The notes beneath the pieces are model-generated. The model was not told where the DNA came from. It did no database searches and saw only the letters and a program-made list of their open reading frames with translations. A DNA stretch of 64,000 nt from Candidatus Thiothrix anitrata (GTDB taxonomy: Bacteria; Pseudomonadota; Gammaproteobacteria; Thiotrichales; Thiotrichaceae), in assembly GCF_017901155.1 (NCBI RefSeq), contig NZ_CP072800.1, positions 2,755,283-2,819,282 of the forward strand, read 5' to 3'. The position numbers and the translations under genes were made by a program. Shown piece after piece: positions 1 through 64,000 of this stretch (position 1 is its first letter; each line of letters opens with the position of its first letter).

Positions 1-1
1 T

Positions 2-436
2 ACCGCTTGCGACTTTTCGGCGGCGGCATTAGCGGTTGCGCGAGAAAATGTGCAGTCGCACGGGCTGCATCATGTCACCCTGATTCAATCCAACTGGTTT
101 GAGGCGTTACCCACACAACGCTTTACGATGATTGTCACTAACCCGCCGTATATTGAAACTAACGACCCGCATTTGGCGCAAGGTGATGTGCGCTTTGAAC
201 CGTTAAGTGCATTAACCGCAGGTAATGATGGTTTAGACGATATTCGCCATATCGTGCAGCACGCGCCTGTATGGTTAATTCAAGGCGGCTGGTTGCTGTT
301 GGAACACGGTTACAATCAAGGGGTTGTCGTTACCGCGTTACTGCGTGATGCCGGGTTTACTGAGGTGCGTTGCCTGCCGGATTTAGCAGGCAACGACCGG
401 GTTAGTTTAGGCCAGTGGCTAAACACCGCTTACTGA
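2..436 (+). CDS. prmC: Peptide chain release factor N5-glutamine methyltransferase, C-terminal part
   Basis: The reading frame is open from base 2, so the gene starts left of the window and about 144 C-terminal residues are present. PrmC/HemK methylates the GGQ glutamine of release factors RF1 and RF2 using S-adenosylmethionine. The visible part begins with a Rossmann-type strand (TACDFSAAALAVARENV, where D would bind SAM ribose) and contains the diagnostic NPPY substrate-binding motif in the segment VTNPPYIETN. The stretch LLLEHGYNQG and the C-terminal LAGNDRVSLGQW are typical of the family. Its stop overlaps the stop of the convergent pilY1-like gene by 7 bases. Confidence is high because the NPPY motif and its surroundings are specific. 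Confidence 0.93.
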   Translation, partial: TACDFSAAALAVARENVQSHGLHHVTLIQSNWFEALPTQRFTMIVTNPPYIETNDPHLAQGDVRFEPLSALTAGNDGLDDIRHIVQHAPVWLIQGGWLLLEHGYNQGVVVTALLRDAGFTEVRCLPDLAGNDRVSLGQWLNTAY

Positions 437-3400
437 GCATCACGCCAGAAGGCACGCGGTAGGATTTTTCCTAAATCCATATCCTTGCCATCTACTACAC
501 CCGCAACCAAACTATTATTGCTATCAATCAGTGGGCGACTCATCCTGCCCACACGTACTTCGACAAATTGCTGAGTACAATCGGTTTTATCCGTGCAATC
601 TTTCGCCTCAGCGTTGCTAGGTTTGTGGAACACCAGTTGTGCGCCATCCAATAGTTCATTTTTAGCAGCAACCAGCGCACGCTCTTTACCACCTTTGCGA
701 TCCAAGTCAGCAACCGCCGCCCCGGTGAACAAATCAACCACGTAAGCACGTGCTTTTGCCTGACGATTTTCGCACGAATCCCCCACCGTTACCGAACCGG
801 GTGTGAAGGTACTGAATACCACTTTATTCAGGACGGTATTTGAGCTGGCTAATACTTTTTCACCACTATTCGGCAAGGCGTAATACCAACCGTTGAGTGC
901 CGCATTCCCCAATAAACCCGTACCTAAACTACTAGCGTTATCAATATTCGCTAACTTGCTGTCTTCTTTGATCGGGAATACGCTGCTATCCGGCTTATGG
1001 TTATACGGCGCACGGTCAACCATGACATAAAAACGGTCTTGCACACTGGTATCAAGTGCGAGTGCACGATTCCCGCTCCCAATCGACAAGAACAATAAGG
1101 TTTTGCCTTGGTGTTCCATCAACGCGACATCCGGTTCAAAAAAGAATTGCCGCTTGACTGAACTCGTTCCGCCTAATTCTGCAAATTTGCTTAAGCGTGC
1201 TTTGCTGTAATCGTAGAACGTATCCGCGCTCGTTGGCTTCAAGTCGTGTAAATCCACATCCATATCAACGCGCCACACCGTACCGCCGGTATCAGCGAAA
1301 TACAACCGATCAAGCGCACCGTTACGATCCATATCCAATACCCGAATATCACCGGGAATGCTATGAACAAGCGCACTAGCTGGAGTCAAACCGTCACTCG
1401 CACCGCTAATATCACGTAACGACCACAACAGATCACCCGTTTTTGCATCGGCGATATACACGTTACGGCCTTTGCTCATACCATAACCACCGCCAAACAC
1501 CAGCACATCAACCAACTCGCTATCGTGGGTAACATTTTCGGGCTTAGGTTTCGGCACTCGCATTTTCGCCAAAGCTGGTTTTGACCATGCCTCACCTAAC
1601 TCACTAAAACCACTGGTTTTGTCGTTAATATGCCATACCAACTCTGGTTTGCTGGTGTTACTAACATCCAGCATGTAATACGCCGCGCCACCGCTACGCA
1701 ACCCAAAATACAGGTAGGTTTTAAAGGCATCGCTGACATCAATTTTACCGTCATTATTACTATCGTACTGGAAACGCCAGAGGTTTAACGCGCCATCAAT
1801 ACCCGCCACATGGGTATCAGGTAACGCATTCTCATAAAACGTCTTCACGTTTTTCAGTAAGGCGTTTGGCATAAATGCCCATTTTTCCACACCTGTCGCG
1901 GCATCAATCGCATGTAAATAGCCTTCGTTAGTTGCCATAAACACCAACGTTGTCGTGGCATCGTAAGACACCAGTTCTGGTTTACCGGTCAACATATCAC
2001 CCATGTGATAACGCGGCGAGCCATCGGCTTTTTTACCACGGATAAAATCGAGCCATTGATTACGCTCTGGTGCGCCCTGTGCTTCCATCATTGCAGGCGT
2101 GACACCCGGTGCTTTCAATTCAATTAACGTTCTGTTGTTTTTATCGGTATACAACTTACGGGCATCCGGCAACGGTAACTTATTGGCAGCACCACCTTTG
2201 GTAATATCCTTACCGTCTTTGGTGGTGCTCCAAAAGTCCTGTACCTCATCGTTCATTTCACCAAAAGCATTGGTAACTTCCTTGCCATTCTTATCCACAA
2301 CGCGCCCATCTTTGCGGGCAAACTTTTTCAGATTACCCGACCATAACGGTGTATCGCTGCGTTTAATCAACGGCATGTAAACGTATTCGTTATTTGCCAA
2401 TAAACTAGCGTTGTCCACACCGTAAGCTGGAGTACTGCCATTGAGGATATTATCTTCCTGCACGATACACAGTTGCTCCAGTTTATTGGTAACCGTCACA
2501 TCCACTGTTTGATTAGCCAAGATGCTTACCGCACCCGCTGGGGTAATAACCGGTGTCACATAAGTGTGATCGGTTGGAGCCGTCGGCAACGTGGGTTCAC
2601 TAACAGTACAAGTGGTATTTTCAGGGATACTGCCAATCAGTTTGCTTGCCCCGTCTTTGAGCAACACGGTTTGGTCAAAACTGTTATCGCTACAATCCAC
2701 CACAATAGCGTAATCCGGGCTGGTAAAACCGGCGGGTTTATCGGTCACCTGCTTGGTCACTCTTAACGAACCTGTTTTCCAGCTCAGGGTATTGGTGACA
2801 CTAATCGCACTGGGGTTGCTATTGCTCAAGGTGACAGATGCCGGACTAATGATCGGAGCGGCATACGCATATCCCACTGGCGGTACTGGTAGGGTTTCTG
2901 TCAATGAACAGGTAACACCAGACGGAATATCGGTAATCACCTTTTTCTCGCCATCTTTTAGTTTCACCGTGCGGTTATAGGTCGCGTTAGAGCACGTAAG
3001 ATTCAAGTTGTAATCGGGGCTGACAAAACCCAAAGGCTTATCACCTGTTACGGTTTTACTGATAGTCAGCGATGCGCCGGGAGTTACGCATTCATTCACC
3101 CCGACAGCAGTCAAACCAAAATCGTCGCCCCAGAATCCCGGTGCTGCGCTGGTCACTTTAAATCTCATCTGTGCTTTGGTAGCCTGAAATGTATACTCAA
3201 TACGCTTCCAACCGTTAAGCGGTTTACTATTGTAGGTTTCTGCTTCAGTCAGAGTATAAGGTCCAAAAACCACTGTACCATTCGGTCGTCCTTGAGTGCC
3301 CTCAATTCGTAAACGCACAATAGGATCATCTTTGCCATCATATTCTAGTATATTATTGATGTACGCTGAAAAACTGTAAGTTTTTCCTATCACCAAATTG

Positions 3401-5118
3401 TTTACGGTCTGCTCCCACAACAAATATTCTGCGGATGGGGGGCCACTAAGATCCCCAGTACCTAAACCATTGCCATTTGAATAAAACCAAGTATCTATTG
3501 CAGGAACATTATTTACTGGATCACCAGGAAACGGTAACTGCCTAGAGTGTCCATCAAAAATACCACTAATAATAGAGAATTTATTGATTGCACCATCGTC
3601 ACCACCACTAGCAGGAAAATCAGTCGGGTAGGTGTTATAACCACGATACTGGACTTGAGAATAAAAATTAGCAGCCGAATAAAAATAACCGGGCGTTGTG
3701 TTATTTTTGCCTGCATGTTTATTAATATCTGTAGACGATGGTGATGTGGTAAATCCACCATTTATTACTAAATTAACAGGTGAAGGCACTGTACCTGCCG
3801 GACAACTGCCCCCAATCACAGGTGGAGGTGTTGACGGTTGTAACGGGTTAGTGACCGTCACCGTTTGCGTCGTGTTATCACCGATAGTAACCGGCTGTGC
3901 CATGCTGTATTGCGGCGCACCGTAAGTATAACCGGATGGTGCACCACTAGGCGGCGTTTCTGTGACCGTGCATTTGGTATTTTGAGGAATCGAAACTGAA
4001 GTAAACGTCTCGTTATGCTTTAATAAAATACCGGATTTATCGTACAACGTCCCATCGCAATCTAGGTTAAAGCTGAATTGACGAGTAGCGTCTGAACCAC
4101 CCGATACGACTTTCTTAATAGCGATTTTACCGGAACGTTTTGGCACACCAGCCCACACGCGGTAACCCACACTAGCAAGATGCTCATTTGAGCCCCGTGA
4201 ATTCTCGCATCCACCGCCGCTGTAACCCCTCATTGAACACTGAATAGGGTGAAATGCAGAAGCACCTTTAACAACCGTACTTGCGTAATTACTGGTATTC
4301 AATGTGGTTTCATGACGGTTACCGGCAACATCATGCAACCCCCAAGGACTTAAACGCTCTTGCCCAACCTGCGCAGAAATGGCATTTGAACCACCACTCC
4401 ACGCGCCAAAAAGAGCTTTATTATTTGGATGCGTACCGGTTGAAGTATTAACATTTGCCGCTGGTGGCGCGGAATCACTGCCCGTTGGATAACTACGGAA
4501 ACGCCCCGCCGACTTATGCCAGTACATGGCTTTTTCCAAATCTGCTGCTAATGGCAATCTCGCCCCCGGAAAATTCGCATTAAATCCGGTAATACTGCTA
4601 TTTCCCGATGAACCACTGAAACTAAAAGCACCACTGCTGACACTTCCGGTTGCCAACCAGTTCATATAACGAGCAACCTGATTCAGCGACAAACCATCGA
4701 CCGGCAAATTCGCAGCATTACTTGCCGACAATGTAACACTGCCATTGTTAAAGTTACTTTTTACCCGCCATCGCCCACCACTGTGTTCGTAAGCTCGCCA
4801 ATGCGACCAATCCGAACGGTATTGACTGGCAAAACTACTATTCGGGTTTGAACGGTCAACCACATTCAGAAAGTCCACCCAATCCTGAACCGTAATTTGA
4901 GTTTGGCTGACCATAAACTCATAGTCGACACTCCCCTTACCAACATCATCAATGACAATCATTTTGTCGGTAAATGACGGGCGTTTCCCCAATGCGCTTA
5001 AAACATTGGGATGAATTTCTAATGATGCGGCATGAGCATTAACCATCAGTACTAAATAACTGATCGCAATGGCAATCCCTATTTTCAAAACCGAGCAGTG
5101 CTGGGTTAAATTTTTCAT
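430..5118 (-). CDS. PilY1-like pilus tip protein with N-terminal FGE-sulfatase domain and Ig-like repeats
   Basis: A 1562-residue secreted protein. A signal peptide spans about residues 1-30 (VNAHA-A). Residues about 50-328 read as a formylglycine-generating-enzyme/sulfatase-modifying fold (LPVDGLSLNQVARYMNWL, FPGARLPLAADLEKAMYW, SPWGLHDVAGNRHE, ending SVGYRVW). Three DUF5979-like Ig repeats lie near 331-424, 683-777 and 784-879, each with KxV, a central Cys, IPxxTxC and VTN ends. Residues 449-676 resemble a jelly-roll carbohydrate-binding module (LVINGGF start). Residues from about 905 are the PilY1 C-terminal beta-propeller, with the EF-hand-like calcium site DSNNDGKID. PilY1 proteins act at the type IV pilus tip in pilus biogenesis, adhesion and mechanosensing. 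It is 2 bases from the upstream pilY1 copy, so it is cotranscribed. The FGE domain is assigned by pattern and its enzymatic activity is unproven; it may be a lectin-like binding fold. Confidence 0.85.
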   Translation of the reverse strand: MKNLTQHCSVLKIGIAIAISYLVLMVNAHAASLEIHPNVLSALGKRPSFTDKMIVIDDVGKGSVDYEFMVSQTQITVQDWVDFLNVVDRSNPNSSFASQYRSDWSHWRAYEHSGGRWRVKSNFNNGSVTLSASNAANLPVDGLSLNQVARYMNWLATGSVSSGAFSFSGSSGNSSITGFNANFPGARLPLAADLEKAMYWHKSAGRFRSYPTGSDSAPPAANVNTSTGTHPNNKALFGAWSGGSNAISAQVGQERLSPWGLHDVAGNRHETTLNTSNYASTVVKGASAFHPIQCSMRGYSGGGCENSRGSNEHLASVGYRVWAGVPKRSGKIAIKKVVSGGSDATRQFSFNLDCDGTLYDKSGILLKHNETFTSVSIPQNTKCTVTETPPSGAPSGYTYGAPQYSMAQPVTIGDNTTQTVTVTNPLQPSTPPPVIGGSCPAGTVPSPVNLVINGGFTTSPSSTDINKHAGKNNTTPGYFYSAANFYSQVQYRGYNTYPTDFPASGGDDGAINKFSIISGIFDGHSRQLPFPGDPVNNVPAIDTWFYSNGNGLGTGDLSGPPSAEYLLWEQTVNNLVIGKTYSFSAYINNILEYDGKDDPIVRLRIEGTQGRPNGTVVFGPYTLTEAETYNSKPLNGWKRIEYTFQATKAQMRFKVTSAAPGFWGDDFGLTAVGVNECVTPGASLTISKTVTGDKPLGFVSPDYNLNLTCSNATYNRTVKLKDGEKKVITDIPSGVTCSLTETLPVPPVGYAYAAPIISPASVTLSNSNPSAISVTNTLSWKTGSLRVTKQVTDKPAGFTSPDYAIVVDCSDNSFDQTVLLKDGASKLIGSIPENTTCTVSEPTLPTAPTDHTYVTPVITPAGAVSILANQTVDVTVTNKLEQLCIVQEDNILNGSTPAYGVDNASLLANNEYVYMPLIKRSDTPLWSGNLKKFARKDGRVVDKNGKEVTNAFGEMNDEVQDFWSTTKDGKDITKGGAANKLPLPDARKLYTDKNNRTLIELKAPGVTPAMMEAQGAPERNQWLDFIRGKKADGSPRYHMGDMLTGKPELVSYDATTTLVFMATNEGYLHAIDAATGVEKWAFMPNALLKNVKTFYENALPDTHVAGIDGALNLWRFQYDSNNDGKIDVSDAFKTYLYFGLRSGGAAYYMLDVSNTSKPELVWHINDKTSGFSELGEAWSKPALAKMRVPKPKPENVTHDSELVDVLVFGGGYGMSKGRNVYIADAKTGDLLWSLRDISGASDGLTPASALVHSIPGDIRVLDMDRNGALDRLYFADTGGTVWRVDMDVDLHDLKPTSADTFYDYSKARLSKFAELGGTSSVKRQFFFEPDVALMEHQGKTLLFLSIGSGNRALALDTSVQDRFYVMVDRAPYNHKPDSSVFPIKEDSKLANIDNASSLGTGLLGNAALNGWYYALPNSGEKVLASSNTVLNKVVFSTFTPGSVTVGDSCENRQAKARAYVVDLFTGAAVADLDRKGGKERALVAAKNELLDGAQLVFHKPSNAEAKDCTDKTDCTQQFVEVRVGRMSRPLIDSNNSLVAGVVDGKDMDLGKILPRAFWRDAQ

Positions 5119-5120
5119 GA

Positions 5121-8100
5121 TTATTCTCCTCTTAACTCATCACGCCAGAACACCCGTGGCAAAATATCGCCCAAATCAGTCCCAACAGGAACGTTGGTAT
5201 TATCAATCAAAGGTAAATTCATTTTACCAATACGCACTTCAGCCACCTGCGTTCCGCAATCACCCGCCTTACAAGCAGTACCATCCGCTGCGGTAGGTTT
5301 GCTGAAAACAACTTGCGCGGCATCTAAGATTTCATTAATGCCCGCAATGATAGAACGCTCGGCATCACCATCCTTACGGTCAAGGTCTACCACTGCTCCA
5401 CCATTAAATAAATCCAACACATAAGCTCTTGCACTGTTTGGCGGTGAGGAACAAGGATCAATACCTTCTTCAGTAGCAGGTGCGGAAGCAAAGGTTGTAA
5501 ATATGACTTTATTCATAAAGGTCACAGCCGGAGCCAATACTTTTTCACCCGTATTAGGCAAATCGTAATACCAGCCGTTCAAAGTCGTTTCTGTTAACAG
5601 ACTTTTGCTCGCACCAATCGCAGAGGTATTATCGGTGCCATCAGCGTTAGTCAAACTAACCAGCTTCGCATCTTCTTGAATTGGGAAAATACTGGTGTCA
5701 GGGTCATTGAACGGATTGCGATCAATAAACACGTAAAACCGGTCATCACTCGGACTCAATGGGCGGGTACGATAACCACTACCGATAGCCAAGGTTAAAA
5801 TCGTTTTACCACGATGCTGCATTAAGGCCACATCCGGCTCGTAGAAGAACATGCGTTTGTTTAAACCACTGCCACCGACATTAGCAAATTCACTTAAGCG
5901 TGCTTTGCTGTAGTTATAAAATGTGTCCGCACCAGCCGGTAACAGATCCTTAACGTCTACATCCATGTCCACACGCCACACGCGCCCACCCGTATCCGAG
6001 AAATACAGACGGTCTAATGCGCCATTGCGATCCATGTCCAAGACCCGAATATCACCCGGAATACTGTCGGTTAACTTAGCTGCTGCACCCGCCACATTAT
6101 CGCGTAATGACCAAATCAATTCGCCATTATCAGCCCGCACGATATAGACATTGCGCCCTTTGCCATCCGCAGAGCGTGTTACATCAGCCGTGTTCTCGGT
6201 ATTTTTCACCGGATCATAACCACCACCGAATACCAATACATCAATCACCTTACTTTCATTTACCGTATTTTCAGGATTAGTGGTAGCCACCCGCATTTTT
6301 GCCAACGCCAGTTTTGACCATGCTTGTCCTAATTCGCTAAAGCCCGGTGTTTGATCGGTAATGTGCCAAACAATTTTCGGCGATGCGATATTGCTAATAT
6401 CCAGCATGTAATATTCATGCCCACCTTGGCGCAATCCAAAATACACATAAGTTTTATAAGGGTCGGTACCATCTAAAACACCATCGCCATCATCATCGTA
6501 TTGAACACGCCAAACATTCAACGCACCGTCAATACCAGAAACATGCTTTTTCGGCTGAGTATTCTGATAGAAAATATCAATGTTTTTCAGTAAGGATTTC
6601 GGCATAAATGCCCACTTCTCAATACCGGTATCAGCATCAATCGCGTGCAGATAACCTTCATTACTACCCACCAGAATGTACGGTTTAGAATCATCTGCGG
6701 TAATCAGTTGTGGCTTACCGTTGAGCATATCGCCCATGTGATAACGAGGTGTACCATCTGCTTTTTTACCACGGATAAAATCCACTAAATTATCACGCTG
6801 AGTATTCTCAGTTGCCGCCAACCCTAACATAACCGGTGTTACATTAGTTTTATTCAAATCCAGCAATGGCGCAGCAAGTTTAGCGTCAGAAGTATGCGTC
6901 AATAGTTTACGGCTATCTGGCAATGGAAGTTTATTGGCAGCGCCGCCTTTAGTGACATCTTTACCGTCTTGTGTCGCACTCCACAAATCTTGAGCGTTAT
7001 CTTTAAATACACCCTGTGAATCAACAGCTTCATTGCCATTCTTATCAATCAATTTACCTGTGGCATCACGTTTAAACTTTTTGAGATTGCCCGGCCACAA
7101 AGGTAATACATTGCGATCAAATACCGGAATATAAACATACTCACTATGGCTCAACAAGGAACCCTGATCTACCTGATAACTGGGTGAACTGAATGAAGAA
7201 GCCGAAGCCGTTACCTTATTGATAATGCTATTAAAGGCATCCAATAATGTTGAAGTATCCGATGCTTCAAAAAAGCCACCCGCAGCCAAAGTACGCATAT
7301 AACTCATGGGATTAAACAACGAAGCCATTACCTGCTGTTCATAATCAGTTAACTCTGCCACTGTTGGTGGTGCTGGTAATGCCGGTTGTAAGCTATCGCC
7401 CACACTTTGGAAAGTTGGTGTACCGGATAGTTGCAACTTAGGTGAAGCTTCATCCTGCACGCGCTTAATCACATTTTCAAATGCCAGTTTCAAACTATCC
7501 GCATCATCTGCTTGCGCATAACCCGCAGGTACACTCGCTAACGCTTTCAAATAATTCGTAGCATTGACATCATTCAAACCAAAACCGATAGCAAAGGTTT
7601 GAATAAACTGATCACCATCCAAAGTTGGCGATTGATCTTGATTCAACAAAAATTCAGTTAATTCAGGCCCACAAGTACCACTTTTATAACCATTAGGACT
7701 ATCGACACAGCCCCCTCCTGTTAATGTAGTAATATCACTTTCAGAAAATGGTAAAGCATTAATACCACCGCGTGAGGCACTGTATTCAGGGCGACCATCA
7801 GACATCAGTACAATGTAATTTGACTGGCATTCCTGCTCAATAGGAGTCTTATAGGTAACTGTACCAGAAGGCTCATCATCACAAAGCTGCTGATCACACA
7901 CTTCAACATTGGTAGGTACAGAAGCACCAGTACAACCCCAGCGCGGGCAACTGTAACTGGAACAATAACCACCTGTGGAATTACCAGCCTCATCCACACC
8001 GGTGGAAACCCAACAACATTCATCATTCGCCACCACACCCCACGTACAAGCATCGCGCTGTTCAGTACGACAACTACCCGGCACAATGGTCTGCCAGCAC

Positions 8101-8780
8101 TCCCCCCAATCCTTAACGCAACTGGTAATCTCGCCACACGCAGTACTTGGACTCAATGTGCCGGTATAACTGGACGGATGTGCAGCCCGCTCGTGATCGG
8201 GAAGTTTACGCCCGAATAATACCTCTTCACCCCGGTAATAGCGGGTTGCTTCGTAAAGCGCGTCCACAATCGGTGTATAACCTTGTGCCGTCCAATCATT
8301 AGCTACATCTTTGAGAAACTCGCGTACTGGTTGATTCGCGCCCTGAGGATTCGGTAAGTTATCCTGTCCCGGCGGAATACTTGCCTGAATAATCGACATT
8401 GCACTACCATTACCGTCTTGATCCAACTCAATCGGCTTCACCGGAAAACTCACTCCATTTGGTTTATCCGATGTATGACCACCGTAACGCATCAAACCAA
8501 TGTTCAAATTGGTTGGTGCAGTCGTCAACACTTGGGAAAATACATCCTTCATTACTTCCTGACGACTTTTCCCCGCGCTTAAACACGAAGCAATCACCGT
8601 ACCTGTTGCTGGGTCAGTACAATTCATACTCCCGGAGTTATCCAACACAAACAAAATGTTAGGATTTGCGGAAGTCGTTTGCGCGTAATAAATATCCGTT
8701 TCATCCGCCATCAAGGTGGAAGCAAACAACAATGGAGCCAGCCACAACAGCCAGCGTAATTTCCGGGGTGTATTTTTCAT
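5121..8780 (-). CDS. pilY1: PilY1-type pilus tip protein with von Willebrand A domain
   Basis: A 1219-residue protein with a signal peptide (cleavage near residue 25, TLMA-D). A von Willebrand A domain starts near residue 41; the MIDAS motif DNSGS (D47, S49, S51) is intact. Between about residues 210 and 317 this domain carries a Cys-rich insertion with some thirteen cysteines, including a CC pair. The PilY1 C-terminal beta-propeller follows from about residue 541 to the end and holds the calcium-binding loop DDDGDGVLD. PilY1 sits at the tip of the type IV pilus with the minor pilins, is needed for pilus extension, and mediates adhesion and surface sensing. It lies downstream of pilV-pilW-pilX-pilE on the same strand, and its propeller closely resembles that of the next gene. 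High confidence. Confidence 0.94.
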   Translation of the reverse strand: MKNTPRKLRWLLWLAPLLFASTLMADETDIYYAQTTSANPNILFVLDNSGSMNCTDPATGTVIASCLSAGKSRQEVMKDVFSQVLTTAPTNLNIGLMRYGGHTSDKPNGVSFPVKPIELDQDGNGSAMSIIQASIPPGQDNLPNPQGANQPVREFLKDVANDWTAQGYTPIVDALYEATRYYRGEEVLFGRKLPDHERAAHPSSYTGTLSPSTACGEITSCVKDWGECWQTIVPGSCRTEQRDACTWGVVANDECCWVSTGVDEAGNSTGGYCSSYSCPRWGCTGASVPTNVEVCDQQLCDDEPSGTVTYKTPIEQECQSNYIVLMSDGRPEYSASRGGINALPFSESDITTLTGGGCVDSPNGYKSGTCGPELTEFLLNQDQSPTLDGDQFIQTFAIGFGLNDVNATNYLKALASVPAGYAQADDADSLKLAFENVIKRVQDEASPKLQLSGTPTFQSVGDSLQPALPAPPTVAELTDYEQQVMASLFNPMSYMRTLAAGGFFEASDTSTLLDAFNSIINKVTASASSFSSPSYQVDQGSLLSHSEYVYIPVFDRNVLPLWPGNLKKFKRDATGKLIDKNGNEAVDSQGVFKDNAQDLWSATQDGKDVTKGGAANKLPLPDSRKLLTHTSDAKLAAPLLDLNKTNVTPVMLGLAATENTQRDNLVDFIRGKKADGTPRYHMGDMLNGKPQLITADDSKPYILVGSNEGYLHAIDADTGIEKWAFMPKSLLKNIDIFYQNTQPKKHVSGIDGALNVWRVQYDDDGDGVLDGTDPYKTYVYFGLRQGGHEYYMLDISNIASPKIVWHITDQTPGFSELGQAWSKLALAKMRVATTNPENTVNESKVIDVLVFGGGYDPVKNTENTADVTRSADGKGRNVYIVRADNGELIWSLRDNVAGAAAKLTDSIPGDIRVLDMDRNGALDRLYFSDTGGRVWRVDMDVDVKDLLPAGADTFYNYSKARLSEFANVGGSGLNKRMFFYEPDVALMQHRGKTILTLAIGSGYRTRPLSPSDDRFYVFIDRNPFNDPDTSIFPIQEDAKLVSLTNADGTDNTSAIGASKSLLTETTLNGWYYDLPNTGEKVLAPAVTFMNKVIFTTFASAPATEEGIDPCSSPPNSARAYVLDLFNGGAVVDLDRKDGDAERSIIAGINEILDAAQVVFSKPTAADGTACKAGDCGTQVAEVRIGKMNLPLIDNTNVPVGTDLGDILPRVFWRDELRGE

Positions 8781-8802
8781 GGTTGTATTCCCTTATTCCA
8801 AG

Positions 8803-9237
8803 TTACCAACAAACAGTAGAAGCGTTATTACTACTGTCTTTTGCCGACTTCGTGCCGCGCTGATTCAAACTAATGCTTTTACACTTACTATCGCTAGCCT
8901 GTGTCTTACCGGTTTTCGCTGTGGCAGTGACCGTAAACGTCGTGGCTGTCACTCCACTGAGTGCTAAGGTGTATTCCCCTTCCGGGGTGTCAGGTGTATT
9001 CGAGCCATAACCCAAGCCCGTCAACGTGGTAGCATAACTTCGGGTTAACAAAAAGGTACGCTCCTGACGCTGGTATACCTCGTTCAAAGCCACATGGGCA
9101 TCCGAACGTTTTGCCTTTTGCACATACTGCACATAACTGGGGTAAGCAAACGCTGCCAAAATGCCGACAATCGCCACTACGATCATCATTTCAATCAGGG
9201 TAAAGCCGCGTTGGGTCAGTTTTATCATTGTTATCAT
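8803..9237 (-). CDS. pilE: Type IV pilin, PilE family
   Basis: A 144-residue prepilin. It has a short leader ending in Gly followed by FTLIEMMIVVAIVGILA, the class III signal cleaved and N-methylated by PilD, with Glu5 present. The N-terminal helix is followed by a globular domain ending with a Cys pair (Cys near residue 121 and the penultimate Cys) that can form the usual D-loop disulfide. The first of two in-frame ATGs (9237) is chosen because GAGGA lies about 10 bases upstream; 9228 is also possible. In Pseudomonas the minor-pilin operon places pilE after pilY1; here it sits between pilX and pilY1, a variant order. It probably serves as a minor pilin of the tip complex, not the major subunit. 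Confidence 0.93.
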   Translation of the reverse strand: MITMIKLTQRGFTLIEMMIVVAIVGILAAFAYPSYVQYVQKAKRSDAHVALNEVYQRQERTFLLTRSYATTLTGLGYGSNTPDTPEGEYTLALSGVTATTFTVTATAKTGKTQASDSKCKSISLNQRGTKSAKDSSNNASTVCW

Positions 9238-9271
9238 TTCGTTCTTTCCTCATGAGTGAAATGCCAAAGGC

Positions 9272-9793
9272 TTAAGGCGTAGGCGGCACAGGCTTCACCA
9301 CACCCTCAACGTGCCTGCTGCGTGCGCCGGTTCCGGCTAACATCGCATTCGCTTCGGTAGTGAATACCCGACAGGCCAAGCCACCCGTATCGGGGGTCAT
9401 TTCCGTCGACATGGCAATAGCACGCAGTGGTGGGCAACCTTGTGCACTGCCCATTGTGGTAAAACCGGTTGCAGTAACGCCACTGGCTGTATCGCTATAG
9501 CCATCAGCTCCGGTGAGATTACGCAAACGTACTGCGCCTGCTCCAGCCTGTGCGGTCAGTGCCGTCGTAGATTCGGCGGTGCGTAATACCTCAAATAAAC
9601 TGGCTGATTTACGCAACATCGAATCCGCCCCCTGAAACGTCAACATATACATCATCTGGTTACCGGCAATGCGGCTGTCTGTTCCTGCCATCCGCGAAGC
9701 CGCCACCCCAATTACCGTCATCACCAATAAAATCACCAAACCCCATAACAAAGCCGAACCCTGTTCACGTTTGGCATAGCGCGTTTGCTTCAT
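9272..9793 (-). CDS. pilX: Minor pilin PilX
   Basis: A 173-residue protein with a basic N-terminus, then GSALLWGLVILLVMTVIGVAA, a pilin-like transmembrane helix lacking the FTLIE start, as is typical of PilX N-terminal domains. The motif RMAGTDSRIAGNQMMYML is the recognisable PilX signature. PilX family members are minor pilins that prime pilus assembly at the inner membrane and stay at the tip with PilV, PilW, PilE and PilY1. It is 11 bases downstream of pilW and upstream of pilE on the same strand. The C-terminal half is poorly conserved, with two cysteines that could pair. Confidence 0.9.
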   Translation of the reverse strand: MKQTRYAKREQGSALLWGLVILLVMTVIGVAASRMAGTDSRIAGNQMMYMLTFQGADSMLRKSASLFEVLRTAESTTALTAQAGAGAVRLRNLTGADGYSDTASGVTATGFTTMGSAQGCPPLRAIAMSTEMTPDTGGLACRVFTTEANAMLAGTGARSRHVEGVVKPVPPTP

Positions 9794-9804
9794 GCTTATT
9801 CCCC

Positions 9805-10671
9805 CTAGTTGTCCACGACATTGCGCAGTTGAATGGTGGTGGTGTAGACCGCACGCTGATAACGGTCAGAAGGTGTCGTCACGGTTGCATCCAGTAAGTT
9901 GTAGGTACGAACCGAATTTGCCTCCAGTACATCACCTAAAGAACGCACCAATATCGCCACTTTAATACTCACCACGCTCTCCCAATTAGCTGCCCCCACA
10001 TTCGTCGCATTAACAAAACGGTCTGCGGTGCCATTACCATCCGTATCAATACCGTACTGAAACTGGATATTTTCGATCCCATTCACCACTGGCTGACGAT
10101 TATTCACGTTAGAACCTAATGCATATAAAATAGGCACAAGCCGATTATTAGCATCACGGGTTGAACCATCATTATCGACATGGAACGCATTATAAATCAG
10201 GCTTGCATCCATACCGGCGGCATTCCCTACCCTGCATTCATCAGGCAAAGCACCACCCGCAGCATCAAGAAAAAGGTTATTGTCTCCTAAGAAACGCACG
10301 CTAATTGCATCACCATTAGCATTAAAAGCATCACGGGTAGAGCGGGCGTTAAAATCATTGGGATCTTTAATATTCTGTTTACCCCCCCCACATGATTGCA
10401 CTGCTAAATTAGGGTCGCCATTGACAAAGAAATATGCACCCAGCGGTAATTTACTAGGTGTCGCATAACCTGCGTGTTCTAAATGTTTGCGTAATGTCTC
10501 CAAAGCGGCACGCCCAGCCTCATTCATTTGTGAAAGCTCATCACGCACTTGATAACTACGTTTACTGCTGAAATAGACAGTTCCCACTCCGGCAACCAGC
10601 ACTAAACTGACCACCATTGCAATCATCATTTCAATCAGGGTAACACCGCGTTGATGTTTACGATTAGGCAT
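9805..10671 (-). CDS. pilW: Minor pilin PilW
   Basis: A 288-residue prepilin. The leader MPNRKHQRG is followed by VTLIEMMIAMVVSLVLVAG, the prepilin peptidase site with Glu5 and the hydrophobic helix. The large globular domain (FQYGIDTDGNGTADRF, typical of PilW) and the length agree with the family. It takes part in the minor pilin-PilY1 tip complex that starts type IV pilus polymerisation. It lies 9 bases after pilV and 11 bases before pilX, so it belongs to one operon. No frame damage is seen. Confidence 0.93.
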   Translation of the reverse strand: MPNRKHQRGVTLIEMMIAMVVSLVLVAGVGTVYFSSKRSYQVRDELSQMNEAGRAALETLRKHLEHAGYATPSKLPLGAYFFVNGDPNLAVQSCGGGKQNIKDPNDFNARSTRDAFNANGDAISVRFLGDNNLFLDAAGGALPDECRVGNAAGMDASLIYNAFHVDNDGSTRDANNRLVPILYALGSNVNNRQPVVNGIENIQFQYGIDTDGNGTADRFVNATNVGAANWESVVSIKVAILVRSLGDVLEANSVRTYNLLDATVTTPSDRYQRAVYTTTIQLRNVVDN

Positions 10672-10680
10672 AGCGTCCCC

Positions 10681-11211
10681 CTACAGAACGGCGTTCAAAT
10701 TGATATTGAATTGTTCGGTATTATTACCCACAGTTTTGGAGGTATTACGCTCATTCCAAATAACATTAATATTGACCCCGCTACGACACCCACCAGCTAA
10801 ACAAGCCACCGTTAAGGATGCTCCCATCAAGTCATTGCGTAATCCGCCGACACCACCAGTTCCGCAGCGCATCTGGAATAAATCAATATTGGCAACTTCG
10901 ACATTGGTACAAGCCGCCACTACAGCACAGGTTGGCGCAGTACCGCACGCCGCTGTTCCATCCAAAGTACCGTTGTAATTACCGGCGTAAGCTCCCGCAC
11001 GATTAACACGCATTCGCTCCAGCAAATCGTGAACCAGCCAAGTTGCCTGCTGCATTTGGTAGGAGTTATGGGTTGTTTTCATACCGGCAATCTGCAAACC
11101 GGCAAGACCTAGCAAACCCGCCGAAAGAACTAGGGTTGCAATTAACACTTCCAGCAGGCTAAAACCCGCTTGCCGTTGGGTAGGGCGAGAATGCGTACTC
11201 ATGCGCATCAT
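10681..11211 (-). CDS. pilV: Minor pilin PilV
   Basis: A 176-residue prepilin with a leader ending QRQAG followed by FSLLEVLIATLVLSAGLLGLAG, the characteristic PilV N-terminus with the class III cleavage site and Glu5. Conserved downstream features include HNSYQMQQATWLVHDLLERMRVNR. Several cysteines in the globular part may form disulfides. It is the first gene of the minor-pilin operon in this window; no fimU/fimT gene precedes it, and the 256 bases upstream contain only the mog terminator and a likely promoter zone. Role: minor pilin of the type IV pilus tip complex. Confidence 0.93.
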   Translation of the reverse strand: MMRMSTHSRPTQRQAGFSLLEVLIATLVLSAGLLGLAGLQIAGMKTTHNSYQMQQATWLVHDLLERMRVNRAGAYAGNYNGTLDGTAACGTAPTCAVVAACTNVEVANIDLFQMRCGTGGVGGLRNDLMGASLTVACLAGGCRSGVNINVIWNERNTSKTVGNNTEQFNINLNAVL

Positions 11212-11372
11212 AAGTCCACCTATTAGTATTATTCATTGGGGAGACACTGTATTTATGAACGCTAGTATACCGATAAATCCGTCGGTAATGATAAAAAACT
11301 CAAATATTGCCGATAAGCTGTATGTTTCAGCCTCTCAACGGTAAATCCGCATAAACTCACCTTCTGCGTGGC

Positions 11373-11405
11373 AAAAAAAAGCCCCGGAAAGACTTCAGGG
11401 GCTTA
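11373..11405 (-). terminator. Rho-independent terminator downstream of mog
   Basis: Read on the minus strand, GCCCC and GGGGC (plus 11398-11402 and 11381-11385) form a stem, extended inside by a 3-bp helix after one mismatch, followed directly by eight T residues (plus 11373-11380). It lies about 60 bases past the mog stop and separates the mog transcript from the pilV operon. Confidence 0.85.
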
Positions 11406-11467
11406 ACAATCAACTCAAATGACTCATGGCTTAACGATAGGTTAGACGCATGAAACTCATAAAAGGT

Positions 11468-12001
11468 TCAAGACGATTTAGGACGAAATGCCTTAATTAC
11501 CAGAGGATCGCACTCAAGGTACGGCCCTTCAATCAAATCAATGCAATAAGGTATCGCCGGAAACACCGCATCAAGACACTGACGAATCGAGGCAGGCTTA
11601 CCCGGTAAGTTTAAAATCAAAGACTTACCACGAATACCTGCTGTTTGACGTGATAAAATTGCAGTCGGTACGTACTGCAAACTCACCTGACGCATTAACT
11701 CGCCAAACCCCGGTAACATTTTTTCACAAACATGTTCGGTAGCCTCAGGCGTTACATCACGTAACGCAGGGCCTGTGCCGCCCGTGGTCACAATCAAACA
11801 ACAACCTTCCTGATCCGCCAATTCCATTAGCACTTGCTCAATGCCTTGCTGATCATCCGGGATACAACGGTAAACGGGTTCAAACACAGACACCAAATAC
11901 GCCGTTAACGTATCCAAAATAGCCTGACCTGAAATATCCGCATACACCCCCGCACTGGCGCGGTCAGATGCCGTTACAATCCCGATTTTGATCTGTGACA
12001 T
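11468..12001 (-). CDS. mog: Molybdopterin adenylyltransferase
   Basis: A 177-residue member of the MoaB/Mog family. Mog adenylates molybdopterin with ATP before MoeA inserts molybdate, in molybdenum cofactor synthesis in the cytoplasm. Visible motifs are GIVTASDRASAGVY at the N-terminus, TTGGTGPALRDVTPEAT (the MPT-binding TTGGTG loop) and NLPGKPASI near the C-terminus. E. coli Mog is slightly longer (195 residues). MoaB proteins share the fold, but the RDVTPEAT form and a C-terminal GPYLE segment favour Mog. It starts 13 bases after htpX, so both may be cotranscribed. A strong terminator follows. Confidence 0.9.
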   Translation of the reverse strand: MSQIKIGIVTASDRASAGVYADISGQAILDTLTAYLVSVFEPVYRCIPDDQQGIEQVLMELADQEGCCLIVTTGGTGPALRDVTPEATEHVCEKMLPGFGELMRQVSLQYVPTAILSRQTAGIRGKSLILNLPGKPASIRQCLDAVFPAIPYCIDLIEGPYLECDPLVIKAFRPKSS

Positions 12002-12014
12002 TAGCTAGCTATCC

Positions 12015-12905
12015 TTAACGCATGTTTTCCAGTGCTGCAATACGATCTTCTAATGGCGGGTGCGTCATAAAGATTTTACGCAAACCTGTTCCTAAGCCAC
12101 CCGCAATACCAAACGCTGCCATTTCACCCGGCAAATCGGCTGTTGCGTGAGCACCTTGCAAACGTTTGAGGGCATTAATCATTTTTTGACGACCTGCCAA
12201 ATCCGCACCAGCAATATCCGCTTTAAATTCACGATAACGTGAAAACCACATTACAATCGCAGTCGCCACAAAGCTCAGCAGGATTTCCGCAATGATTGAG
12301 CCAATGAAATACCCCCAACCCGGACTACTACTTTCTTCATCACTGCTACCACCCAAGAAACGGTCAACAGCCAAACCAATCAAACGAGCAAAAATAATTA
12401 CAAAGGTATTCAAAACACCTTGCAATAAAGTTTGTGTCACCATATCACCGTTAGCAACGTGCCCGATTTCATGGCCTAACACCGCCTCTACTTCATCCGC
12501 CGTCATGGTATCCAACAAACCCTGGCTCACCGCAACCAAAGCGTTATTACGGCTAGCACCGGTCGCGAATGCATTCGGATCAGGCGAGTAGAAAATTCCC
12601 ACTTCAGGCATACCAATACCGGAACGTTCCGCTTGACGACGCACGGTTTCCACCAACCAACGCTCTTGCGCAGTACGCGGGGTTTCAATGATTTCCACAC
12701 CCATGCTACGCTTCGCCATCCACTTAGATATCAGCAAACTGATGAAGGAACCACCAAAACCCACCACAATAGCTATCGTCAAAATAGAACCCATGCTACC
12801 GGCACTCATATCAATGCCGAAAACTGCACCGATAATACTCATGGTAATGAACAACACCGCCATCACAGCCACGTTGGTCAGCACCAATAAAAGAACTCGC
12901 ATCAT
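12015..12905 (-). CDS. htpX: Membrane zinc metalloprotease HtpX
   Basis: A 296-residue inner-membrane M48 protease. Two N-terminal hydrophobic segments (about residues 5-25 and 38-58) are followed by the cytoplasmic catalytic domain with HEIGH (zinc ligands and the catalytic Glu) and by two further hydrophobic segments. The third ligand is the Glu in SRYREFKADIAGA. HtpX degrades misfolded membrane proteins alongside FtsH. Length and motifs match E. coli HtpX (293 residues). Its own promoter is visible between it and parC. In enterobacteria htpX is induced by envelope stress and heat; the promoter here looks mainly sigma-70-like. Confidence 0.95.
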   Translation of the reverse strand: MMRVLLLVLTNVAVMAVLFITMSIIGAVFGIDMSAGSMGSILTIAIVVGFGGSFISLLISKWMAKRSMGVEIIETPRTAQERWLVETVRRQAERSGIGMPEVGIFYSPDPNAFATGASRNNALVAVSQGLLDTMTADEVEAVLGHEIGHVANGDMVTQTLLQGVLNTFVIIFARLIGLAVDRFLGGSSDEESSSPGWGYFIGSIIAEILLSFVATAIVMWFSRYREFKADIAGADLAGRQKMINALKRLQGAHATADLPGEMAAFGIAGGLGTGLRKIFMTHPPLEDRIAALENMR

Positions 12906-12941
12906 CGCTCAAAACCTCTTCGTATTTATTTCACTAAACCA

Positions 12942-12969
12942 AATATAGACGCTCAACTATAGGATTCAA
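12942..12969 (-). promoter_or_regulatory. Putative promoter of htpX
   Basis: On the minus strand TTGAAT (plus 12964-12969) and TATATT (plus 12942-12947) are separated by 16 bases and end 36 bases before the htpX start codon. Elements match sigma-70 reasonably. CTTGAAT could also act as a sigma-32-type -35, but the downstream half is a poor match. Called by eye. Confidence 0.5.
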
Positions 12970-12979
12970 GTTTTCCCTA

Positions 12980-15217
12980 CTAATTGCCGCTTATCTCCAG
13001 TCCAGTGACATTTTGGTAGCCTTTCGGTAACAATTTGCCACGCTTGGCACGTTCAGTACGGTATTCTTCCAGTTCCGCACCTTTGATGGTTTTAAACTGC
13101 TTACCGGCACGAATCAGCAATGCCGCATTCGCTGGCAAAATCGCTGAGAACTGCACCGTTTCATCGGCAATGCCCAACCCGCCTTTTTTCAGGCTGATCA
13201 ATTTATTGCCTTTTCCTTTGGAAAGTTGCGGCACATCCTGCAAGCCTATCACCAACACATAACCCGATGATGACACCAGCACCAGCGAATCGGTGGCAAG
13301 GTTCGTCACCAACAACGGCTGCAAAATCGCCACACCGTCGCCCACCGTCAGGGTCACTTTGCCCGCTTTCACCCGACTTTGCATCTCGCCAAAGGCACAC
13401 AAGAAACCGTAGCCTTCCGCCGAATGCAGCAAATATTGATCGCTATCTTTGCCCATCAGCACGTATTGGAACTTCGCGCCTGCTGGTGGGGCTAACTTAC
13501 CCGTCAAAGGTTCACCTTGCCCACGTGCCGATGGCAAGGCATTCGCTGGCAATGTATAGGTGCGCCCGGTGTTATCCAGTAACACCACTTGCTGGCTGGA
13601 ACGCCCGCGTACTGATGTGAGGAATTCATCACCCTGCTTGTAGCTCAGTGAAGCCGGATCAATATCATGCCCTTTTGCCGAGCGAATCCAGCCCATTTTC
13701 GACACCACCACCGTCACCGGCTCAGAAGGCGTTAACGCGGTTTCGTCCAACACTTGTGCCGCTGCGCGTTCTTGCAAGGGCGAACGCCGTGCATCACCGT
13801 ACAACTTCGCATCTTCTTTCAGCTCTTTGCGAATCAAACTGGTCAATTTAGTATCCGAACCCAGCAATGCCAGCAAGGTTTCTTTTTCCTTTTCCAATTC
13901 GTCCAATTCGCCGCGAATCTTCATTTCTTCCAAACGTGCTAATTGACGCAATTTGGTATCGAGAATGTAATCCGCCTGAATCTCGGTCAAATCGAAACGC
14001 TGCATTAACACCGCTTTCGGCTCGTCTTCGGTGCGGATAATGTGGATCACTTCATCAATATTGAGGAACGCCACCAACAAACCCGCCAATAAATGCAGGC
14101 GTTTTTCGACTTTATCCAGCCGCCATTGCAAGCGACGCGTCACCGTTTGCCGCCGGAAGGTCAGCCATTCGGTCAAAATATGCAGCAAATTTTTGACTTG
14201 CGGGCGACCATTCAGCCCGATCATATTCATATTGACGCGGTAACTGCGTTCTAAATCGGTGCTGGCGAATAAATGCGACATCAGCATGTCCACGTCCACG
14301 CGGTTGGAACGCGGCACAATCACCAAGCGCACCGGCTGTTCGTGGTCGGATTCATCACGTAAATCTTCCACCAACGGCAGTTTCTTCGCCTGCATTTGCG
14401 TGGCGATTTGCTCCAGAATCTTGCTGCCCGACACCTGATACGGCAAGGCGGTAATAATAATGTCGCCGTCTTCGATTTCGTAACGCGCCCGCATTCTAAA
14501 CGTGCCATTGCCTTTTTCATAAAGCGCGAGGAAATCCGCCGCCGGAGTAATGATTTCAGCTTCGGTAGGAAAATCCGGCGCGGGAATGTGCTGATGCAAA
14601 TCCTGCAAGGTCGCATTGGGGTGATCCAGCAAATGCAAACACGCATTCACCACTTCACGCAAATTATGCGGCGGAATATCGGTCGCCATCCCCACCGCGA
14701 TGCCGCTGCCACCGTTAAGCAAAATATTCGGCAAACGTGCGGGCAAAATGGTTGGCTCTTCTAACGACCCGTCGAAATTGGGTTGCCATTGCGCCGTGCC
14801 CTGCCCCAATTCTTGCAGCAACACTTTAGCGTAAGCGGTCAAACGCGATTCGGTGTAACGCATTGCCGCAAACGATTTCGGGTCATCTTGCGAACCCCAG
14901 TTGCCCTGCCCGTCCACCAGCGTGTAGCGGTAGGAAAACGGTTGCGCCATTAACACCATTGCTTCGTAACACGCCGAATCACCGTGCGGGTGGAATTTAC
15001 CCAATACGTCACCGACAGTACGCGCTGATTTTTTGTGTTTGGAAGCCGCCGTCAGCCCTAATTCGGACATGGCATAGACAATGCGGCGTTGCACGGGCTT
15101 TAAGCCGTCGCCAAGATGCGGTAATGCGCGATCAAGAATGACGTACATGGAATAGTCGAGATAGGCTTTCTCGGTGTATTCCTGTAGCGGGAGGGTTTCG
15201 ATGCCTTCGTAGTTCAT
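12980..15217 (-). CDS. parC: DNA topoisomerase IV subunit A
   Basis: A 745-residue type IIA topoisomerase breakage-reunion subunit; with ParE it decatenates daughter chromosomes. The catalytic tyrosine is Y121 in [10 protein letters not shown], and the winged-helix (CAP-like) region includes [18 protein letters not shown]. The quinolone-resistance positions Ser81 and Glu85 (E. coli Ser80/Glu84) are the wild-type residues. The C-terminal part (about 500-745) carries beta-pinwheel blades such as the GRTYTLPA segment. Compared with GyrA it lacks the full GyrA-box, supporting ParC. No parE lies in the window. It starts 359 bases from tRNA-Ser. Confidence 0.96.
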
Positions 15218-15410
15218 AGTGAACTCAGAATCGAACTATCAATATAAATCATTGTTTTATATACCTCTTTATAGGCGATACTTCCACCGCCAAAACTTAG
15301 AACCGTTGTTATTTACCAGCAAACAAGAGCCGCCGCCGTCTGTTATTTTGTAGGTTTTTCACGCGGCTTGTAATTGTCTATCTCTTTGACTGTTAGCTTA
15401 TTTATTGCCA

Positions 15411-15462
15411 TTGGGGGTATCACGCTTAGGAGTATCAGAATGTACCCCCAATATACCCCCAA
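15411..15462. repeat. Inverted and direct repeats in the parC/tRNA-Ser gap
   Basis: The gap from 15218 to 15575 holds no credible gene. Within it TTGGGGGTAT (15411-15420) is the exact inverse of ATACCCCCAA (15453-15462), and TACCCCCAA is repeated directly at 15443-15451 and 15454-15462. Pairs of CCCCC/GGGGG boxes like this often occur near integrase genes next to tRNA genes, so this may be a remnant of an excised or decayed element. That link is inference; no integrase sequence remains. Confidence 0.45.
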
Positions 15463-15516
15463 CACATCCCGGCTTCTACGGTTTTTTACCGCACATCACC
15501 GAACCGCTATAGGCAT

Positions 15517-15542
15517 AAAAAAACCCGCTGTGATGCGGGTTT
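15517..15542 (-). terminator. Terminator of tRNA-Ser
   Basis: The stem is AAACCCGC/GCGGGTTT (plus 15521-15528 and 15535-15542) with a 6-base loop. On the minus strand it is followed by a run of seven T (plus 15517-15523, overlapping the stem end). It lies 33 bases past the tRNA-Ser 3' end and fits a rho-independent terminator. Confidence 0.85.
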
Positions 15543-15575
15543 TAGGATGTTTTAGAACGTCGCCGTTCAATAATA

Positions 15576-15663
15576 TGGCGGAGAGCGAGGGATTCGAACC
15601 CCCGGAGGTTTAACCCTCAACGGTTTTCAAGACCGCCGCTTTCGACCACTCAGCCAGCTCTCC
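15576..15663 (-). tRNA. tRNA-Ser (UGA anticodon)
   Basis: On the minus strand an 88-base cloverleaf begins with GGAGAGC, which pairs with GCTCTCC before the discriminator G and an encoded CCA. The anticodon loop reads CTTGAAA, giving anticodon TGA, which decodes UCA and related serine codons. The long variable arm and the TTCGAAT T-loop fit class II tRNA-Ser. A terminator follows at 15517-15542. The 79-residue plus-strand ORF ending in ESEGFEPP over this gene is a translation artefact of the tRNA. Confidence 0.97.
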
Positions 15664-15799
15664 GAAGGCTGCGAATGATACGCAATGTGAGAGTAAATTT
15701 CCAGTGTTTTTTCATGCATCGAAAACGCACGGTGTCTGTCAGCCGATCAGCGGCTATGATAGAATCGCCCCTTTGCTGCACCGAAAGAGATAGGTCTTA

Positions 15800-16843
15800 A
15801 TGGATTCAACTAAACCTTCGCTGACTTACCGTGATGCTGGCGTGGACATTGACGCTGGCAACAGCTTGGTCGAACGCATCAAACCTTTGGCACAACGCAC
15901 TAAACGCCCCGAAATGTTGAGTGGCCTTGGCGGCTTTGGTGCTTTAATGTCGATTCCTTCTCATTACAAAAACCCGGTGTTGGTTTCTGGCACAGACGGT
16001 GTTGGCACAAAGCTGAAACTCGCGATTGATACCGGTATTTTCGACACTATCGGAATTGATCTGGTAGCGATGTGCGTGAATGACATAGTGGTCAGTGGTG
16101 CCGAACCGTTGTTTTTCCTTGATTATTACGCGACAGGTAAACTGGACGTAGATGCCGCAGAACAAGTTGTCAGCGGTATCGCTGAAGGTTGTTTGCAAGC
16201 CGGAGCTGCCTTAGCTGGTGGTGAAACCGCTGAAATGCCAGGGATGTACCGCGAAGGTGATTTTGACTTAGCAGGCTTCTGCGTGGGCGTAGTCGAGCGT
16301 GACAAGATCCTCGATCATTCATTGGTTCACCGCAATGACGTGTTAATCGGCCTTGGTTCCAGTGGCCCACATTCTAACGGTTACTCATTAATCCGTAAGA
16401 TTTTAGAAGTAAGTGGCGACTCACTGGATGCGCCGTTCGGCGAAAGCACCTTAGGACGTACTTTGCTGGAACCCACCCGTATTTACGTTAAGTTATTGCT
16501 CACCTTACTGCGCCAATACGACATTCACGCGCTGGCACACATTACCGGCGGTGGGTTGACAGAGAATTTACCACGTGTATTGCCTGCCCGCAGCATGGCT
16601 AAAATCAGCCTCAGCAGTTGGCAACGTCCTGCGATTTTCGACTGGCTACAAAGCAAAGGCGGCGTTTCTGAAGAAGAAATGCTGCGCACCTTTAACTGCG
16701 GCATTGGTATGATTTTAGCCGTTCCCGCAGAACAGGCGGAAAACATTATCACCGCTTGCCACTTGGACAATGTGCCAGCATGGCAGATTGGTCGCATGGC
16801 AGCCTCTGAAACTGAGAATCCGTTTGTTCAGTATGTCGATTGA
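15800..16843 (+). CDS. purM: Phosphoribosylformylglycinamidine cyclo-ligase (AIR synthetase)
   Basis: A 347-residue enzyme of de novo purine synthesis that closes the imidazole ring of FGAM with ATP to give AIR. Motifs include [13 protein letters not shown] at the N-terminus, [15 protein letters not shown] (ATP/metal site), [19 protein letters not shown] and [11 protein letters not shown], with [12 protein letters not shown] near the C-terminus. Length matches E. coli PurM (345). The start has a purine-rich GAGATAGG box about 8 bases upstream, and TATGAT at 15755-15760 could be its -10 element. It overlaps purN by 11 bases, the classic purMN arrangement. Confidence 0.97.
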
Positions 16844-17498
16844 ATATGATACAGCACTGCCAAGTTTGGTGGTGCTGATTTCCGGCAGTGGCAGTAATCT
16901 GCAATCACTGATGAATGCGATTAGCGCGGGCAGAATGACAGCACGTATTGCGGCGGTGATTAGTAATAAAGCCGAGGCCTACGGTTTACAGCGTGCCACG
17001 CAAGTGGGTATCCCTGCACATATTATTGATCACACCCAATTTGCCGGACGTGAAGCATTCGATCAGGCATTACAACAATGCATTGATCAATTTAAGCCAG
17101 ATCTGGTTATTTTGGCGGGCTTTATGCGCATCCTTACCGACGATTTCGTGCGTCATTACAGCGGTAAAATGCTTAATATCCACCCGTCCCTGTTACCGTT
17201 ATACAAAGGCATCAATACCCATCAACGGGTGTTGGACGACAAAGCACGTGAACACGGTGTCAGCGTGCATTTTGTCACCCCGGAACTCGACGGCGGCCCG
17301 GTCATCATGCAGGCAAAGGTGCCGGTGTTACCCAGTGATACCGCGCAAAGTCTGGCACAACGGGTACAAGAGCAGGAACATCACATTTACCCGCGTGTGG
17401 TAAAGTGGTTTGTGGAAGGCAGGCTGAAACTGGATGGTAATCAGGTGATGCTGGACGGGAACGCTTTGCAGCGTCCCGTTCAACACATGAGCGGCTAG
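16833..17498 (+). CDS. purN: Phosphoribosylglycinamide formyltransferase
   Basis: A 221-residue GAR transformylase that transfers a formyl group from 10-formyltetrahydrofolate to GAR. Motifs: [12 protein letters not shown] (phosphate loop), FAG-type substrate segment [25 protein letters not shown] with the catalytic Asn-His-Asp set (N and H here, D in [10 protein letters not shown]). The reading frame extends upstream to 16770 inside purM, but ATG 16833 ([18 protein letters not shown]) gives the family's usual length and an 11-base overlap with purM, implying translational coupling. It ends base to base against the convergent ppnP stop. Confidence 0.96.
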
Positions 17499-17810
17499 TT
17501 AACCGAAATGGCAAACGTAATGCAGGTTTTCTAGGGTTTCAATGTCAAAGGCTGAATCACCTGCGACATTGAACGATTCCCCGCCTGCGTATTCCTGCCA
17601 TGCGTCGCTGCCTGCCATACGTACCCGGCAACGACCTTGCAGTAATTCCATGATTTCCGGCGCACCGGTATTAAATGTCAGCGTTGAAGGCAAAATTACC
17701 CCCACGCTTTTGCGCGTACCATCCGCCAACACTACAGTGTGGCTGACGCACTTACCACCAAAATACACATTTGCGGTTTTCACCACACTGACATTATCAA
17801 ACTGACTCAT
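17499..17810 (-). CDS. ppnP: Pyrimidine/purine nucleoside phosphorylase PpnP
   Basis: A 103-residue cupin-fold protein of the former DUF1255 family (E. coli YaiE). It phosphorolyses a broad set of nucleosides to base and ribose-1-phosphate. The motifs [30 protein letters not shown] and the C-terminal YVCHFG are typical, and the length matches E. coli PpnP (94 residues) with a slight extension. It faces purN with no spacer. Position next to purine genes fits a nucleotide-salvage role, although it is transcribed from the other strand. Confidence 0.92.
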
Positions 17811-17842
17811 AAACTTCCTTTCACGTTAATCGTAGGGGTAAA

Positions 17843-19186
17843 TCATTGCCCCGCAATTGTCATTTTATCAATCAAAATCGAACCGGTACGAATACTACCA
17901 CGCTCATCAACATCATCCCCAATGGCAACAATGCCTCTGAACATGTCTTTGAGATTGCCCGCAATGGTCACTTCTTCTACCGGATGCACAATCATGCCAT
18001 TTTCAATCCAATAGCCCACCGCACCGCGTGAATAATCACCGGTAATACCGTTAACACCGCTGCCAATTAACTCTGTTACCATCAAGCCTGTGCCCATTTG
18101 TTGCAACAGGTCAATGAAGGTCACGCCGGTATCGGCTAACAGCAAATTACTCGTGCCGCTGGCATTGCCGGTGCTGGTCATGCCCAATTTACGCGCACTG
18201 TAACTGCCAAGGAAATAGCCTTGAATAATGCCATCTTTGACAATATCGCGCTGTTGTGTGGCAACACCTTCCGCATCGTAGGAACGGCTGGCTAACGCTT
18301 GCGGAATTAAGGGGTCTTCGCGCAATTGCACAAAATCAGGGAATACTTGCTGCCCAATCGAATCCAGCAAGAAACTGGCTTTACGGTACTGCGAACCGCC
18401 ACTGATCGCACCGGCTAAATTCCCAATCAGGCCACGTGCCAATTGCGGCACAAATAATACCGGGGCTTCACGGGTAGACAACGAACGTGCATGTAATCGC
18501 CGCACCGCACGTTGAGCTGCTTCCGCACCAACCGTATCAGCACCTTCCAAATGCCCCGGTACACGCGAAACGCTGTACCAATAATCGCGCTGCATTGAGT
18601 CACCGTCTTGCGCCACCACCGCACAACTCAGGGAATGCCGGGTTGCGTGATTGATTCCCATAAAATGATGGCTGTTGGCGTAAAGACTCAACCCTGCGTA
18701 ACTATCAACACCCGCCCCTTCGCTATTAGTAATACGTTTATCGTGTTCACGCGCCACCGCTTCCGCTTGTAAGGCCATTTCAATCGCCAGCGGCGCATCT
18801 AATTCCCACGGGTGGTACAAATCCAGCTTCGGGAACACACTCGCCATCTGTTCCGGTTCTGCCAAGCCGTTGAAATCGTCTTCAGAAGTGTAACGCGCAA
18901 TCCGGCACGCCGCTTCCAAGGTATCTTCCAAGGCTTGCGGGGAAAAGTCAGCAGTGGAGGCAAAGCCTTTGCGATGCCCGAAATACACGGTGAGGTTAAT
19001 GCCCTGATCACGGTGGTATTGCAGTTTATCCACCTGCCCCATACGCACTTCCACAGATAAACCCGTGCCTTTATCAATCTCCAGTTCTGCTGCGGTAGCA
19101 CCTTTGGCTTTAGCGGCATTCAATACACGTTCTGCCATTGCCTGAAATTCAGTCGCAACATCGAAACGGTTTTCCAATTCAATCAT
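17843..19186 (-). CDS. pmbA: Metalloprotease subunit PmbA (TldE)
   Basis: A 447-residue TldD/PmbA-family protein. With TldD it forms a heterodimeric peptidase that trims small peptides (microcin B17 maturation, CcdA degradation in E. coli); TldE itself lacks the zinc-binding HExxxH, as here. Family signatures include ELEIDKGTGLSVEVRMGQVD near residues 38-57, SARKLGMTSTGNASG and GVNGITGDYSRGAVGYWIE near the C-terminus. Length agrees with E. coli PmbA (450). It starts 12 bases downstream of tldD and is the last gene of the long minus-strand operon. Confidence 0.95.
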   Translation of the reverse strand: MIELENRFDVATEFQAMAERVLNAAKAKGATAAELEIDKGTGLSVEVRMGQVDKLQYHRDQGINLTVYFGHRKGFASTADFSPQALEDTLEAACRIARYTSEDDFNGLAEPEQMASVFPKLDLYHPWELDAPLAIEMALQAEAVAREHDKRITNSEGAGVDSYAGLSLYANSHHFMGINHATRHSLSCAVVAQDGDSMQRDYWYSVSRVPGHLEGADTVGAEAAQRAVRRLHARSLSTREAPVLFVPQLARGLIGNLAGAISGGSQYRKASFLLDSIGQQVFPDFVQLREDPLIPQALASRSYDAEGVATQQRDIVKDGIIQGYFLGSYSARKLGMTSTGNASGTSNLLLADTGVTFIDLLQQMGTGLMVTELIGSGVNGITGDYSRGAVGYWIENGMIVHPVEEVTIAGNLKDMFRGIVAIGDDVDERGSIRTGSILIDKMTIAGQ

Positions 19187-19198
19187 GGTTGTTATCCT

Positions 19199-20647
19199 TT
19201 ATGCTGCCGCTGTGCCGCCAACGGTAATCCCGTCGATGCGCAATGTGGGCTGACCCACGCCGACCGGAACGCTTTGCCCGTCCTTACCGCACACTCCGAC
19301 CCCAGTATCCAATTGCAGGTCGTTACCTACCATGCTTACGCGGGTTAATACGTCCGGGCCGTTACCAATCAAAGTGGCATTTTTGAGCGGCTTACCCAGT
19401 TTGCCATTTTCAATTTGATACGCTTCGGATGCTGAAAACACGAACTTACCAGAAGTAATGTCTACCTGCCCGCCAGAGAAATTAACCGCATAAATACCTT
19501 TTTCCACCGAAGCAATAATCTCCGCCGGATCGTATTCACCGGGACGCATGTAAGTATTGGTCATGCGCGGCATTGGCAGGTTGGAATAAGACTGTCGCCG
19601 CCCGTTGCCGGTGGATTGCGTCCCCATTAGGGCTGCATTCTGGCGGTCGTATAAGTAACCTTTGAGAATACCGTCTTCAATCAAGGTGGTGCATTGGGTT
19701 TGCGTACCTTCATCATCCACACTCAAGGAACCACGGCGTTGATCCAGCGTCCCGTCGTCAACCACGGTAATACCTTTCGCTGCGACTTGTTCACCGATAC
19801 GTCCTGCAAAAGCCGAAGTTCCTTTGCGGTTAAAATCACCTTCCAAACCGTGACCAATCGCTTCGTGTAACAATACACCCGGCCAACCGTTACCCAATAC
19901 CACTGTCATGCTACCCGCAGGCGCGGCTTCGGCATCCAAATTAATCAATGCCTTGCGTACTGCATCTTCAGCGTACTCCTGCGCTTTGTTGCCTTTGGTG
20001 AAAAAGTCGAGGTTAAAACGACCGCCACCGCCGGAACTGGCACTTTCAGTTTGCCCGTTGCGCTCCACAATCACCGAGACATTGGCGCGTACTAACGGGC
20101 GAATATCCGCCGTCATACGTCCGGTTTCATCAATAATGAGGATGATTTCATGCACAGCGACCATATTCGCCATGACTTGCTGCACATAGGGGCTGGTGGC
20201 ACGTGCAATGCTGTCGATTTGCTGCAAAAAGGCGATTTTATCGCTTTCCGACAGGGAGGCCAGCGGGTCATCCTGCCCATATAACGCCCGTGAAGGTGCG
20301 GCTACACGCCAAGCATTGATGAAACCAGACTGCCCCGCACTACTAATAGCGCGTGCGGCTTTCGCCGATTCCAACAAAGCGAGTAAGCTGATTTCACCGC
20401 TATAGGCAAATCCGGTTTGCTCACCGCACACCGAGCGCACCCCAACACCTTGTTCAATGCTGTAACTACCGCTCTTAATAATACCTTCTTCCAAACCCCA
20501 CGATTCGTAACGTGCAGACTGGAAATACAAATCGGCAAGCGTAGTGTCTTTCGTCAGTAATTGACCAAAGACTTGCGCCAACTGCGCTTCATCCAAGCCA
20601 TTGCTAGCAAAGAAGGCTTCACGGGCTAAATCAATCGCTGGTTTCAT
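19199..20647 (-). CDS. tldD: Metalloprotease TldD
   Basis: A 482-residue zinc peptidase subunit with the catalytic motif HEAIGHGLEGD (HExxxH), followed by NRKGTSAFAGRIGEQVA. The C-terminal zinc ligand Cys is expected in GVGVCGKDGQSVPVGVG. The protein partners with PmbA, encoded next. Length matches E. coli TldD (481). Its start overlaps the nitrilase stop by 4 bases, indicating translational coupling. Confidence 0.96.
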   Translation of the reverse strand: MKPAIDLAREAFFASNGLDEAQLAQVFGQLLTKDTTLADLYFQSARYESWGLEEGIIKSGSYSIEQGVGVRSVCGEQTGFAYSGEISLLALLESAKAARAISSAGQSGFINAWRVAAPSRALYGQDDPLASLSESDKIAFLQQIDSIARATSPYVQQVMANMVAVHEIILIIDETGRMTADIRPLVRANVSVIVERNGQTESASSGGGGRFNLDFFTKGNKAQEYAEDAVRKALINLDAEAAPAGSMTVVLGNGWPGVLLHEAIGHGLEGDFNRKGTSAFAGRIGEQVAAKGITVVDDGTLDQRRGSLSVDDEGTQTQCTTLIEDGILKGYLYDRQNAALMGTQSTGNGRRQSYSNLPMPRMTNTYMRPGEYDPAEIIASVEKGIYAVNFSGGQVDITSGKFVFSASEAYQIENGKLGKPLKNATLIGNGPDVLTRVSMVGNDLQLDTGVGVCGKDGQSVPVGVGQPTLRIDGITVGGTAAA

Positions 20648-21480
20648 AATTTTCCTGATTCAATATGTTTTGGCGGACAGCGATGGGACAACACCGGGAA
20701 CGTTTTACGGGTTTGTTCCAAAGCGTCAAGGTCAATGTCGATCATGACAATGCCTGTTTCTTTATCGAGAACATCACGCACCCGCCCCCAGTAATCCACC
20801 ACCATGCTGTGGCCGTAAGTTGTGCGTCCATTGACATGGTAACCACCTTGCCCCGGCGCGACCACGTAACATAAATTTTCAATCGCACGGGCGCGTAACA
20901 GCACCTCCCAATGTGCTTTGCCGGTCACGTCAGTAAAGGCAGAAGGAATCACAAAAACTTGTGCGCCCTGCTCGGACAAATGCCGGAATAATTCGGGGAA
21001 ACGCAGATCATAACACACCGCCATGCCCACTTTACCGAATGGCGTGTCGACTACCACTGGCTTACTACCCGGCATAGTAGTATCACTTTCGGTATAAACC
21101 TCTTGGTTTTCACTGAGCATGACATCGAAAAGGTGAATTTTATTGTAACGCGCCACCACTTCACCTTGCGCATTGTACATCAGCGAAGCGGCATAAACCC
21201 GCGCCTCCTCCTCGGAACGCAATGGCAAGGTTCCACCGACAAGCCACACGCCGTATTTTTTCGCCTGCTGGCTCAGAAATGTCTGAATCGGCCCGTTACC
21301 AAAGGCCTCAGCAACTTTCACTCGATCAGTTTCAGCCACGCCCATAATCGCAAACGTTTCTGGCAAAACCACCATTTTCGCGCCACGTACCGCAGCCTCT
21401 TTAATCAGTCGTCCAGCTTCCATCAGATTGGCTTGAACCTGTGGGCCAGCCGCCATTTGTATTGCAGCAATTAGTGCCAT
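20644..21480 (-). CDS. Carbon-nitrogen hydrolase (Nit1/YbeM-like amidase)
   Basis: A 278-residue nitrilase-superfamily enzyme with the full Glu-Lys-Cys triad: Glu in VVLPETFAIM, Lys in RYNKIHLFD and Cys in GMAVCYDLRFPEL. Sequence and length fit the Nit1 branch, whose best-known members hydrolyse deaminated glutathione to alpha-ketoglutarate and cysteinylglycine, a metabolite-repair reaction. In many gammaproteobacteria it sits between yhdP and tldD, as here. Exact substrate is inferred from the subfamily and position. Confidence 0.88.
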   Translation of the reverse strand: MALIAAIQMAAGPQVQANLMEAGRLIKEAAVRGAKMVVLPETFAIMGVAETDRVKVAEAFGNGPIQTFLSQQAKKYGVWLVGGTLPLRSEEEARVYAASLMYNAQGEVVARYNKIHLFDVMLSENQEVYTESDTTMPGSKPVVVDTPFGKVGMAVCYDLRFPELFRHLSEQGAQVFVIPSAFTDVTGKAHWEVLLRARAIENLCYVVAPGQGGYHVNGRTTYGHSMVVDYWGRVRDVLDKETGIVMIDIDLDALEQTRKTFPVLSHRCPPKHIESGKL

Positions 21481-21523
21481 GCCGTTCTCCTAGGAATGTT
21501 TTGTGCAGGATGTCATTGTCGGT

Positions 21524-24500
21524 TCAATGTGCAAAAACATCAACATCTGCCTTTGTATCCAATGGTTTTACCTCAGTAATATTTGGCTTATCCCACGAAC
21601 CTGTCACCTCATAACGGATACCGCCGGAACTTTGTAAACGTGCTGCGGCATCCTTGTGGGTCACCGAATTAAACAACAACATCAAGGCACCTCCACCCAC
21701 ACCACCGACAGCCACCCCAACGATCGGCAATGCTGAGCGCAGGTTGGGAAGCACCGTCACTTGTTGCTGGTGAGTGCGTGCAATTAAATCCGAGCTACCC
21801 CGAATTCCAGCAACCATGGCTGCGGCTTTAATTACAGTATCATCAGTACTCAACACTCCCCGATTCAAGCGGAAATGCCCACTAATTTCATCGAATGCAA
21901 CGCCCTTAGCCGTCATATCCTGAAAATCCAAGGCCAATCGACTCGGCAGACGTTGCACATCCAACAATCCCAACAACCGCCCGACACCCGGTTCTACGTC
22001 GACCAAAGCACCTTTCCCCAAGGTCATTTGCCCGTCACCTTGCAACTGCTTTAACGTAAAATCAAACGGTGAACCCTCCCAAGATAGCTTGGCACTCGCT
22101 TGCAATACACCGCCTTGCAACCCCGCTGGCTTTCCATCACTAGCAAGTAGTCGCCCCGGATCAGGCACACTCAAATGAGTTTGCAAAACGGTACGTGACT
22201 CACCTGCGGCATCCGTCACCCAAGTACCGTGTTCACCCCTGAACGTCAGGCTTGGGTTACGCACTTCCAGATGCTGAATCGCCAGTGCATCTTGCCTTGG
22301 CTGCATTACCACCTTCAGATACTGAATCGGAAAATCACCGTGACGGCATTCGCGACAAGTCACCTGTAACGCCGGAAAATGCTTTGCTGACAACCCCTGC
22401 GCCGTAGATTTCTCGGATGGTAACGCCGTTTCTAATGCTGCGAAATCCAATTGCTGCAAGTCCAACACCACTCGTCCGGCGGTAAGTTGTTGTAATGGTA
22501 AATTAAGGCTCGCCTGAAGCTTGTCAGCGATTAATTGCGCCTGTACGGTTTGCGCACTAGTAAGCGTCAATTGCGCCGCCCCTAACGCTTGTTTACCCAG
22601 ATGCAATTCACCAATCGTCACATCAGCCTGTAACGGCATTGCTGTCAGTGTACTTTGTTGCGAATTTCCCAAGCCACCGAAACGCGTTAATGCCAGCAAA
22701 TCCAGCTCTGGCAAGGTTCCGGTCAATGCAACACCCTGCGCTGGTAATATTCCTGCTTTTGTTCCCACTCCAATCGCTACTGCTGAACGTGCTTTACTGG
22801 CTTGCGGCAACTTCGCCCGCACCTCCAGCACATCGCCCATTGCCACTTGTGCTTGCCATGCCAAACGGGTATCAAATGGGATCTCTAAATTTACTGTCAC
22901 ATCACGTGTCGCTGCTGCTGTTTTCCCCAACGGTGCTGGCAACTGCACCGCAACACCGCGTAGTTGGCTGGTCGCATGAACTTTCAAACTGGCTTGACGC
23001 TTGCCGGAGGAAAAATCAAAGGCGGGCAATTCCAAATGGGTGGTTATCGGTGTTTTTCCATGTAAATACCCTGCCAGTGATTGTAAACTCGGCGGTAAAA
23101 ATGCTGCTAGCTCATTGCTTTGCTGCAAATCAACCGTAATCATGCCTTTGGTTTTATTGGTCGCCGCTTTTATCCTCACAGGTTGATTTAAATATTCCCC
23201 CGTCACCGCATCCGCACTCACCCCGTACTGATCAAAACGAACTTCCCCCTTGAGTTTACTAAATGACTGTTGGTAATTGGGAATACTAAAACTGTTATTT
23301 TTCAGGCTGACTTTACCATCCACACTCACGCCTTTACGTTGAAAAACCTTACTATCCAGTGGTACATCCAGCTTCAAATGCAATCGCGAATTCCCCGCAA
23401 ATTTGGCAACCCGCATAAAATCACGTAAATTTTTACCAATAGGTGCGCTTTGCAAGTAATCCATATGCCCGTACAAATCCCCTTGGGTTTCTAAGTCCAG
23501 CAACAGATGTGTATCCTGCAACATATCAGGAATATCAACCGTACCACCAATAACGTCCAAATCCATAATCCGGGCGCGTTTAACTTTTGCAGCCATGCCT
23601 GCATTATGAAAATGCAATTCACCTTGCACTTGTTTGGCAACCGGCCACTCAGGTAAATAAGCTAACACCCCATTTTCAATATCAAATCGAATATCGAAAA
23701 CACCGGGTTTATCCTGAAATGGGAAATCAGCCGGATTACCGCGCAACACAAATTCACCTTTAGGCACATAACCTGAAACAATCGCGGTTTTTAGCCAATC
23801 TTCCGTGCTATCAATTACTACTGAGGGAATATAATCACGGACATTATCAACAGTACGCTGGGTGGCAAATGTCATGTTCAAATCAAGATTCGGTGATTTA
23901 TCCAAAGGCATTGCCAGCTTACCTACCCCTTTCACCCAAACGTCAGGATTTTTCGCATCAAAATCCATTAACTCCCAATCCCAACCTGCATCATTTACTT
24001 GCCATTGCAACTGCGCCTGTAATGCATCAACCATTAACGGGCGTTCAAACCACTGGGCATACACCAAGGGACTATCTTCCACCGCAATATTTACTTTGCC
24101 CCCTTGGGTATTTGCCTGAAAATCAGCATTGATGTTTTGCAAGGCAGGGAACACTTTAGTACCACGCAAACTCAATTGCGTCACTACCCCCTCGCCTTGC
24201 AAATCCAAAGGCTTCTCAGCCTGCGACTGAATATTGACATCCAATAACAACCCACCTGCTTCAACCCCATAAGCTTGTAATTGTGGTGAAGGCAGTGCCG
24301 CAAGATTAAAAATACGGGTGCGGGCATGTATTGCCGCGTTCCATTGCGCCCCCCCCACCGCATCGGGAGCTAGAGTAAGTACCGCATCAATCCCCAGCTT
24401 TTCGCCGATTTCGGAAGGAAACGAGGCTTCAGCCTGTAATGTAATCGCATTCGGTAAGATTTCCCCATTGAGTTGCAGATCGCCTAAAGCCAAAGTACGG

Positions 24501-25036
24501 CGATTGGTCGCATCCATCCAATGCACAAATCCACCGTTAATCGAAACCCGTAATGCTGACTGACGTTCCACATTCAGCGCGGTATTTTTTTGCCCCGGCA
24601 AAGGAAAACTCAAACCCTGTATATCGGGTAATGCATCACCTTGCTGGCGCAAAACAAATTCCACGCCGCGCAATTCAATATCGGCTGGTTGCAAACGTAA
24701 AGTGCGTAAACTTTCACGCCAATCAAGACTTAAGGCTAATTGTTCTATATAAATGGGCGCGTAACCAGAGGCTTCCGTTAACTGAAGATTAGTTAAAATC
24801 CAACGTGGTGTTTCGCTATTACGATCGACACGAATCTCACCGATAGTAACATTATTACCAACAAACCCTGATAATTCTTTTTCTAAGGTGCTTTTATAAT
24901 CTGCCAGTAGTGGCATCCAAAAATTGGCTAACCCGACCAATGCTACTACAAAAATAGCAGCATGAAAAAACCAAGTCAGCAATAAATACGTTAACCGTAA
25001 AAAAAAACCGCCTTGCTTATTAGAGGAGAACAACAT
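21524..25036 (-). CDS. yhdP: AsmA-like envelope lipid-transport protein YhdP
   Basis: About 1170 residues. One N-terminal transmembrane helix (LTYLLLTWFFHAAIFVVALVG) anchors a very long periplasmic beta-rich domain; the C-terminus has the YhdP/TIGR02099 region (GRLLGLLDVQRLPSRLALDF, VAGIRGSSDLIARTHQQQVTVLP and PIVGVAVGGVGGGALMLLF). YhdP, TamB and YdbH form the bridge-like family that moves phospholipids from inner to outer membrane. The reading frame reaches back to a TTG at 25066, but ATG 25036 is preferred because it leaves only a 17-base overlap with rng and gives the usual N-terminus. Downstream of rng in the same operon, as in E. coli. Confidence 0.92.
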   Translation of the reverse strand: MLFSSNKQGGFFLRLTYLLLTWFFHAAIFVVALVGLANFWMPLLADYKSTLEKELSGFVGNNVTIGEIRVDRNSETPRWILTNLQLTEASGYAPIYIEQLALSLDWRESLRTLRLQPADIELRGVEFVLRQQGDALPDIQGLSFPLPGQKNTALNVERQSALRVSINGGFVHWMDATNRRTLALGDLQLNGEILPNAITLQAEASFPSEIGEKLGIDAVLTLAPDAVGGAQWNAAIHARTRIFNLAALPSPQLQAYGVEAGGLLLDVNIQSQAEKPLDLQGEGVVTQLSLRGTKVFPALQNINADFQANTQGGKVNIAVEDSPLVYAQWFERPLMVDALQAQLQWQVNDAGWDWELMDFDAKNPDVWVKGVGKLAMPLDKSPNLDLNMTFATQRTVDNVRDYIPSVVIDSTEDWLKTAIVSGYVPKGEFVLRGNPADFPFQDKPGVFDIRFDIENGVLAYLPEWPVAKQVQGELHFHNAGMAAKVKRARIMDLDVIGGTVDIPDMLQDTHLLLDLETQGDLYGHMDYLQSAPIGKNLRDFMRVAKFAGNSRLHLKLDVPLDSKVFQRKGVSVDGKVSLKNNSFSIPNYQQSFSKLKGEVRFDQYGVSADAVTGEYLNQPVRIKAATNKTKGMITVDLQQSNELAAFLPPSLQSLAGYLHGKTPITTHLELPAFDFSSGKRQASLKVHATSQLRGVAVQLPAPLGKTAAATRDVTVNLEIPFDTRLAWQAQVAMGDVLEVRAKLPQASKARSAVAIGVGTKAGILPAQGVALTGTLPELDLLALTRFGGLGNSQQSTLTAMPLQADVTIGELHLGKQALGAAQLTLTSAQTVQAQLIADKLQASLNLPLQQLTAGRVVLDLQQLDFAALETALPSEKSTAQGLSAKHFPALQVTCRECRHGDFPIQYLKVVMQPRQDALAIQHLEVRNPSLTFRGEHGTWVTDAAGESRTVLQTHLSVPDPGRLLASDGKPAGLQGGVLQASAKLSWEGSPFDFTLKQLQGDGQMTLGKGALVDVEPGVGRLLGLLDVQRLPSRLALDFQDMTAKGVAFDEISGHFRLNRGVLSTDDTVIKAAAMVAGIRGSSDLIARTHQQQVTVLPNLRSALPIVGVAVGGVGGGALMLLFNSVTHKDAAARLQSSGGIRYEVTGSWDKPNITEVKPLDTKADVDVFAH

Positions 25037-26498
25037 CGAAATGCTCTTGAGTATACAAAGCTTCAACTTGCAGGCGAATTGAAATACCTACAAACTGCTG
25101 CAATTCCGCAAGGCTATCGGACTCCTCATCCAGTAATAAATCCACGACCTCTTGGGAAGCTAATACCAATAACTCCCGCGCATCAAATTGACGTACTGCA
25201 CGTAAAATTTCCCGAAAAATCTCGTAACATACAGTTTCTGCGGTTTTCACAAAACCATTACCACTACACGTCGGGCAAGGCTGACACAAAACATGTTCTA
25301 AGCTTTCACGCGTGCGTTTACGCGTCATTTCCACCAACCCCAACGGGGAAACATCACACACGTAAGTCTTGGCATAATCACGTTCTAACGACTTTTCCAG
25401 CAGTTTTAATACCTGCTGGCGATGATCGTGTTGCAGCATATCAATAAAGTCGATAATGATAATGCCGCCTAAATTACGTAAGCGTAACTGCCGCGCAATG
25501 GTTTGCGCCGCTTCCAAATTAGTCCGAAAAATCGTTTCTTCGAGATTGCGACTACCAACAAAACCGCCGGTATTCACATCAATAGTTGTCATTGCCTCGG
25601 TTTGGTCGATAATCAAATAACCGCCGGATTTCAACGGCACTTTACGCTGCAAGGCTTTTTGGATTTCCTCTTCCACACCGTGTAAATCAAAAATCGGGCG
25701 TTCACCGGGGTAATGTTCAATCACACCCGCCAAATCAGAAATGTATTTCTGGCTAAACTCAATGACTTTACTGGCAGTTTCACGCGAATCAATCAATACG
25801 TGGCTAATTTTCTCCCCCACCATATCGCGCAATACACGTAAAACCAGCGGCAAATCTGAATAAACCAAGGTTGGGGCTGGCGATTCAGCCGCAGTGCTGG
25901 CAATTGTTTTCCACAATTTGAGTAAAAAAGACATGTCACGCCGCAAATCGTCTTCGCTAATACCCTCAGCGGCAGTGCGCACAATATAACCGTGATCATC
26001 CCCAAATTCAGCACGCAACTGATCAATTAGTGCGCGTAAACGTTCGCGCTCTTCACCTGTTTCAATCTTACCCGACACCCCGATATTACTATTGTCGGGC
26101 ATTAACACCAAAAAGCGCGAAGGCAAAGTAACATGCGTGGTGAGACGCGCCCCCTTAGTACCCAAGGGGTCTTTAATCACCTGAACCAGTAGTTTTTTCC
26201 CCTCGTACAACAATTCACCGATTGGCACAGTGGGACGCGGGATGGTATGACCGTTAAATTCTTCAAGCGAGGGGTGGGTTAAATCAGAAGCGTGTAAAAA
26301 AGCAGATTTTTCTAAACCAATATCAATGAACGCGGCCTCCATCCCCGGCAACACACGGCAGACTTTACCCTTGTAAATATTGCCAACAATACCTTTGCGG
26401 GAAGTACGTTCAATCAGCACCTCCTGCAAACAACCGTTTTCAAGTAACGCAACCCGCGATTCTTGCGGGGTCACATTGATTAATAATTCTGCGCTCAT
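25020..26498 (-). CDS. rng: Ribonuclease G
   Basis: A 492-residue single-strand endoribonuclease of the RNase E/G family, acting in 16S rRNA 5' maturation and mRNA decay. The S1 domain lies at about residues 35-125 (GNIYKGKVCRVLPGMEAAF, FIDIGLEKSAFLH). The catalytic metal aspartates are in TTIDVNTGGFVG and IIIDFIDM, and the Zn-link cysteines in CQPCPTCSGNG. Length matches RNase G (489), without the RNase E C-terminal scaffold. It follows maf after 62 bases that contain a palindrome, and precedes yhdP with overlap. Confidence 0.96.
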   Translation of the reverse strand: MSAELLINVTPQESRVALLENGCLQEVLIERTSRKGIVGNIYKGKVCRVLPGMEAAFIDIGLEKSAFLHASDLTHPSLEEFNGHTIPRPTVPIGELLYEGKKLLVQVIKDPLGTKGARLTTHVTLPSRFLVLMPDNSNIGVSGKIETGEERERLRALIDQLRAEFGDDHGYIVRTAAEGISEDDLRRDMSFLLKLWKTIASTAAESPAPTLVYSDLPLVLRVLRDMVGEKISHVLIDSRETASKVIEFSQKYISDLAGVIEHYPGERPIFDLHGVEEEIQKALQRKVPLKSGGYLIIDQTEAMTTIDVNTGGFVGSRNLEETIFRTNLEAAQTIARQLRLRNLGGIIIIDFIDMLQHDHRQQVLKLLEKSLERDYAKTYVCDVSPLGLVEMTRKRTRESLEHVLCQPCPTCSGNGFVKTAETVCYEIFREILRAVRQFDARELLVLASQEVVDLLLDEESDSLAELQQFVGISIRLQVEALYTQEHFDVVLL

Positions 26499-26525
26499 GC
26501 CATCCGCCTTTGGTCAGTGTCTCAG

Positions 26526-26555
26526 CCGTAGCGGTACGCATCGCCTGCGCTACGG
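26526..26555. repeat. Palindrome between maf and rng
   Basis: CCGTAGCG (26526-26533) and CGCTACGG (26548-26555) are perfect 8-base inverted arms around a 14-base loop. No T-run follows on either strand, so it is not a standard terminator; it may stabilise or process the maf-rng transcript, or be a small repetitive palindrome. Confidence 0.5.
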
Positions 26556-26560
26556 ATGAC

Positions 26561-27154
26561 TTACATCGTTTTTATGCCAGCGGCTGCCAGCAATTGTGCC
26601 GTCTCAAACAAGGGCAAACCCATTACGCCGGAATACGAACCTTCTAAGCGTTCGACAAACACCGCTCCACGCCCCTGAATGGCGTAAGCACCCGCTTTGT
26701 CACATGACTCCCCAGTTCGCCAGTATGCCAGAATTTCTGCATCAGAGACTGAACGGAACTTAACCGCATTGCGATTGAGCACCACCGATGTCCCCGCCGC
26801 TGTAACTAAAGCGACCGCAGTAAAAATGGTGTGCCAACGCCCGGACATACGTCCTAATAACGCTTGCGCATCAACAAAGTCACGCGGTTTAAGCAATAAC
26901 TCGCCATCAAGCACCCCCAAGGTATCCGCCCCCAACACTGGCAAAAACAACCCATCAGGCGTTGCCGCTAAACGTTGCCACACCGCTTGAGCTTTTTGCT
27001 GCGCTAACCGTGATACCAAGGCTTCGGGCGTTTCATCCGCTAATGGCGATTCGTCCACATCCGCTGTCTCTACCCGGCAAGACACGCCGATTTGGGTTAA
27101 CAACTCGTAACGCCGAGGTGAGGCCGATGCTAAAATTAACAACGGAGCTGTCAT
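26561..27154 (-). CDS. maf: Maf-like nucleotide pyrophosphatase
   Basis: A 197-residue house-cleaning pyrophosphatase hydrolysing non-canonical or excess dTTP/UTP to the monophosphate. It begins LLILASASPRRYELL, the Maf signature SxSPRR, and has the catalytic Asp in VLGADTLGVLDG. YAIQGRGAVFVERLEGSYSGVMGLPL matches the YhdE (dTTP/UTP) type. The frame continues upstream to 27199 inside rlmH, but ATG 27154, two bases after the rlmH stop, gives exactly the E. coli YhdE length and is used here. Confidence 0.94.
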   Translation of the reverse strand: MTAPLLILASASPRRYELLTQIGVSCRVETADVDESPLADETPEALVSRLAQQKAQAVWQRLAATPDGLFLPVLGADTLGVLDGELLLKPRDFVDAQALLGRMSGRWHTIFTAVALVTAAGTSVVLNRNAVKFRSVSDAEILAYWRTGESCDKAGAYAIQGRGAVFVERLEGSYSGVMGLPLFETAQLLAAAGIKTM

Positions 27155-27156
27155 TC

Positions 27157-27630
27157 TTAGTCGCCCCGATGGTAAGGATGGTTCGTCAAAATGCTCCAAG
27201 CGCGGAATAATTGTTCAGCGACCACAATCCGCACCAAGGGATGCGGGAAGGTTAACGGTGATAGTGACCAGCTTTGTTCAGCACGTTGCAAACACGCTGC
27301 TGACAAACCTTCAGGGCCACCCACCAATAACGCAACATCACGCCCGGACATCATCCAATCGTCCAACTGTTGCGAGAGTTGTTCCGTTGACCAAGCTTTA
27401 CCGCGCACATCCAACGTTACCACCAAACTGCCATCGGGAATGGCAGCCAGCAACTTTTCACCTTCGGTTTGACGAATGCGTTGCAAATCGCTGTTTTTGG
27501 TGCGCTTTTCCGCTGAAATTTCACGAATCTGCAACTGACATTGCGGGGGCATCCGGTTCGCGTATTCTTGCGTTCCGGTGTTGACCCACGCGGGCATTTT
27601 AGTGCCGACTGCCAATAGGTGAATCCGCAC
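27157..27630 (-). CDS. rlmH: 23S rRNA (pseudouridine1915-N3)-methyltransferase
   Basis: A 157-residue SPOUT methyltransferase that methylates pseudouridine 1915 in helix 69 on the assembled 70S ribosome. Motifs: [15 protein letters not shown] start, [28 protein letters not shown] (SAM-binding knot) and [18 protein letters not shown], ending with HPYHRG. The length equals the family norm (155). It lies directly downstream of rsfS and just upstream of maf, the conserved order. Confidence 0.97.
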
Positions 27631-27993
27631 TTACTCGGTCTCTGTTCCGGCGCGGCTTTGTGGAATGCCTTGACCCATTTCCCATAATTTTTCGAGATTA
27701 TAAAAGTCGCGGGTGGTGGCTAACATGACGTGTAAAATAATGTCATTAAGGTCAACCAGTACCCATTCCGCATCTTGTTCACCTTCGATACCCAGTGGTG
27801 GCATACCGGCTTCTTTAGCTGCTTGCGCAACCGTTTCAGCAAGGGATTTCACATGGCGGCTGGAGTTGCCGGTGGCAATAATCATCATCTCAGTGATAGG
27901 AGAACGACCGCGCACGTCAACGACTTTGATGTCCTGCGCTTTCATATCTTCTAACTTTTCAACGACTAAGGCTTTAAATTGTTCAAGTTCCAT
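27631..27993 (-). CDS. rsfS: Ribosomal silencing factor RsfS
   Basis: A 120-residue protein that binds ribosomal protein uL14 and blocks subunit joining under starvation. Conserved motifs are [49 protein letters not shown] and [17 protein letters not shown]. The frame stays open far into nadD (to 28158); ATG 27993 ([19 protein letters not shown]) is chosen because it overlaps the nadD stop as TAATG and gives the normal size. Formerly called YbeB/iojap. Confidence 0.95.
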
Positions 27994-28628
27994 TAAATTC
28001 TGCAATACAATTGATGTGTGTGAATATAGTCGAGAACGCTGTCCGGTAACAAGTAGCGTGGGTTTTGACCCAGCCGTAAGGTATCGCGTAATCGGGTAGC
28101 GGAAATGTCCAATGCGGTAACGGCAAAAGGATAAATCCGACCTGCGGGCGTGCTGCACAGCTCATTCGGGTCAGTACTCAAACGGGATTCGTACCAGCCA
28201 GCGGGGGGCAGACTATAACCCGGACGCTGCACCACGACTAGATGTGTCTGCGCTAAAATTTCATTCCAGCGATGCCAATCCTGAAATTTCAAGAACGCAT
28301 CGAAGCCTAGTGTAAACAATAATGGCATTTCCTGCCCGATTTCCTGACGTAAACTCGTCAGTGTATCAAAGCTGTACGAATACCCTTCACGACGCAATTC
28401 ACGGTCATCCGCTTGTAAACAGGGTTCGTGAGCAATCGCCAATTGCAACATAGCTAAACGCTGTTGCGGGCTGGCAACGGGCTGCTGACGGTGCGGAGGC
28501 ACATTACCCGGAATTAACCGCAGGGTGCTTAACCCGAAATGCTCCACCACTTCGAGGGCGGTACGTAAATGCCCATGATGCACCGGGTCAAATGTGCCAC
28601 CTAACACACCGATCACAGCAATCCCCAC
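27993..28628 (-). CDS. nadD: Nicotinate-nucleotide adenylyltransferase
   Basis: A 211-residue enzyme making deamido-NAD from nicotinate mononucleotide and ATP. It has the nucleotidyltransferase motif [12 protein letters not shown] and the ATP-binding ISATRLRD close to the C-terminus (consensus ISSTxIR), with [14 protein letters not shown] typical of NadD. First gene of the nadD-rsfS-rlmH-maf-rng-yhdP run; its start is 69 bases from the divergent small membrane gene, so the promoter for the block likely lies there. Confidence 0.95.
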
Positions 28629-28697
28629 ACAGGAAGATTCGCCCGTTTAATAGAGCGTGTTACAATCACCACTCGTGTCACTAAGGAAACAAAACGG

Positions 28698-28856
28698 ATG
28701 AAAAACACCAACTTTTGGATTGGTAACGGTTTACTTGCCTTGGCCTTGATCATTTTGGTGTTCATGGGCACGCTATCACAAATGTTTGGCATTGGTGCAG
28801 TCATTGCCTGGATGGTACTCGCCGCTGCCGGTACGTATTTCATTATGAAAAGCTGA
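28698..28856 (+). CDS. Small membrane protein, 52 residues
   Basis: The frame encodes MKNTNFWIGNGLLALALIIL and continues through two hydrophobic stretches to GTYFIMKS. An AAGGA box lies 10 bases upstream of the ATG, and TACAAT at 28661-28666 could be a -10 element. Predicted topology is one or two short transmembrane helices (about residues 8-25 and 28-47) in the inner membrane. I recognise no named family. It is divergent from nadD and convergent with the M20 amidohydrolase, whose stop lies 17 bases beyond. The overlapping minus-strand frame at 28613-28906 looks like its shadow. Coding status rests on RBS, length and hydrophobic pattern. Confidence 0.7.
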   Translation: MKNTNFWIGNGLLALALIILVFMGTLSQMFGIGAVIAWMVLAAAGTYFIMKS

Positions 28857-28872
28857 TCACAAACCATTTTGA

Positions 28873-30051
28873 CTAGCGGCACAAATGTTGCACCAAATGC
28901 ACCCAATAGTTCGCGCCCAAAGGTAAAATTTCATCATTAAAGTCGTAATACGGATTATGCAACGGGCGGCTTTCCTGTGCATCGCCGTTACCGATCCAGA
29001 TGTACGCACCGGGGCGTTGTTGCAGCATGTAAGCAAAATCTTCCGCGCCCATACTCGGTGGCGGATTCCATGTCACTTGCGCCTCACCCACCAATTCCAT
29101 CGCAACTTGATAGCAATGTTGCGCATTCGCCGGGGTATTAATCGTCGCAGGATAACCCGGTGTAAAACTCACTGTCGCCTGCGCACCAAATGCCTCAGCC
29201 GTATGCATCACCAAGGTTTGCAAGCGTTGTTTCATTAAGCTGCGAGCGGTTTCCGCTAGGGAGCGAATCGTACCTTGCAGCAACACAGTTTCGGGAATGA
29301 CATTGTAAGCACTGCCACCGACCATGCGCGTAATGCTCACTACACCCGTGTCTACCGGTCGTAAATTGCGCGCCACAATACTTTGCACCGCCGTAATCAA
29401 ATGCCCCGCGACTACCACCGGATCAACCACGGTATCGGGCATCGCCGCATGACCACCCTTACCGGTAATTTCAATATCAAATGAATCGGTTGCCGCCATC
29501 ACCGCCCCCGGATGCACCGCAAACTGCCCCGCCGGAATTCCCGGCCAATTGTGCATTCCGTAAACTTCCTGAATCGGAAAGCGGGTAAACAAACCGTCTT
29601 CTACCATGCGGTTCGCGCCTGCACCACCTTCTTCCGCCGGTTGAAAAATGAAATACACCGTCCCCGCGAATTCAGGATTTTGCGCCAAATAATGCGCCGC
29701 ACCCAATAGCATGGTGGTGTGCCCATCGTGCCCACAACCGTGCATTTTGCCGTGATGGCAAGAGGCATGGGCAAAGGTGTTAGACTCGTGCATAGGCAAA
29801 GCATCCATGTCTGCGCGTAACCCGACGTGTTTATCACCTGCATATTTACCCGGCAATACACCCACGAGTCCCGTCCCACCTAAACCAGTGTGTACCGTTA
29901 AACCCCAATCCCGCAATTTTTGCTCAACGACCGCACACGTCCGAAACTCCTCGTAAGCGGTTTCCGGGTGTTTATGCAGATCGCGCCGCCATTGTTGCAT
30001 CTGCTGATGCAATGCCGTTTGCGCAACGATAGGCTTCAGTCTGGCAGTCAT
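28873..30051 (-). CDS. M20-family amidohydrolase (hippurate hydrolase-like)
   Basis: A 392-residue M20D metallo-amidohydrolase of the HipO/N-acyl-amino-acid hydrolase type. Metal-site motifs are present: WRRDLHKHPETAYEEF, RADMDALPMHE, HGCGHDGHTTMLLGAA, the catalytic Glu in FQPAEEGGAGANRMVEDG and the distal ligand in MGAEDFAYML. It would cleave the amide bond of N-acyl amino acids (for example hippurate or indole conjugates). The start is ATG 30051, preceded by GAGGAAA, not the upstream extension to 30099. It follows icd after a terminator, so it likely has its own promoter. Substrate not determinable. Confidence 0.88.
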   Translation of the reverse strand: MTARLKPIVAQTALHQQMQQWRRDLHKHPETAYEEFRTCAVVEQKLRDWGLTVHTGLGGTGLVGVLPGKYAGDKHVGLRADMDALPMHESNTFAHASCHHGKMHGCGHDGHTTMLLGAAHYLAQNPEFAGTVYFIFQPAEEGGAGANRMVEDGLFTRFPIQEVYGMHNWPGIPAGQFAVHPGAVMAATDSFDIEITGKGGHAAMPDTVVDPVVVAGHLITAVQSIVARNLRPVDTGVVSITRMVGGSAYNVIPETVLLQGTIRSLAETARSLMKQRLQTLVMHTAEAFGAQATVSFTPGYPATINTPANAQHCYQVAMELVGEAQVTWNPPPSMGAEDFAYMLQQRPGAYIWIGNGDAQESRPLHNPYYDFNDEILPLGANYWVHLVQHLCR

Positions 30052-30063
30052 ACATTTCCTCAC

Positions 30064-30092
30064 AAAAAAACAGGCGACACTAAGGCCGCCTG
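30064..30092 (-). terminator. Terminator after icd
   Basis: On the minus strand CAGGCG and CGCCTG (plus 30087-30092 and 30071-30076) form a stem with a 10-base loop, followed by seven T (plus 30064-30070). It lies about 30 bases past the icd stop. Confidence 0.8.
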
Positions 30093-30123
30093 CTATCATA
30101 ACACCGTAATACCATTACCCGCC

Positions 30124-31377
30124 TTACATGTGGGCAATGACATTCTCACCGAATTCAGAACAACTGATTTCTTCCGCGCCTTCAATCAAACGGGCAAAGT
30201 CAAAAGTGACACGTTTCGATGAAATCGCACCCGCCGTTCCCTTATTGATTAAATCGGCCGCTTCCAGCCAACCTAAATGACGTAACATCATTTCTGCTGA
30301 CAACACGATAGAACTAGGATTAACCTGATCCAAACCAGCAAATTTCGGGGCAGTACCGTGGGTAGCTTCAAACATCGCAATGGTATCTGACAAGTTTGCA
30401 CCCGGAGCAATACCGATACCGCCAACTTGTGCCGCCAATGCATCAGAAACAAAGTCACCGTTGAGATTTAAGGTTGCCACCACGGAATAATCTTCAGGGT
30501 GCAGCAAAATTTGTTGCAAAAAGTTATCAGCAATCACGTCTTTAACAATGATTTCCTTACCATTCAACGGATTCTTCATGGAACACCAAGGGCCACCGTG
30601 AATTTCCACTGCACCAAATTCTTCCTTCGCCAACTCGTAGCCCCAGTTCTTGAAAGCACCCTCGGTAAACTTCATGATGTTACCTTTGTGCACCAAAGTC
30701 ACGGAGTCACGATCATTGTCAATCGCATACTGGATCGCTTTGCGCACCAAACGCTTAGTGCCATCGCGGGAAACTGGCTTGATCCCAATACCAGAAGTTT
30801 CCGGGAAACGGATTTTATTAACACCCATTTCCTTCATCAAAAACTCAATGACTTTCTTAACTTCTGGTGTTTCGGCTGCCCACTCGATACCTGCATAAAT
30901 ATCTTCGGAGTTTTCCCGGAAAATGACCATATCGGTTTTTTCCGGGTGCTTCACAGGACTCGGCACACCGTCATAATAACGGATTGGACGCAGGCACAGG
31001 TAAAGGTCAAGGTCTTGCCGCAGTTTAACGTTAAGGGAGCGAATACCACCACCAACCGGAGTGGTTAACGGCCCCTTGATGGAAACCACGAAATCGCTGA
31101 CCGCCCGCACCGTTTCATCCGGCAACCAAACGTCTTCACCGTAGATTTGGGTGGCTTTTTCACCAGCATAGACTTCCATCCAAGCAATCTTGCGCTCGCC
31201 ACCATAGGCTTTTTGCACAGCCGCATCAACGACTTTGAGCATGACAGGGCTAATATCAACCCCAATGCCATCACCCTCGATATACGGAATAATCGGGTTA
31301 TTCGGCACATTCAACGAATAATCTGCATTCGTTGTGATCTTTTCACCTTGTGCAGGGACTTTTACGTGTTGGTACAT
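30124..31377 (-). CDS. icd: Isocitrate dehydrogenase (NADP type)
   Basis: A 417-residue TCA-cycle enzyme oxidising isocitrate to 2-oxoglutarate. Substrate motif [20 protein letters not shown] contains the serine equivalent to E. coli Ser113. [20 protein letters not shown] and [18 protein letters not shown] are family hallmarks. In the cofactor pocket the E. coli Lys344 and Arg395 equivalents are present, but Tyr345 and Tyr391 are both Phe here (APKF and VTFDFARL), a conservative change near the NADP 2'-phosphate. Length equals E. coli Icd (416). A terminator follows; FUN14 and fumarase genes lie upstream on the same strand. Confidence 0.96.
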
Positions 31378-31477
31378 GGGCCTTACTCTCTCTAATTTAG
31401 GTATTTCTCTAAAACCATGAGCCGATTATATGAGGGCAACCCCGCAATAACCAGATTCCTCGCATGACTACCTTGAT

Positions 31478-31825
31478 TTAACCCATTTTCAAGCCCGCAA
31501 AGAAACCTACTGTTGCACTCACGCCCTTGGTACTGATCGCAGACAGCCGCTCCACCAAAAAGCCCCCGAATGATTTAGCTGCACCCACGGCTGTATCAGC
31601 CGCACTTTGCAGACCCTCATTGGACACGTTGGTAAAGCCGTAATATTCGCCCACAAACATCAACACAATGGCCGCACCGCCAATAAATAGTGCCATCCGC
31701 AGCATTTTTTTCGCAAAATAACCCACGGCCAGCCCAATGACAAAAGGTGCGCCCACATTGCCCAACAAAAAGCTGGACGACAAAATATCCATTGACTCTG
31801 TGGAGCCGACTGAATGCTCATTCAT
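31478..31825 (-). CDS. FUN14-domain membrane protein
   Basis: A 115-residue protein with two to three hydrophobic segments (about residues 20-38 and 42-62, and a weaker one near the C-terminus). The pattern GAPFVIGLAVGYFAKKMLRM and the ending TVGFFAGLKMG match the FUN14 family (PF04930), whose eukaryotic member FUNDC1 is a mitophagy receptor. Bacterial and archaeal members have no settled function. It stands between icd and fumarase on the same strand. Family assignment is by pattern. Confidence 0.75.
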   Translation of the reverse strand: MNEHSVGSTESMDILSSSFLLGNVGAPFVIGLAVGYFAKKMLRMALFIGGAAIVLMFVGEYYGFTNVSNEGLQSAADTAVGAAKSFGGFLVERLSAISTKGVSATVGFFAGLKMG

Positions 31826-31854
31826 CGCATTTCCCCAATATTATTGATAATAAC

Positions 31855-33369
31855 TCAACGCTCAAGTGCCTTCGCGGCAATGATTTTTTGCCACTTCACC
31901 GGGCCGGTAGTATGAACAGATTCACCCTGACTATCCACTGCCACCGTAACCGGCATGTCCTTGACTTCAAACTCATAAATGGCTTCCATCCCCAATTCTG
32001 GGAATGCCAACACTTTCGCGCCGGTAATCGCTTTGGACACCAAATAAGCCGCGCCGCCGACCGCCATTAAATACACCGCACCGAATTCCTTAATCGCTTC
32101 AATCGCAACCGAGCCGCGCTCGGATTTACCAATCATGCCTAGCAAGCCGGTTTGCTGAAGAATTTGACGGGTAAATTTATCCATACGCGTGGAGGTGGTA
32201 GGCCCCGCAGGCCCGACTACTTCGTCACGTACCGGATCAACCGGCCCCACGTAATAAATAAAACGCCCGCGCAAATCAACGGGTAAAGTTTCACCCTTAT
32301 TAAGCATATCGACCATGCGTTTGTGCGCTGCGTCGCGCCCGGTCAGCATTTTACCCGACAGCAATACCGTTTCACCGGGCTTCAATTGGCGTACCTGTTC
32401 GGGAGTAATGGTATCGAGGTTAACGCGCGTTGCCTGCGCCCCACCTTCCAAGGAAATTTGTGGCCAATGCGATAAGTCTGGCGGGGTTTGCAACGCAGCA
32501 CCGGAGCCATCCAACACAAAGTGGGTATGGCGCGTGGCGGCACAGTTAGGAATCATGCAAACCGGCAAAGACGCGGCATGGGTGGGGTAATCTTTGATTT
32601 TAACATCCAGCACCGTGGTCAAACCACCCAGCCCCTGCGCTCCTAAGCCAAGATTATTGACCTTTTCAAATAATTCCAGACGCAGCTCTTCGACGCGATT
32701 TTGCGCCCCACGTGCCTGCAATTCCTGAATGTCGATATGTTCCATTAGGGCTTCTTTAGCCATTAGCGCGGCTTTTTCAGCCGTACCACCAATACCAATC
32801 CCCAACATTCCTGGTGGACACCAGCCCGCACCCATTTGCGGCACGGTTTTCAAAACCCAATCCACAATGCTATCGGAAGGGTTGAGCATTGCCATTTTAG
32901 ATTTATTTTCTGAACCACCACCCTTGGCAGCCACATCAAATTCGACTTTATCACCGGGAACAATTTCGTAATGAATCACCGCCGGGGTATTGTCCTTGGT
33001 ATTTCTACGCGCACCTGCCGGGTCTGCCAAAATCGACGCACGCAATACGTTATCCGGTTGCAAATAAGCGCGGCGCACCCCTTCGTTGATCATATCAGTG
33101 AGACTCATATCGCCTTTCCACTGCACATTCATCCCGACTTTTACAAACACGGTAACAATGCCGGTGTCTTGGCAAATCGGGCGATGACCTTCTGCGCACA
33201 TCCGTGAATTCACTAAAATCTGCCCAATCGCATCTTTCGCGGCGGGGGACGCTTCACGCTGCCACGCCTGATGCATCGCTTCAATAAAATCCACGGGATG
33301 ATAATAAGAAATGAATTGCAACGCATCAGCGACACTGGCAATCACGTCGTCTTGTTTGATGAGACTCAT
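31855..33369 (-). CDS. fumA: Fumarate hydratase, class I (iron-sulfur)
   Basis: A 504-residue class I fumarase, hydrating fumarate to malate with a [4Fe-4S] cluster. Cluster cysteines are seen at Cys66 in HRPICQDTGI and in MIPNCAATRHTHF. Further hallmarks are GGSENKSKMAMLNPSD, GIGIGGTAEKAALMAKEAL, TVLLSGKMLTGRDAAHKRM and GPAGPTTSTRMDKF. Size agrees with the single-chain class I enzymes (548 in E. coli FumA). GGAG lies just upstream of the ATG. Symbol fumA is given for the class; fumB-type naming is equally possible. Confidence 0.93.
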   Translation of the reverse strand: MSLIKQDDVIASVADALQFISYYHPVDFIEAMHQAWQREASPAAKDAIGQILVNSRMCAEGHRPICQDTGIVTVFVKVGMNVQWKGDMSLTDMINEGVRRAYLQPDNVLRASILADPAGARRNTKDNTPAVIHYEIVPGDKVEFDVAAKGGGSENKSKMAMLNPSDSIVDWVLKTVPQMGAGWCPPGMLGIGIGGTAEKAALMAKEALMEHIDIQELQARGAQNRVEELRLELFEKVNNLGLGAQGLGGLTTVLDVKIKDYPTHAASLPVCMIPNCAATRHTHFVLDGSGAALQTPPDLSHWPQISLEGGAQATRVNLDTITPEQVRQLKPGETVLLSGKMLTGRDAAHKRMVDMLNKGETLPVDLRGRFIYYVGPVDPVRDEVVGPAGPTTSTRMDKFTRQILQQTGLLGMIGKSERGSVAIEAIKEFGAVYLMAVGGAAYLVSKAITGAKVLAFPELGMEAIYEFEVKDMPVTVAVDSQGESVHTTGPVKWQKIIAAKALER

Positions 33370-33415
33370 ACGGTTCTACTCCTTTGGTGGGTTAGCTACT
33401 GCGTGCAAGCAAGTC

Positions 33416-34219
33416 TTATTGTTGTGGTGCACAAGCGTATGCGAAACGGGAGGCCGACAGCAAGTGTTGTGTGTAAGGATGTTGCGGGTTCGCAAAAATA
33501 GTGTCGACACTTCCCTCCTCCACCACCTTTCCGGCTTGCATTACTGCGACACGTTCACACAAACCACCGGCTAACGGCAAATCGTGGGTAATCAATACAA
33601 TCGCCATCTCACGCTGTCGCCGGATGGCTTGCAACAAGGCGATAATTTCCGACTGCACCGTAACATCCAACGCGGTGGTTGGCTCATCTGCAATCAGTAA
33701 ATCCGGCTCACACAGCAATGCCATCGCAATCATTACCCGCTGGCGCATTCCGCCGGATAATTCATGTGGGTAGCTGTCAAAACGCCGCGAAGCATCGTTA
33801 ATCCGTACCTGTTCAAGCATGGCTATCGCTTTAGTGCGGGCGACAGGTGTTTTCAGGTGTTGGTGGGTAGTGAGAACTTCGGTGAGTTGTTGCCCGATAG
33901 TTAACAACGGATTCAACGAGGTCATCGGGTCTTGAAAAATCATCGCGATGCGGCTGCCACGGTAGCGGTTTAACAGCGCGGCTGGCTGCCCCAACAATTC
34001 TGTACCGGCAAATTGCACACTACCAGTAGCACGGGCATTGCCTGGTAATAAACCCATGACTGCGTGCAACAACTGGCTTTTACCCGCACCGGATTCGCCG
34101 ACAACCGCGAGAGTTTCACCGGGCTGCACTTGCAAATTCACCCCGCGCACCGCTTCCACACAACCCCTGTCGGGTGAGTGGAAGCTAATGTGCAAGTCTT
34201 GAAGTGTTAATAAAGCCAC
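33416..34219 (-). CDS. Orphan peptide/nickel-type ABC transporter ATPase
   Basis: A 267-residue ATP-binding protein of the OppD/DppD/NikD class: Walker A GESGAGKS, Q-loop FQDPMTSLNP (the peptide-transporter form), signature LSGGMRQRV, Walker B LLIADEPTTALD and the H-loop ITHDL. The C-terminal NPQHPYTQHLL is the usual OppD ending, but the longer oligopeptide C-terminal Fe-S/cysteine extension is cut short. No permease, substrate-binding protein or second ATPase is next to it. It follows mtnA after 6 bases, so it may be in the methylthioribose operon. Transported compound unknown. Confidence 0.87.
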   Translation of the reverse strand: MALLTLQDLHISFHSPDRGCVEAVRGVNLQVQPGETLAVVGESGAGKSQLLHAVMGLLPGNARATGSVQFAGTELLGQPAALLNRYRGSRIAMIFQDPMTSLNPLLTIGQQLTEVLTTHQHLKTPVARTKAIAMLEQVRINDASRRFDSYPHELSGGMRQRVMIAMALLCEPDLLIADEPTTALDVTVQSEIIALLQAIRRQREMAIVLITHDLPLAGGLCERVAVMQAGKVVEEGSVDTIFANPQHPYTQHLLSASRFAYACAPQQ

Positions 34220-34225
34220 TGCGGC

Positions 34226-35281
34226 TTAAGAGGCCATCAATGCAGCCATTTTTGCCGCATTCGGGCGTTCGATCACGCCTTTTTCCGTCACCAGTGCATC
34301 AACTAAGGCTGCGGGTGTCACATCAAATGCCGGATTCCACGCCTGCGCTTGCATTGCGGCAATGCGTTGATTGCCAACATTCAGCACTTCATCTTGTGAA
34401 CGCTCTTCAATCGGAATGTCGTTGCCAGTCAGGGTATTCATGTCAATGGTGCTGGTGGGTGCAACCACCATAAAGCGCACCCCGTGGTAACGCGCATTCA
34501 CTGCAAGGCTGTAAGTGCCGATTTTATTTGCCACATCACCGTTGGCAGCAATGCGGTCGGAACCAACAATGACCCAAGACACTTTGCCCTGACGCATTAA
34601 GCTTGCAGCAGCACCTTCGCACAATAAATGCGCGGGGATTTTATCTTTCACCAGTTCCCACGCGGTCAGGCGCGAACCTTGCCACCAAGGGCGGGTTTCA
34701 TCAGCGTAAACGTGTTCAATTTTACCGTTGCTGTACGCGCTACGGATCACACCCAAAGCCGTGCCGTAACCGCCAGTAGCGAGTGAACCGGTATTGCAGT
34801 GGGTTAAAACCCCGTGTGATGGCTGAATTAACGCGCTGCCTAATTCGCCCATACGGTAATTATCATCAATGTCATCTTGGTGAATACGTTGCGCCAGTTC
34901 CAGCAGTACCGGTTCCGGGTCACCTTGAATGCCTTCCAAGGCAGCGCACATCCGACGCAATGCCCACATTAAATTGACAGCGGTAGGACGCGCATTCATC
35001 AGCACGTCTTTTTCAGCTTCTAAGCGATTGCGCCAATCTTGCGGATACTGTTTATAACTTTTACGTGCCGCCATAACGACCCCGTAAGCAGCCGCAATAC
35101 CAATGGCTGGCGCACCGCGCACCACCATATTACGAATCGCATCGGCGGTTTCTTCCGCGCTATACAACTGCACATATTGCTCGTTATGCGGGAGCTTGCG
35201 CTGGTCAAGTAAGACCAGATGGTTGTCTTTCCATTCTACGGCACGGATCGAATCGTGTTGACTCATGAGGATTTTCGGCAT
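34226..35281 (-). CDS. mtnA: Methylthioribose-1-phosphate isomerase
   Basis: A 351-residue aIF2B-like isomerase that converts 5-methylthioribose-1-phosphate to the ribulose form in methionine salvage. Signatures: [38 protein letters not shown] (catalytic Cys), [21 protein letters not shown] and [19 protein letters not shown] (catalytic Asp). The start is uncertain: ATG 35281 and ATG 35266 ([13 protein letters not shown]) are both possible and neither has a clear ribosome-binding site. It is divergent from mtaD, which acts on methylthioadenosine in the same pathway; the same neighbourhood occurs in Pseudomonas. Confidence 0.94.
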
Positions 35282-35319
35282 AAATAGGTTATTTAAAGTG
35301 GCAATGTTACAACACCCCA

Positions 35320-36636
35320 ATGGAAATTGAATTACTGGTTATCCCCGAATGGGTTATTACTGTCAATTCTCGCAATCAGGTACTACACCACCACGCTGTG
35401 GCGGTTGATGATAGCAGAATTGTTGACATACTTCCCATGTCTGAGGCAGAAAAACACTACCGTCCGCGACAAACTGTCGTTTTAGCGCAACAAGCTTTGC
35501 TCCCCGGTTTGGTGAATGCCCATACCCACGCAGCAATGGCTTTGCTTAAAGGATTGGCAGACGATTTACCGCTGATGGAATGGTTGCAAAATCACATTTG
35601 GCCTGCGGAAAGTCGCTGGGCGGATGCGCAATTTGTTTACGATGGCTCACGTTTAGCCATTGCGGAAATGATTCGCTCTGGCACGACCTGCTTTAACGAC
35701 ATGTATTTTTTCCCCGAACAAACTGCAAAAGCCGTGCAGGAAGCAGGGATTCGTGCCTGCATTGGTCTGATCGTGATCGACTTTCCGACCGCGTGGGGCA
35801 CAGGCCCTGAAGATTACCTGCAAAAAGGCTTGGCATTGCATGATCAAGTGGCTGACGACCCGCTGTTGACCACTGCGTTTGCGCCGCACGCTCCCTACAC
35901 AGTTTCAGATGACCCGCTCAAACAAGTCAGTCACTTAGCCTGTGAAATGGATATGCCTATCCACATGCATGTGCATGAAACTGCGTTTGAAGTGCAGCAA
36001 GCACTGGCGCAACACGATGCCGTACCGCTGGCACGACTGGATAATCTTGGCTTACTCGATAAGCATTTCCTCGCGGTACACATGACGCAACTCACTGATG
36101 AGGAAATCGCGTTACTGGCGGAAAAAGGCACACACGTAATTCACTGCCCGGAATCCAACCTCAAGCTCGCCAGCGGTTTTTGCCCAGTCGCTAAACTGTT
36201 AGCCGCCGGAGTCAATGTCGCCCTCGGCACGGACGGCAACGCCAGCAACAACGACCTCGATATGCTCGGCGAAATGCGCACCGCTGCCCTGATCGCCAAA
36301 GCCGTAGCGCACGATGCCAGTGTGGTGTCAGCAGCACAAGCCTTACGCATGGCAACCATCAATGGCGCAACTGCACTAGGGTTAGCCGACACCATTGGTT
36401 CGTTGGAAATCGGCAAAGCAGCGGATATGATCGCGGTCGATTTAAGCGCACTGGAAACCCAGCCGCTGTACGACCCGGTTTCCCAAATCGTTTATTGCGC
36501 CAACCGCAATCAGGTAACGCACACTTGGGTAGCAGGCAAAGCCCTCATGACCCAGCGTGAACTGACCACCCTTAATATCACTGAACTACTCGCCACCGCG
36601 CAGGCATGGCAACAAAAAATCGGAGCAACCTCATGA
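35320..36636 (+). CDS. mtaD: 5-methylthioadenosine/S-adenosylhomocysteine deaminase
   Basis: A 438-residue amidohydrolase deaminating methylthioadenosine (to methylthioinosine) and SAH. Metal ligands and catalytic residues appear in [39 protein letters not shown] and [14 protein letters not shown]. The conserved LWxxHIWP-like segment [10 protein letters not shown] is present. The ATG at 35320 begins [11 protein letters not shown]. It is divergent from mtnA and its stop overlaps the ubiG start (ATGA), so it is in an operon with ubiG and the lipoprotein. Confidence 0.94.
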
Positions 36637-37346
36637 CCACTGCCGTTCCCAACGTTGACCCTAATGAAATCCGCAAGTTTGAAGAACTGGCCTACCGCTG
36701 GTGGGACACTGAAAGTGAATTCAAACCCCTGCATGACATTAATCCATTACGCTTGAACTACATCGACGACCGCGTTCATTTACAAGGAAAAAAAGTCATT
36801 GATATAGGCTGCGGTGGTGGCATTCTGGCGGAAAGCATGGCGCGGCGTGGCGCAACCGTGACCGGCATTGATATGGGTGAAACCCCGTTAAGTGTGGCGC
36901 AAATGCACGCGCTGGAATCACAAGTCAGCGTTGATTACCGCCAGATCAGTGCCGAAAGCATCGCACTGGAAGCCGCCGGACAATTCGATGCCGTGACCTG
37001 CATGGAAATGCTGGAACACGTACCCGACCCCGCGTCCGTTATTGCCGCTTGCGCTACCTTGGTGAAACCCGGTGGCGATGTGTTTTTCTCCACCATTAAC
37101 CGCAATCCCAAAGCCTTCGCCTTTGCGATTATCGGTGCAGAATACCTGATGAATATGCTTCCCAAAGGCACGCACGAATACGCAAAATTCATCAAACCCT
37201 CAGAACTCGAAAAATGGGCACGTTCCGTCGGACTAGAACTGCGTAATATCAGCGGCATGTCCTACAATCCCCTGTTTCAGAGTTACCGTTTAGGTAATGA
37301 CGTTGATGTTAACTATTTAATGCATTTCAAGAAGGAAACCATTTGA
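36633..37346 (+). CDS. ubiG: Ubiquinone biosynthesis O-methyltransferase UbiG
   Basis: A 237-residue SAM-dependent methyltransferase performing both O-methylations of ubiquinone synthesis. The start [20 protein letters not shown] is typical, followed by [19 protein letters not shown], the SAM motif [32 protein letters not shown] and [13 protein letters not shown]. The frame stays open upstream to 36606, but ATG 36633 overlaps the mtaD stop by four bases and matches the E. coli length (240). The next gene starts within its stop codon (TGATG). Confidence 0.97.
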
Positions 37347-37918
37347 TGAGAGTCAAACATGCAGTCCCCCTGCTGCTGTTGCCCCTGATGATTGGCGGTT
37401 GTGCAGTTCAGCATGAGCCGGTAAGTGTTTTACCTACAGGTGAAGTTCGCACACTACGCATGACCCCGGATTTACAAAATCACATCCATACATTGGAAAG
37501 TGCTTTAATCGCCTTAAACCCAAGCATTATCAATCCGCAAGAAGCGCGTGCAGTCGCCCATGATGCCTTTGTTTACCCGATGTATCTGGCAAAAGACTGG
37601 GATTTAACCTGGCCACCATTAGTTCACAATACCCTGCGCAATGCTAACCAACGCAAGGCCGGTTTATGTGTCGATTGGACGCGGGCAATGCGGGCGAGAA
37701 TGCGTGACAAAAACTTAAAAACCTTTGATTTGTATTGGGCAGTCGCTAACAAAGGCAACGCTTGGTTGGAACACAGCACCTTGGTTGTTACTCCGAAAGG
37801 CCGCCCCATGAGCGACGGTATTATTCTTGACCCTTGGCGTAACTCCGGTGCATTGTTCTGGAGTAAACTCAAGGAAGACCAGAAATACCAATGGAAATAC
37901 TTTGAAGGCCCAGGTTAA
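37346..37918 (+). CDS. Putative lipoprotein with transglutaminase-like triad
   Basis: A 190-residue protein with a lipoprotein signal ([19 protein letters not shown], lipid-anchored Cys19). Downstream, KAGLCVDWTRAM (Cys108), WLEHSTLVV (His143) and GIILDPW (Asp162) line up as the Cys-His-Asp triad of the bacterial transglutaminase-like/papain-like fold. It would therefore be an envelope thiol hydrolase or binding protein. A GAAGGAA box precedes the ATG, which overlaps the ubiG stop by one base. I recognise no named family; activity is inference. Cotranscription with mtaD-ubiG is likely; a convergent 2OG oxygenase follows 3 bases later. Confidence 0.7.
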   Translation: MRVKHAVPLLLLPLMIGGCAVQHEPVSVLPTGEVRTLRMTPDLQNHIHTLESALIALNPSIINPQEARAVAHDAFVYPMYLAKDWDLTWPPLVHNTLRNANQRKAGLCVDWTRAMRARMRDKNLKTFDLYWAVANKGNAWLEHSTLVVTPKGRPMSDGIILDPWRNSGALFWSKLKEDQKYQWKYFEGPG

Positions 37919-37921
37919 ACC

Positions 37922-38614
37922 TTACTGCTTATGAAACGTCAGCACTAGCACATCACGCCATGCCGGATGTGCTGGATCTGAAGGGTAAATTTCAGTCACG
38001 CCATGATAAACCGCGTGATCATTTACCAACACCAAATCCCCCGCCTGCTCCAACGTACCCTCACCTAAAGGGTGCATTTCATTGTTATAAATACGACTCA
38101 CACCGCCACTGACATTGTGCCGATCCATCATCATAATCAGGATGTACTCCGCGCCGTCCTTATGCACACCTTCTGGCGTAGGCCGCCCGGCTTTATCCTG
38201 CTGCGCCACAATGCGGAACTGATGCGCCTGAATCCGCCACAAATCCACCGGACTGCGCGAAAACTGCTGAGTTGACCAACGAATAATTTCCGTCAAAACT
38301 GGATTTTTCAGCGTAGTCGGCAACCACGCCCGAAAATGCCGGTTAAAACCACCGTGGACGTGATTATAATGGCTACTTTGGTAATGTGGCTCATGAGGAA
38401 GCACGTCTAACTGATTGTTCATCCAATGAAACACCGAATAACGCCGGTAACGGTAATCACCACCGTCACGCAAATACGGATCACGCAGCAAACCGTTCCA
38501 ACTAGCACGGAAACGTTTATACGCCTGCCCCATGCGCTGGGAAAGGTGCGACTGCAAACGACTGGATTCACCCACTGCCAACAGATAACCGGGTTTATGT
38601 AATAGCGTATTCAC
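37922..38614 (-). CDS. 2OG-Fe(II) dioxygenase family protein
   Basis: A 230-residue protein resembling the 2OG-Fe dioxygenase family PF10014. The metal-binding triad is likely His151-x-Asp153 (GVHKDGAEY) and His204 (VYHGVTEI), with Arg220 (WRDVLVLTF) binding 2-oxoglutarate. Characterised PF10014 enzymes hydroxylate free L-amino acids such as isoleucine. Here the substrate is unknown. The gene is alone between the lipoprotein (convergent, 3 bases) and cmoB (62 bases upstream, same strand). Confidence 0.8.
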   Translation of the reverse strand: MNTLLHKPGYLLAVGESSRLQSHLSQRMGQAYKRFRASWNGLLRDPYLRDGGDYRYRRYSVFHWMNNQLDVLPHEPHYQSSHYNHVHGGFNRHFRAWLPTTLKNPVLTEIIRWSTQQFSRSPVDLWRIQAHQFRIVAQQDKAGRPTPEGVHKDGAEYILIMMMDRHNVSGGVSRIYNNEMHPLGEGTLEQAGDLVLVNDHAVYHGVTEIYPSDPAHPAWRDVLVLTFHKQ

Positions 38615-38676
38615 TTCAGCTCACTTCATTTCATGCTTTCATCATATTGTAATTTACTGATAAATCACTGAACAGA

Positions 38677-39657
38677 TCACTTAGGCATATTGGCGATAAG
38701 CGTTGCCCGCAATGGTGCAGGATAGCCTTCCACAGTACGGCTGTGATCTGTCGGGTCGAGAAAATCTACTAACGATTCCCCCTTACTCCACGCGGTACAT
38801 CGCTGTTCTTCCAAGCTGGTCGGGGTAATATCCACTACCCGGATATTCAAAAAACCTAAACGTTTCAACCACAACTGCAACATTGCTACGGAGGGAATAA
38901 ACCAGACATTACGCATTTTTGCATAACGGTCGTGTGGCATTAGGACGGTTTGTTCATCACCCGCCACCACCAAGGTTTCCAACACCAATTCACCACCAGC
39001 ACACAGAGCACGCCGTAATTCCTGCAAATGCCCCAACGGGTCACGACGGTGATATAACACCCCCATCGAAAACGCAGTATCAAAACCTTTTTGGCGCAAA
39101 TCCGGTAAATCTTCGCTCTTCAACGGCAACATCCACACCGGATGTGACGCGTCAGCATAATGTTTAATCAATTCAAATTGCTTAAGAAACAATACGGTGG
39201 GGTCGATACCTACCACAGCTTGCGCACCGGCTGCGTACATCCGCCACAGGTGGTAGCCACTGCCACAACCCACATCCAACACCACCCGATCTTGCAACGG
39301 CGCAAGGTGCGGCGCGACACGCTCCCATTTCCAATCGGAACGCCATTCGGTATCCACAGTAATCCCGAACAACTCAAACGGGCCTTTACGCCAAGGAATC
39401 AATGCCTGTAACGCAGCCATTAACGCGGTGTGCGCGGCACTATCCGCATCGTGTGACGCACCAATACGCACCGCACTCCCACCAAAATCCATCAGGCTAG
39501 GTTGCAATGCGGGCAAACTATCAATCGCTGCCTGCCATTCGGGTTGCTTACCGTGACTATTTTCCTGCGCAAACTGCTCAAGTTGCCCCGGCAACGTCGT
39601 CAGCCACCCCGCAAGCCGCGATGATTGCAAAAAAGCATACAAATCCGCGTAATCCAT
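38677..39657 (-). CDS. cmoB: tRNA U34 carboxymethyltransferase CmoB
   Basis: A 326-residue methyltransferase that transfers the carboxymethyl group of carboxy-SAM to 5-hydroxyuridine at tRNA position 34. Signatures: ALIPWRKGPFELFGITVDTEW, SDWKWERVAPHL, LDVGCGSGYHLWRM and FSMGVLYHRRDPLGHL. ATG 39657 (MDYADLYAFLQSS) overlaps the cmoA stop as TGATG, whereas the upstream in-frame extension to 39705 lies within cmoA and is not used. Size matches E. coli CmoB (323). Confidence 0.96.
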   Translation of the reverse strand: MDYADLYAFLQSSRLAGWLTTLPGQLEQFAQENSHGKQPEWQAAIDSLPALQPSLMDFGGSAVRIGASHDADSAAHTALMAALQALIPWRKGPFELFGITVDTEWRSDWKWERVAPHLAPLQDRVVLDVGCGSGYHLWRMYAAGAQAVVGIDPTVLFLKQFELIKHYADASHPVWMLPLKSEDLPDLRQKGFDTAFSMGVLYHRRDPLGHLQELRRALCAGGELVLETLVVAGDEQTVLMPHDRYAKMRNVWFIPSVAMLQLWLKRLGFLNIRVVDITPTSLEEQRCTAWSKGESLVDFLDPTDHSRTVEGYPAPLRATLIANMPK

Positions 39658-40385
39658 CACGCTTTTACCGCCAACAATGCTGCAAAATTCAACCCTTGAA
39701 ACCACTGCACCACTTGCTCAAAACCCGCTGCGTGCAAACGCTCAATATGCTGCTCCAAAGTATCAGGAATCAATACATGCTCCAATGCCGAGCGTTTTTG
39801 GCTGATTTCCAACTCGCTGTAACCATTGGCACGTTTGAATTCCAGATGTAAATCGGTGAGCAACGTTTGCTCCTCAGTATCGGCAAAAGCTAATTTTTCC
39901 GACAATACCAACACCCCACCCGGACGCAAACCGGTATACACCCGCTGTAACATAGCCAAACGTTCCACAGGTTTGAGGAATTGTAGGGTAAAATTCAGCA
40001 CTATCACCGAGGCTTGTTCCAAGGCTATGGCCTGAATGTCATCACATACCACCTCAAATTGAGCGGGGCGTAAATGCCGCTGGAGGATTTGCCCGCAACG
40101 GCTGGTCATTGCCGCCGAATTATCGACACAGACAAAATGTACGTCCGTATCACGCACCTGCGAAGCCATTGACAACGTAGCCGCACCCAACGAACACCCC
40201 AAATCGTAAATACGCGACTGCGGCTGGGCATAGCGACGCGTAATCACCCCCAACAAACTGATGACGGTTTCATAGCCGGGAACCGAACGCCGAATCATAT
40301 CGGGAAACACATCCGCAACTGATTCGTTAAACGCAAAATCCACCAACTGCGTCTGCGGCAAAGCGTAAACCGTATCACGCTGCAT
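39657..40385 (-). CDS. cmoA: Carboxy-S-adenosyl-L-methionine synthase CmoA
   Basis: A 242-residue enzyme converting SAM and prephenate to carboxy-SAM, the donor for CmoB. Motifs: FNESVADVFPDMIRRSVPGY, YDLGCSLGAATLSM, NFTLQFLKPVERLAML, EKLAFADTEEQTLL and HLEFKRANGYSELEI, all highly conserved in CmoA. Length agrees with E. coli CmoA (247). The start overlaps the stop of the SDR gene upstream by one base (TAATG). Confidence 0.97.
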   Translation of the reverse strand: MQRDTVYALPQTQLVDFAFNESVADVFPDMIRRSVPGYETVISLLGVITRRYAQPQSRIYDLGCSLGAATLSMASQVRDTDVHFVCVDNSAAMTSRCGQILQRHLRPAQFEVVCDDIQAIALEQASVIVLNFTLQFLKPVERLAMLQRVYTGLRPGGVLVLSEKLAFADTEEQTLLTDLHLEFKRANGYSELEISQKRSALEHVLIPDTLEQHIERLHAAGFEQVVQWFQGLNFAALLAVKA

Positions 40386-41176
40386 TAGGTACCTGCTGCT
40401 TCACCAACCCAACGCAAATCGGCGGGTTGACGCGCTAATACCAGTTTTTCACCGGAACGCTGCCCGGCATCCGCTCCCAGATAATACAAAAACGGAGCTA
40501 CTACCGCTTCGGGACGCGCCACCGTATCGGGGTTTTCACCGGGGAAATTCAAAGTACGCATACTGGTGCGCAAAGGGCCGGTATCCACACTATTAACCCG
40601 GATAAAATGACCGGGATCAGAATGCTCCGCCGCCAAAATATCGCAAAATGCCCGCATTCCGGCTTTTGCCACCCCAAACGCACCGTAAAACGCTTTATTG
40701 GACTCATGATCAGCAAACACGATCGCCGGATCAGACGAGGTTTTTAACAGTGGTAAACATGCGTGAGTTAACAAAAAGTTAGCGTGCAAATTCACCATAA
40801 TCATTTTTGCCCATAACTCGGCATCGTAATGCGCAATCGGCGTAAACGAACCTAACCACGCAGCATTCAACACCACACCGTCCAAACGCCCCATTTGCTC
40901 ACGTAAATTATCTGCCAGATCTGCGTAATCTTTAGCATTCGCACCCTGCATATCCAACGGATAAATGGCGGGTTCCGGGTAACCTGCGTTCACAATAGCA
41001 TCGTAAGTTTCTTCGGCACGACGCATTTCCTTATCCAGCAACACCACAGTAGCACCGTATTGGGCACACGCTATTGCAATCGCTTTGCCTAAACCAGCGG
41101 CTGCACCTGTTACCAAAATCACACGCCCTTGTAGGGCTTCCGGGGTGGGCACATACGCAAGTAAATCTTCCTGCAT
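40385..41176 (-). CDS. SDR-family protein (YciK-like) with degenerate active site
   Basis: A 263-residue short-chain dehydrogenase/reductase-fold protein like YciK. The NAD(P)-binding loop is LVTGAAAGLGKAIA and the NNAG-equivalent is LNAAWLG. At the catalytic site the YxxxK tyrosine is replaced by Phe167 (GAFGVAK, with Lys171 kept; Tyr164 lies 3 residues earlier), and the region that should hold the catalytic serine reads VFADHESNK, about three residues shorter than in YciK. It may therefore be a nucleotide-binding or regulatory member, or use another residue. GGAGA stands upstream of the ATG. Coupled to cmoA. Confidence 0.82.
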   Translation of the reverse strand: MQEDLLAYVPTPEALQGRVILVTGAAAGLGKAIAIACAQYGATVVLLDKEMRRAEETYDAIVNAGYPEPAIYPLDMQGANAKDYADLADNLREQMGRLDGVVLNAAWLGSFTPIAHYDAELWAKMIMVNLHANFLLTHACLPLLKTSSDPAIVFADHESNKAFYGAFGVAKAGMRAFCDILAAEHSDPGHFIRVNSVDTGPLRTSMRTLNFPGENPDTVARPEAVVAPFLYYLGADAGQRSGEKLVLARQPADLRWVGEAAGT

Positions 41177-41258
41177 TGAGGTTCTCCGATAGGGGAAATC
41201 TTGGAAAAGGGCAAAGTGTAACGCTTATCGCGCTAACGGGGTAGGATGCAAATCAAGA

Positions 41259-41290
41259 AATAGCCCCTTGCCTTGAGCGACAAGGGGCTA
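41259..41290 (-). terminator. Terminator after htpG
   Basis: TAGCCCCTTG (41261-41270) and CAAGGGGCTA (41281-41290) form a perfect 10-bp stem with a 10-base loop. On the minus strand the stem is followed by TTTCTT, a short imperfect T-run. It lies just past the htpG stop. Confidence 0.8.
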
Positions 41291-41297
41291 GGCGGGA

Positions 41298-43181
41298 TTA
41301 ACCCATCGCCAACATCAGCTTATTCAAACGGTTAACAAAACCTGCCGGGTCTTCCAACTGCCCGCCTTCCGCCAGAATCGCTTGATCAAGCAGGATACTT
41401 GACCATTCACCAAAACGCTCATCATCGGTTTCGGCTTCCATGCGCTTCAGTAACGGATGCGTTGGATTGATTTCCAGCGCAGGCTTGGTGTCAGGCATTT
41501 CGTGACCCGCTTGTTTCATCAATTGCTGCATGTACAACGCCATGTCATGGTCGTTCAGCACAATGCAAGAAGGTGAGGTGGTCAGACGGTGCGATACGCG
41601 TACTTCGCCGACTTTTTCACCCAATGCCGTTTTGATGTGTTCGACCATGTTTTTGGCTTCTGCCTCGATTTTTTCCTGTTCTTTTTTATCTTCCTCGCTT
41701 TCGAGTTTGGAAAGGTCAAGGTTGCCTTTGGCGACGGATTGCAGGGATTTTCCTTCAAATTCCATCAAATGCTGCACTAACCATTCGTCTACGCGGTCAG
41801 ACAGCAGCAGCACTTCGATGCCTTTTTTGCGGAAGACTTCCAGATGTGGGCTGTTTTTCGCGGCAGTGTGGCTGTCAGCGGTTATGTAGTAGATTTTGTC
41901 CTGACCTTCTTTCATGCGAGCCATGTAGTCTGGCAAGGAGACGGTTTGTTCAGCACTATCGTTGTTTGTGGAGGCAAAACGCAGCAGTTTGGCGATTTGT
42001 TCGCGGTTGCTGAAGTCTTCGCCGGGGCCTTCTTTGAGGACTTTGCCGAACTCTTTCCAGAATTTCGCGTATTTTTCCGGCTCGTTGGCAATCATGTTTT
42101 CCAGCAAACCAATGACTTTTTTCACCGAGGCATTTTTCATGTTCTCGATGATTTTATTGCCTTGCAGGATTTCACGCGATACGTTCAGCGGTAGGTCGTT
42201 GGAATCCAGCACACCGCGCACAAAACGCAAATAACGTGGCATTAGCTTAAATTCTTTGTCTTCCATAATGAAAACACGCTGTACGTACAGCTTCAATCCG
42301 TGGGTGTTGTCACGGTCAAACATGTCGAACGGGGCTTTGGATGGCAGGTACAGCAGGGACGTGTATTCGTATTTGCCTTCCACGCGGTTGTGTGACCATG
42401 CCAGCGCGTCTTCCCAGTCGTGCGAAACGTGCTTGTAAAATTCTTGGTATTCCTCGTCTTTTACCTCGGATTTAGAACGTGTCCACAGCGCGTTGGCTTT
42501 GTTGACGGTTTCCCATTCATCCTTGATTTCACCGGCCTCGGTTTTGCGCATATTCACCGGCAGTGGGATGTGGTCGGAATATTGGCGGATGATATTGCGC
42601 AAACGCCAGCCGTCAGCCAGCAGCTTTTCGTCTTCTTTCAAGTGCAGGACGATCTCTGTACCACGGGTGGCTTTTTCGACTTGTTCCAGTGAGTAGCCGG
42701 ATTGTGCGTCGGATTCCCAACGCACGCCTTCGGAAGCGGCATCCCCAGCACGGCGTGTGGTCAGTGTCACTTTGTCAGCGACGATAAAGGAGGCGTAGAA
42801 ACCCACCCCGAACTGCCCAATCATGTGCGAGTCTTTTTTCTCATCGCCGGTCAGTTTGCTCAAGAATTCTTTGGTGCCGGATTTGGCAATCGTGCCGATA
42901 TTGGTCACGACTTCATCGCGGCTCATGCCGATACCGTTGTCGCGCACAGTGATCGTGCCTGCGGCTGCGTCGAATTCGACTTCTACGCGCAATTCGCTGT
43001 CGGTTTCGTAAAGGCTATCGTTGCCGATGGCTTCAAAACGCAGCTTGTCGCACGCATCCGAACCGTTAGAAACCAACTCACGCAGGAAAATTTCCTTGTT
43101 GGAATACAGCGAGTGAATCATCAGGTGTAACAGTTGATTCACTTCGGTTTGGAACTGCATGCTTTCTTTTTGTACGGTCAT
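41298..43181 (-). CDS. htpG: Molecular chaperone HtpG (Hsp90)
   Basis: A 627-residue bacterial Hsp90. N-terminal ATPase motifs: [51 protein letters not shown] and [13 protein letters not shown]. The middle domain holds the catalytic Arg in [13 protein letters not shown], and the C-terminal dimerisation domain ends with [14 protein letters not shown] 43181 ([16 protein letters not shown]) is preferred because GAGG lies 9 bases upstream and the size then fits E. coli HtpG (624). The frame extends to 43316, but that run crosses the heat-shock promoter. Regulated by sigma-32, judging from the promoter. Confidence 0.97.
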
Positions 43182-43219
43182 GGGCTTCATCCTCATATCT
43201 GGTTCATTCAATGTACGGA

Positions 43220-43247
43220 AAATGGGGAGGTCAGCGTGAATTTCAAG
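43220..43247 (-). promoter_or_regulatory. Sigma-32 heat-shock promoter of htpG
   Basis: On the minus strand CTTGAAA (plus 43241-43247) and CCCCATTT (plus 43220-43227) are separated by 13 bases. Both match the sigma-32 consensus (CTTGAAA, CCCCATNT) fully. They lie about 39 bases upstream of the htpG ATG at 43181 and on the htpG strand. Confidence 0.88.
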
Positions 43248-43353
43248 GGCAATACCACAGAAACCACTTTGACACGCCCCTAATGAAACGATACTTTGAT
43301 ACTTGAGTTTGAACATCCCGTTTTTCCACTAAAAGCCTTGCGAAGACTGCGCT

Positions 43354-44252
43354 GTGATAAATTACAAACATCTCTATTATTTTCGTGAAGTCGCAACTGC
43401 GGGCAGTATTGTGCGTGCCTGCGAAAGCCTAAATCTGACCCCGCAAACCATCAGTGGGCAATTGCAATTACTGGAAGATTCCCTCGGTGTCAAACTGTTT
43501 CGCAAACAAGGGCGTAACCTAGAACTCACCGATGCCGGGAACATTGCCCGACGTTATGCCGACGAAATCTTCCAACTGGGCAACGCACTGGAGCAAGCAT
43601 TACAAAGCTCGCTGCAAGCACGCCTGTTCCGGGTGGGTATCGTCGATGTTGTACCAAAAACCATTGCCTACAAATTGCTGGAACCAGCGATGCAACTTCA
43701 TCCACAAATCCACATTGTTTGCAACGAAGGCTCTATGCAAGATTTACTAGGGGATCTCGCTATGCACCGCATTGAGCTGGTTATTGCCGATAAACCACTA
43801 CCCAACACCATTCCGATCAAAGGCTTTACTCATCGTTTGGGTTTCAGTGGCCTTAGCTTTTTTGCACATACCTCAGTGAAACAACGCTTGCAGGGAGAGT
43901 TTCCGCAATGCCTGCACCACGCGCCGCTGCTTATCCCCAGCGAAGGTTCCTCCGCACGTAATGGTCTCATGGACTGGTTTCACCAACAGAAAGTGCAACC
44001 GAATATTATTGGAGAGTTTGATGACAGTGCCTTGATGCGAGCGTTTGGCTTTGGGGAACGGGTATTTTTGTCGCGCCTTCGGTACAAGAAGCCACCTTCA
44101 CCCAAGAACCCGACATTCACTGCATTGGTCAGGCTGACGGTGTGACAGAACAGTTTTTTGCGATTTCAGTGGAACGGCGAATTAGCCATCCTGCGATTTT
44201 GGCGATTACCAAGAATGCGCAGGACTGGCTGCACCCTAAAACAAATCAATAA
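43354..44252 (+). pseudogene. nhaR: NhaR-type LysR regulator, frameshifted
   Basis: The N-terminal 230 residues are a LysR regulator very like E. coli NhaR: INYKHLYYFREVATAGSI, LNLTPQTISGQLQLLE, VKLFRKQGRNLEL, and LIPSEGSS and GEFDDSALMRAFG in the effector domain. The main frame then ends early at 44145. Adding one G to GGGG at 44053-44056 restores GGTGIFVAPSVQEATF and a normal C-terminus to the TAA at 44250-44252, about 299 residues (NhaR is 301). The start is GTG 43354. NhaR activates the Na+/H+ antiporter gene nhaA, which is not in the window. It is divergent from htpG and its restored stop abuts the terB stop. One-base error or real loss cannot be told apart here. Confidence 0.85.
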
Positions 44253-44708
44253 TTACACGCCAAAATCTTCCGGTGGAAGATTCAAATCACGACACATTTC
44301 GCGCACGATTTGCTTTTCTTTGTCATCAAAATCACCGTCAGCACTGCCGATCGCACAACAAACCCGTACCATTAAACGAGCAGCATCGGGTTTGCTACGC
44401 AGCTTACCGATCATTTTCAGGGCTTCGGCTTTACCGATTTCATTGTCAAATTCAAAGTTTTCGGTGACTTTGTTGAAAACAGCAATCACGTCTTTGGTTT
44501 CAAAGACTTTCAACTCATCCGATTGCTGGATGAATTTCATCATCTTCTGCTTTTCGGATGAATCAATACTGCCATCCGCCGCTGCGACCAAACCACAACC
44601 GGCAACACAGGCTTCCATGAATTCGCGGTTTTTGAATTTACCGACTTCAGTCGCCAATTTAGCGCGAGCTTCCCCCGCTTTTTGTTTCAAAGTATCAAAA
44701 AATGACAT
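44253..44708 (-). CDS. terB: Tellurite resistance protein TerB
   Basis: A 151-residue cytoplasmic TerB-fold protein, the same length as plasmid TerB. Two acidic metal-binding loops, VAAADGSIDSSEKQ and IGSADGDFDDKEKQI, are the family hallmark. TerB interacts with TerC at the inner membrane in ter stress complexes. ATG 44708 (MSFFDTLKQKAG) is chosen over the TTG at 44714; AAGGAGA lies upstream. Last gene of the minus-strand ter operon, 26 bases after the DUF475/TerC gene. Confidence 0.94.
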   Translation of the reverse strand: MSFFDTLKQKAGEARAKLATEVGKFKNREFMEACVAGCGLVAAADGSIDSSEKQKMMKFIQQSDELKVFETKDVIAVFNKVTENFEFDNEIGKAEALKMIGKLRSKPDAARLMVRVCCAIGSADGDFDDKEKQIVREMCRDLNLPPEDFGV

Positions 44709-44734
44709 AAACAATCTCCTTAGTAATCATAGCA

Positions 44735-45769
44735 TTATGCTAATAATTTCTTTTTGTGATTCAACGAAGAAACAATCGACAATGCAATAAATGCTATACC
44801 GATTAAACCTGTAATAATTTCTGGCGTATGGAAGTTAATGCTAAACAGCATAATCACTGCCAATGCACCAATCGCGTAATGTGCGCCGTGTTCCAAGAAA
44901 ATATATTCATCTAACGTGCCTTTATGCACTAAATAAACGGTCATGGAACGTACAAAGATGGCACCGATTGCCAAACCCAACATAATAATAACCACGTCAT
45001 TAGTAATCGCAAACGCACCGATGACACCATCAAATGAGAAAGAAGCATCTAACACTTCCAAATACAGAAAACCCGCTAAACCGTTACGTTTTACCGTAGT
45101 GACCACCGCATCGCCTTCTGCCTCATTTTCAAAAAACACATCCAAGCTACTTACTGCAATGTAAAGCACCACGCCAGCCAAACCGGCAATCAGAATGGTC
45201 AAACGCTTTTCATCAGAGATCGGCATAAACTCTTGCAGCGCAAACAGCACCACTAACGCGATCAACACACTAATGACTTCGAGCTTGCCTAAAGCTCCCA
45301 TTTTTTCTTCAAAAGCACCGAGCCAATGCACTTCCTTTTCATGGTCAAACATAAAGCTCAGAAATACCAGCAGCAAAAACATGCCACCGAAAGCCGCAAT
45401 GCCCGCATGACTTTCATGTAAATGACGTGAATATTCATCAGGATTATTCAGTGCCATATCAATGACTTCAAAACTACCTAGCCCGGTTGCCACTGCCACT
45501 ATCACAATAGGGAAAACTAAACGCATCCCGAATACCGCAATAAAAATTCCCACAGTCAAAAACAATTGTTGCCACTTCTCATCCATTTCTTTGAGGACAG
45601 ATGCATTAACAACCGCATTATCAAATGATAGGCTGATTTCCAGAATCCCTAAGACTAGTATCAAGAAAATGGCGGTCAGAATTCCCATTGAACTGGATGC
45701 GCCCCACCAAATGGCTAGAGCAACACATACGGCACTGAACCATAATGAAAATTTAAAATGTGCGAGCAT
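44735..45769 (-). CDS. terC: TerC-like integral membrane protein (DUF475)
   Basis: A 344-residue protein with eight or nine transmembrane helices. Intramembrane acidic motifs ILEISLSFDNAVVNASVL and LDASFSFDGVIGAFAITND match the TerC superfamily; overall it looks like the DUF475 branch and not the classic plasmid TerC. Such proteins are thought to bind or move metal ions and anchor TerB/TerD complexes; YkoY/MntP-type Mn2+ export is known for TerC relatives. It sits between the terD genes and terB. The symbol is given for position and superfamily. Confidence 0.85.
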   Translation of the reverse strand: MLAHFKFSLWFSAVCVALAIWWGASSSMGILTAIFLILVLGILEISLSFDNAVVNASVLKEMDEKWQQLFLTVGIFIAVFGMRLVFPIVIVAVATGLGSFEVIDMALNNPDEYSRHLHESHAGIAAFGGMFLLLVFLSFMFDHEKEVHWLGAFEEKMGALGKLEVISVLIALVVLFALQEFMPISDEKRLTILIAGLAGVVLYIAVSSLDVFFENEAEGDAVVTTVKRNGLAGFLYLEVLDASFSFDGVIGAFAITNDVVIIMLGLAIGAIFVRSMTVYLVHKGTLDEYIFLEHGAHYAIGALAVIMLFSINFHTPEIITGLIGIAFIALSIVSSLNHKKKLLA

Positions 45770-45800
45770 GAAAGTTTATAGCTCCGGTTAATACATACGA

Positions 45801-45825
45801 AAACAGGCATCTTATTAAAGATGCC
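45801..45825 (-). terminator. Weak hairpin between terD and terC
   Basis: GGCATCTT (45806-45813) and AAGATGCC (45818-45825) form an 8-bp stem with a 4-base loop; on the minus strand it is followed by TGTTTT. It could partly terminate transcription and lower expression of the downstream terC-terB pair relative to terD. Confidence 0.5.
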
Positions 45826-45876
45826 CGTCGTAATGATGGCTGCATGTAACTACTTAATAATCACAGGCGACAGCCT

Positions 45877-46455
45877 TTATCCCAAGTTAACACCCATTGA
45901 GGCAGCCATCGGACCTAAACCACCTGCAAAACCTTGACCGACGGCTTTGAATTTCCACTCAGCATTGTGACGGTAAATTTCACCAAACAGCATGGCTGTT
46001 TCGACGCTTGCATCTTCCGACAGGTCATAACGTGCAATTTCTTTGCCATCAGCCGCATTCACCAAACGGATGTAAGCATTGCTGACCTGACCAAAGTTTT
46101 GCTTGCGTGCTTCAGCATCATGGATAGTGACGGAGAATACCAGCTTCTTCGCAGTTTCCGCCAAACCTGCCAAATTTACGTTGACTTGTTCGTCATCGCC
46201 ATCACCAGCGCCAGTCTTGTTATCACCCATGTGCTCAACATTGCCACACGCTGATTTTTTGTTGTTATAGAAAATGAAGGAATCGTCAGACAACACTTTG
46301 CCGTTTTCACCCAGCATAAACACCGACGCATCCAAGTCGAAATCTGCACCATCGGTAGCACGGGTATCCCAACCCAAACCCACAGTAACAGCAGCTAAAC
46401 CCGGTGCTTCTTTAGTTAAAGAAACGTTACCACCTTTTTGTAAACTAACAGCCAT
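45877..46455 (-). CDS. terD: TerD/TerE-family calcium-binding stress protein (copy 2)
   Basis: A 192-residue TerD-domain protein starting [19 protein letters not shown]. Calcium-site motifs are intact: [14 protein letters not shown] and the acidic loop [13 protein letters not shown]; the signature [17 protein letters not shown] is present. TerD proteins bind Ca2+ and support tellurite, phage and colicin resistance in the ter complex. It is 37 bases downstream of a paralogue of the same length, with which it is clearly homologous. Which is TerD and which TerE cannot be decided by eye. Confidence 0.93.
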
Positions 46456-46492
46456 TGTAAAACTCCATTATATTAATCGTTGAGTAAAAAAC

Positions 46493-47071
46493 TTAACCAA
46501 TTTGAATGCCAAATTGATCACACATTGCTTTTAAACCACCGGCGTAACCCTGTCCCACTGCGCGGAACTTCCACTCACTATTGTGGCGGTATAGCTCCCC
46601 AAACACCATGGCGGTTTCGGTGGAGTAATCTTCTGCCAAATCGTAACGCACAATTTCTGTGCCGCTTAGGTCATTGACCACGCGAATAAAGGCATTCGCT
46701 ACCTGCCCGAAATTCTGCCGCCGTGCATCCGCATCGTGAATAGTCACGGTAAAGGCAATTTTTTCGATTTCCATCGGGACTTTGCTCAAATCCACTTTCA
46801 TGGATTCATCATCGCCGTCCCCCTGTCCGGTACGGTTATCGCCGGTATGCTCCACTGAACCATCGGTGGATTTCAATTGGTTATAGAAAATGAAATCCGC
46901 ATCACCACGTACTTTGCCTGTCGCGGTTAGCAAAAATGCACTGGCATCCAAGTCAAATGCCGAACCGTCAGTGGTGCGTTCATCCCAGCCCAAACCAACC
47001 AGAATCTTGGTTAAACTGGGATCGGTTTTACTTAAGGAAAGGTTGCCACCTTTTTGTAAACTTAATGCCAT
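46493..47071 (-). CDS. terE: TerD/TerE-family calcium-binding stress protein (copy 1)
   Basis: A 192-residue TerD-domain protein ([19 protein letters not shown]) with [29 protein letters not shown] and [17 protein letters not shown], so both calcium loops look functional. It lies 44 bases downstream of terA and 37 bases upstream of its paralogue. The pair probably arose by tandem duplication. The TerD versus TerE naming is tentative. Confidence 0.92.
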
Positions 47072-47115
47072 GATTTATCCTCCTTGGTGAATATTTTTAA
47101 TATAATATCAATACA

Positions 47116-48333
47116 CTATTTAGAACCTGCCCGCCAATTTAAACCCCAATGGTAGGCTTGATCCATTTCCTGATGCCCACGGAAATAACGCACTTCACGG
47201 TTGACTTGCAACGCGCCATTGACGTTTTCCAAGAGAACAACGGCGCACATGCCTAATGAATTACCACCTTCAGTTAAACGAATTTCCACAGGCGGTTCAT
47301 TCGGCACGTAAATTGTGACCACACCATCGGTTTTTGCCCAGTTCGGCGCACCTTCGTAGATAAAAGCATACACCAGTATCCGCTTGAAAGTTTGCCACTG
47401 CTGCCCATTGATGTGCAGCCATTCGCCTTCCGAAATCGCGCCCGTGCGATCATCGCCTTTGAGTTCGATATACGGGTCACTGCGGAACGAACCAAAGCGG
47501 TTGCCGAGGGCTTGAATCGCACTGATAGTGCCGTCACGCTGTTCGTACAAGCAACCGACATCCAAATCCACCTGAGCATTACCACCGCCGCCGAACATAC
47601 CACCCAAAAAACCACCGCTTTTGGCGGTGGGTTGGTTATCACGATTCCAATTCAGATTGATGCGAATTTCGCCGAAGCCATCGCTTTTCTTTTCCAGACT
47701 AACGCGAGGCTTGCTTTTATCCAGCGTCACTTTGCTCAAAGAAATAGGTTTTCTAGCGGGCGCAGCTGGTGACGTTACTGGCGGGGCTGCTGTTGGTGTG
47801 GGGTCACTGATTTCAACCCCGAAATGCTCTGCCAATGGTTTTAAGCCACCCGCAAAACCTTGCCCAACAGCGCGGAATTTCCACTGCCCTTGGCGCAAGT
47901 ATAATTCGCCCAAAATCAATGCCGATTCCACCATACCTTTAGCAGGCAAGGTGGCTTGCAATACTGCCTGCCCCGCCGCGTTTTTCACGGTCACTTGCAA
48001 ACTGGTGAATGCGCCGAAATTGGTGCGATTTTCGTGAATGGTCGCGGTGAACGCCACCTTTTCTGTGCCTGCCAACACAGTCGGCAAATCCACGCTGAAT
48101 TCAGCACGACCGGCACTGTTACCAACAAACGCCACACTGCCATTGCCGGGGCGCGGTTGCCCGTAAAACACCATGTCATCGTCACCGCGTACTTTACCGT
48201 TAGCGGTTAGGACAAAGGCGGAAATATCCACCTCTGCTCCACTGACTTGAGCAGGCGACAGCAGGACTTCAACGTGTAATTTTTCACGCGGTACGGGGCA
48301 ATTCGCCCCAGCCACCAGTTGGGTCACTGACAT
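47116..48333 (-). CDS. terA: TerA-family protein with N-terminal TerD domain
   Basis: A 405-residue protein made of an N-terminal TerD-like domain (about 1-178, ending [20 protein letters not shown]), a Pro/Ala-rich linker (about 180-198) and a C-terminal TerA domain (VSLEKKSDGFGEIRINLNW, VDLDVGCLYEQRDG, KGDDRTGAISEGEWLHIN). In the N-terminal domain the calcium loops are reduced (AEVDISAF; GNSAGRAEFSVDL instead of an acidic GDGDDE), while the C-terminal domain keeps acidic loops. E. coli TerA is 385 residues. AGGAG precedes the ATG; 10 bases after terZ. Confidence 0.92.
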   Translation of the reverse strand: MSVTQLVAGANCPVPREKLHVEVLLSPAQVSGAEVDISAFVLTANGKVRGDDDMVFYGQPRPGNGSVAFVGNSAGRAEFSVDLPTVLAGTEKVAFTATIHENRTNFGAFTSLQVTVKNAAGQAVLQATLPAKGMVESALILGELYLRQGQWKFRAVGQGFAGGLKPLAEHFGVEISDPTPTAAPPVTSPAAPARKPISLSKVTLDKSKPRVSLEKKSDGFGEIRINLNWNRDNQPTAKSGGFLGGMFGGGGNAQVDLDVGCLYEQRDGTISAIQALGNRFGSFRSDPYIELKGDDRTGAISEGEWLHINGQQWQTFKRILVYAFIYEGAPNWAKTDGVVTIYVPNEPPVEIRLTEGGNSLGMCAVVLLENVNGALQVNREVRYFRGHQEMDQAYHWGLNWRAGSK

Positions 48334-48343
48334 CGCGTTACTC

Positions 48344-48943
48344 CTAGAGCGCGGCTAATACCGCAGGCATCATGTCGTTAGCAACAGCACCCGCTGTGGG
48401 TGTGCCGACTGCTTTCATTTCCCAACCTGCGCCGTTACGGCTGACAACTGCCATGACTACGCCCGTGTGTGCGCCTTTGTCAGACAAGTTGAATTTCGCC
48501 ATTTCGGTGTTGTTGCTGTCATCCACTAAACGGCAAAATGCGCCTGCAACCTCGTTAAAGGTTTGCCCACGGAATGAACAAACCGTGAAAGCCAAATGTG
48601 CTACATTTCTCGGCAAACGGGTTAAATCAACGAAAATCACTTCATCGTCGCCGTCACCTTCACCTGTCAGGTTATCACCGGAATGACTGATTGAACCGTC
48701 ACGGCTTTGCAGTTGGCGGAACCACACCACATCCAGCAGGTTTTTTTGTGCATCCAGCAATAAGCAGGAAGCGTCCAAGTCGATGTCTGCCGCAGCGCCA
48801 CCGCCGAACATGCTACCGAAGAAACCGCTTTTTTTCGGTGCTTCTGCCGGATCCCAGCCCAAGCCCATGCGTACTTTACTCAAGCCACCGCCGCCGGTTT
48901 TTTCCAGCGAAATGCGTTGACCTTTGCTTAAACTTACAGCCAT
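48344..48943 (-). CDS. terZ: TerZ/TerD-family protein
   Basis: A 199-residue TerD-domain protein starting MAVSLSKGQRISLEKTGGG. It contains a Gly-rich insertion (FFGSMFGGGAAADIDLDAS) and the acidic calcium loop LTGEGDGDDEVIFVDL, the form found in TerZ. ATG 48943 is chosen over 48955, since GGAG then sits about 7 bases upstream. First of the four TerD-type genes of the operon, downstream of the ATP-grasp gene by 91 bases. Role: Ca2+-binding component of the ter stress complex. Confidence 0.92.
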   Translation of the reverse strand: MAVSLSKGQRISLEKTGGGGLSKVRMGLGWDPAEAPKKSGFFGSMFGGGAAADIDLDASCLLLDAQKNLLDVVWFRQLQSRDGSISHSGDNLTGEGDGDDEVIFVDLTRLPRNVAHLAFTVCSFRGQTFNEVAGAFCRLVDDSNNTEMAKFNLSDKGAHTGVVMAVVSRNGAGWEMKAVGTPTAGAVANDMMPAVLAAL

Positions 48944-49034
48944 GAGAATCTCCATCCTTTTGTATTATCAAGTCACCACATCTTAGAGAGTCGCCCAAGT
49001 GCAAGCAACACTCACCCAGAATTGTCCGGTTATT

Positions 49035-50060
49035 TCAGCTTAACGGTTGCAATACCACGGGGGTACTGACTTCGCTAATCCGCAAGCCGTAACGCAGCGG
49101 CGCAATGTTCAGGGTTTCCCCTTGCAAGCTTTGCAGGAAAACCTCTGCCAAATTCACGCCCGCCAGACACGCCATGCCAAAGCCACCAGAAGGACGCGGG
49201 TTGATTTCCAGCAAACGCGGCTCGCCTGCCGCATTCGCTTTGAACTGAATATTGAACAAACCATTCAAGCCATAATGCACGGTCAAACGTTCGACCATGC
49301 CTTGAATGTCAGCGTTATTGTCGATTTCCTGCCCGTATCCTGCTTGCGGATACTTTTTGCGTTGAATCGCACACAGCAATTGCCCATCACGTCCGGCACA
49401 ATCCACGCTCCATTCCGCACCGGGCAAATGTTCCATCACCAGCAATTCGGGGAATGTCGGCGTATTTTCCATCCCTGCACGTAATTCTACCAGCGGGATT
49501 TCGTATTCCACGCCCTTGAGCAAATGCGTAATGCTGTCACGCTGTGTATCCAGAATCCGAAAACCCAAGCCAAACACCGAGATAGCCGGTTTCACACACA
49601 ATGCCGTATGCTGCTGCGCCAACACGGCTACCGCATGATCAAAACCGGCAACATCTTGCACACGGATACACGCCATTGCCAGCGCCACGGTATGAGGCAG
49701 GTGTTGATAAAATTTACCTTTATGATCCAAATGCTTAAGCGTTTCCGGTGAAGCGACAGCGATCACGTGTGTACCCACAGCAGCAAAGGCGGCACGTTGT
49801 TTCCCAATAAGACGGGCTTCTTTGGCTGCCCAGAAATGACTGATTCGGCGTTCCTGACAAAAGCTCAAACACCAATCCACGTAAGCCGCGCCCTGTAAAC
49901 CGGTAGGTTCAAGATAAGCTTCGTCAGCGGCGAGAAAGGCGGAAGCAGCCGGATTGTTATGCGTGTAAATCACGCGCAAACCACCACCAATACGCGCTTG
50001 GCGCAGGTTGTAGAACACGGAACTAATGCTGGAAAATGTCTTATTGAACCAAATGCGCAT
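49035..50060 (-). CDS. ATP-grasp enzyme of the ter module
   Basis: A 341-residue ATP-grasp carboxylate-amine/thiol ligase-like protein. The nucleotide/metal-binding end is seen in LLEINPRPSGGFGMA (E-x-N-x-R), with FPELLVMEHLPGAEWSVDC and LFNIQFKANAAGEPR before it. It fits the ter-associated ATP-grasp family (ATPgrasp_Ter), predicted to ligate a group to a nucleoside-like product made by the neighbouring PRTases and lyase. It heads the minus-strand ter operon and is divergent from the TerD-protease; its promoter should lie in 50061-50195. Substrate unknown. Confidence 0.88.
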   Translation of the reverse strand: MRIWFNKTFSSISSVFYNLRQARIGGGLRVIYTHNNPAASAFLAADEAYLEPTGLQGAAYVDWCLSFCQERRISHFWAAKEARLIGKQRAAFAAVGTHVIAVASPETLKHLDHKGKFYQHLPHTVALAMACIRVQDVAGFDHAVAVLAQQHTALCVKPAISVFGLGFRILDTQRDSITHLLKGVEYEIPLVELRAGMENTPTFPELLVMEHLPGAEWSVDCAGRDGQLLCAIQRKKYPQAGYGQEIDNNADIQGMVERLTVHYGLNGLFNIQFKANAAGEPRLLEINPRPSGGFGMACLAGVNLAEVFLQSLQGETLNIAPLRYGLRISEVSTPVVLQPLS

Positions 50061-50195
50061 GGTATGCCCTGTCTAAAAATTTTAATAATGATGGCAGATG
50101 CCAGTATGCCCGATCTGCGGCAATAATTTCAGGCATTTTTGCCAAAATTCTTGCTATCATGCGGTGCATAACCATACAGCTCGGTAACAATAATT

Positions 50196-51329
50196 ATGAT
50201 GAACTTACCCGTAGGAGCAAACCTGCCACTGAACGGCAAGCGTTGGACAGTCGCCATCACGTTTCCGCACGACATCCGCCACGATTTGGGGCTGGCGGTG
50301 TTGCCTGTCAATGAGGCAAAACAATTAGTTACTGCCCCGCAATTAGCCCATGCCAATGCCACCGAATGGGCAAGTGCAAAACTGAATGACGCAGGCACGA
50401 GTTACGCCCTGACACTGGATACCAACGTGTTATCCAATCCCAACATTACCCGCTTGTGCCTGGTGTTGTACCGCTACGGCGCACGCGGGCCGGTGAATGT
50501 CGGTAACACCGTAACCGTGCAAATGGATGATGCCTTTAGCCATCAGATTCTTTTGGGGGAAATGCAGGCATCTGCACTGATTGTTGCCGAGTTTTACCAG
50601 CGAGCAGGGCAATGGAAAGTACGCGCCTTAGCCGAAACCTCCGCCTACGGGCTTGCCGCTTTGGGGCGCAGAATGGGCATGGAGGTGAATGAAAGTTCAC
50701 CCTTCAACACCCCGAACCACCCCGAACGTCAGCCCGGTAATTGGACAGGCACAGCGTTTCTGGTCGCCCCCAATGTGTTCATGACCAACGCACATGTGGC
50801 AGACGGTGCAAGCCGTATCCGCTTGAGTTCGCTGCAAGGCAATCTCGATGCCGAACCGATTATCAGCGATAGCACCAATGACTTGGCATTATTGCGGGTA
50901 GCTACACCCAGCCATTTACAACCGCTCCCGTTTCGCAACAGCGGCGTAGGTTTGGCGCAAAGCATCACCACGCTAGGCTATCCGCTGGCAGGTTTGATGG
51001 GCAGCGGCATTCAAGTCACGCAAGGCGTTATTTCCGGCTTGTTTGGGGCGCACAATGACATTCGCCTGCTGCAATTCACCGCACCGATCCAGCCCGGTTC
51101 CAGCGGCAGCCCCTTGCTGGATGAAACTGGCGCGGTGTTGGGCGTGGTATCGTCCACCTTTACCCATGCGCAGAACATGAATTTTGCTATCCGTCACAGT
51201 TTGGCGATTGCCTTAATGGAAGCGGCTAATATCCAATACAACCTACAAAGCAGTGCGCAAACGCTGTCAGCCGCGCAAATGGTGACGCAAACCCAAAACG
51301 CCATCTGGCGTGTAGAATGCGCCAGCTAA
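50196..51329 (+). CDS. TerD-like domain fused to trypsin-like serine protease
   Basis: A 377-residue two-domain protein. Residues 1-165 resemble a TerD domain (start LPVGANLPLNGKRWTVAI, ending EFYQRAGQWKVRALAETSAYG), but both calcium loops are lost: DIRHDLGLAVL replaces [11 protein letters not shown] and no GDGDDE loop is present. Residues 182-345 are a complete trypsin/DegP-like protease: His200 in MTNAHVADG, Asp229 in STNDLALLRV and Ser303 in QPGSSGSPLLD, with GYPLAG and AVLGVVS. No signal peptide is visible, so it should be cytoplasmic. It starts the plus-strand half of the ter locus, 21 bases before PRTase_2-TRSP. A role in cleaving or sensing within the TerD complex is inference. Confidence 0.88.
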   Translation: MMNLPVGANLPLNGKRWTVAITFPHDIRHDLGLAVLPVNEAKQLVTAPQLAHANATEWASAKLNDAGTSYALTLDTNVLSNPNITRLCLVLYRYGARGPVNVGNTVTVQMDDAFSHQILLGEMQASALIVAEFYQRAGQWKVRALAETSAYGLAALGRRMGMEVNESSPFNTPNHPERQPGNWTGTAFLVAPNVFMTNAHVADGASRIRLSSLQGNLDAEPIISDSTNDLALLRVATPSHLQPLPFRNSGVGLAQSITTLGYPLAGLMGSGIQVTQGVISGLFGAHNDIRLLQFTAPIQPGSSGSPLLDETGAVLGVVSSTFTHAQNMNFAIRHSLAIALMEAANIQYNLQSSAQTLSAAQMVTQTQNAIWRVECAS

Positions 51330-51350
51330 ATAACTACCAATGGATTGTTC

Positions 51351-52448
51351 ATGCAAATCAATGTCGCCCTCGAACAGGGCACGCTCAACCTGACTATCGA
51401 ATCCGGCACACACTCGCCGGATGAACTCTTCGGCTTTGCGCAACGCCGCAACCCGAAACGCGCTTTCCTGTTTGTTTCCAAAGTGTTGGGCAGGCACATT
51501 CCGGTATCGCCAGCGGTCATGCGCAATGCCACGGATACGCTTGCCGCGCAAATCCCGCCGACTTACCGGGCCGGTCGTGGTCATCGGCATGGCAGAAACC
51601 GCGATTGCATTGGGGGCAGGGGTGCAACAAGCTCTCAGCCGCAGCCGTGACGACACGCTTTACCTTTGCACCACGCGCCACCCGTTGGACTTGCCGATTC
51701 TGGTCGAATTCCGCGAAGAACACAGCCATGCCACCCAGCAAGTGCTGCATCTGCCGCAACACGCCGCCGATGTCGAGTTGCTGCGCACCGCACGTAGCTT
51801 AGCGTTGGTCGATGACGAAGCCTCCACCGGCAAAACCTTCGCCAATCTGCTGGAAGCGTTGCAAGGTGCAGGATTGGATCAGTTTGAACACATTGTTGCT
51901 GCCACTCTCACCGACTGGTCGGGCGGTGCTGCCGCCGAACGTTTAGGCAAACGCGCTGTTGCCGTATCACTGCTGTCAGGGCGTTGGGATTGGCAAGCCA
52001 ACGACGCGCCGCCGCCGGAAATGCCGCAAGTCGATGTTTTAGGCACGGGCGAATGGCACGCTAATCCTGCCAATGATCGGGACGGTTGGGGTGCGGGAAC
52101 ATGGGGTTTCTTTCTTCAACAACATCAACGTCGCCCCCGGCGAACGCATCCTAGTCTCGGCACGGGCGAATTCGTCTGGCCACCTTTCTTACTGGCGGAA
52201 TATCTGGAACAGCAAGGCGCAACCGTGCATTTCAGCGCGACCACGCGTTCACCGATTGCCTTGGGTCACAGCATCCAGCACCGCTATTGTTTTCACGACA
52301 ATTACGGGCAAGGCATCCCAACTTCCTCTACAACGTCGTGCCTGAACATTACGACCGCATCCTATTGTGCAGCGAACCGCCCGCGCATTTGCTGGATAAA
52401 GCCTTACTCAACGCCTTGAAACCAACCTGTCTGGAGTTTTACCCGTGA
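51351..52448 (+). pseudogene. Ter-associated phosphoribosyltransferase with TRSP domain, several frameshifts
   Basis: Pieces in three frames spell one PRTase_2-TRSP protein of about 365 residues. The N-terminal part is in one frame to about 51555, then GPVVVIGMAETAIALGAGVQ with the PRPP loop LALVDDEASTGKTF. The frame changes near 52105, giving FFNNINVAPGERILV, again near 52155 to LGTGEFVWPPFLLAEYLEQQ and TTRSPIALGHSI (the TRSP signature), and again near 52320 to NFLYNVVPEHYDRILL and the TGA at 52446-52448. Two shifts need one missing base each; two need one extra or two missing. It is predicted to make a glycosidic bond in a nucleoside-like metabolite. Its end overlaps the HAD start (GTGA). 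The overlap and intact motifs argue for sequence errors over decay. Confidence 0.82.
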
Positions 52449-53184
52449 AACCTTTATTACTCACCGATTTGGATGACACGCTGTTCCAGACTGCCCGCAA
52501 AATGCCCGCAGATACGGATAAAATTCCCGCTGCACAAGGTTTGAATGGCGACACCATCAGCTTTATGCACCCTTGGCAACACGATTTTATTCACTGGGCA
52601 TTGGCGTGTATGCAGGTGATTCCGGTCACGGCGCGTGGTATTGAATCGTTTCAACGGGTACACCTACCGTTTCAGCACCAAGCCGTGTGTGTGCATGGCG
52701 CGGCAATTCTGACCCGCAAGGCACGCTGGATGCAGACTGGCATTCACACATGCAACAACAGCTTGCGCCTTACCAAACCCGCCTACACGAAATGTTGGCG
52801 AGTGCGTTACAAACAGGTGAAACGCTGGGGTTATCTTTACGCGGCTGGCTGGAATGGGTAGAAAAAGACACGACCGCAGCGTATTTGGTAGTGAAAAGCA
52901 ATGCATCACGCGCCGAAGACTTGGAACAGTTACTGCATACCTTACGCGAAACCCTCGATTTAACAGGCTTCTACATCCACATGAATGGTAATAATCTGGC
53001 ACTGTTGCCAAATCCGGTAAACAAACGCGCTGCTGCCGTTGAAATCTTGCGGCGACACACCGCTACGCATGGGCGTGTGCCAGTATTTGGCATGGGCGAT
53101 AGCCTGTCAGATTTGGGATTCATGCGCTTATGCGACTTTGCGGCATTCCCGCCGCACAGCCAATTGGGCGGGAAACTGCCATGA
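52445..53184 (+). pseudogene. HAD-superfamily phosphatase of the ter module, one frameshift
   Basis: A HAD hydrolase of about 246 residues once repaired. Motif I is LLLTDLDDTLFQT (nucleophile Asp), and motif IV is FGMGDSLSDLGFMRL. The frame breaks at 52711: adding one G (CTGACC to CTGGACC) joins VCVHGAAIL to DPQGTLDADWHSHMQQQ and runs to the TGA at 53182-53184. The start is GTG 52445, overlapping the PRTase_2 stop, and its end overlaps the next start (ATGA), so the operon is tightly coupled. It resembles the sucrose-phosphatase-like branch; predicted to dephosphorylate an intermediate of the ter metabolite. Confidence 0.82.
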
Positions 53185-54254
53185 GTGCGCCGCAAGGTTT
53201 TCACGGCTCTTATCCGGCGGATGATGTGACGTTTTTGCTGCGCCTGACCGAAATGGAAGCCACGCCCGTCGAAGAAAAAGAACGCCTGATTCAAAGCGGG
53301 CAACGCCATTATTCCAAAATGATTAGCACCGAATCCGCGCCGTCGGTGGAACATCAAGCCTTGTATCAGCAAGCACTTGCGGATGGCTTGCACCGTTTGG
53401 CAAGCGAGGTACAGCAATTGGCGATGGCGTTACAACAGCGACGCCCTGCTCGCCCGATTGTGTTGGTTAGCTTTGTGCGTGCCGGTGTGCCACTGGGCGT
53501 ATTGCTGGTACGGGCATTGCGTGAGTTGGGGGTGGACAGTGTGCATTACGGCATCAGCATTATTCGCGACAAAGGCATTGATCAAGCGGCACTGGACTGG
53601 ATTGAGCAACGCCATGCGTTTGCCGATATTGTGTGGGTTGACGGCTGGGTAGGCAAAGGGGCAATCCACACCCAATTGCAAGCCTCGTTAGGGGAACGTT
53701 ACCCCGCTCAGGAAATCCCGTTTGCGGTATTGGCAGACCCCACTGGGAAGGCGTGGCTGTCGGCATCGGGGGATGATTGGTTGATTCCGTTTGGGATTCT
53801 GGGGGCAACGGTGTCGGGCTTGGTATCGCGATCTATCCTAACCCGTGATGGTGGCTGGCACGCTTGCGTGAGTTACCAGCATTTAACTGCCCACGATGTC
53901 AGCCAAGCGTTCGCCGATGAAGTGGACAGTTACCGTCGTGCGTTACCTGCCCTGCCCGTATTGGAATGGCTGCCCGCGCAACGTCAGGCGTTACAAACGG
54001 CATCCCACACCACGATTCAACGCCTCGTTGATACTTATCAGATCAGCAATATTAATCGCTTGAAACCGGGGATTGCGGAAGCCACCCGTGCGGTCATGCG
54101 GCGCGTGCCAGAACACATTATGGTGCAGCGCCTCGATGACCCGAATATCCGCTTATTACGCCATCTTGCCGAATCGCGGGGGATTCCCCTGCAAGCGGTT
54201 GGGGATGGGCTTGCGCCATACCGTGCGATAACCATAATCAAGAAGACCACATGA
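53181..54254 (+). CDS. Ter-associated phosphoribosyltransferase with PELOTA-like domain
   Basis: A 357-residue two-domain protein. Residues about 1-255 are the PRTase_1 domain (formerly labelled StiP cysteine protease): LVSFVRAGVPLGVLLVRALR, HYGISIIRDKGID and the phosphate-loop variant VWVDGWVGKGAI. Residues about 275-357 are the PELOTA/L7Ae-like domain (LKPGIAEATRAVMRRVPEHI, LAESRGIPLQAV), a fold that usually binds RNA. ATG 53181 is used because it overlaps the HAD stop; the frame is open back to 53130. Its end overlaps the lyase start by four bases. Predicted role: second phosphoribosyl transfer step of the ter module. Confidence 0.87.
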   Translation: MSAPQGFHGSYPADDVTFLLRLTEMEATPVEEKERLIQSGQRHYSKMISTESAPSVEHQALYQQALADGLHRLASEVQQLAMALQQRRPARPIVLVSFVRAGVPLGVLLVRALRELGVDSVHYGISIIRDKGIDQAALDWIEQRHAFADIVWVDGWVGKGAIHTQLQASLGERYPAQEIPFAVLADPTGKAWLSASGDDWLIPFGILGATVSGLVSRSILTRDGGWHACVSYQHLTAHDVSQAFADEVDSYRRALPALPVLEWLPAQRQALQTASHTTIQRLVDTYQISNINRLKPGIAEATRAVMRRVPEHIMVQRLDDPNIRLLRHLAESRGIPLQAVGDGLAPYRAITIIKKTT

Positions 54255-55204
54255 CCACACGAATTTCCCCTTATCAGTTAGGCGCAACCTTATACATGCC
54301 AGCAACACGCCCAGATTTGTTGGAGGTGATTTTACGGCAGAAAATCCCCGATCTGCGCTCGATGGTGATTTGCCTCGAAGACGCGGTACGTGAGGATGAA
54401 GTCGCCGAAAGCTTAAGCAATCTGCAACACTGTTTGCACACATTACGCGGGCAAGAACGTAGCGTGCCGCTGGTGTTTATTCGTCCTCGTCATCCGAAGA
54501 TGGCGCATAAGCTATTGGCGATGCAAGGCATTGAGTGCATTGACGGCTTTGTGCTGCCCAAGTTTGATAACCACTCATTTGCGGCATGGTATGCGGTGGT
54601 GCAATCCGCACCCGCGCATTTGCTGTTTATGCCCACGCTGGAAACGGCGCAAGTATTGGATGCGCTGGCAGTGCGCGAATTGTGCGAACGTTTGCAAGAT
54701 GACGGGATTAAGTCGCGGATATTAGCGTTACGGATTGGCGGCAACGATTTGCTGTCGTGCTTGCGCTTGCGCACTCATCATGCCCACACGTTGTACGATG
54801 GCCCGTTGGGGTATGTGGTGGCGATGCTGGTGACGCATTTTGTTCCGGCTGGTTTTCACCTAACTGCGCCCGTATTTGAATATTTTCAGGATCACACCAT
54901 CTTGCAAGACGAGTTTCAACGCGATTTGCTGCACGGCTTGGTAGGTAAAACCGTGATTCACCCTAACCAGATTGCGGTGATCCATCAGGCGCTGAAAGTG
55001 GATAGCCGTGATTACGAAGCGGCGCTGCGGATTCTGGATGATGCCATGCCTGCGGTATTCCAGTTTGAAGGCGCGATGTGCGAACCGGCGACGCATCACC
55101 ATTGGGCAGTGCAAGTGATGGAACGTGCCAAGCACTTTGGGTGTCATTTGCACGCGGTGGCGGTGGATGAGGGGATGGAGAAAGAGTGTGCGGCGTTGTA
55201 TTAA
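54251..55204 (+). CDS. C-C bond lyase (HpcH/citrate-lyase-like TIM barrel) of the ter module
   Basis: A 317-residue TIM-barrel aldolase/lyase like CitE/HpcH. It has LGATLYMPATRPDLLEVIL at the start, VICLEDAVREDEV (metal-binding Glu/Asp after strand 2), PLVFIRPRHP, DGFVLPKFD, LFMPTLETAQVLDAL, ALRIGGNDLLSCL and GLVGKTVIHPNQIAVI. This fits the C-C bond lyase family found only in ter biosynthetic clusters. It closes the plus-strand operon, overlapping the PRTase_1-PELOTA gene by four bases. Predicted to form or break a carbon-carbon bond on the sugar or base of the metabolite; chemistry unknown. Confidence 0.87.
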   Translation: MTTRISPYQLGATLYMPATRPDLLEVILRQKIPDLRSMVICLEDAVREDEVAESLSNLQHCLHTLRGQERSVPLVFIRPRHPKMAHKLLAMQGIECIDGFVLPKFDNHSFAAWYAVVQSAPAHLLFMPTLETAQVLDALAVRELCERLQDDGIKSRILALRIGGNDLLSCLRLRTHHAHTLYDGPLGYVVAMLVTHFVPAGFHLTAPVFEYFQDHTILQDEFQRDLLHGLVGKTVIHPNQIAVIHQALKVDSRDYEAALRILDDAMPAVFQFEGAMCEPATHHHWAVQVMERAKHFGCHLHAVAVDEGMEKECAALY

Positions 55205-55211
55205 CAACAGA

Positions 55212-56030
55212 CTATAGCTTTCCCAGCAACGTACTATTAAACAGTAGCTTACCCACGTATTTTGCCCCGGCCGCAGTCAAGTGTCCGCCATCATACGTGA
55301 TCAGTTGCACATCATCGGTAAACAAACGGCAACCCTCTGTACCACACAACACAGGCTGCGGGTCGATGAAAACATCACCCCCCAAACGTTCACGTAGCAA
55401 CTGATTAACGCTAGTAACACCCGCATCCGGCTTGTTGCGCAATGCCAGCAACTCCGCATCGGAAAGCTTCAGGTAATGCCGCAACGACAGCCTGCCGAAA
55501 TCTTTTGCCCCTAATACCAATACCCGTTGCTCCGGGCGCAACGCTAAGGCTTTGATAGTTTCGGGCAATAATTTTGCTGACCATTCCTTCCAACGTGCTG
55601 CCAGTATCACCAAGTCGGCTTCCGCAAGCTGGTCTTTGGCTTGGACAAGGTTATCCGCTGCGGCACACACCGCCGCATCTTTCGGCTCGATAAAGGCTTG
55701 CGCGGGTGCTGGTAGTGCAATCTGACAAGGGGTTGGGATATGCCGGGTGCGGATTTGATAGCCTTTCAGATAACCGTTTTCCGCCACGCCATTGAGGAAA
55801 TCCTGCGCATGGCTATCCCCGATCAACAGCAGCTTGCGGCGACTATCAGCAGCATCAAACGGTTTACGCTGCACTTCCACAAAACGCTGGCGGGTATACG
55901 CACCATTAGCTTCAGTATCGGCTGCCTTCAGCAAGGCAATACGCGCAGTATCGGCGGATGCAGGCAACGCCGCAGCACCAGCCAACAATAACCCTCCCAG
56001 TAATCGCGCCCATCCTTTCATCGTCATCAT
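55212..56030 (-). CDS. Secreted SGNH-fold hydrolase (OafA-type esterase partner)
   Basis: A 272-residue periplasmic protein. A signal peptide (MKGWARLLGGLLLAGAAALPASA) precedes an SGNH domain: block I LLLIGDSHAQDFLN (nucleophile Ser), block V YDGGHLTAAGAKYVGKLLF (Asp-x-x-His), with a Cys pair in VLCGTEGCRLF. The sequence resembles the SGNH domain normally fused to the C-terminus of OafA/YrhL acyltransferases; here it is a separate gene with its own GGAGATG box, 12 bases after the acyltransferase. Together they likely O-acetylate a surface polysaccharide. The start may be any of two in-frame ATGs (56030, 56027). Confidence 0.85.
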   Translation of the reverse strand: MMTMKGWARLLGGLLLAGAAALPASADTARIALLKAADTEANGAYTRQRFVEVQRKPFDAADSRRKLLLIGDSHAQDFLNGVAENGYLKGYQIRTRHIPTPCQIALPAPAQAFIEPKDAAVCAAADNLVQAKDQLAEADLVILAARWKEWSAKLLPETIKALALRPEQRVLVLGAKDFGRLSLRHYLKLSDAELLALRNKPDAGVTSVNQLLRERLGGDVFIDPQPVLCGTEGCRLFTDDVQLITYDGGHLTAAGAKYVGKLLFNSTLLGKL

Positions 56031-56042
56031 CTCCTGTTCCCC

Positions 56043-57163
56043 TCAAAACCGCCCCGGCAGGCCGTCCATCACTACCAACCACACACCTATAGCAACAAAC
56101 AACAGACTACCCAATGCAGCCATCACAAAAATCTGCTGGCGGCTAAAGCGGCTACGCTCACGCAAGGGTTTTTCCACCCACCGCCAACTAACATAAGCCA
56201 ACAGCAGCGTCAGCACACTCAATCCTGCCATCAAACCCGCGCTGGGTTCATCTATTGCTTGGATGCGTGCGAATACGAACAGCGGCTGATGCCACAAATA
56301 GGCACTGTAAGAAATCAAACCAATGCCCACCAACACCTGATTGCCCAACCACTGCCCCACCCAAGTGGCAGGTGTGGCAAATACAATCAACAACACCGCC
56401 CCCAGCGTTGGCAACAAGGCATACAGACTTGGAAACGCTATGCCCTGATGCAAGCCAAAAATTGCCAACAGCAACATGCATAAACCCAATAGACTGGCAA
56501 CTTGCGCAAACGTTCCCTGCTCCACCCGATTTTGCCGTAGGTAGAACGCCGCCAATGCACCCAGCATTAACTCCCATGCGCGGCTAGGCAACAGGTAGAA
56601 ATTGGCCTCCACCGACTGCCGCCACAGCCATTCCGCCCACACAAGACTGAGCAACGCAATCAGAATCAACAACCCCAGCACCCAGCGTTTACCCAAGCCC
56701 CATGTCAGCAACAGCAACAACGGAAACAGCAGGTAATACTGTTCTTCGACCGCCAGACTCCAAGTATGTAACAACGGAATTTGTTCGGCAGTAGCGGCAA
56801 AATAATCGGTTTGTAACCAAAACAGAATATTGGAAACAAAACCTGCCACCGCTACCAGACTTTTACCGAAATCCACCAGTTCCGCAGGCAATAGTAACCA
56901 CCAAGCTACCGGCAAACACACCAGTAACACTAGAAACAAGGCGGGCAAAATGCGGCGGGCGCGGCGTTCGTAGAAACCGGTCAGCGTAAACCGCCCGCTT
57001 TCCAACTCACCCACAATGATAGAGGTAATCAGGTAGCCGCTGATCACAAAAAAACATCGACACCGACAAAACCGCCGGGAATCCAAGCAAATCCGGCGTG
57101 GTAGAGGATAACCGGCAAAACAGCCAAGGCGCGCAACCCATCAATTTCACGACGATAAATCAC
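56043..57163 (-). pseudogene. Acyltransferase-3 (OafA/YrhL-type) membrane protein, frameshifted near the N-terminus
   Basis: A polytopic inner-membrane acyltransferase of about 373 residues when repaired. From the GTG at 57163 the first frame reads [20 protein letters not shown] and GGFVGVDVF, the canonical AT3 N-terminus, then stops at TGA. The following frame resumes at [35 protein letters not shown] and HTWSLAVEEQYYLLFPLLLL. Adding one T to the T7 run (plus 57048-57054) joins both. Ten or so transmembrane helices follow, ending GLPGRF without the fused SGNH domain. It likely transfers acetyl groups from cytoplasmic acetyl-CoA across the membrane to glycans. The T7 run could be phase-variable or a sequence error. 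Confidence 0.85.
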
Positions 57164-57283
57164 GGCAAGTTACCTGTTTGTTGGGTAAAAGATAGCGATA
57201 GCAAGATTTTTCATAAGCGTTGTCCTTGATGAAAGTACAACTCAAGTATAGCGAAAAGACCGACATGGGGCGTGCCGCTTACT

Positions 57284-57310
57284 GGCATAAAATACCGTAT
57301 AGCTTATGCC
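57284..57310. promoter_or_regulatory. Inverted repeat upstream of metH
   Basis: GGCATAA (57284-57290) and TTATGCC (57304-57310) are perfect 7-base inverted arms 13 bases apart, ending 55 bases before the metH ATG. Spacing and position suit an operator or a leader hairpin. No match to a known metR or SAM element is evident. The 202 bases between the acyltransferase and metH hold no gene. Confidence 0.4.
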
Positions 57311-57365
57311 CTAAACCCTAGATTCTGGTACGATAGCCTTCTTTTGATCAGACACAGATTTGATA

Positions 57366-60300
57366 ATGAACCGCACAACCCAACTCCAGCAAGCTCTTGC
57401 CGACCGCATCCTCATCCTTGACGGGGCGATGGGCACAATGATCCAACGCCACAAGTTGGAAGAAGCCGATTATCGCGGCGAACGTTTTGCCACTTGGCAT
57501 ACCGATGTCAAAGGCAATAATGACTTGCTGGTATTGAGCCAACCGCAGATTATCCGTGGCATCCACGCGCAATATCTGGAAATCGGTGCGGATATTCTCG
57601 AAACCTGCACCTTTAACGCCACCACAATTTCGATGCACGACTACGACATGCAAGACTTGTCGTATGAAATCAATGTGGAGGCGGCAAAACTGGCGCGTTC
57701 CGTTGCCGACGAATACAGCACACCCGACAAACCGCGCTTCGTCGCAGGCGTACTTGGGCCAACCAGTCGCACTTGCAGCATTTCCCCCGATGTAAACGAC
57801 CCCGGTTTCCGCAACGTCACCTTCGATGCGCTGGTCACAGCCTACATGGAATCGACTCGCGGGCTGATAGAAGGCGGCGCGGATATTATCCTGATCGAAA
57901 CCATTTTCGACACGCTCAACGCCAAAGCAGCCGTTTTTGCGGTCAAGCAGGTGTTCGACGAAGACAATATCGAACTGCCGATCATGATTTCCGGCACAAT
58001 TACCGATGCATCCGGGCGCACATTGTCCGGGCAAACCACCGAAGCGTTCTACAACGCGCTGGCACACGCTGATGCGATTTCGTTTGGTTTGAACTGCGCT
58101 CTCGGCCCCGACTTGCTGCGCCAGTATGTCGAAGAAATGTCCCGCGTCTGCGCTTCCCACGTTTCTGCCCACCCCAACGCGGGTTTGCCGAATGAAATGG
58201 GCGAATACGACATGGATGGCGCGGAAATGGCAGTTCACATCCGTGAATGGGCGCAAAGTGGTTTCCTGAATATCGTCGGCGGCTGCTGCGGCACATCGCC
58301 TGCACACATCAAAGCCATTGCCGATGCCGTGGCTGGCATTGCACCACGTCAATTGCCAACGCTTGCCAAAGAATGCCGCCTTTCCGGTCTGGAACCGTTC
58401 AATATCGGCGCAAACAGCCTGTTTGTGAACGTCGGCGAACGCACCAACGTCACCGGCTCGCTTAAATTCAAGCGTTTGATCAAAGAAGGCAATTACACCG
58501 AAGCCCTCGAAGTCGCGTTGGAACAGGTCGAAAGCGGCGCACAAATCATCGACGTGAACATGGACGAAGGCTTGTTGGATGCCGAAAAGGAAATGACGCG
58601 CTTCCTCAACCTGATCGCGTCTGAGCCGGACATTGCCCGCGTGCCGGTGATGGTCGACTCTTCCAAGTGGGAGGTCATCGAAGCGGGTTTGAAATGCATT
58701 CAGGGTAAAGGCATTGTTAACTCGATTTCGATGAAAGAAGGCGAAGAAAAATTCATCGCACAAGCCAAACTGGTACGCCGCTACGGGGCAGCAGTGATCG
58801 TGATGGCATTCGACGAACAAGGGCAAGCGGATACACAAACGCGGAAAATCGAGATTTGCACTCGTGCTTACAAGATTTTGACCGAACAAGTCGGCTTCCC
58901 ACCCGAAGACATTATTTTTGATCCGAATATTTTTGCGGTCGCCACGGGTATCGACGAACACAATAATTACGCGGTGGACTTTATCGAAGCCACGCGCTGG
59001 ATTCGTCAAAACCTGCCACACGCACACATTTCCGGCGGGGTTTCCAACGTGTCGTTCTCGTTCCGGGGCAATAATCCGGTGCGCGAAGCCATTCACAGCG
59101 TGTTCCTCTACCATGCGATTAAAGCGGGCATGGATATGGGGATTGTGAATGCGGGGCAAATGGCGATTTACGACGATATTCCTGCCGAATTGCGCGATGC
59201 GGTTGAGGACGTGATCCAAAACAAGGACGCGGCTGCGACCGAACGCTTGCTGGATATTGCCGCGAAATACAAAGGCGATGGCTCGGCTGAAGTGAAGAAA
59301 GAAGACCTCGAATGGCGTTCATGGCCGGTCGAAAAACGCCTCGAACACGCGCTGGTGAAAGGCATTGATGCCTTCGTCAACGAAGATACTGAAGAGGCAC
59401 GGGTGAAACTCGGTCGCCCGCTGCTGGTGATCGAAGGCCCGTTGATGGATGGCATGAATGTGGTCGGCGACCTATTCGGTGCAGGCAAAATGTTCCTGCC
59501 GCAAGTGGTTAAATCCGCCCGCGTGATGAAAAAATCGGTGGCGTACCTCGACCCGTTCATGGAGCTGGAAAAGGCCGGTTGCGAAGTGCAAGCCAACGGC
59601 AAAATCCTCATGGCGACCGTGAAAGGCGACGTGCATGACATCGGCAAGAACATCGTCGGCGTGGTGTTGCAGTGCAATAGCTACGAAGTGATCGACCTTG
59701 GCGTGATGGTTTCTGCGGAAAAAATCCTGCAAGTGGCGCGGGATGAGAAGGTGGACATTATCGGGTTGTCTGGTCTGATTACGCCGTCGCTGGATGAAAT
59801 GGTGCATGTGGCGAAGGAAATGCAGCGGCAGGATTTCCATGTGCCGTTGCTGATTGGCGGGGCTACCACGTCCAAGATTCATACGGCGGTGAAGATTGAG
59901 CCGCAGTTTAAGAATGACATCGTGGTGTATGTGCAAGATGCATCGCGGGCGGTGGGCGTGGCGAGTGCGTTGCTGTCGAAAGAGCAAAAACCGGCTTATG
60001 TGGCGAATATTCGTGCGGAATATGATCAGGTGCGGGTGAAGCGGGCGGCGAATCAGACTGAGCGGAAGTTGGTAAGTATTACGGCGGCGCGGGCGAATAA
60101 GTTTCAGGTGGATTGGGCGGGGTATACGCCGCCGAAGCCGAAGACCCTCACCCCGCTGGTCTTCAACGACTATCCATTGGATGAATTGGTGGAGCGGATT
60201 GATTGGACGCCGTTTTTCCGTAGTTGGGAACTGGCGGGCAAATTCCCTGCCATTTTGACGGATGAAATTGTGGGTGAGGAATGCACCAAGCTGTATGCGG

Positions 60301-61049
60301 ATGCGCAGGCGATGTTGCAGCAGATGGTGACTGAAAAGTGGGTGCAAGCCAAAGCGGTGGTTGGGTTCTTCCCGGCGAATGCGCAAGGTGATGACGTGGT
60401 GCTGTATACCGACGAGAGCCGCACGCAAACCTTGAGCGTGTTGCACAATCTGCGGATGCAGATGGAGCGTAACGGGCAACAGCCTAATTTCTGTCTGGGC
60501 GATTTCGTTGCGCCAGTGGAATCGGGTAAAGCGGACTGGATGGGCGTGTTTGCGGTGAGTACCGGCTTTGGCATTGAGCCGCACTTGAAAGCCTTCCGCG
60601 AAAAGCACGACGATTACAGCGCAATCATGCTGGAAGCTTTGTGTGACCGTTTGGCGGAAGCCTTGGCAGAGCGGATGCACGAGCGCGTGCGCAAGGAATT
60701 CTGGGGTTATGCTGCGGATGAAACGCTGGATAATAACGCGATGATTGCCGAGAAATATCAGGGGATTCGCCCTGCCCCCGGCTATCCGGCTTGCCCCGAT
60801 CACACCGAAAAAGGCACGTTGTGGACGTTGCTGGATGTGGAGGCGAATACCGGCATGATCATTACTGAATCGTTTGCGATGTATCCGGCGGCTTCGGTGT
60901 CGGGCTGGTATTTCAGCCACCCGGATTCGCGGTATTTCGGGATTGGGCGGATTGCGCGGGATCAGGTCGAGGATTATGCCAAGCGTAAAGGGATGACGTT
61001 AGCGGAAGCGGAACGGTGGTTGGCTCCGGTGTTGGGATACAAGGCGTAA
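57366..61049 (+). CDS. metH: Methionine synthase, cobalamin-dependent
   Basis: A 1227-residue enzyme, exactly the E. coli MetH length, transferring methyl from methyltetrahydrofolate through cobalamin to homocysteine. Domains in order: homocysteine-binding barrel ([12 protein letters not shown]; zinc Cys in [11 protein letters not shown] and [10 protein letters not shown]), folate-binding pterin domain ([12 protein letters not shown]-like [16 protein letters not shown]), Cap, B12-binding domain with [14 protein letters not shown] (axial His) and the SAM-reactivation domain ([19 protein letters not shown]). ATG 57366 is chosen over an upstream TTG. Codon usage shifts toward G-ending codons from about 59740. 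Long antisense frames over it are shadows. Confidence 0.97.
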
Positions 61050-61067
61050 ACATGGTAGTTCAGACTT

Positions 61068-61319
61068 ATGAACCAATGCATAAACGCACAAGTAATGACT
61101 CCTAATGAAATTCGTCGGGCGGGCATCCAAGTTCTCATTCAGGGCTTGGGCGCGGTTGGCATGGTGCGCTTTCTCCAGCAAAACGAAACAGGTTGGGGTA
61201 ACTACACTAAAGAACGCGGTCAATGGTTGGGCAATCCGACACTGGCAGAAGTCAGGGCGGATATTCTCCGGTTGAAGCAAGACCCAAACAATCCGTTGCG
61301 GCAGCGAGTTAAACCATGA
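61068..61319 (+). CDS. Conserved small hypothetical protein
   Basis: An 83-residue soluble protein: MTPNEIRRAGIQVLIQGLG from residue 10, then VGMVRFLQQNETGWGNYTKE and a charged C-terminus. I recall similar short proteins in other bacteria (start EIRxxGxxxL, then GxVGMxRFLQQ and GxYTxER) but know no function; some sit next to toxin genes. ATG 61095 would give a 74-residue form and may be the true start; neither has a strong ribosome-binding site. It follows metH by 18 bases and no toxin partner is adjacent. Expressed with metH or orphan; function unknown. Confidence 0.6.
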   Translation: MNQCINAQVMTPNEIRRAGIQVLIQGLGAVGMVRFLQQNETGWGNYTKERGQWLGNPTLAEVRADILRLKQDPNNPLRQRVKP

Positions 61320-61352
61320 TGCCGAGAACAACTTGGCATGAATGTCAAACCC

Positions 61353-61954
61353 CTACCCCCGCAGCCACACCAACGTCCGGTTATTCACCGGCATCGTGTA
61401 ATCGTGTTGAAACTGCATTCCCGCTTGTTCCGCTAAGCGGTTGAGATCGGCGAAATCCCGGATTCCACTGCGCGGATCGCGCTGCTTCAGCCACTGGTCA
61501 AGCGTGCATTGCTCGCGCTGGTGTATTGCCCGTCGTAGTTGAAGGGGCCGTACAGTGCTAGCAAACCACCAGCGGGCAACAATGTGCCAACCCCGGCGAA
61601 AAATGCTTCCACCTCCGACCACCCCATGATGTGAATGGTGTTGGCGGAATACACCGCATCCACCGCCAACGCAGGCCACGCATCGCGCACCACATCCAAC
61701 GCCAGCGGTACACGAGTAGTATTCGGCAAACACGCCTCATCCAACCACATCTGGATACCGGCATGATGCGCCGCCATATCGCTGGTATGCCACACCAAAT
61801 GCGGCATCGCGGCGGCGAAATGCACCGCGTGTTGCCCCGTGCCACGGCCAATTTCCAGCACCGCACGGCAATCCTGCAATAACGGTGCAAGCACTGCTAG
61901 GATGGGGGCTTTATTCTCTTCGCACGCTTCAAAAAACGGTTTAGTTAACATCAT
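61353..61954 (-). pseudogene. DUF938 SAM-dependent methyltransferase-like protein, frameshifted
   Basis: A class I methyltransferase-like protein of the DUF938 family, about 200 residues after repair. The first frame reads MLTKPFFEACEENKAPIL, VLEIGRGTGQHAVHFAAAMP (SAM motif), SANTIHIMGWSEVEAFFAG and LYGPFNYDGQYTSASNA, then terminates. Adding one T to TT at plus 61500-61501 restores WLKQRDPRSGIRDFADLNRL and PVNNRTLVWLRG to the stop. The motif GRGTGQ instead of GSGTGQ is a small deviation. ATG 61954 is followed by a second ATG. It lies between the small gene (convergent) and the tRNA-Pro terminator. Substrate unknown. Confidence 0.85.
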
Positions 61955-61994
61955 TCGCTGTCCCAGTTTTGTAAAAACGCAGCTTAATGCATGA

Positions 61995-62034
61995 AACAAA
62001 AAAGCCCTTACAGATTGCGGCCTGTAAGGGCTTT
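61995..62034 (-). terminator. Terminator of tRNA-Pro
   Basis: AAAGCCCTTACAG (62001-62013) and CTGTAAGGGCTTT (62022-62034) form a 13-bp perfect stem with an 8-base loop. On the minus strand it runs into TTTTTTG (plus 61997 to 62003), a rho-independent terminator 34 bases after the tRNA 3' end. The plus strand also has a short T-run. Confidence 0.88.
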
Positions 62035-62067
62035 TGGAACATCATGACACATCATGAAACATTGAAT

Positions 62068-62144
62068 TGGTCGGGACGATAGGATTTGAACCTACGACCC
62101 CCACACCCCCAGTGTGGTGCGCTACCAGGCTGCGCTACGCCCCG
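62068..62144 (-). tRNA. tRNA-Pro (GGG anticodon)
   Basis: A 77-base cloverleaf on the minus strand: acceptor CGGGGCG pairs with CGTCCCG (one G-T), discriminator A, and encoded CCA. The anticodon loop CTGGGGG gives anticodon GGG (reads CCC/CCU). T-loop TTCAAAT is standard. Downstream terminator at 61995-62034; upstream lies merR. Confidence 0.97.
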
Positions 62145-62195
62145 ACTTGAAGGGGAGAGAGCTTACCCCAATTAACGCACATCCTCAAGCCAAAA

Positions 62196-62579
62196 TCAGT
62201 GCTTAAGGACATAAAGAATGCGCTCCAGCTCCAACACCATGGGTGCGACATCATAGCCATTCACCATAATCGGTTCCAACGGTAATTCCACCGGTGGCGG
62301 CGTGTGCGCGTCATCTTGCAATTTCTGCCGCGCACCGCTAATGGTGTAGCCCTGCTCATACAGCAAGCCGCGAATGTGGCGAATCAATAATACGTCGTCA
62401 CGTTGGTAGTAACGACGATTGCCCCGCCGCTTCATCGGCTTGAGGGAAGGAAACTCTTGCTCCCAATAACGCAATACATGCGTTTTTACCCCGCACAAAT
62501 CGCTGACCTCACCAATAGTGAAGTAGCGTTTGCCCGGAATCGGGGGCAATTGGCTATTCGGCGTTACCGCTTCCTGCAT
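62196..62579 (-). CDS. MerR-family transcriptional regulator
   Basis: A 127-residue protein with an N-terminal MerR winged helix ([60 protein letters not shown]) and a short C-terminal tail without a recognisable metal or drug site. It is the small MerR protein found next to ihfA-pheT in many gammaproteobacteria; function unsettled. ATG 62579 has GAGGAAT just upstream and overlaps the ihfA end by 26 bases. Followed by tRNA-Pro after 51 bases. Confidence 0.92.
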
Positions 62580-62865
62580 ATTCCTCTACCCGTTGTTTGA
62601 GCTTTTGCCCCGGACGGAAGGTCACTACGCGACGTGCCGTTACCGGAATTTCTTCACCCGTTTTAGGGTTGCGTCCCGGACGCTGCGTTTTGTCGCGCAG
62701 CATGAAATTACCAAACCCAGACAGCTTTACATTTCTGCCTGTTTCTAGCGCGTCACGCACTTCTTCAAAAAACATTTCCACCAAATCTTTGGCTTCACGT
62801 TTGTTTAAACCCAGTTCTTCAAATAAATGCTCGACCATATCGGCTTTGGTCAAAGTTATTGCCAT
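62554..62865 (-). CDS. ihfA: Integration host factor subunit alpha
   Basis: A 103-residue DNA-bending HU/IHF protein. [21 protein letters not shown] begins the helical body and [21 protein letters not shown] is the beta-ribbon arm with the intercalating Pro. The sequence is typical of IhfA and not HU ([14 protein letters not shown]). It forms a heterodimer with IhfB and is encoded 20 bases after pheT, the conserved pheST-ihfA order. Confidence 0.97.
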
Positions 62866-62885
62866 TTTGCACTTTCTCCCTGTTT

Positions 62886-64000
62886 TTAACGTAATACCGC
62901 ACCCGCTTCATCCCGAAGCGACGCGACCACAGCATCCACCATCCGATTGATTTCCATATCTTCGAGCGTGCGCGATAAGTCTTGGAAAATCAAGCTCAAA
63001 GCCACACTTTTCTGATCATCAGCGATGCCTTTCCCCACATAAACATCAAATAAATGATAGGACATTAATTGTGGCGTAGCAGCTTTTTTCACTGCATTTT
63101 CTAAAACTATTGACAGCACATCACGATTAACCAGCAAGGCTAAATCACGCCGAATCGCCGGGAATTTCGAGACCGGCTGATACTTCGGCAATTGGCGTTG
63201 CTGCAATGCAGCCGCATCCAACTCAAACACATAAACAGGCTGTGACAAACCCAATTGCTCTTCAATACGTGGGTGAACCATGCCCAACCAACCCACAACC
63301 GCCTGATCCGTCATCAATTGTGCGGATTGTCCCGGATGCAAGGCCGGATGCGCAACAGGAGCAACATGAAACTGCGTACCTGTCGCCTGCTCTAATAGAG
63401 CTTCGACATCGCCCTTTAAGTCGTAAAAATCCACCGGACGGTTCAGTTGCGCCCACTGTTCTGGGTACAAATTACCCGTAATCACCCCAGCCAAGTGGGT
63501 TTTTTGTTGAGTTTTACCTGCATCATCTTGGTAAAACGCTGGCCCCATTTCAAACAAACGCACCCGGTTTTGTTGACGGTTGAGATTGTAAGCCACTGCC
63601 CGCAGCAATCCCGACCACAAGGTGCTGCGCATCACCGCTAAATCCGCAGAAATCGGATTCGCCAATGCCAATGCTGTTTGCCTAGGTGCGAGGGTTTCTT
63701 CCATTTTCGGATCAACGAAACTGAACGTAACCGCTTCCTGATAACCACGCTCCACCAAAGTCTGACGCAAACTGGACTGACGAACAGATGACTCACTAGG
63801 CTGGGTAATGCATGGCGCACGCGGACGCAACTGCGCCGGAATCGCATCGTAACCACCCACTCGCGCCAATTCTTCGATCAAATCTTCTTCAATCGTCAAA
63901 TCGAAACGCGCTAATGGAGCCTGTACCTGCCAACCCGTAGCCGTTTTCACCAGGTCACAATGCAACCGCGCCAACACACCTTCCACGGTTGTATCGGGCA
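62886..64000 (-). CDS. pheT: Phenylalanine-tRNA ligase beta subunit, C-terminal part
   Basis: The frame is open to the right edge, so the gene begins outside the window; about 371 C-terminal residues are seen. Present are the B5 domain ([22 protein letters not shown]), the catalytic-like core ([44 protein letters not shown]) and the anticodon-binding FDX-ACB domain ([44 protein letters not shown]). PheT pairs with PheS in the tetrameric synthetase charging tRNA-Phe. Downstream ihfA follows, as in E. coli. Confidence 0.97.

What the first reader, a model, noticed from the sequence alone, without database searches (positions are those of the whole stretch)
44253..55204. Complete ter stress locus with divergent metabolite-synthesis operon
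Seven ter-type genes on the minus strand (ATP-grasp, terZ, terA, two terD/E, DUF475/TerC, terB) face five genes on the plus strand (TerD-protease, PRTase_2-TRSP, HAD, PRTase_1-PELOTA, C-C bond lyase). The last four overlap start-to-stop, so their products probably act in a fixed ratio. The enzyme set matches the nucleoside-like metabolite module predicted for ter systems by comparative genomics; the product is chemically unknown. This is the best candidate in the window for an uncharacterised system, possibly linked to phage or metal stress.
Basis: partly seen in the sequence, partly recalled or inferred. Interest (0 to 1): 0.8.

Follow-up and report, generated by a model that had tools for sequence, protein, structure and literature searches.

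The report
Known ter stress locus, partly broken
This is a standard bacterial tellurite/stress-resistance (ter) gene cluster with its usual neighbouring enzyme genes, also found in related sulfur bacteria and on many plasmids; two of its enzyme genes are interrupted in this genome sequence, most likely by sequencing errors, and what the enzymes make is still unknown.

Summary
The ter locus is real. Pfam confirms TerB, DUF475/TerC, four TerD proteins, ATPgrasp_Ter, a trypsin-like protease, PRTase_2 and TRSP in pieces, StiP+PELOTA_1 and C-C_Bond_Lyase; the three start-stop overlaps exist. But PRTase_2-TRSP and HAD are not open genes here. Relatives have them open: PRTase_2-TRSP in 9 of 9 Thiothrix loci, HAD in 8 of 9. 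The window has eight unique single-base losses, all in genes, and the broken pieces show no clear relaxed selection, so sequence error is likelier than decay. TerF is absent. The layout is ordinary: StiP relatives lie on 2568 plasmid records, and Pseudomonas and Klebsiella plasmids carry the same enzymes beside ter genes. A nucleoside-like product was already predicted; it is unknown. Added here: StiP, named a cysteine protease, looks PRTase-like with a weakly L7Ae-like tail; PRTase_2-HAD-StiP is the core and can occur without ter genes; HAD-StiP appears to have been exchanged as one block twice in Thiothrix.

The parts
44253..44714 (-). TerB
   Evidence: PF05099, 88.6 bits
44735..45769 (-). 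DUF475/TerC-type membrane protein
   Evidence: PF04332 388 bits, PF03741 69 bits
45877..46455 (-). TerD/TerE protein 1
   Evidence: PF02342 283 bits
46493..47071 (-). TerD/TerE protein 2
   Evidence: PF02342 296 bits; no separate second copy was found in 1 of 10 Thiothrix loci (L021)
47116..48333 (-). TerA-like (TerD domain, 405 aa)
   Evidence: PF02342 136 bits; TerA assignment by position and length, cf. annotated plasmid loci
48344..48955 (-). TerZ-like (TerD domain)
   Evidence: PF02342 166 bits; TerZ assignment by position
49035..50060 (-). ATPgrasp_Ter enzyme
   Evidence: PF15632 140 bits
50061..50195 (.). divergent intergenic region between the two operons; a CTCGGTAACAATAAT stretch just before the protease start is identical in 8 of 8 Thiothrix loci aligned
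   Evidence: alignment of 8 of 10 loci, the two with a longer gap (L020, L021) left out
50196..51329 (+). trypsin-like protease with a weak TerD-like N-terminal part
   Evidence: PF13365 87.6 bits; TerD 22.1 bits, below cut-off
51345..52448 (+). PRTase_2-TRSP gene, interrupted (pieces in different frames)
   Evidence: PRTase_2 and TRSP hits in pieces; split matches against an intact relative
52445..53184 (+). HAD-family phosphatase gene, interrupted once
   Evidence: two pieces against the intact 250-aa relative; the intact relative resembles HAD-IIB phosphatases weakly
53181..54254 (+). StiP (PRTase-like) + PELOTA_1 (L7Ae-like) protein
   Evidence: PF11202 288 bits, PF15608 90 bits; profile comparison; open frame
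54251..55204 (+). C-C_Bond_Lyase (CitE/acyl-CoA lyase relative)
   Evidence: PF15617 343 bits; solved acyl-CoA lyase beta chains at E 3e-8

Best explanation
A chromosomal ter stress-response locus of a Thiothrix species with its usual enzyme module. Shown: the gene families, the layout, its conservation in 10 Thiothrix genomes and on plasmids, and the co-occurrence of TRSP, StiP and TerD. Inferred: TerB, DUF475/TerC and the TerD proteins form a metal/Ca-linked complex at the membrane. PRTase_2-TRSP uses PRPP to build a phosphoribosylated compound; HAD removes a phosphate; StiP, a second PRTase-like enzyme with an L7Ae-like tail, acts with HAD as a matched pair. The CitE-like lyase and the ATP-grasp ligase shape the other half of the molecule. 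The small product is the signal or effector that switches or supports the ter complex under envelope, metal or phage stress. In this genome sequence PRTase_2-TRSP and HAD are interrupted, most likely by local sequence errors, so the organism probably has a working copy.
For: Families. Same layout in 10 of 10 lyase-positive Thiothrix genomes. ATP-grasp, PRTase, HAD-size protein, StiP and lyase in this order beside ter genes on Pseudomonas, Klebsiella and Salmonella plasmids. TRSP and StiP in the same 9 of 299 genomes, 8 of 9 with TerD. PRPP-loop residues D155, D156, E157, T160, G161, T163 invariant in 14 of 14 PRTase_2 proteins; PRTase_2 matches short classical PRTases (hhalign 84.9%) and PRPP synthetases (63.2%). 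StiP N-part matches PRTase_2 (32-45% by direction and length used) and short classical PRTases (38.6%), against at most 0.8% for 8 control families. Errors rather than decay: the 8 window-unique single-base losses are all in genes, 6 of 8 at a run of three or more G or C, against 1, 0, 1 and 0 such losses in L021-L024; dN/dS of PRTase_2-TRSP is 0.122-0.183 in 7 window pairs and 0.080-0.167 in 21 intact pairs, of HAD 0.042-0.105 and 0.049-0.136.
Against: None of the listings and passages seen reports an experiment on the enzyme module, and terZ-F alone gives tellurite resistance to E. coli MG1655 (PMC8115787 passage), so the module is not needed for that phenotype. StiP did not match the PRPP-synthetase profile (0.0%), its match to classical PRTases covers only 48 columns and stops before the PRPP loop, no solved PRTase was found from its sequence, and its loop (VDGWVGKG) lacks the second acid of the usual motif (motif recalled). 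Against errors: seven of the eight losses cluster in 1.2 kb of two neighbouring genes, which gene decay would also give; two of eight are not at a G/C run; PRTase_2-TRSP dN/dS reaches slightly above the intact range in one pair (0.183); and a 200-kb sample of the genome shows only slightly shorter ORFs than a relative (mean 304 against 327 aa), so errors are not general.
Confidence: 0.6

Rival explanations
1. The interruptions are true: the enzyme operon is decaying in this species while the ter operon stays intact.
For: Seven single-base losses lie in two adjacent genes and none in the other genes of the two operons; the eighth is in the LysR gene. There is no large general shortening of ORFs in the sampled genome.
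Against: dN/dS of the broken pieces is within or close to the range of intact pairs; no in-frame stop was flagged in the pieces; the losses are all single bases and 6 of 8 lie at a G/C run; the downstream StiP and lyase are open and conserved.
Confidence: 0.25
2. StiP is a cysteine protease, as Pfam and the plasmid annotations say, and the operon processes proteins (with the trypsin-like protease) rather than making a nucleoside-like compound.
For: The Pfam name and the annotation on plasmid records; one cysteine column is kept in 11 of 12 StiP proteins; a serine protease is encoded beside it.
Against: The cysteine is missing in L051; profile comparison favours PRTase (44.6% and 38.6%) over a papain-type (Peptidase_C1) profile (0.1%). 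Other cysteine-protease folds were not tested.
Confidence: 0.1
3. The enzymes act on RNA: the PELOTA/L7Ae-like tail brings StiP to a structured RNA, where the pathway installs, exchanges or removes a base or ribose, so the 'metabolite' is an RNA modification.
For: PELOTA_1 in 12 of 12 StiP proteins; 34 of the 35 solved-structure matches of the StiP profile at E up to 1 are by name L7Ae/eL8, S12 or Snu13-type proteins and the other is called only 'Ribonucloprotein' (best E 0.0082), with the E-x-T-R/K stretch kept.
Against: The similarity is weak; HAD and the CitE-like lyase are families best known for small molecules (recalled); no RNA target was looked for or is known to me.
Confidence: 0.15

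Closest known systems
ter locus of Klebsiella pneumoniae plasmids (p426-Vir, NZ_CP080310; described for NTUH-K2044 in PMC8115787, passages read)
   Same: Divergent ter operon and enzyme operon with ATP-grasp, PRTase, HAD-size protein, StiP and CitE-like lyase in the same order.
   Different: In Klebsiella the ATP-grasp leads the enzyme operon; here it sits on the ter strand. Klebsiella also has TerF, TerY-C and vWA proteins and lacks the trypsin-like gene next to the core.
ter locus of Pseudomonas plasmid pWTJH12-KPC (NZ_CP064404)
   Same: ATP-grasp, trypsin-like protease, PRTase, HAD-size protein, StiP, CitE-like lyase, TerZ-, TerA-, TerB-, TerC- and TerD-type genes.
   Different: These all on one strand, with an extra HAD gene after the lyase, and TerF-type genes nearby.
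Acinetobacter jumbo phage vB_AbaM_ME3 Ter system (PMC7824862, passages read)
   Same: PRTase_2-TRSP, HAD and StiP relatives beside TerC- and TerD-type genes.
   Different: 28-34% identity in the core; no C-C lyase or ATP-grasp detected in the 19-kb stretch.
ter loci of Thiothrix caldifontis, lacustris, fructosivorans and Ca. T. singaporensis (L006-L009)
   Same: Same divergent layout.
   Different: PRTase_2-TRSP open in all four, HAD open in three (damaged in L006); TerF between protease and PRTase_2 in three of the four.

Membership tests
ter stress-response locus | TerD-domain proteins with TerB and a TerC-type membrane protein in one cluster | tested here: met
   Pfam
ter stress-response locus | TerF (TerD + vWA-TerF-like), an accessory member | tested here: not met
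   None of the five TerD matches of the whole genome is TerF; present in 4 of 10 Thiothrix loci. Accessory because insertions in terF are said to have had no effect on the phage, oxidative-stress and colicin phenotypes (PMC12054061 passage citing a 1995 paper).
ter-linked enzyme module (predicted nucleoside-like metabolite) | ATPgrasp_Ter, PRTase_2+TRSP, HAD, StiP+PELOTA_1 and C-C_Bond_Lyase next to ter genes | tested here: met
   PRTase_2-TRSP and HAD present only as interrupted genes in this sequence
ter-linked enzyme module (predicted nucleoside-like metabolite) | Makes a nucleoside-like compound | not testable with these tools
   No experiment seen in the listings and passages
phosphoribosyltransferase (PRTase_2 domain) | PRPP loop and PRTase profile similarity | tested here: met
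   Invariant loop residues in 14 of 14; hhalign 84.9% to short classical PRTases
phosphoribosyltransferase (StiP domain) | PRPP loop and PRTase profile similarity | tested here: inconclusive
   38.6-44.6% against at most 0.8% in 8 controls, but 0.0% to the PRPP-synthetase set and an incomplete loop motif
cysteine protease (StiP as named by Pfam) | Invariant catalytic cysteine; protease profile similarity | tested here: inconclusive
   Best Cys column 11 of 12; 0.1% to a papain-type profile. Only one protease clan was compared, and the Pfam name itself says protease.
known anti-phage defence system (PADLOC-DB) | Match of the enzyme or ter proteins to a defence model | tested here: not met
   10 proteins scanned (8 of the window, PRTase_2-TRSP and HAD from L007; terZ and one TerD not scanned): the trypsin-like protein matches RT-Protease_XI models (E 1.5e-16, over its protease part) and LmuA (0.0084), TerB matches BnzA at E 0.01, the other eight nothing

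The most novel reading that the evidence does not exclude
The ter enzyme module ends on RNA: StiP is a PRTase-derived enzyme that its L7Ae-like tail brings to a structured RNA, and HAD-StiP is a matched, exchangeable pair that sets which base or which RNA is changed during stress; the core can do this without ter proteins, as in Rhizobium.
Probability: 0.1. Interest if true: 0.7.

Novelty: new member of a known kind. Interest (0 to 1): 0.3.

Why it matters
The locus itself is an ordinary ter system. Relatives of its StiP gene are on 2568 plasmid records, mostly of Klebsiella, Escherichia, Enterobacter and Salmonella, yet no product is named in the papers seen here. This work narrows the question: the minimal core is three genes, HAD and StiP behave as one unit in recombination, and the common 'cysteine protease' label on StiP is probably wrong, which sets the first assays to run (PRPP turnover and RNA binding).

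Tried and rejected
Structure prediction of StiP and PRTase_2-TRSP: tool switched off; profile comparison was used instead. Solved-structure search gave no PRTase hit for StiP and only E 0.22 or worse for PRTase_2. PADLOC gave no defence label beyond the protease domain. The idea that HAD-StiP exchange is a general rule: among six plasmid loci no pair shows the sharp contrast. The idea that a Na/Ca exchanger in place of TerC is a common variant: TRSP was found in only 2 of 11 genomes of that genus.

Rows and sequences left out before counts: of 33 PRTase loci read, 16 passed the length and motif filter (8 short, 8 long), and 5 of 6 Peptidase_C1 loci were used, 8 of 10 intergenic regions were aligned; one search used 4 of the 9 relatives (L021-L024), six (L007, L020-L024), seven (L006 and L008 left out); the bases beside each interruption were left out; the HMMs were built partly from four of the eight loci they then scored (L047, L048, L051, L052).
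Full report
Where it is. The window lies in a 3.55-Mb single-contig genome whose StiP protein is 74-85% identical to those of four named Thiothrix genomes, so it is taken to be a Thiothrix species. The ter locus lies between an htpG gene with an NhaR-like LysR gene on one side and an SGNH/acyltransferase pair and metH on the other.

Observation. The three start-stop overlaps are in the sequence and in 4 of 4 relatives looked at. PRTase_2-TRSP changes frame near 51.56, 52.10, 52.16 and 52.32 kb, and HAD near 52.71 kb (tblastn alone shows the first, fourth and fifth).

Are the breaks real? In an alignment of 43354-55204 with four relatives (L021-L024) the window has 8 unique single-base losses, all inside genes, 7 of them between 51553 and 52711 and one in the LysR gene; L021, L022, L023 and L024 have 1, 0, 1 and 0. 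Six of the eight lie at a run of three or more G or C. The window also has 4 unique single-base gains, all between genes. PRTase_2-TRSP is open in 9 of 9 Thiothrix relatives and HAD in 8 of 9; the exception, L006, is another metagenome assembly that also has a run-together StiP-lyase frame. The pieces carry no clear sign of relaxed selection: dN/dS for PRTase_2-TRSP is 0.122-0.183 in the seven window pairs and 0.080-0.167 in the 21 intact pairs; for HAD 0.042-0.105 and 0.049-0.136. Against errors: the losses cluster, and ORF lengths in ten 20-kb samples of the genome are only a little lower than in ten samples of a relative (mean 304 against 327 aa). I judge local sequence error about three times as likely as decay.

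How general is it? The lyase family occurs in 10 of 16 Thiothrix genomes, and 10 of 10 of these carry the same divergent layout (in L008 the stretch held ends before terB). Variation: TerF in 4 of 10 loci (L006, L007, L009, L020; identified in L007 by Pfam); one TerD gene fewer in L021; a longer gap between the operons in L020 and L021. In 299 genomes sampled from the phylum, TRSP occurs in 9 and StiP (over cut-off) in the same 9; 8 of the 9 have TerD, which occurs in 39 of 299 overall. The core is PRTase_2-TRSP, HAD and StiP: at the eight other loci PRTase_2 and StiP lie side by side or with only HAD between them, and HAD was detected in 7 of 8. The lyase lies next to the core in 5 of 9 genomes including this one. 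On plasmids, StiP relatives are in 2568 of 72,556 records, mostly Klebsiella, Escherichia, Enterobacter and Salmonella.

StiP. Pfam and plasmid annotations call it a cysteine protease. In 12 diverse relatives the loop VDGW[TV]GKG is nearly invariant, while the best cysteine column is filled in 11 of 12. Profile comparison of the N-terminal part gives 44.6% to PRTase_2 over 116 columns and 38.6% to eight short classical PRTases over 48 columns, but 0.0% to PRPP synthetases; eight control profiles, a papain-type protease among them, give at most 0.8% (E-values there are for one comparison each; whole-length StiP gives 35.5% to PRTase_2). So a PRTase-like fold is favoured, not proven. The C-terminal part is PELOTA_1 in 12 of 12 and resembles L7Ae, S12 and Snu13 proteins weakly (best E 0.0082).

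A matched pair. Between L009 and L020 the loci are 90-100% identical in DNA from terB to the lyase, except HAD and StiP at 73-76%; at the protein level ATP-grasp 100%, protease 99%, lyase 98%, but HAD 80% and StiP 77%. In the window against L022 the adjoining genes (protease, PRTase_2-TRSP, lyase) are 87-95% and HAD-StiP 76-80%, though DUF475 (77%), the two TerD genes (82-83%) and the N-terminal half of the ATP-grasp (70%) also differ. So HAD and StiP appear to have been replaced together at least twice, with edges near the gene ends at the resolution used (bins of about 320-550 bases). This suggests, but does not show, that they work as a fitted pair. Six plasmid loci do not show the pattern.

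Mechanism. I commit to the known prediction: a PRPP-derived small molecule made by the core and tailored by the lyase and the ATP-grasp, acting with a membrane-linked ter complex under stress. Supporting context, from passages only: the Ter system is described as PRTase/HAD signal synthesis plus TerB/TerD sensing plus TerC (PMC7824862); the Klebsiella locus has two opposed operons, and terZ-F alone suffices for tellurite resistance in E. coli MG1655 (PMC8115787); [quoted passage not shown] None of the listings or the passages names the product or an assay of these enzymes; no paper was read in full, most subscription papers are not in that library, and the 2012 prediction paper could not be read.

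Verdict. An ordinary, widespread system with a new host record and a damaged or mis-sequenced enzyme operon: a new member of a known kind.

Noticed in passing
L080 10753-14009; L047 7643-10899: Rhizobium etli plasmid p42d and the sampled genome G268 carry PRTase_2-TRSP, StiP and HAD with no ter gene detected in the 19-25 kb stretches; G268 is not among the 39 genomes with a TerD match. Its StiP is at 99% or more in 33 plasmid records, of which the 12 listed are Rhizobium.
   Followed up: partly
L048 10580-11731; L049 4512-5660: In two draft genomes of one genus a sodium/calcium exchanger (PF01699) stands between StiP and TerB in a ter operon, and TerC (PF03741) was not found in those genomes. 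This fits a calcium link of the TerD proteins (recalled).
   Followed up: partly
window 52445-54254; L009 9321-11125 against L020 4336-6155: The HAD-StiP block differs sharply between otherwise nearly identical Thiothrix loci, as if exchanged as a unit.
   Followed up: yes
window 43354-44145: NhaR-like LysR gene beside terB is cut short by a frame change near 44.05 kb; it is 301 aa in three relatives (L022-L024).
   Followed up: partly
L055 3786-15322: A 65-kb contig in the viral collection (IMGVR_UViG_2660238583_000003) carries ATP-grasp, protease, core, lyase and ter genes in a row; whether it is truly viral was not checked.
   Followed up: no
window 49548-50060: The N-terminal half of the ATP-grasp is only 69-71% identical in DNA to L021, L022 and L024 while its other half is 82-90%, as if the substrate-side half had been exchanged.
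   Followed up: no
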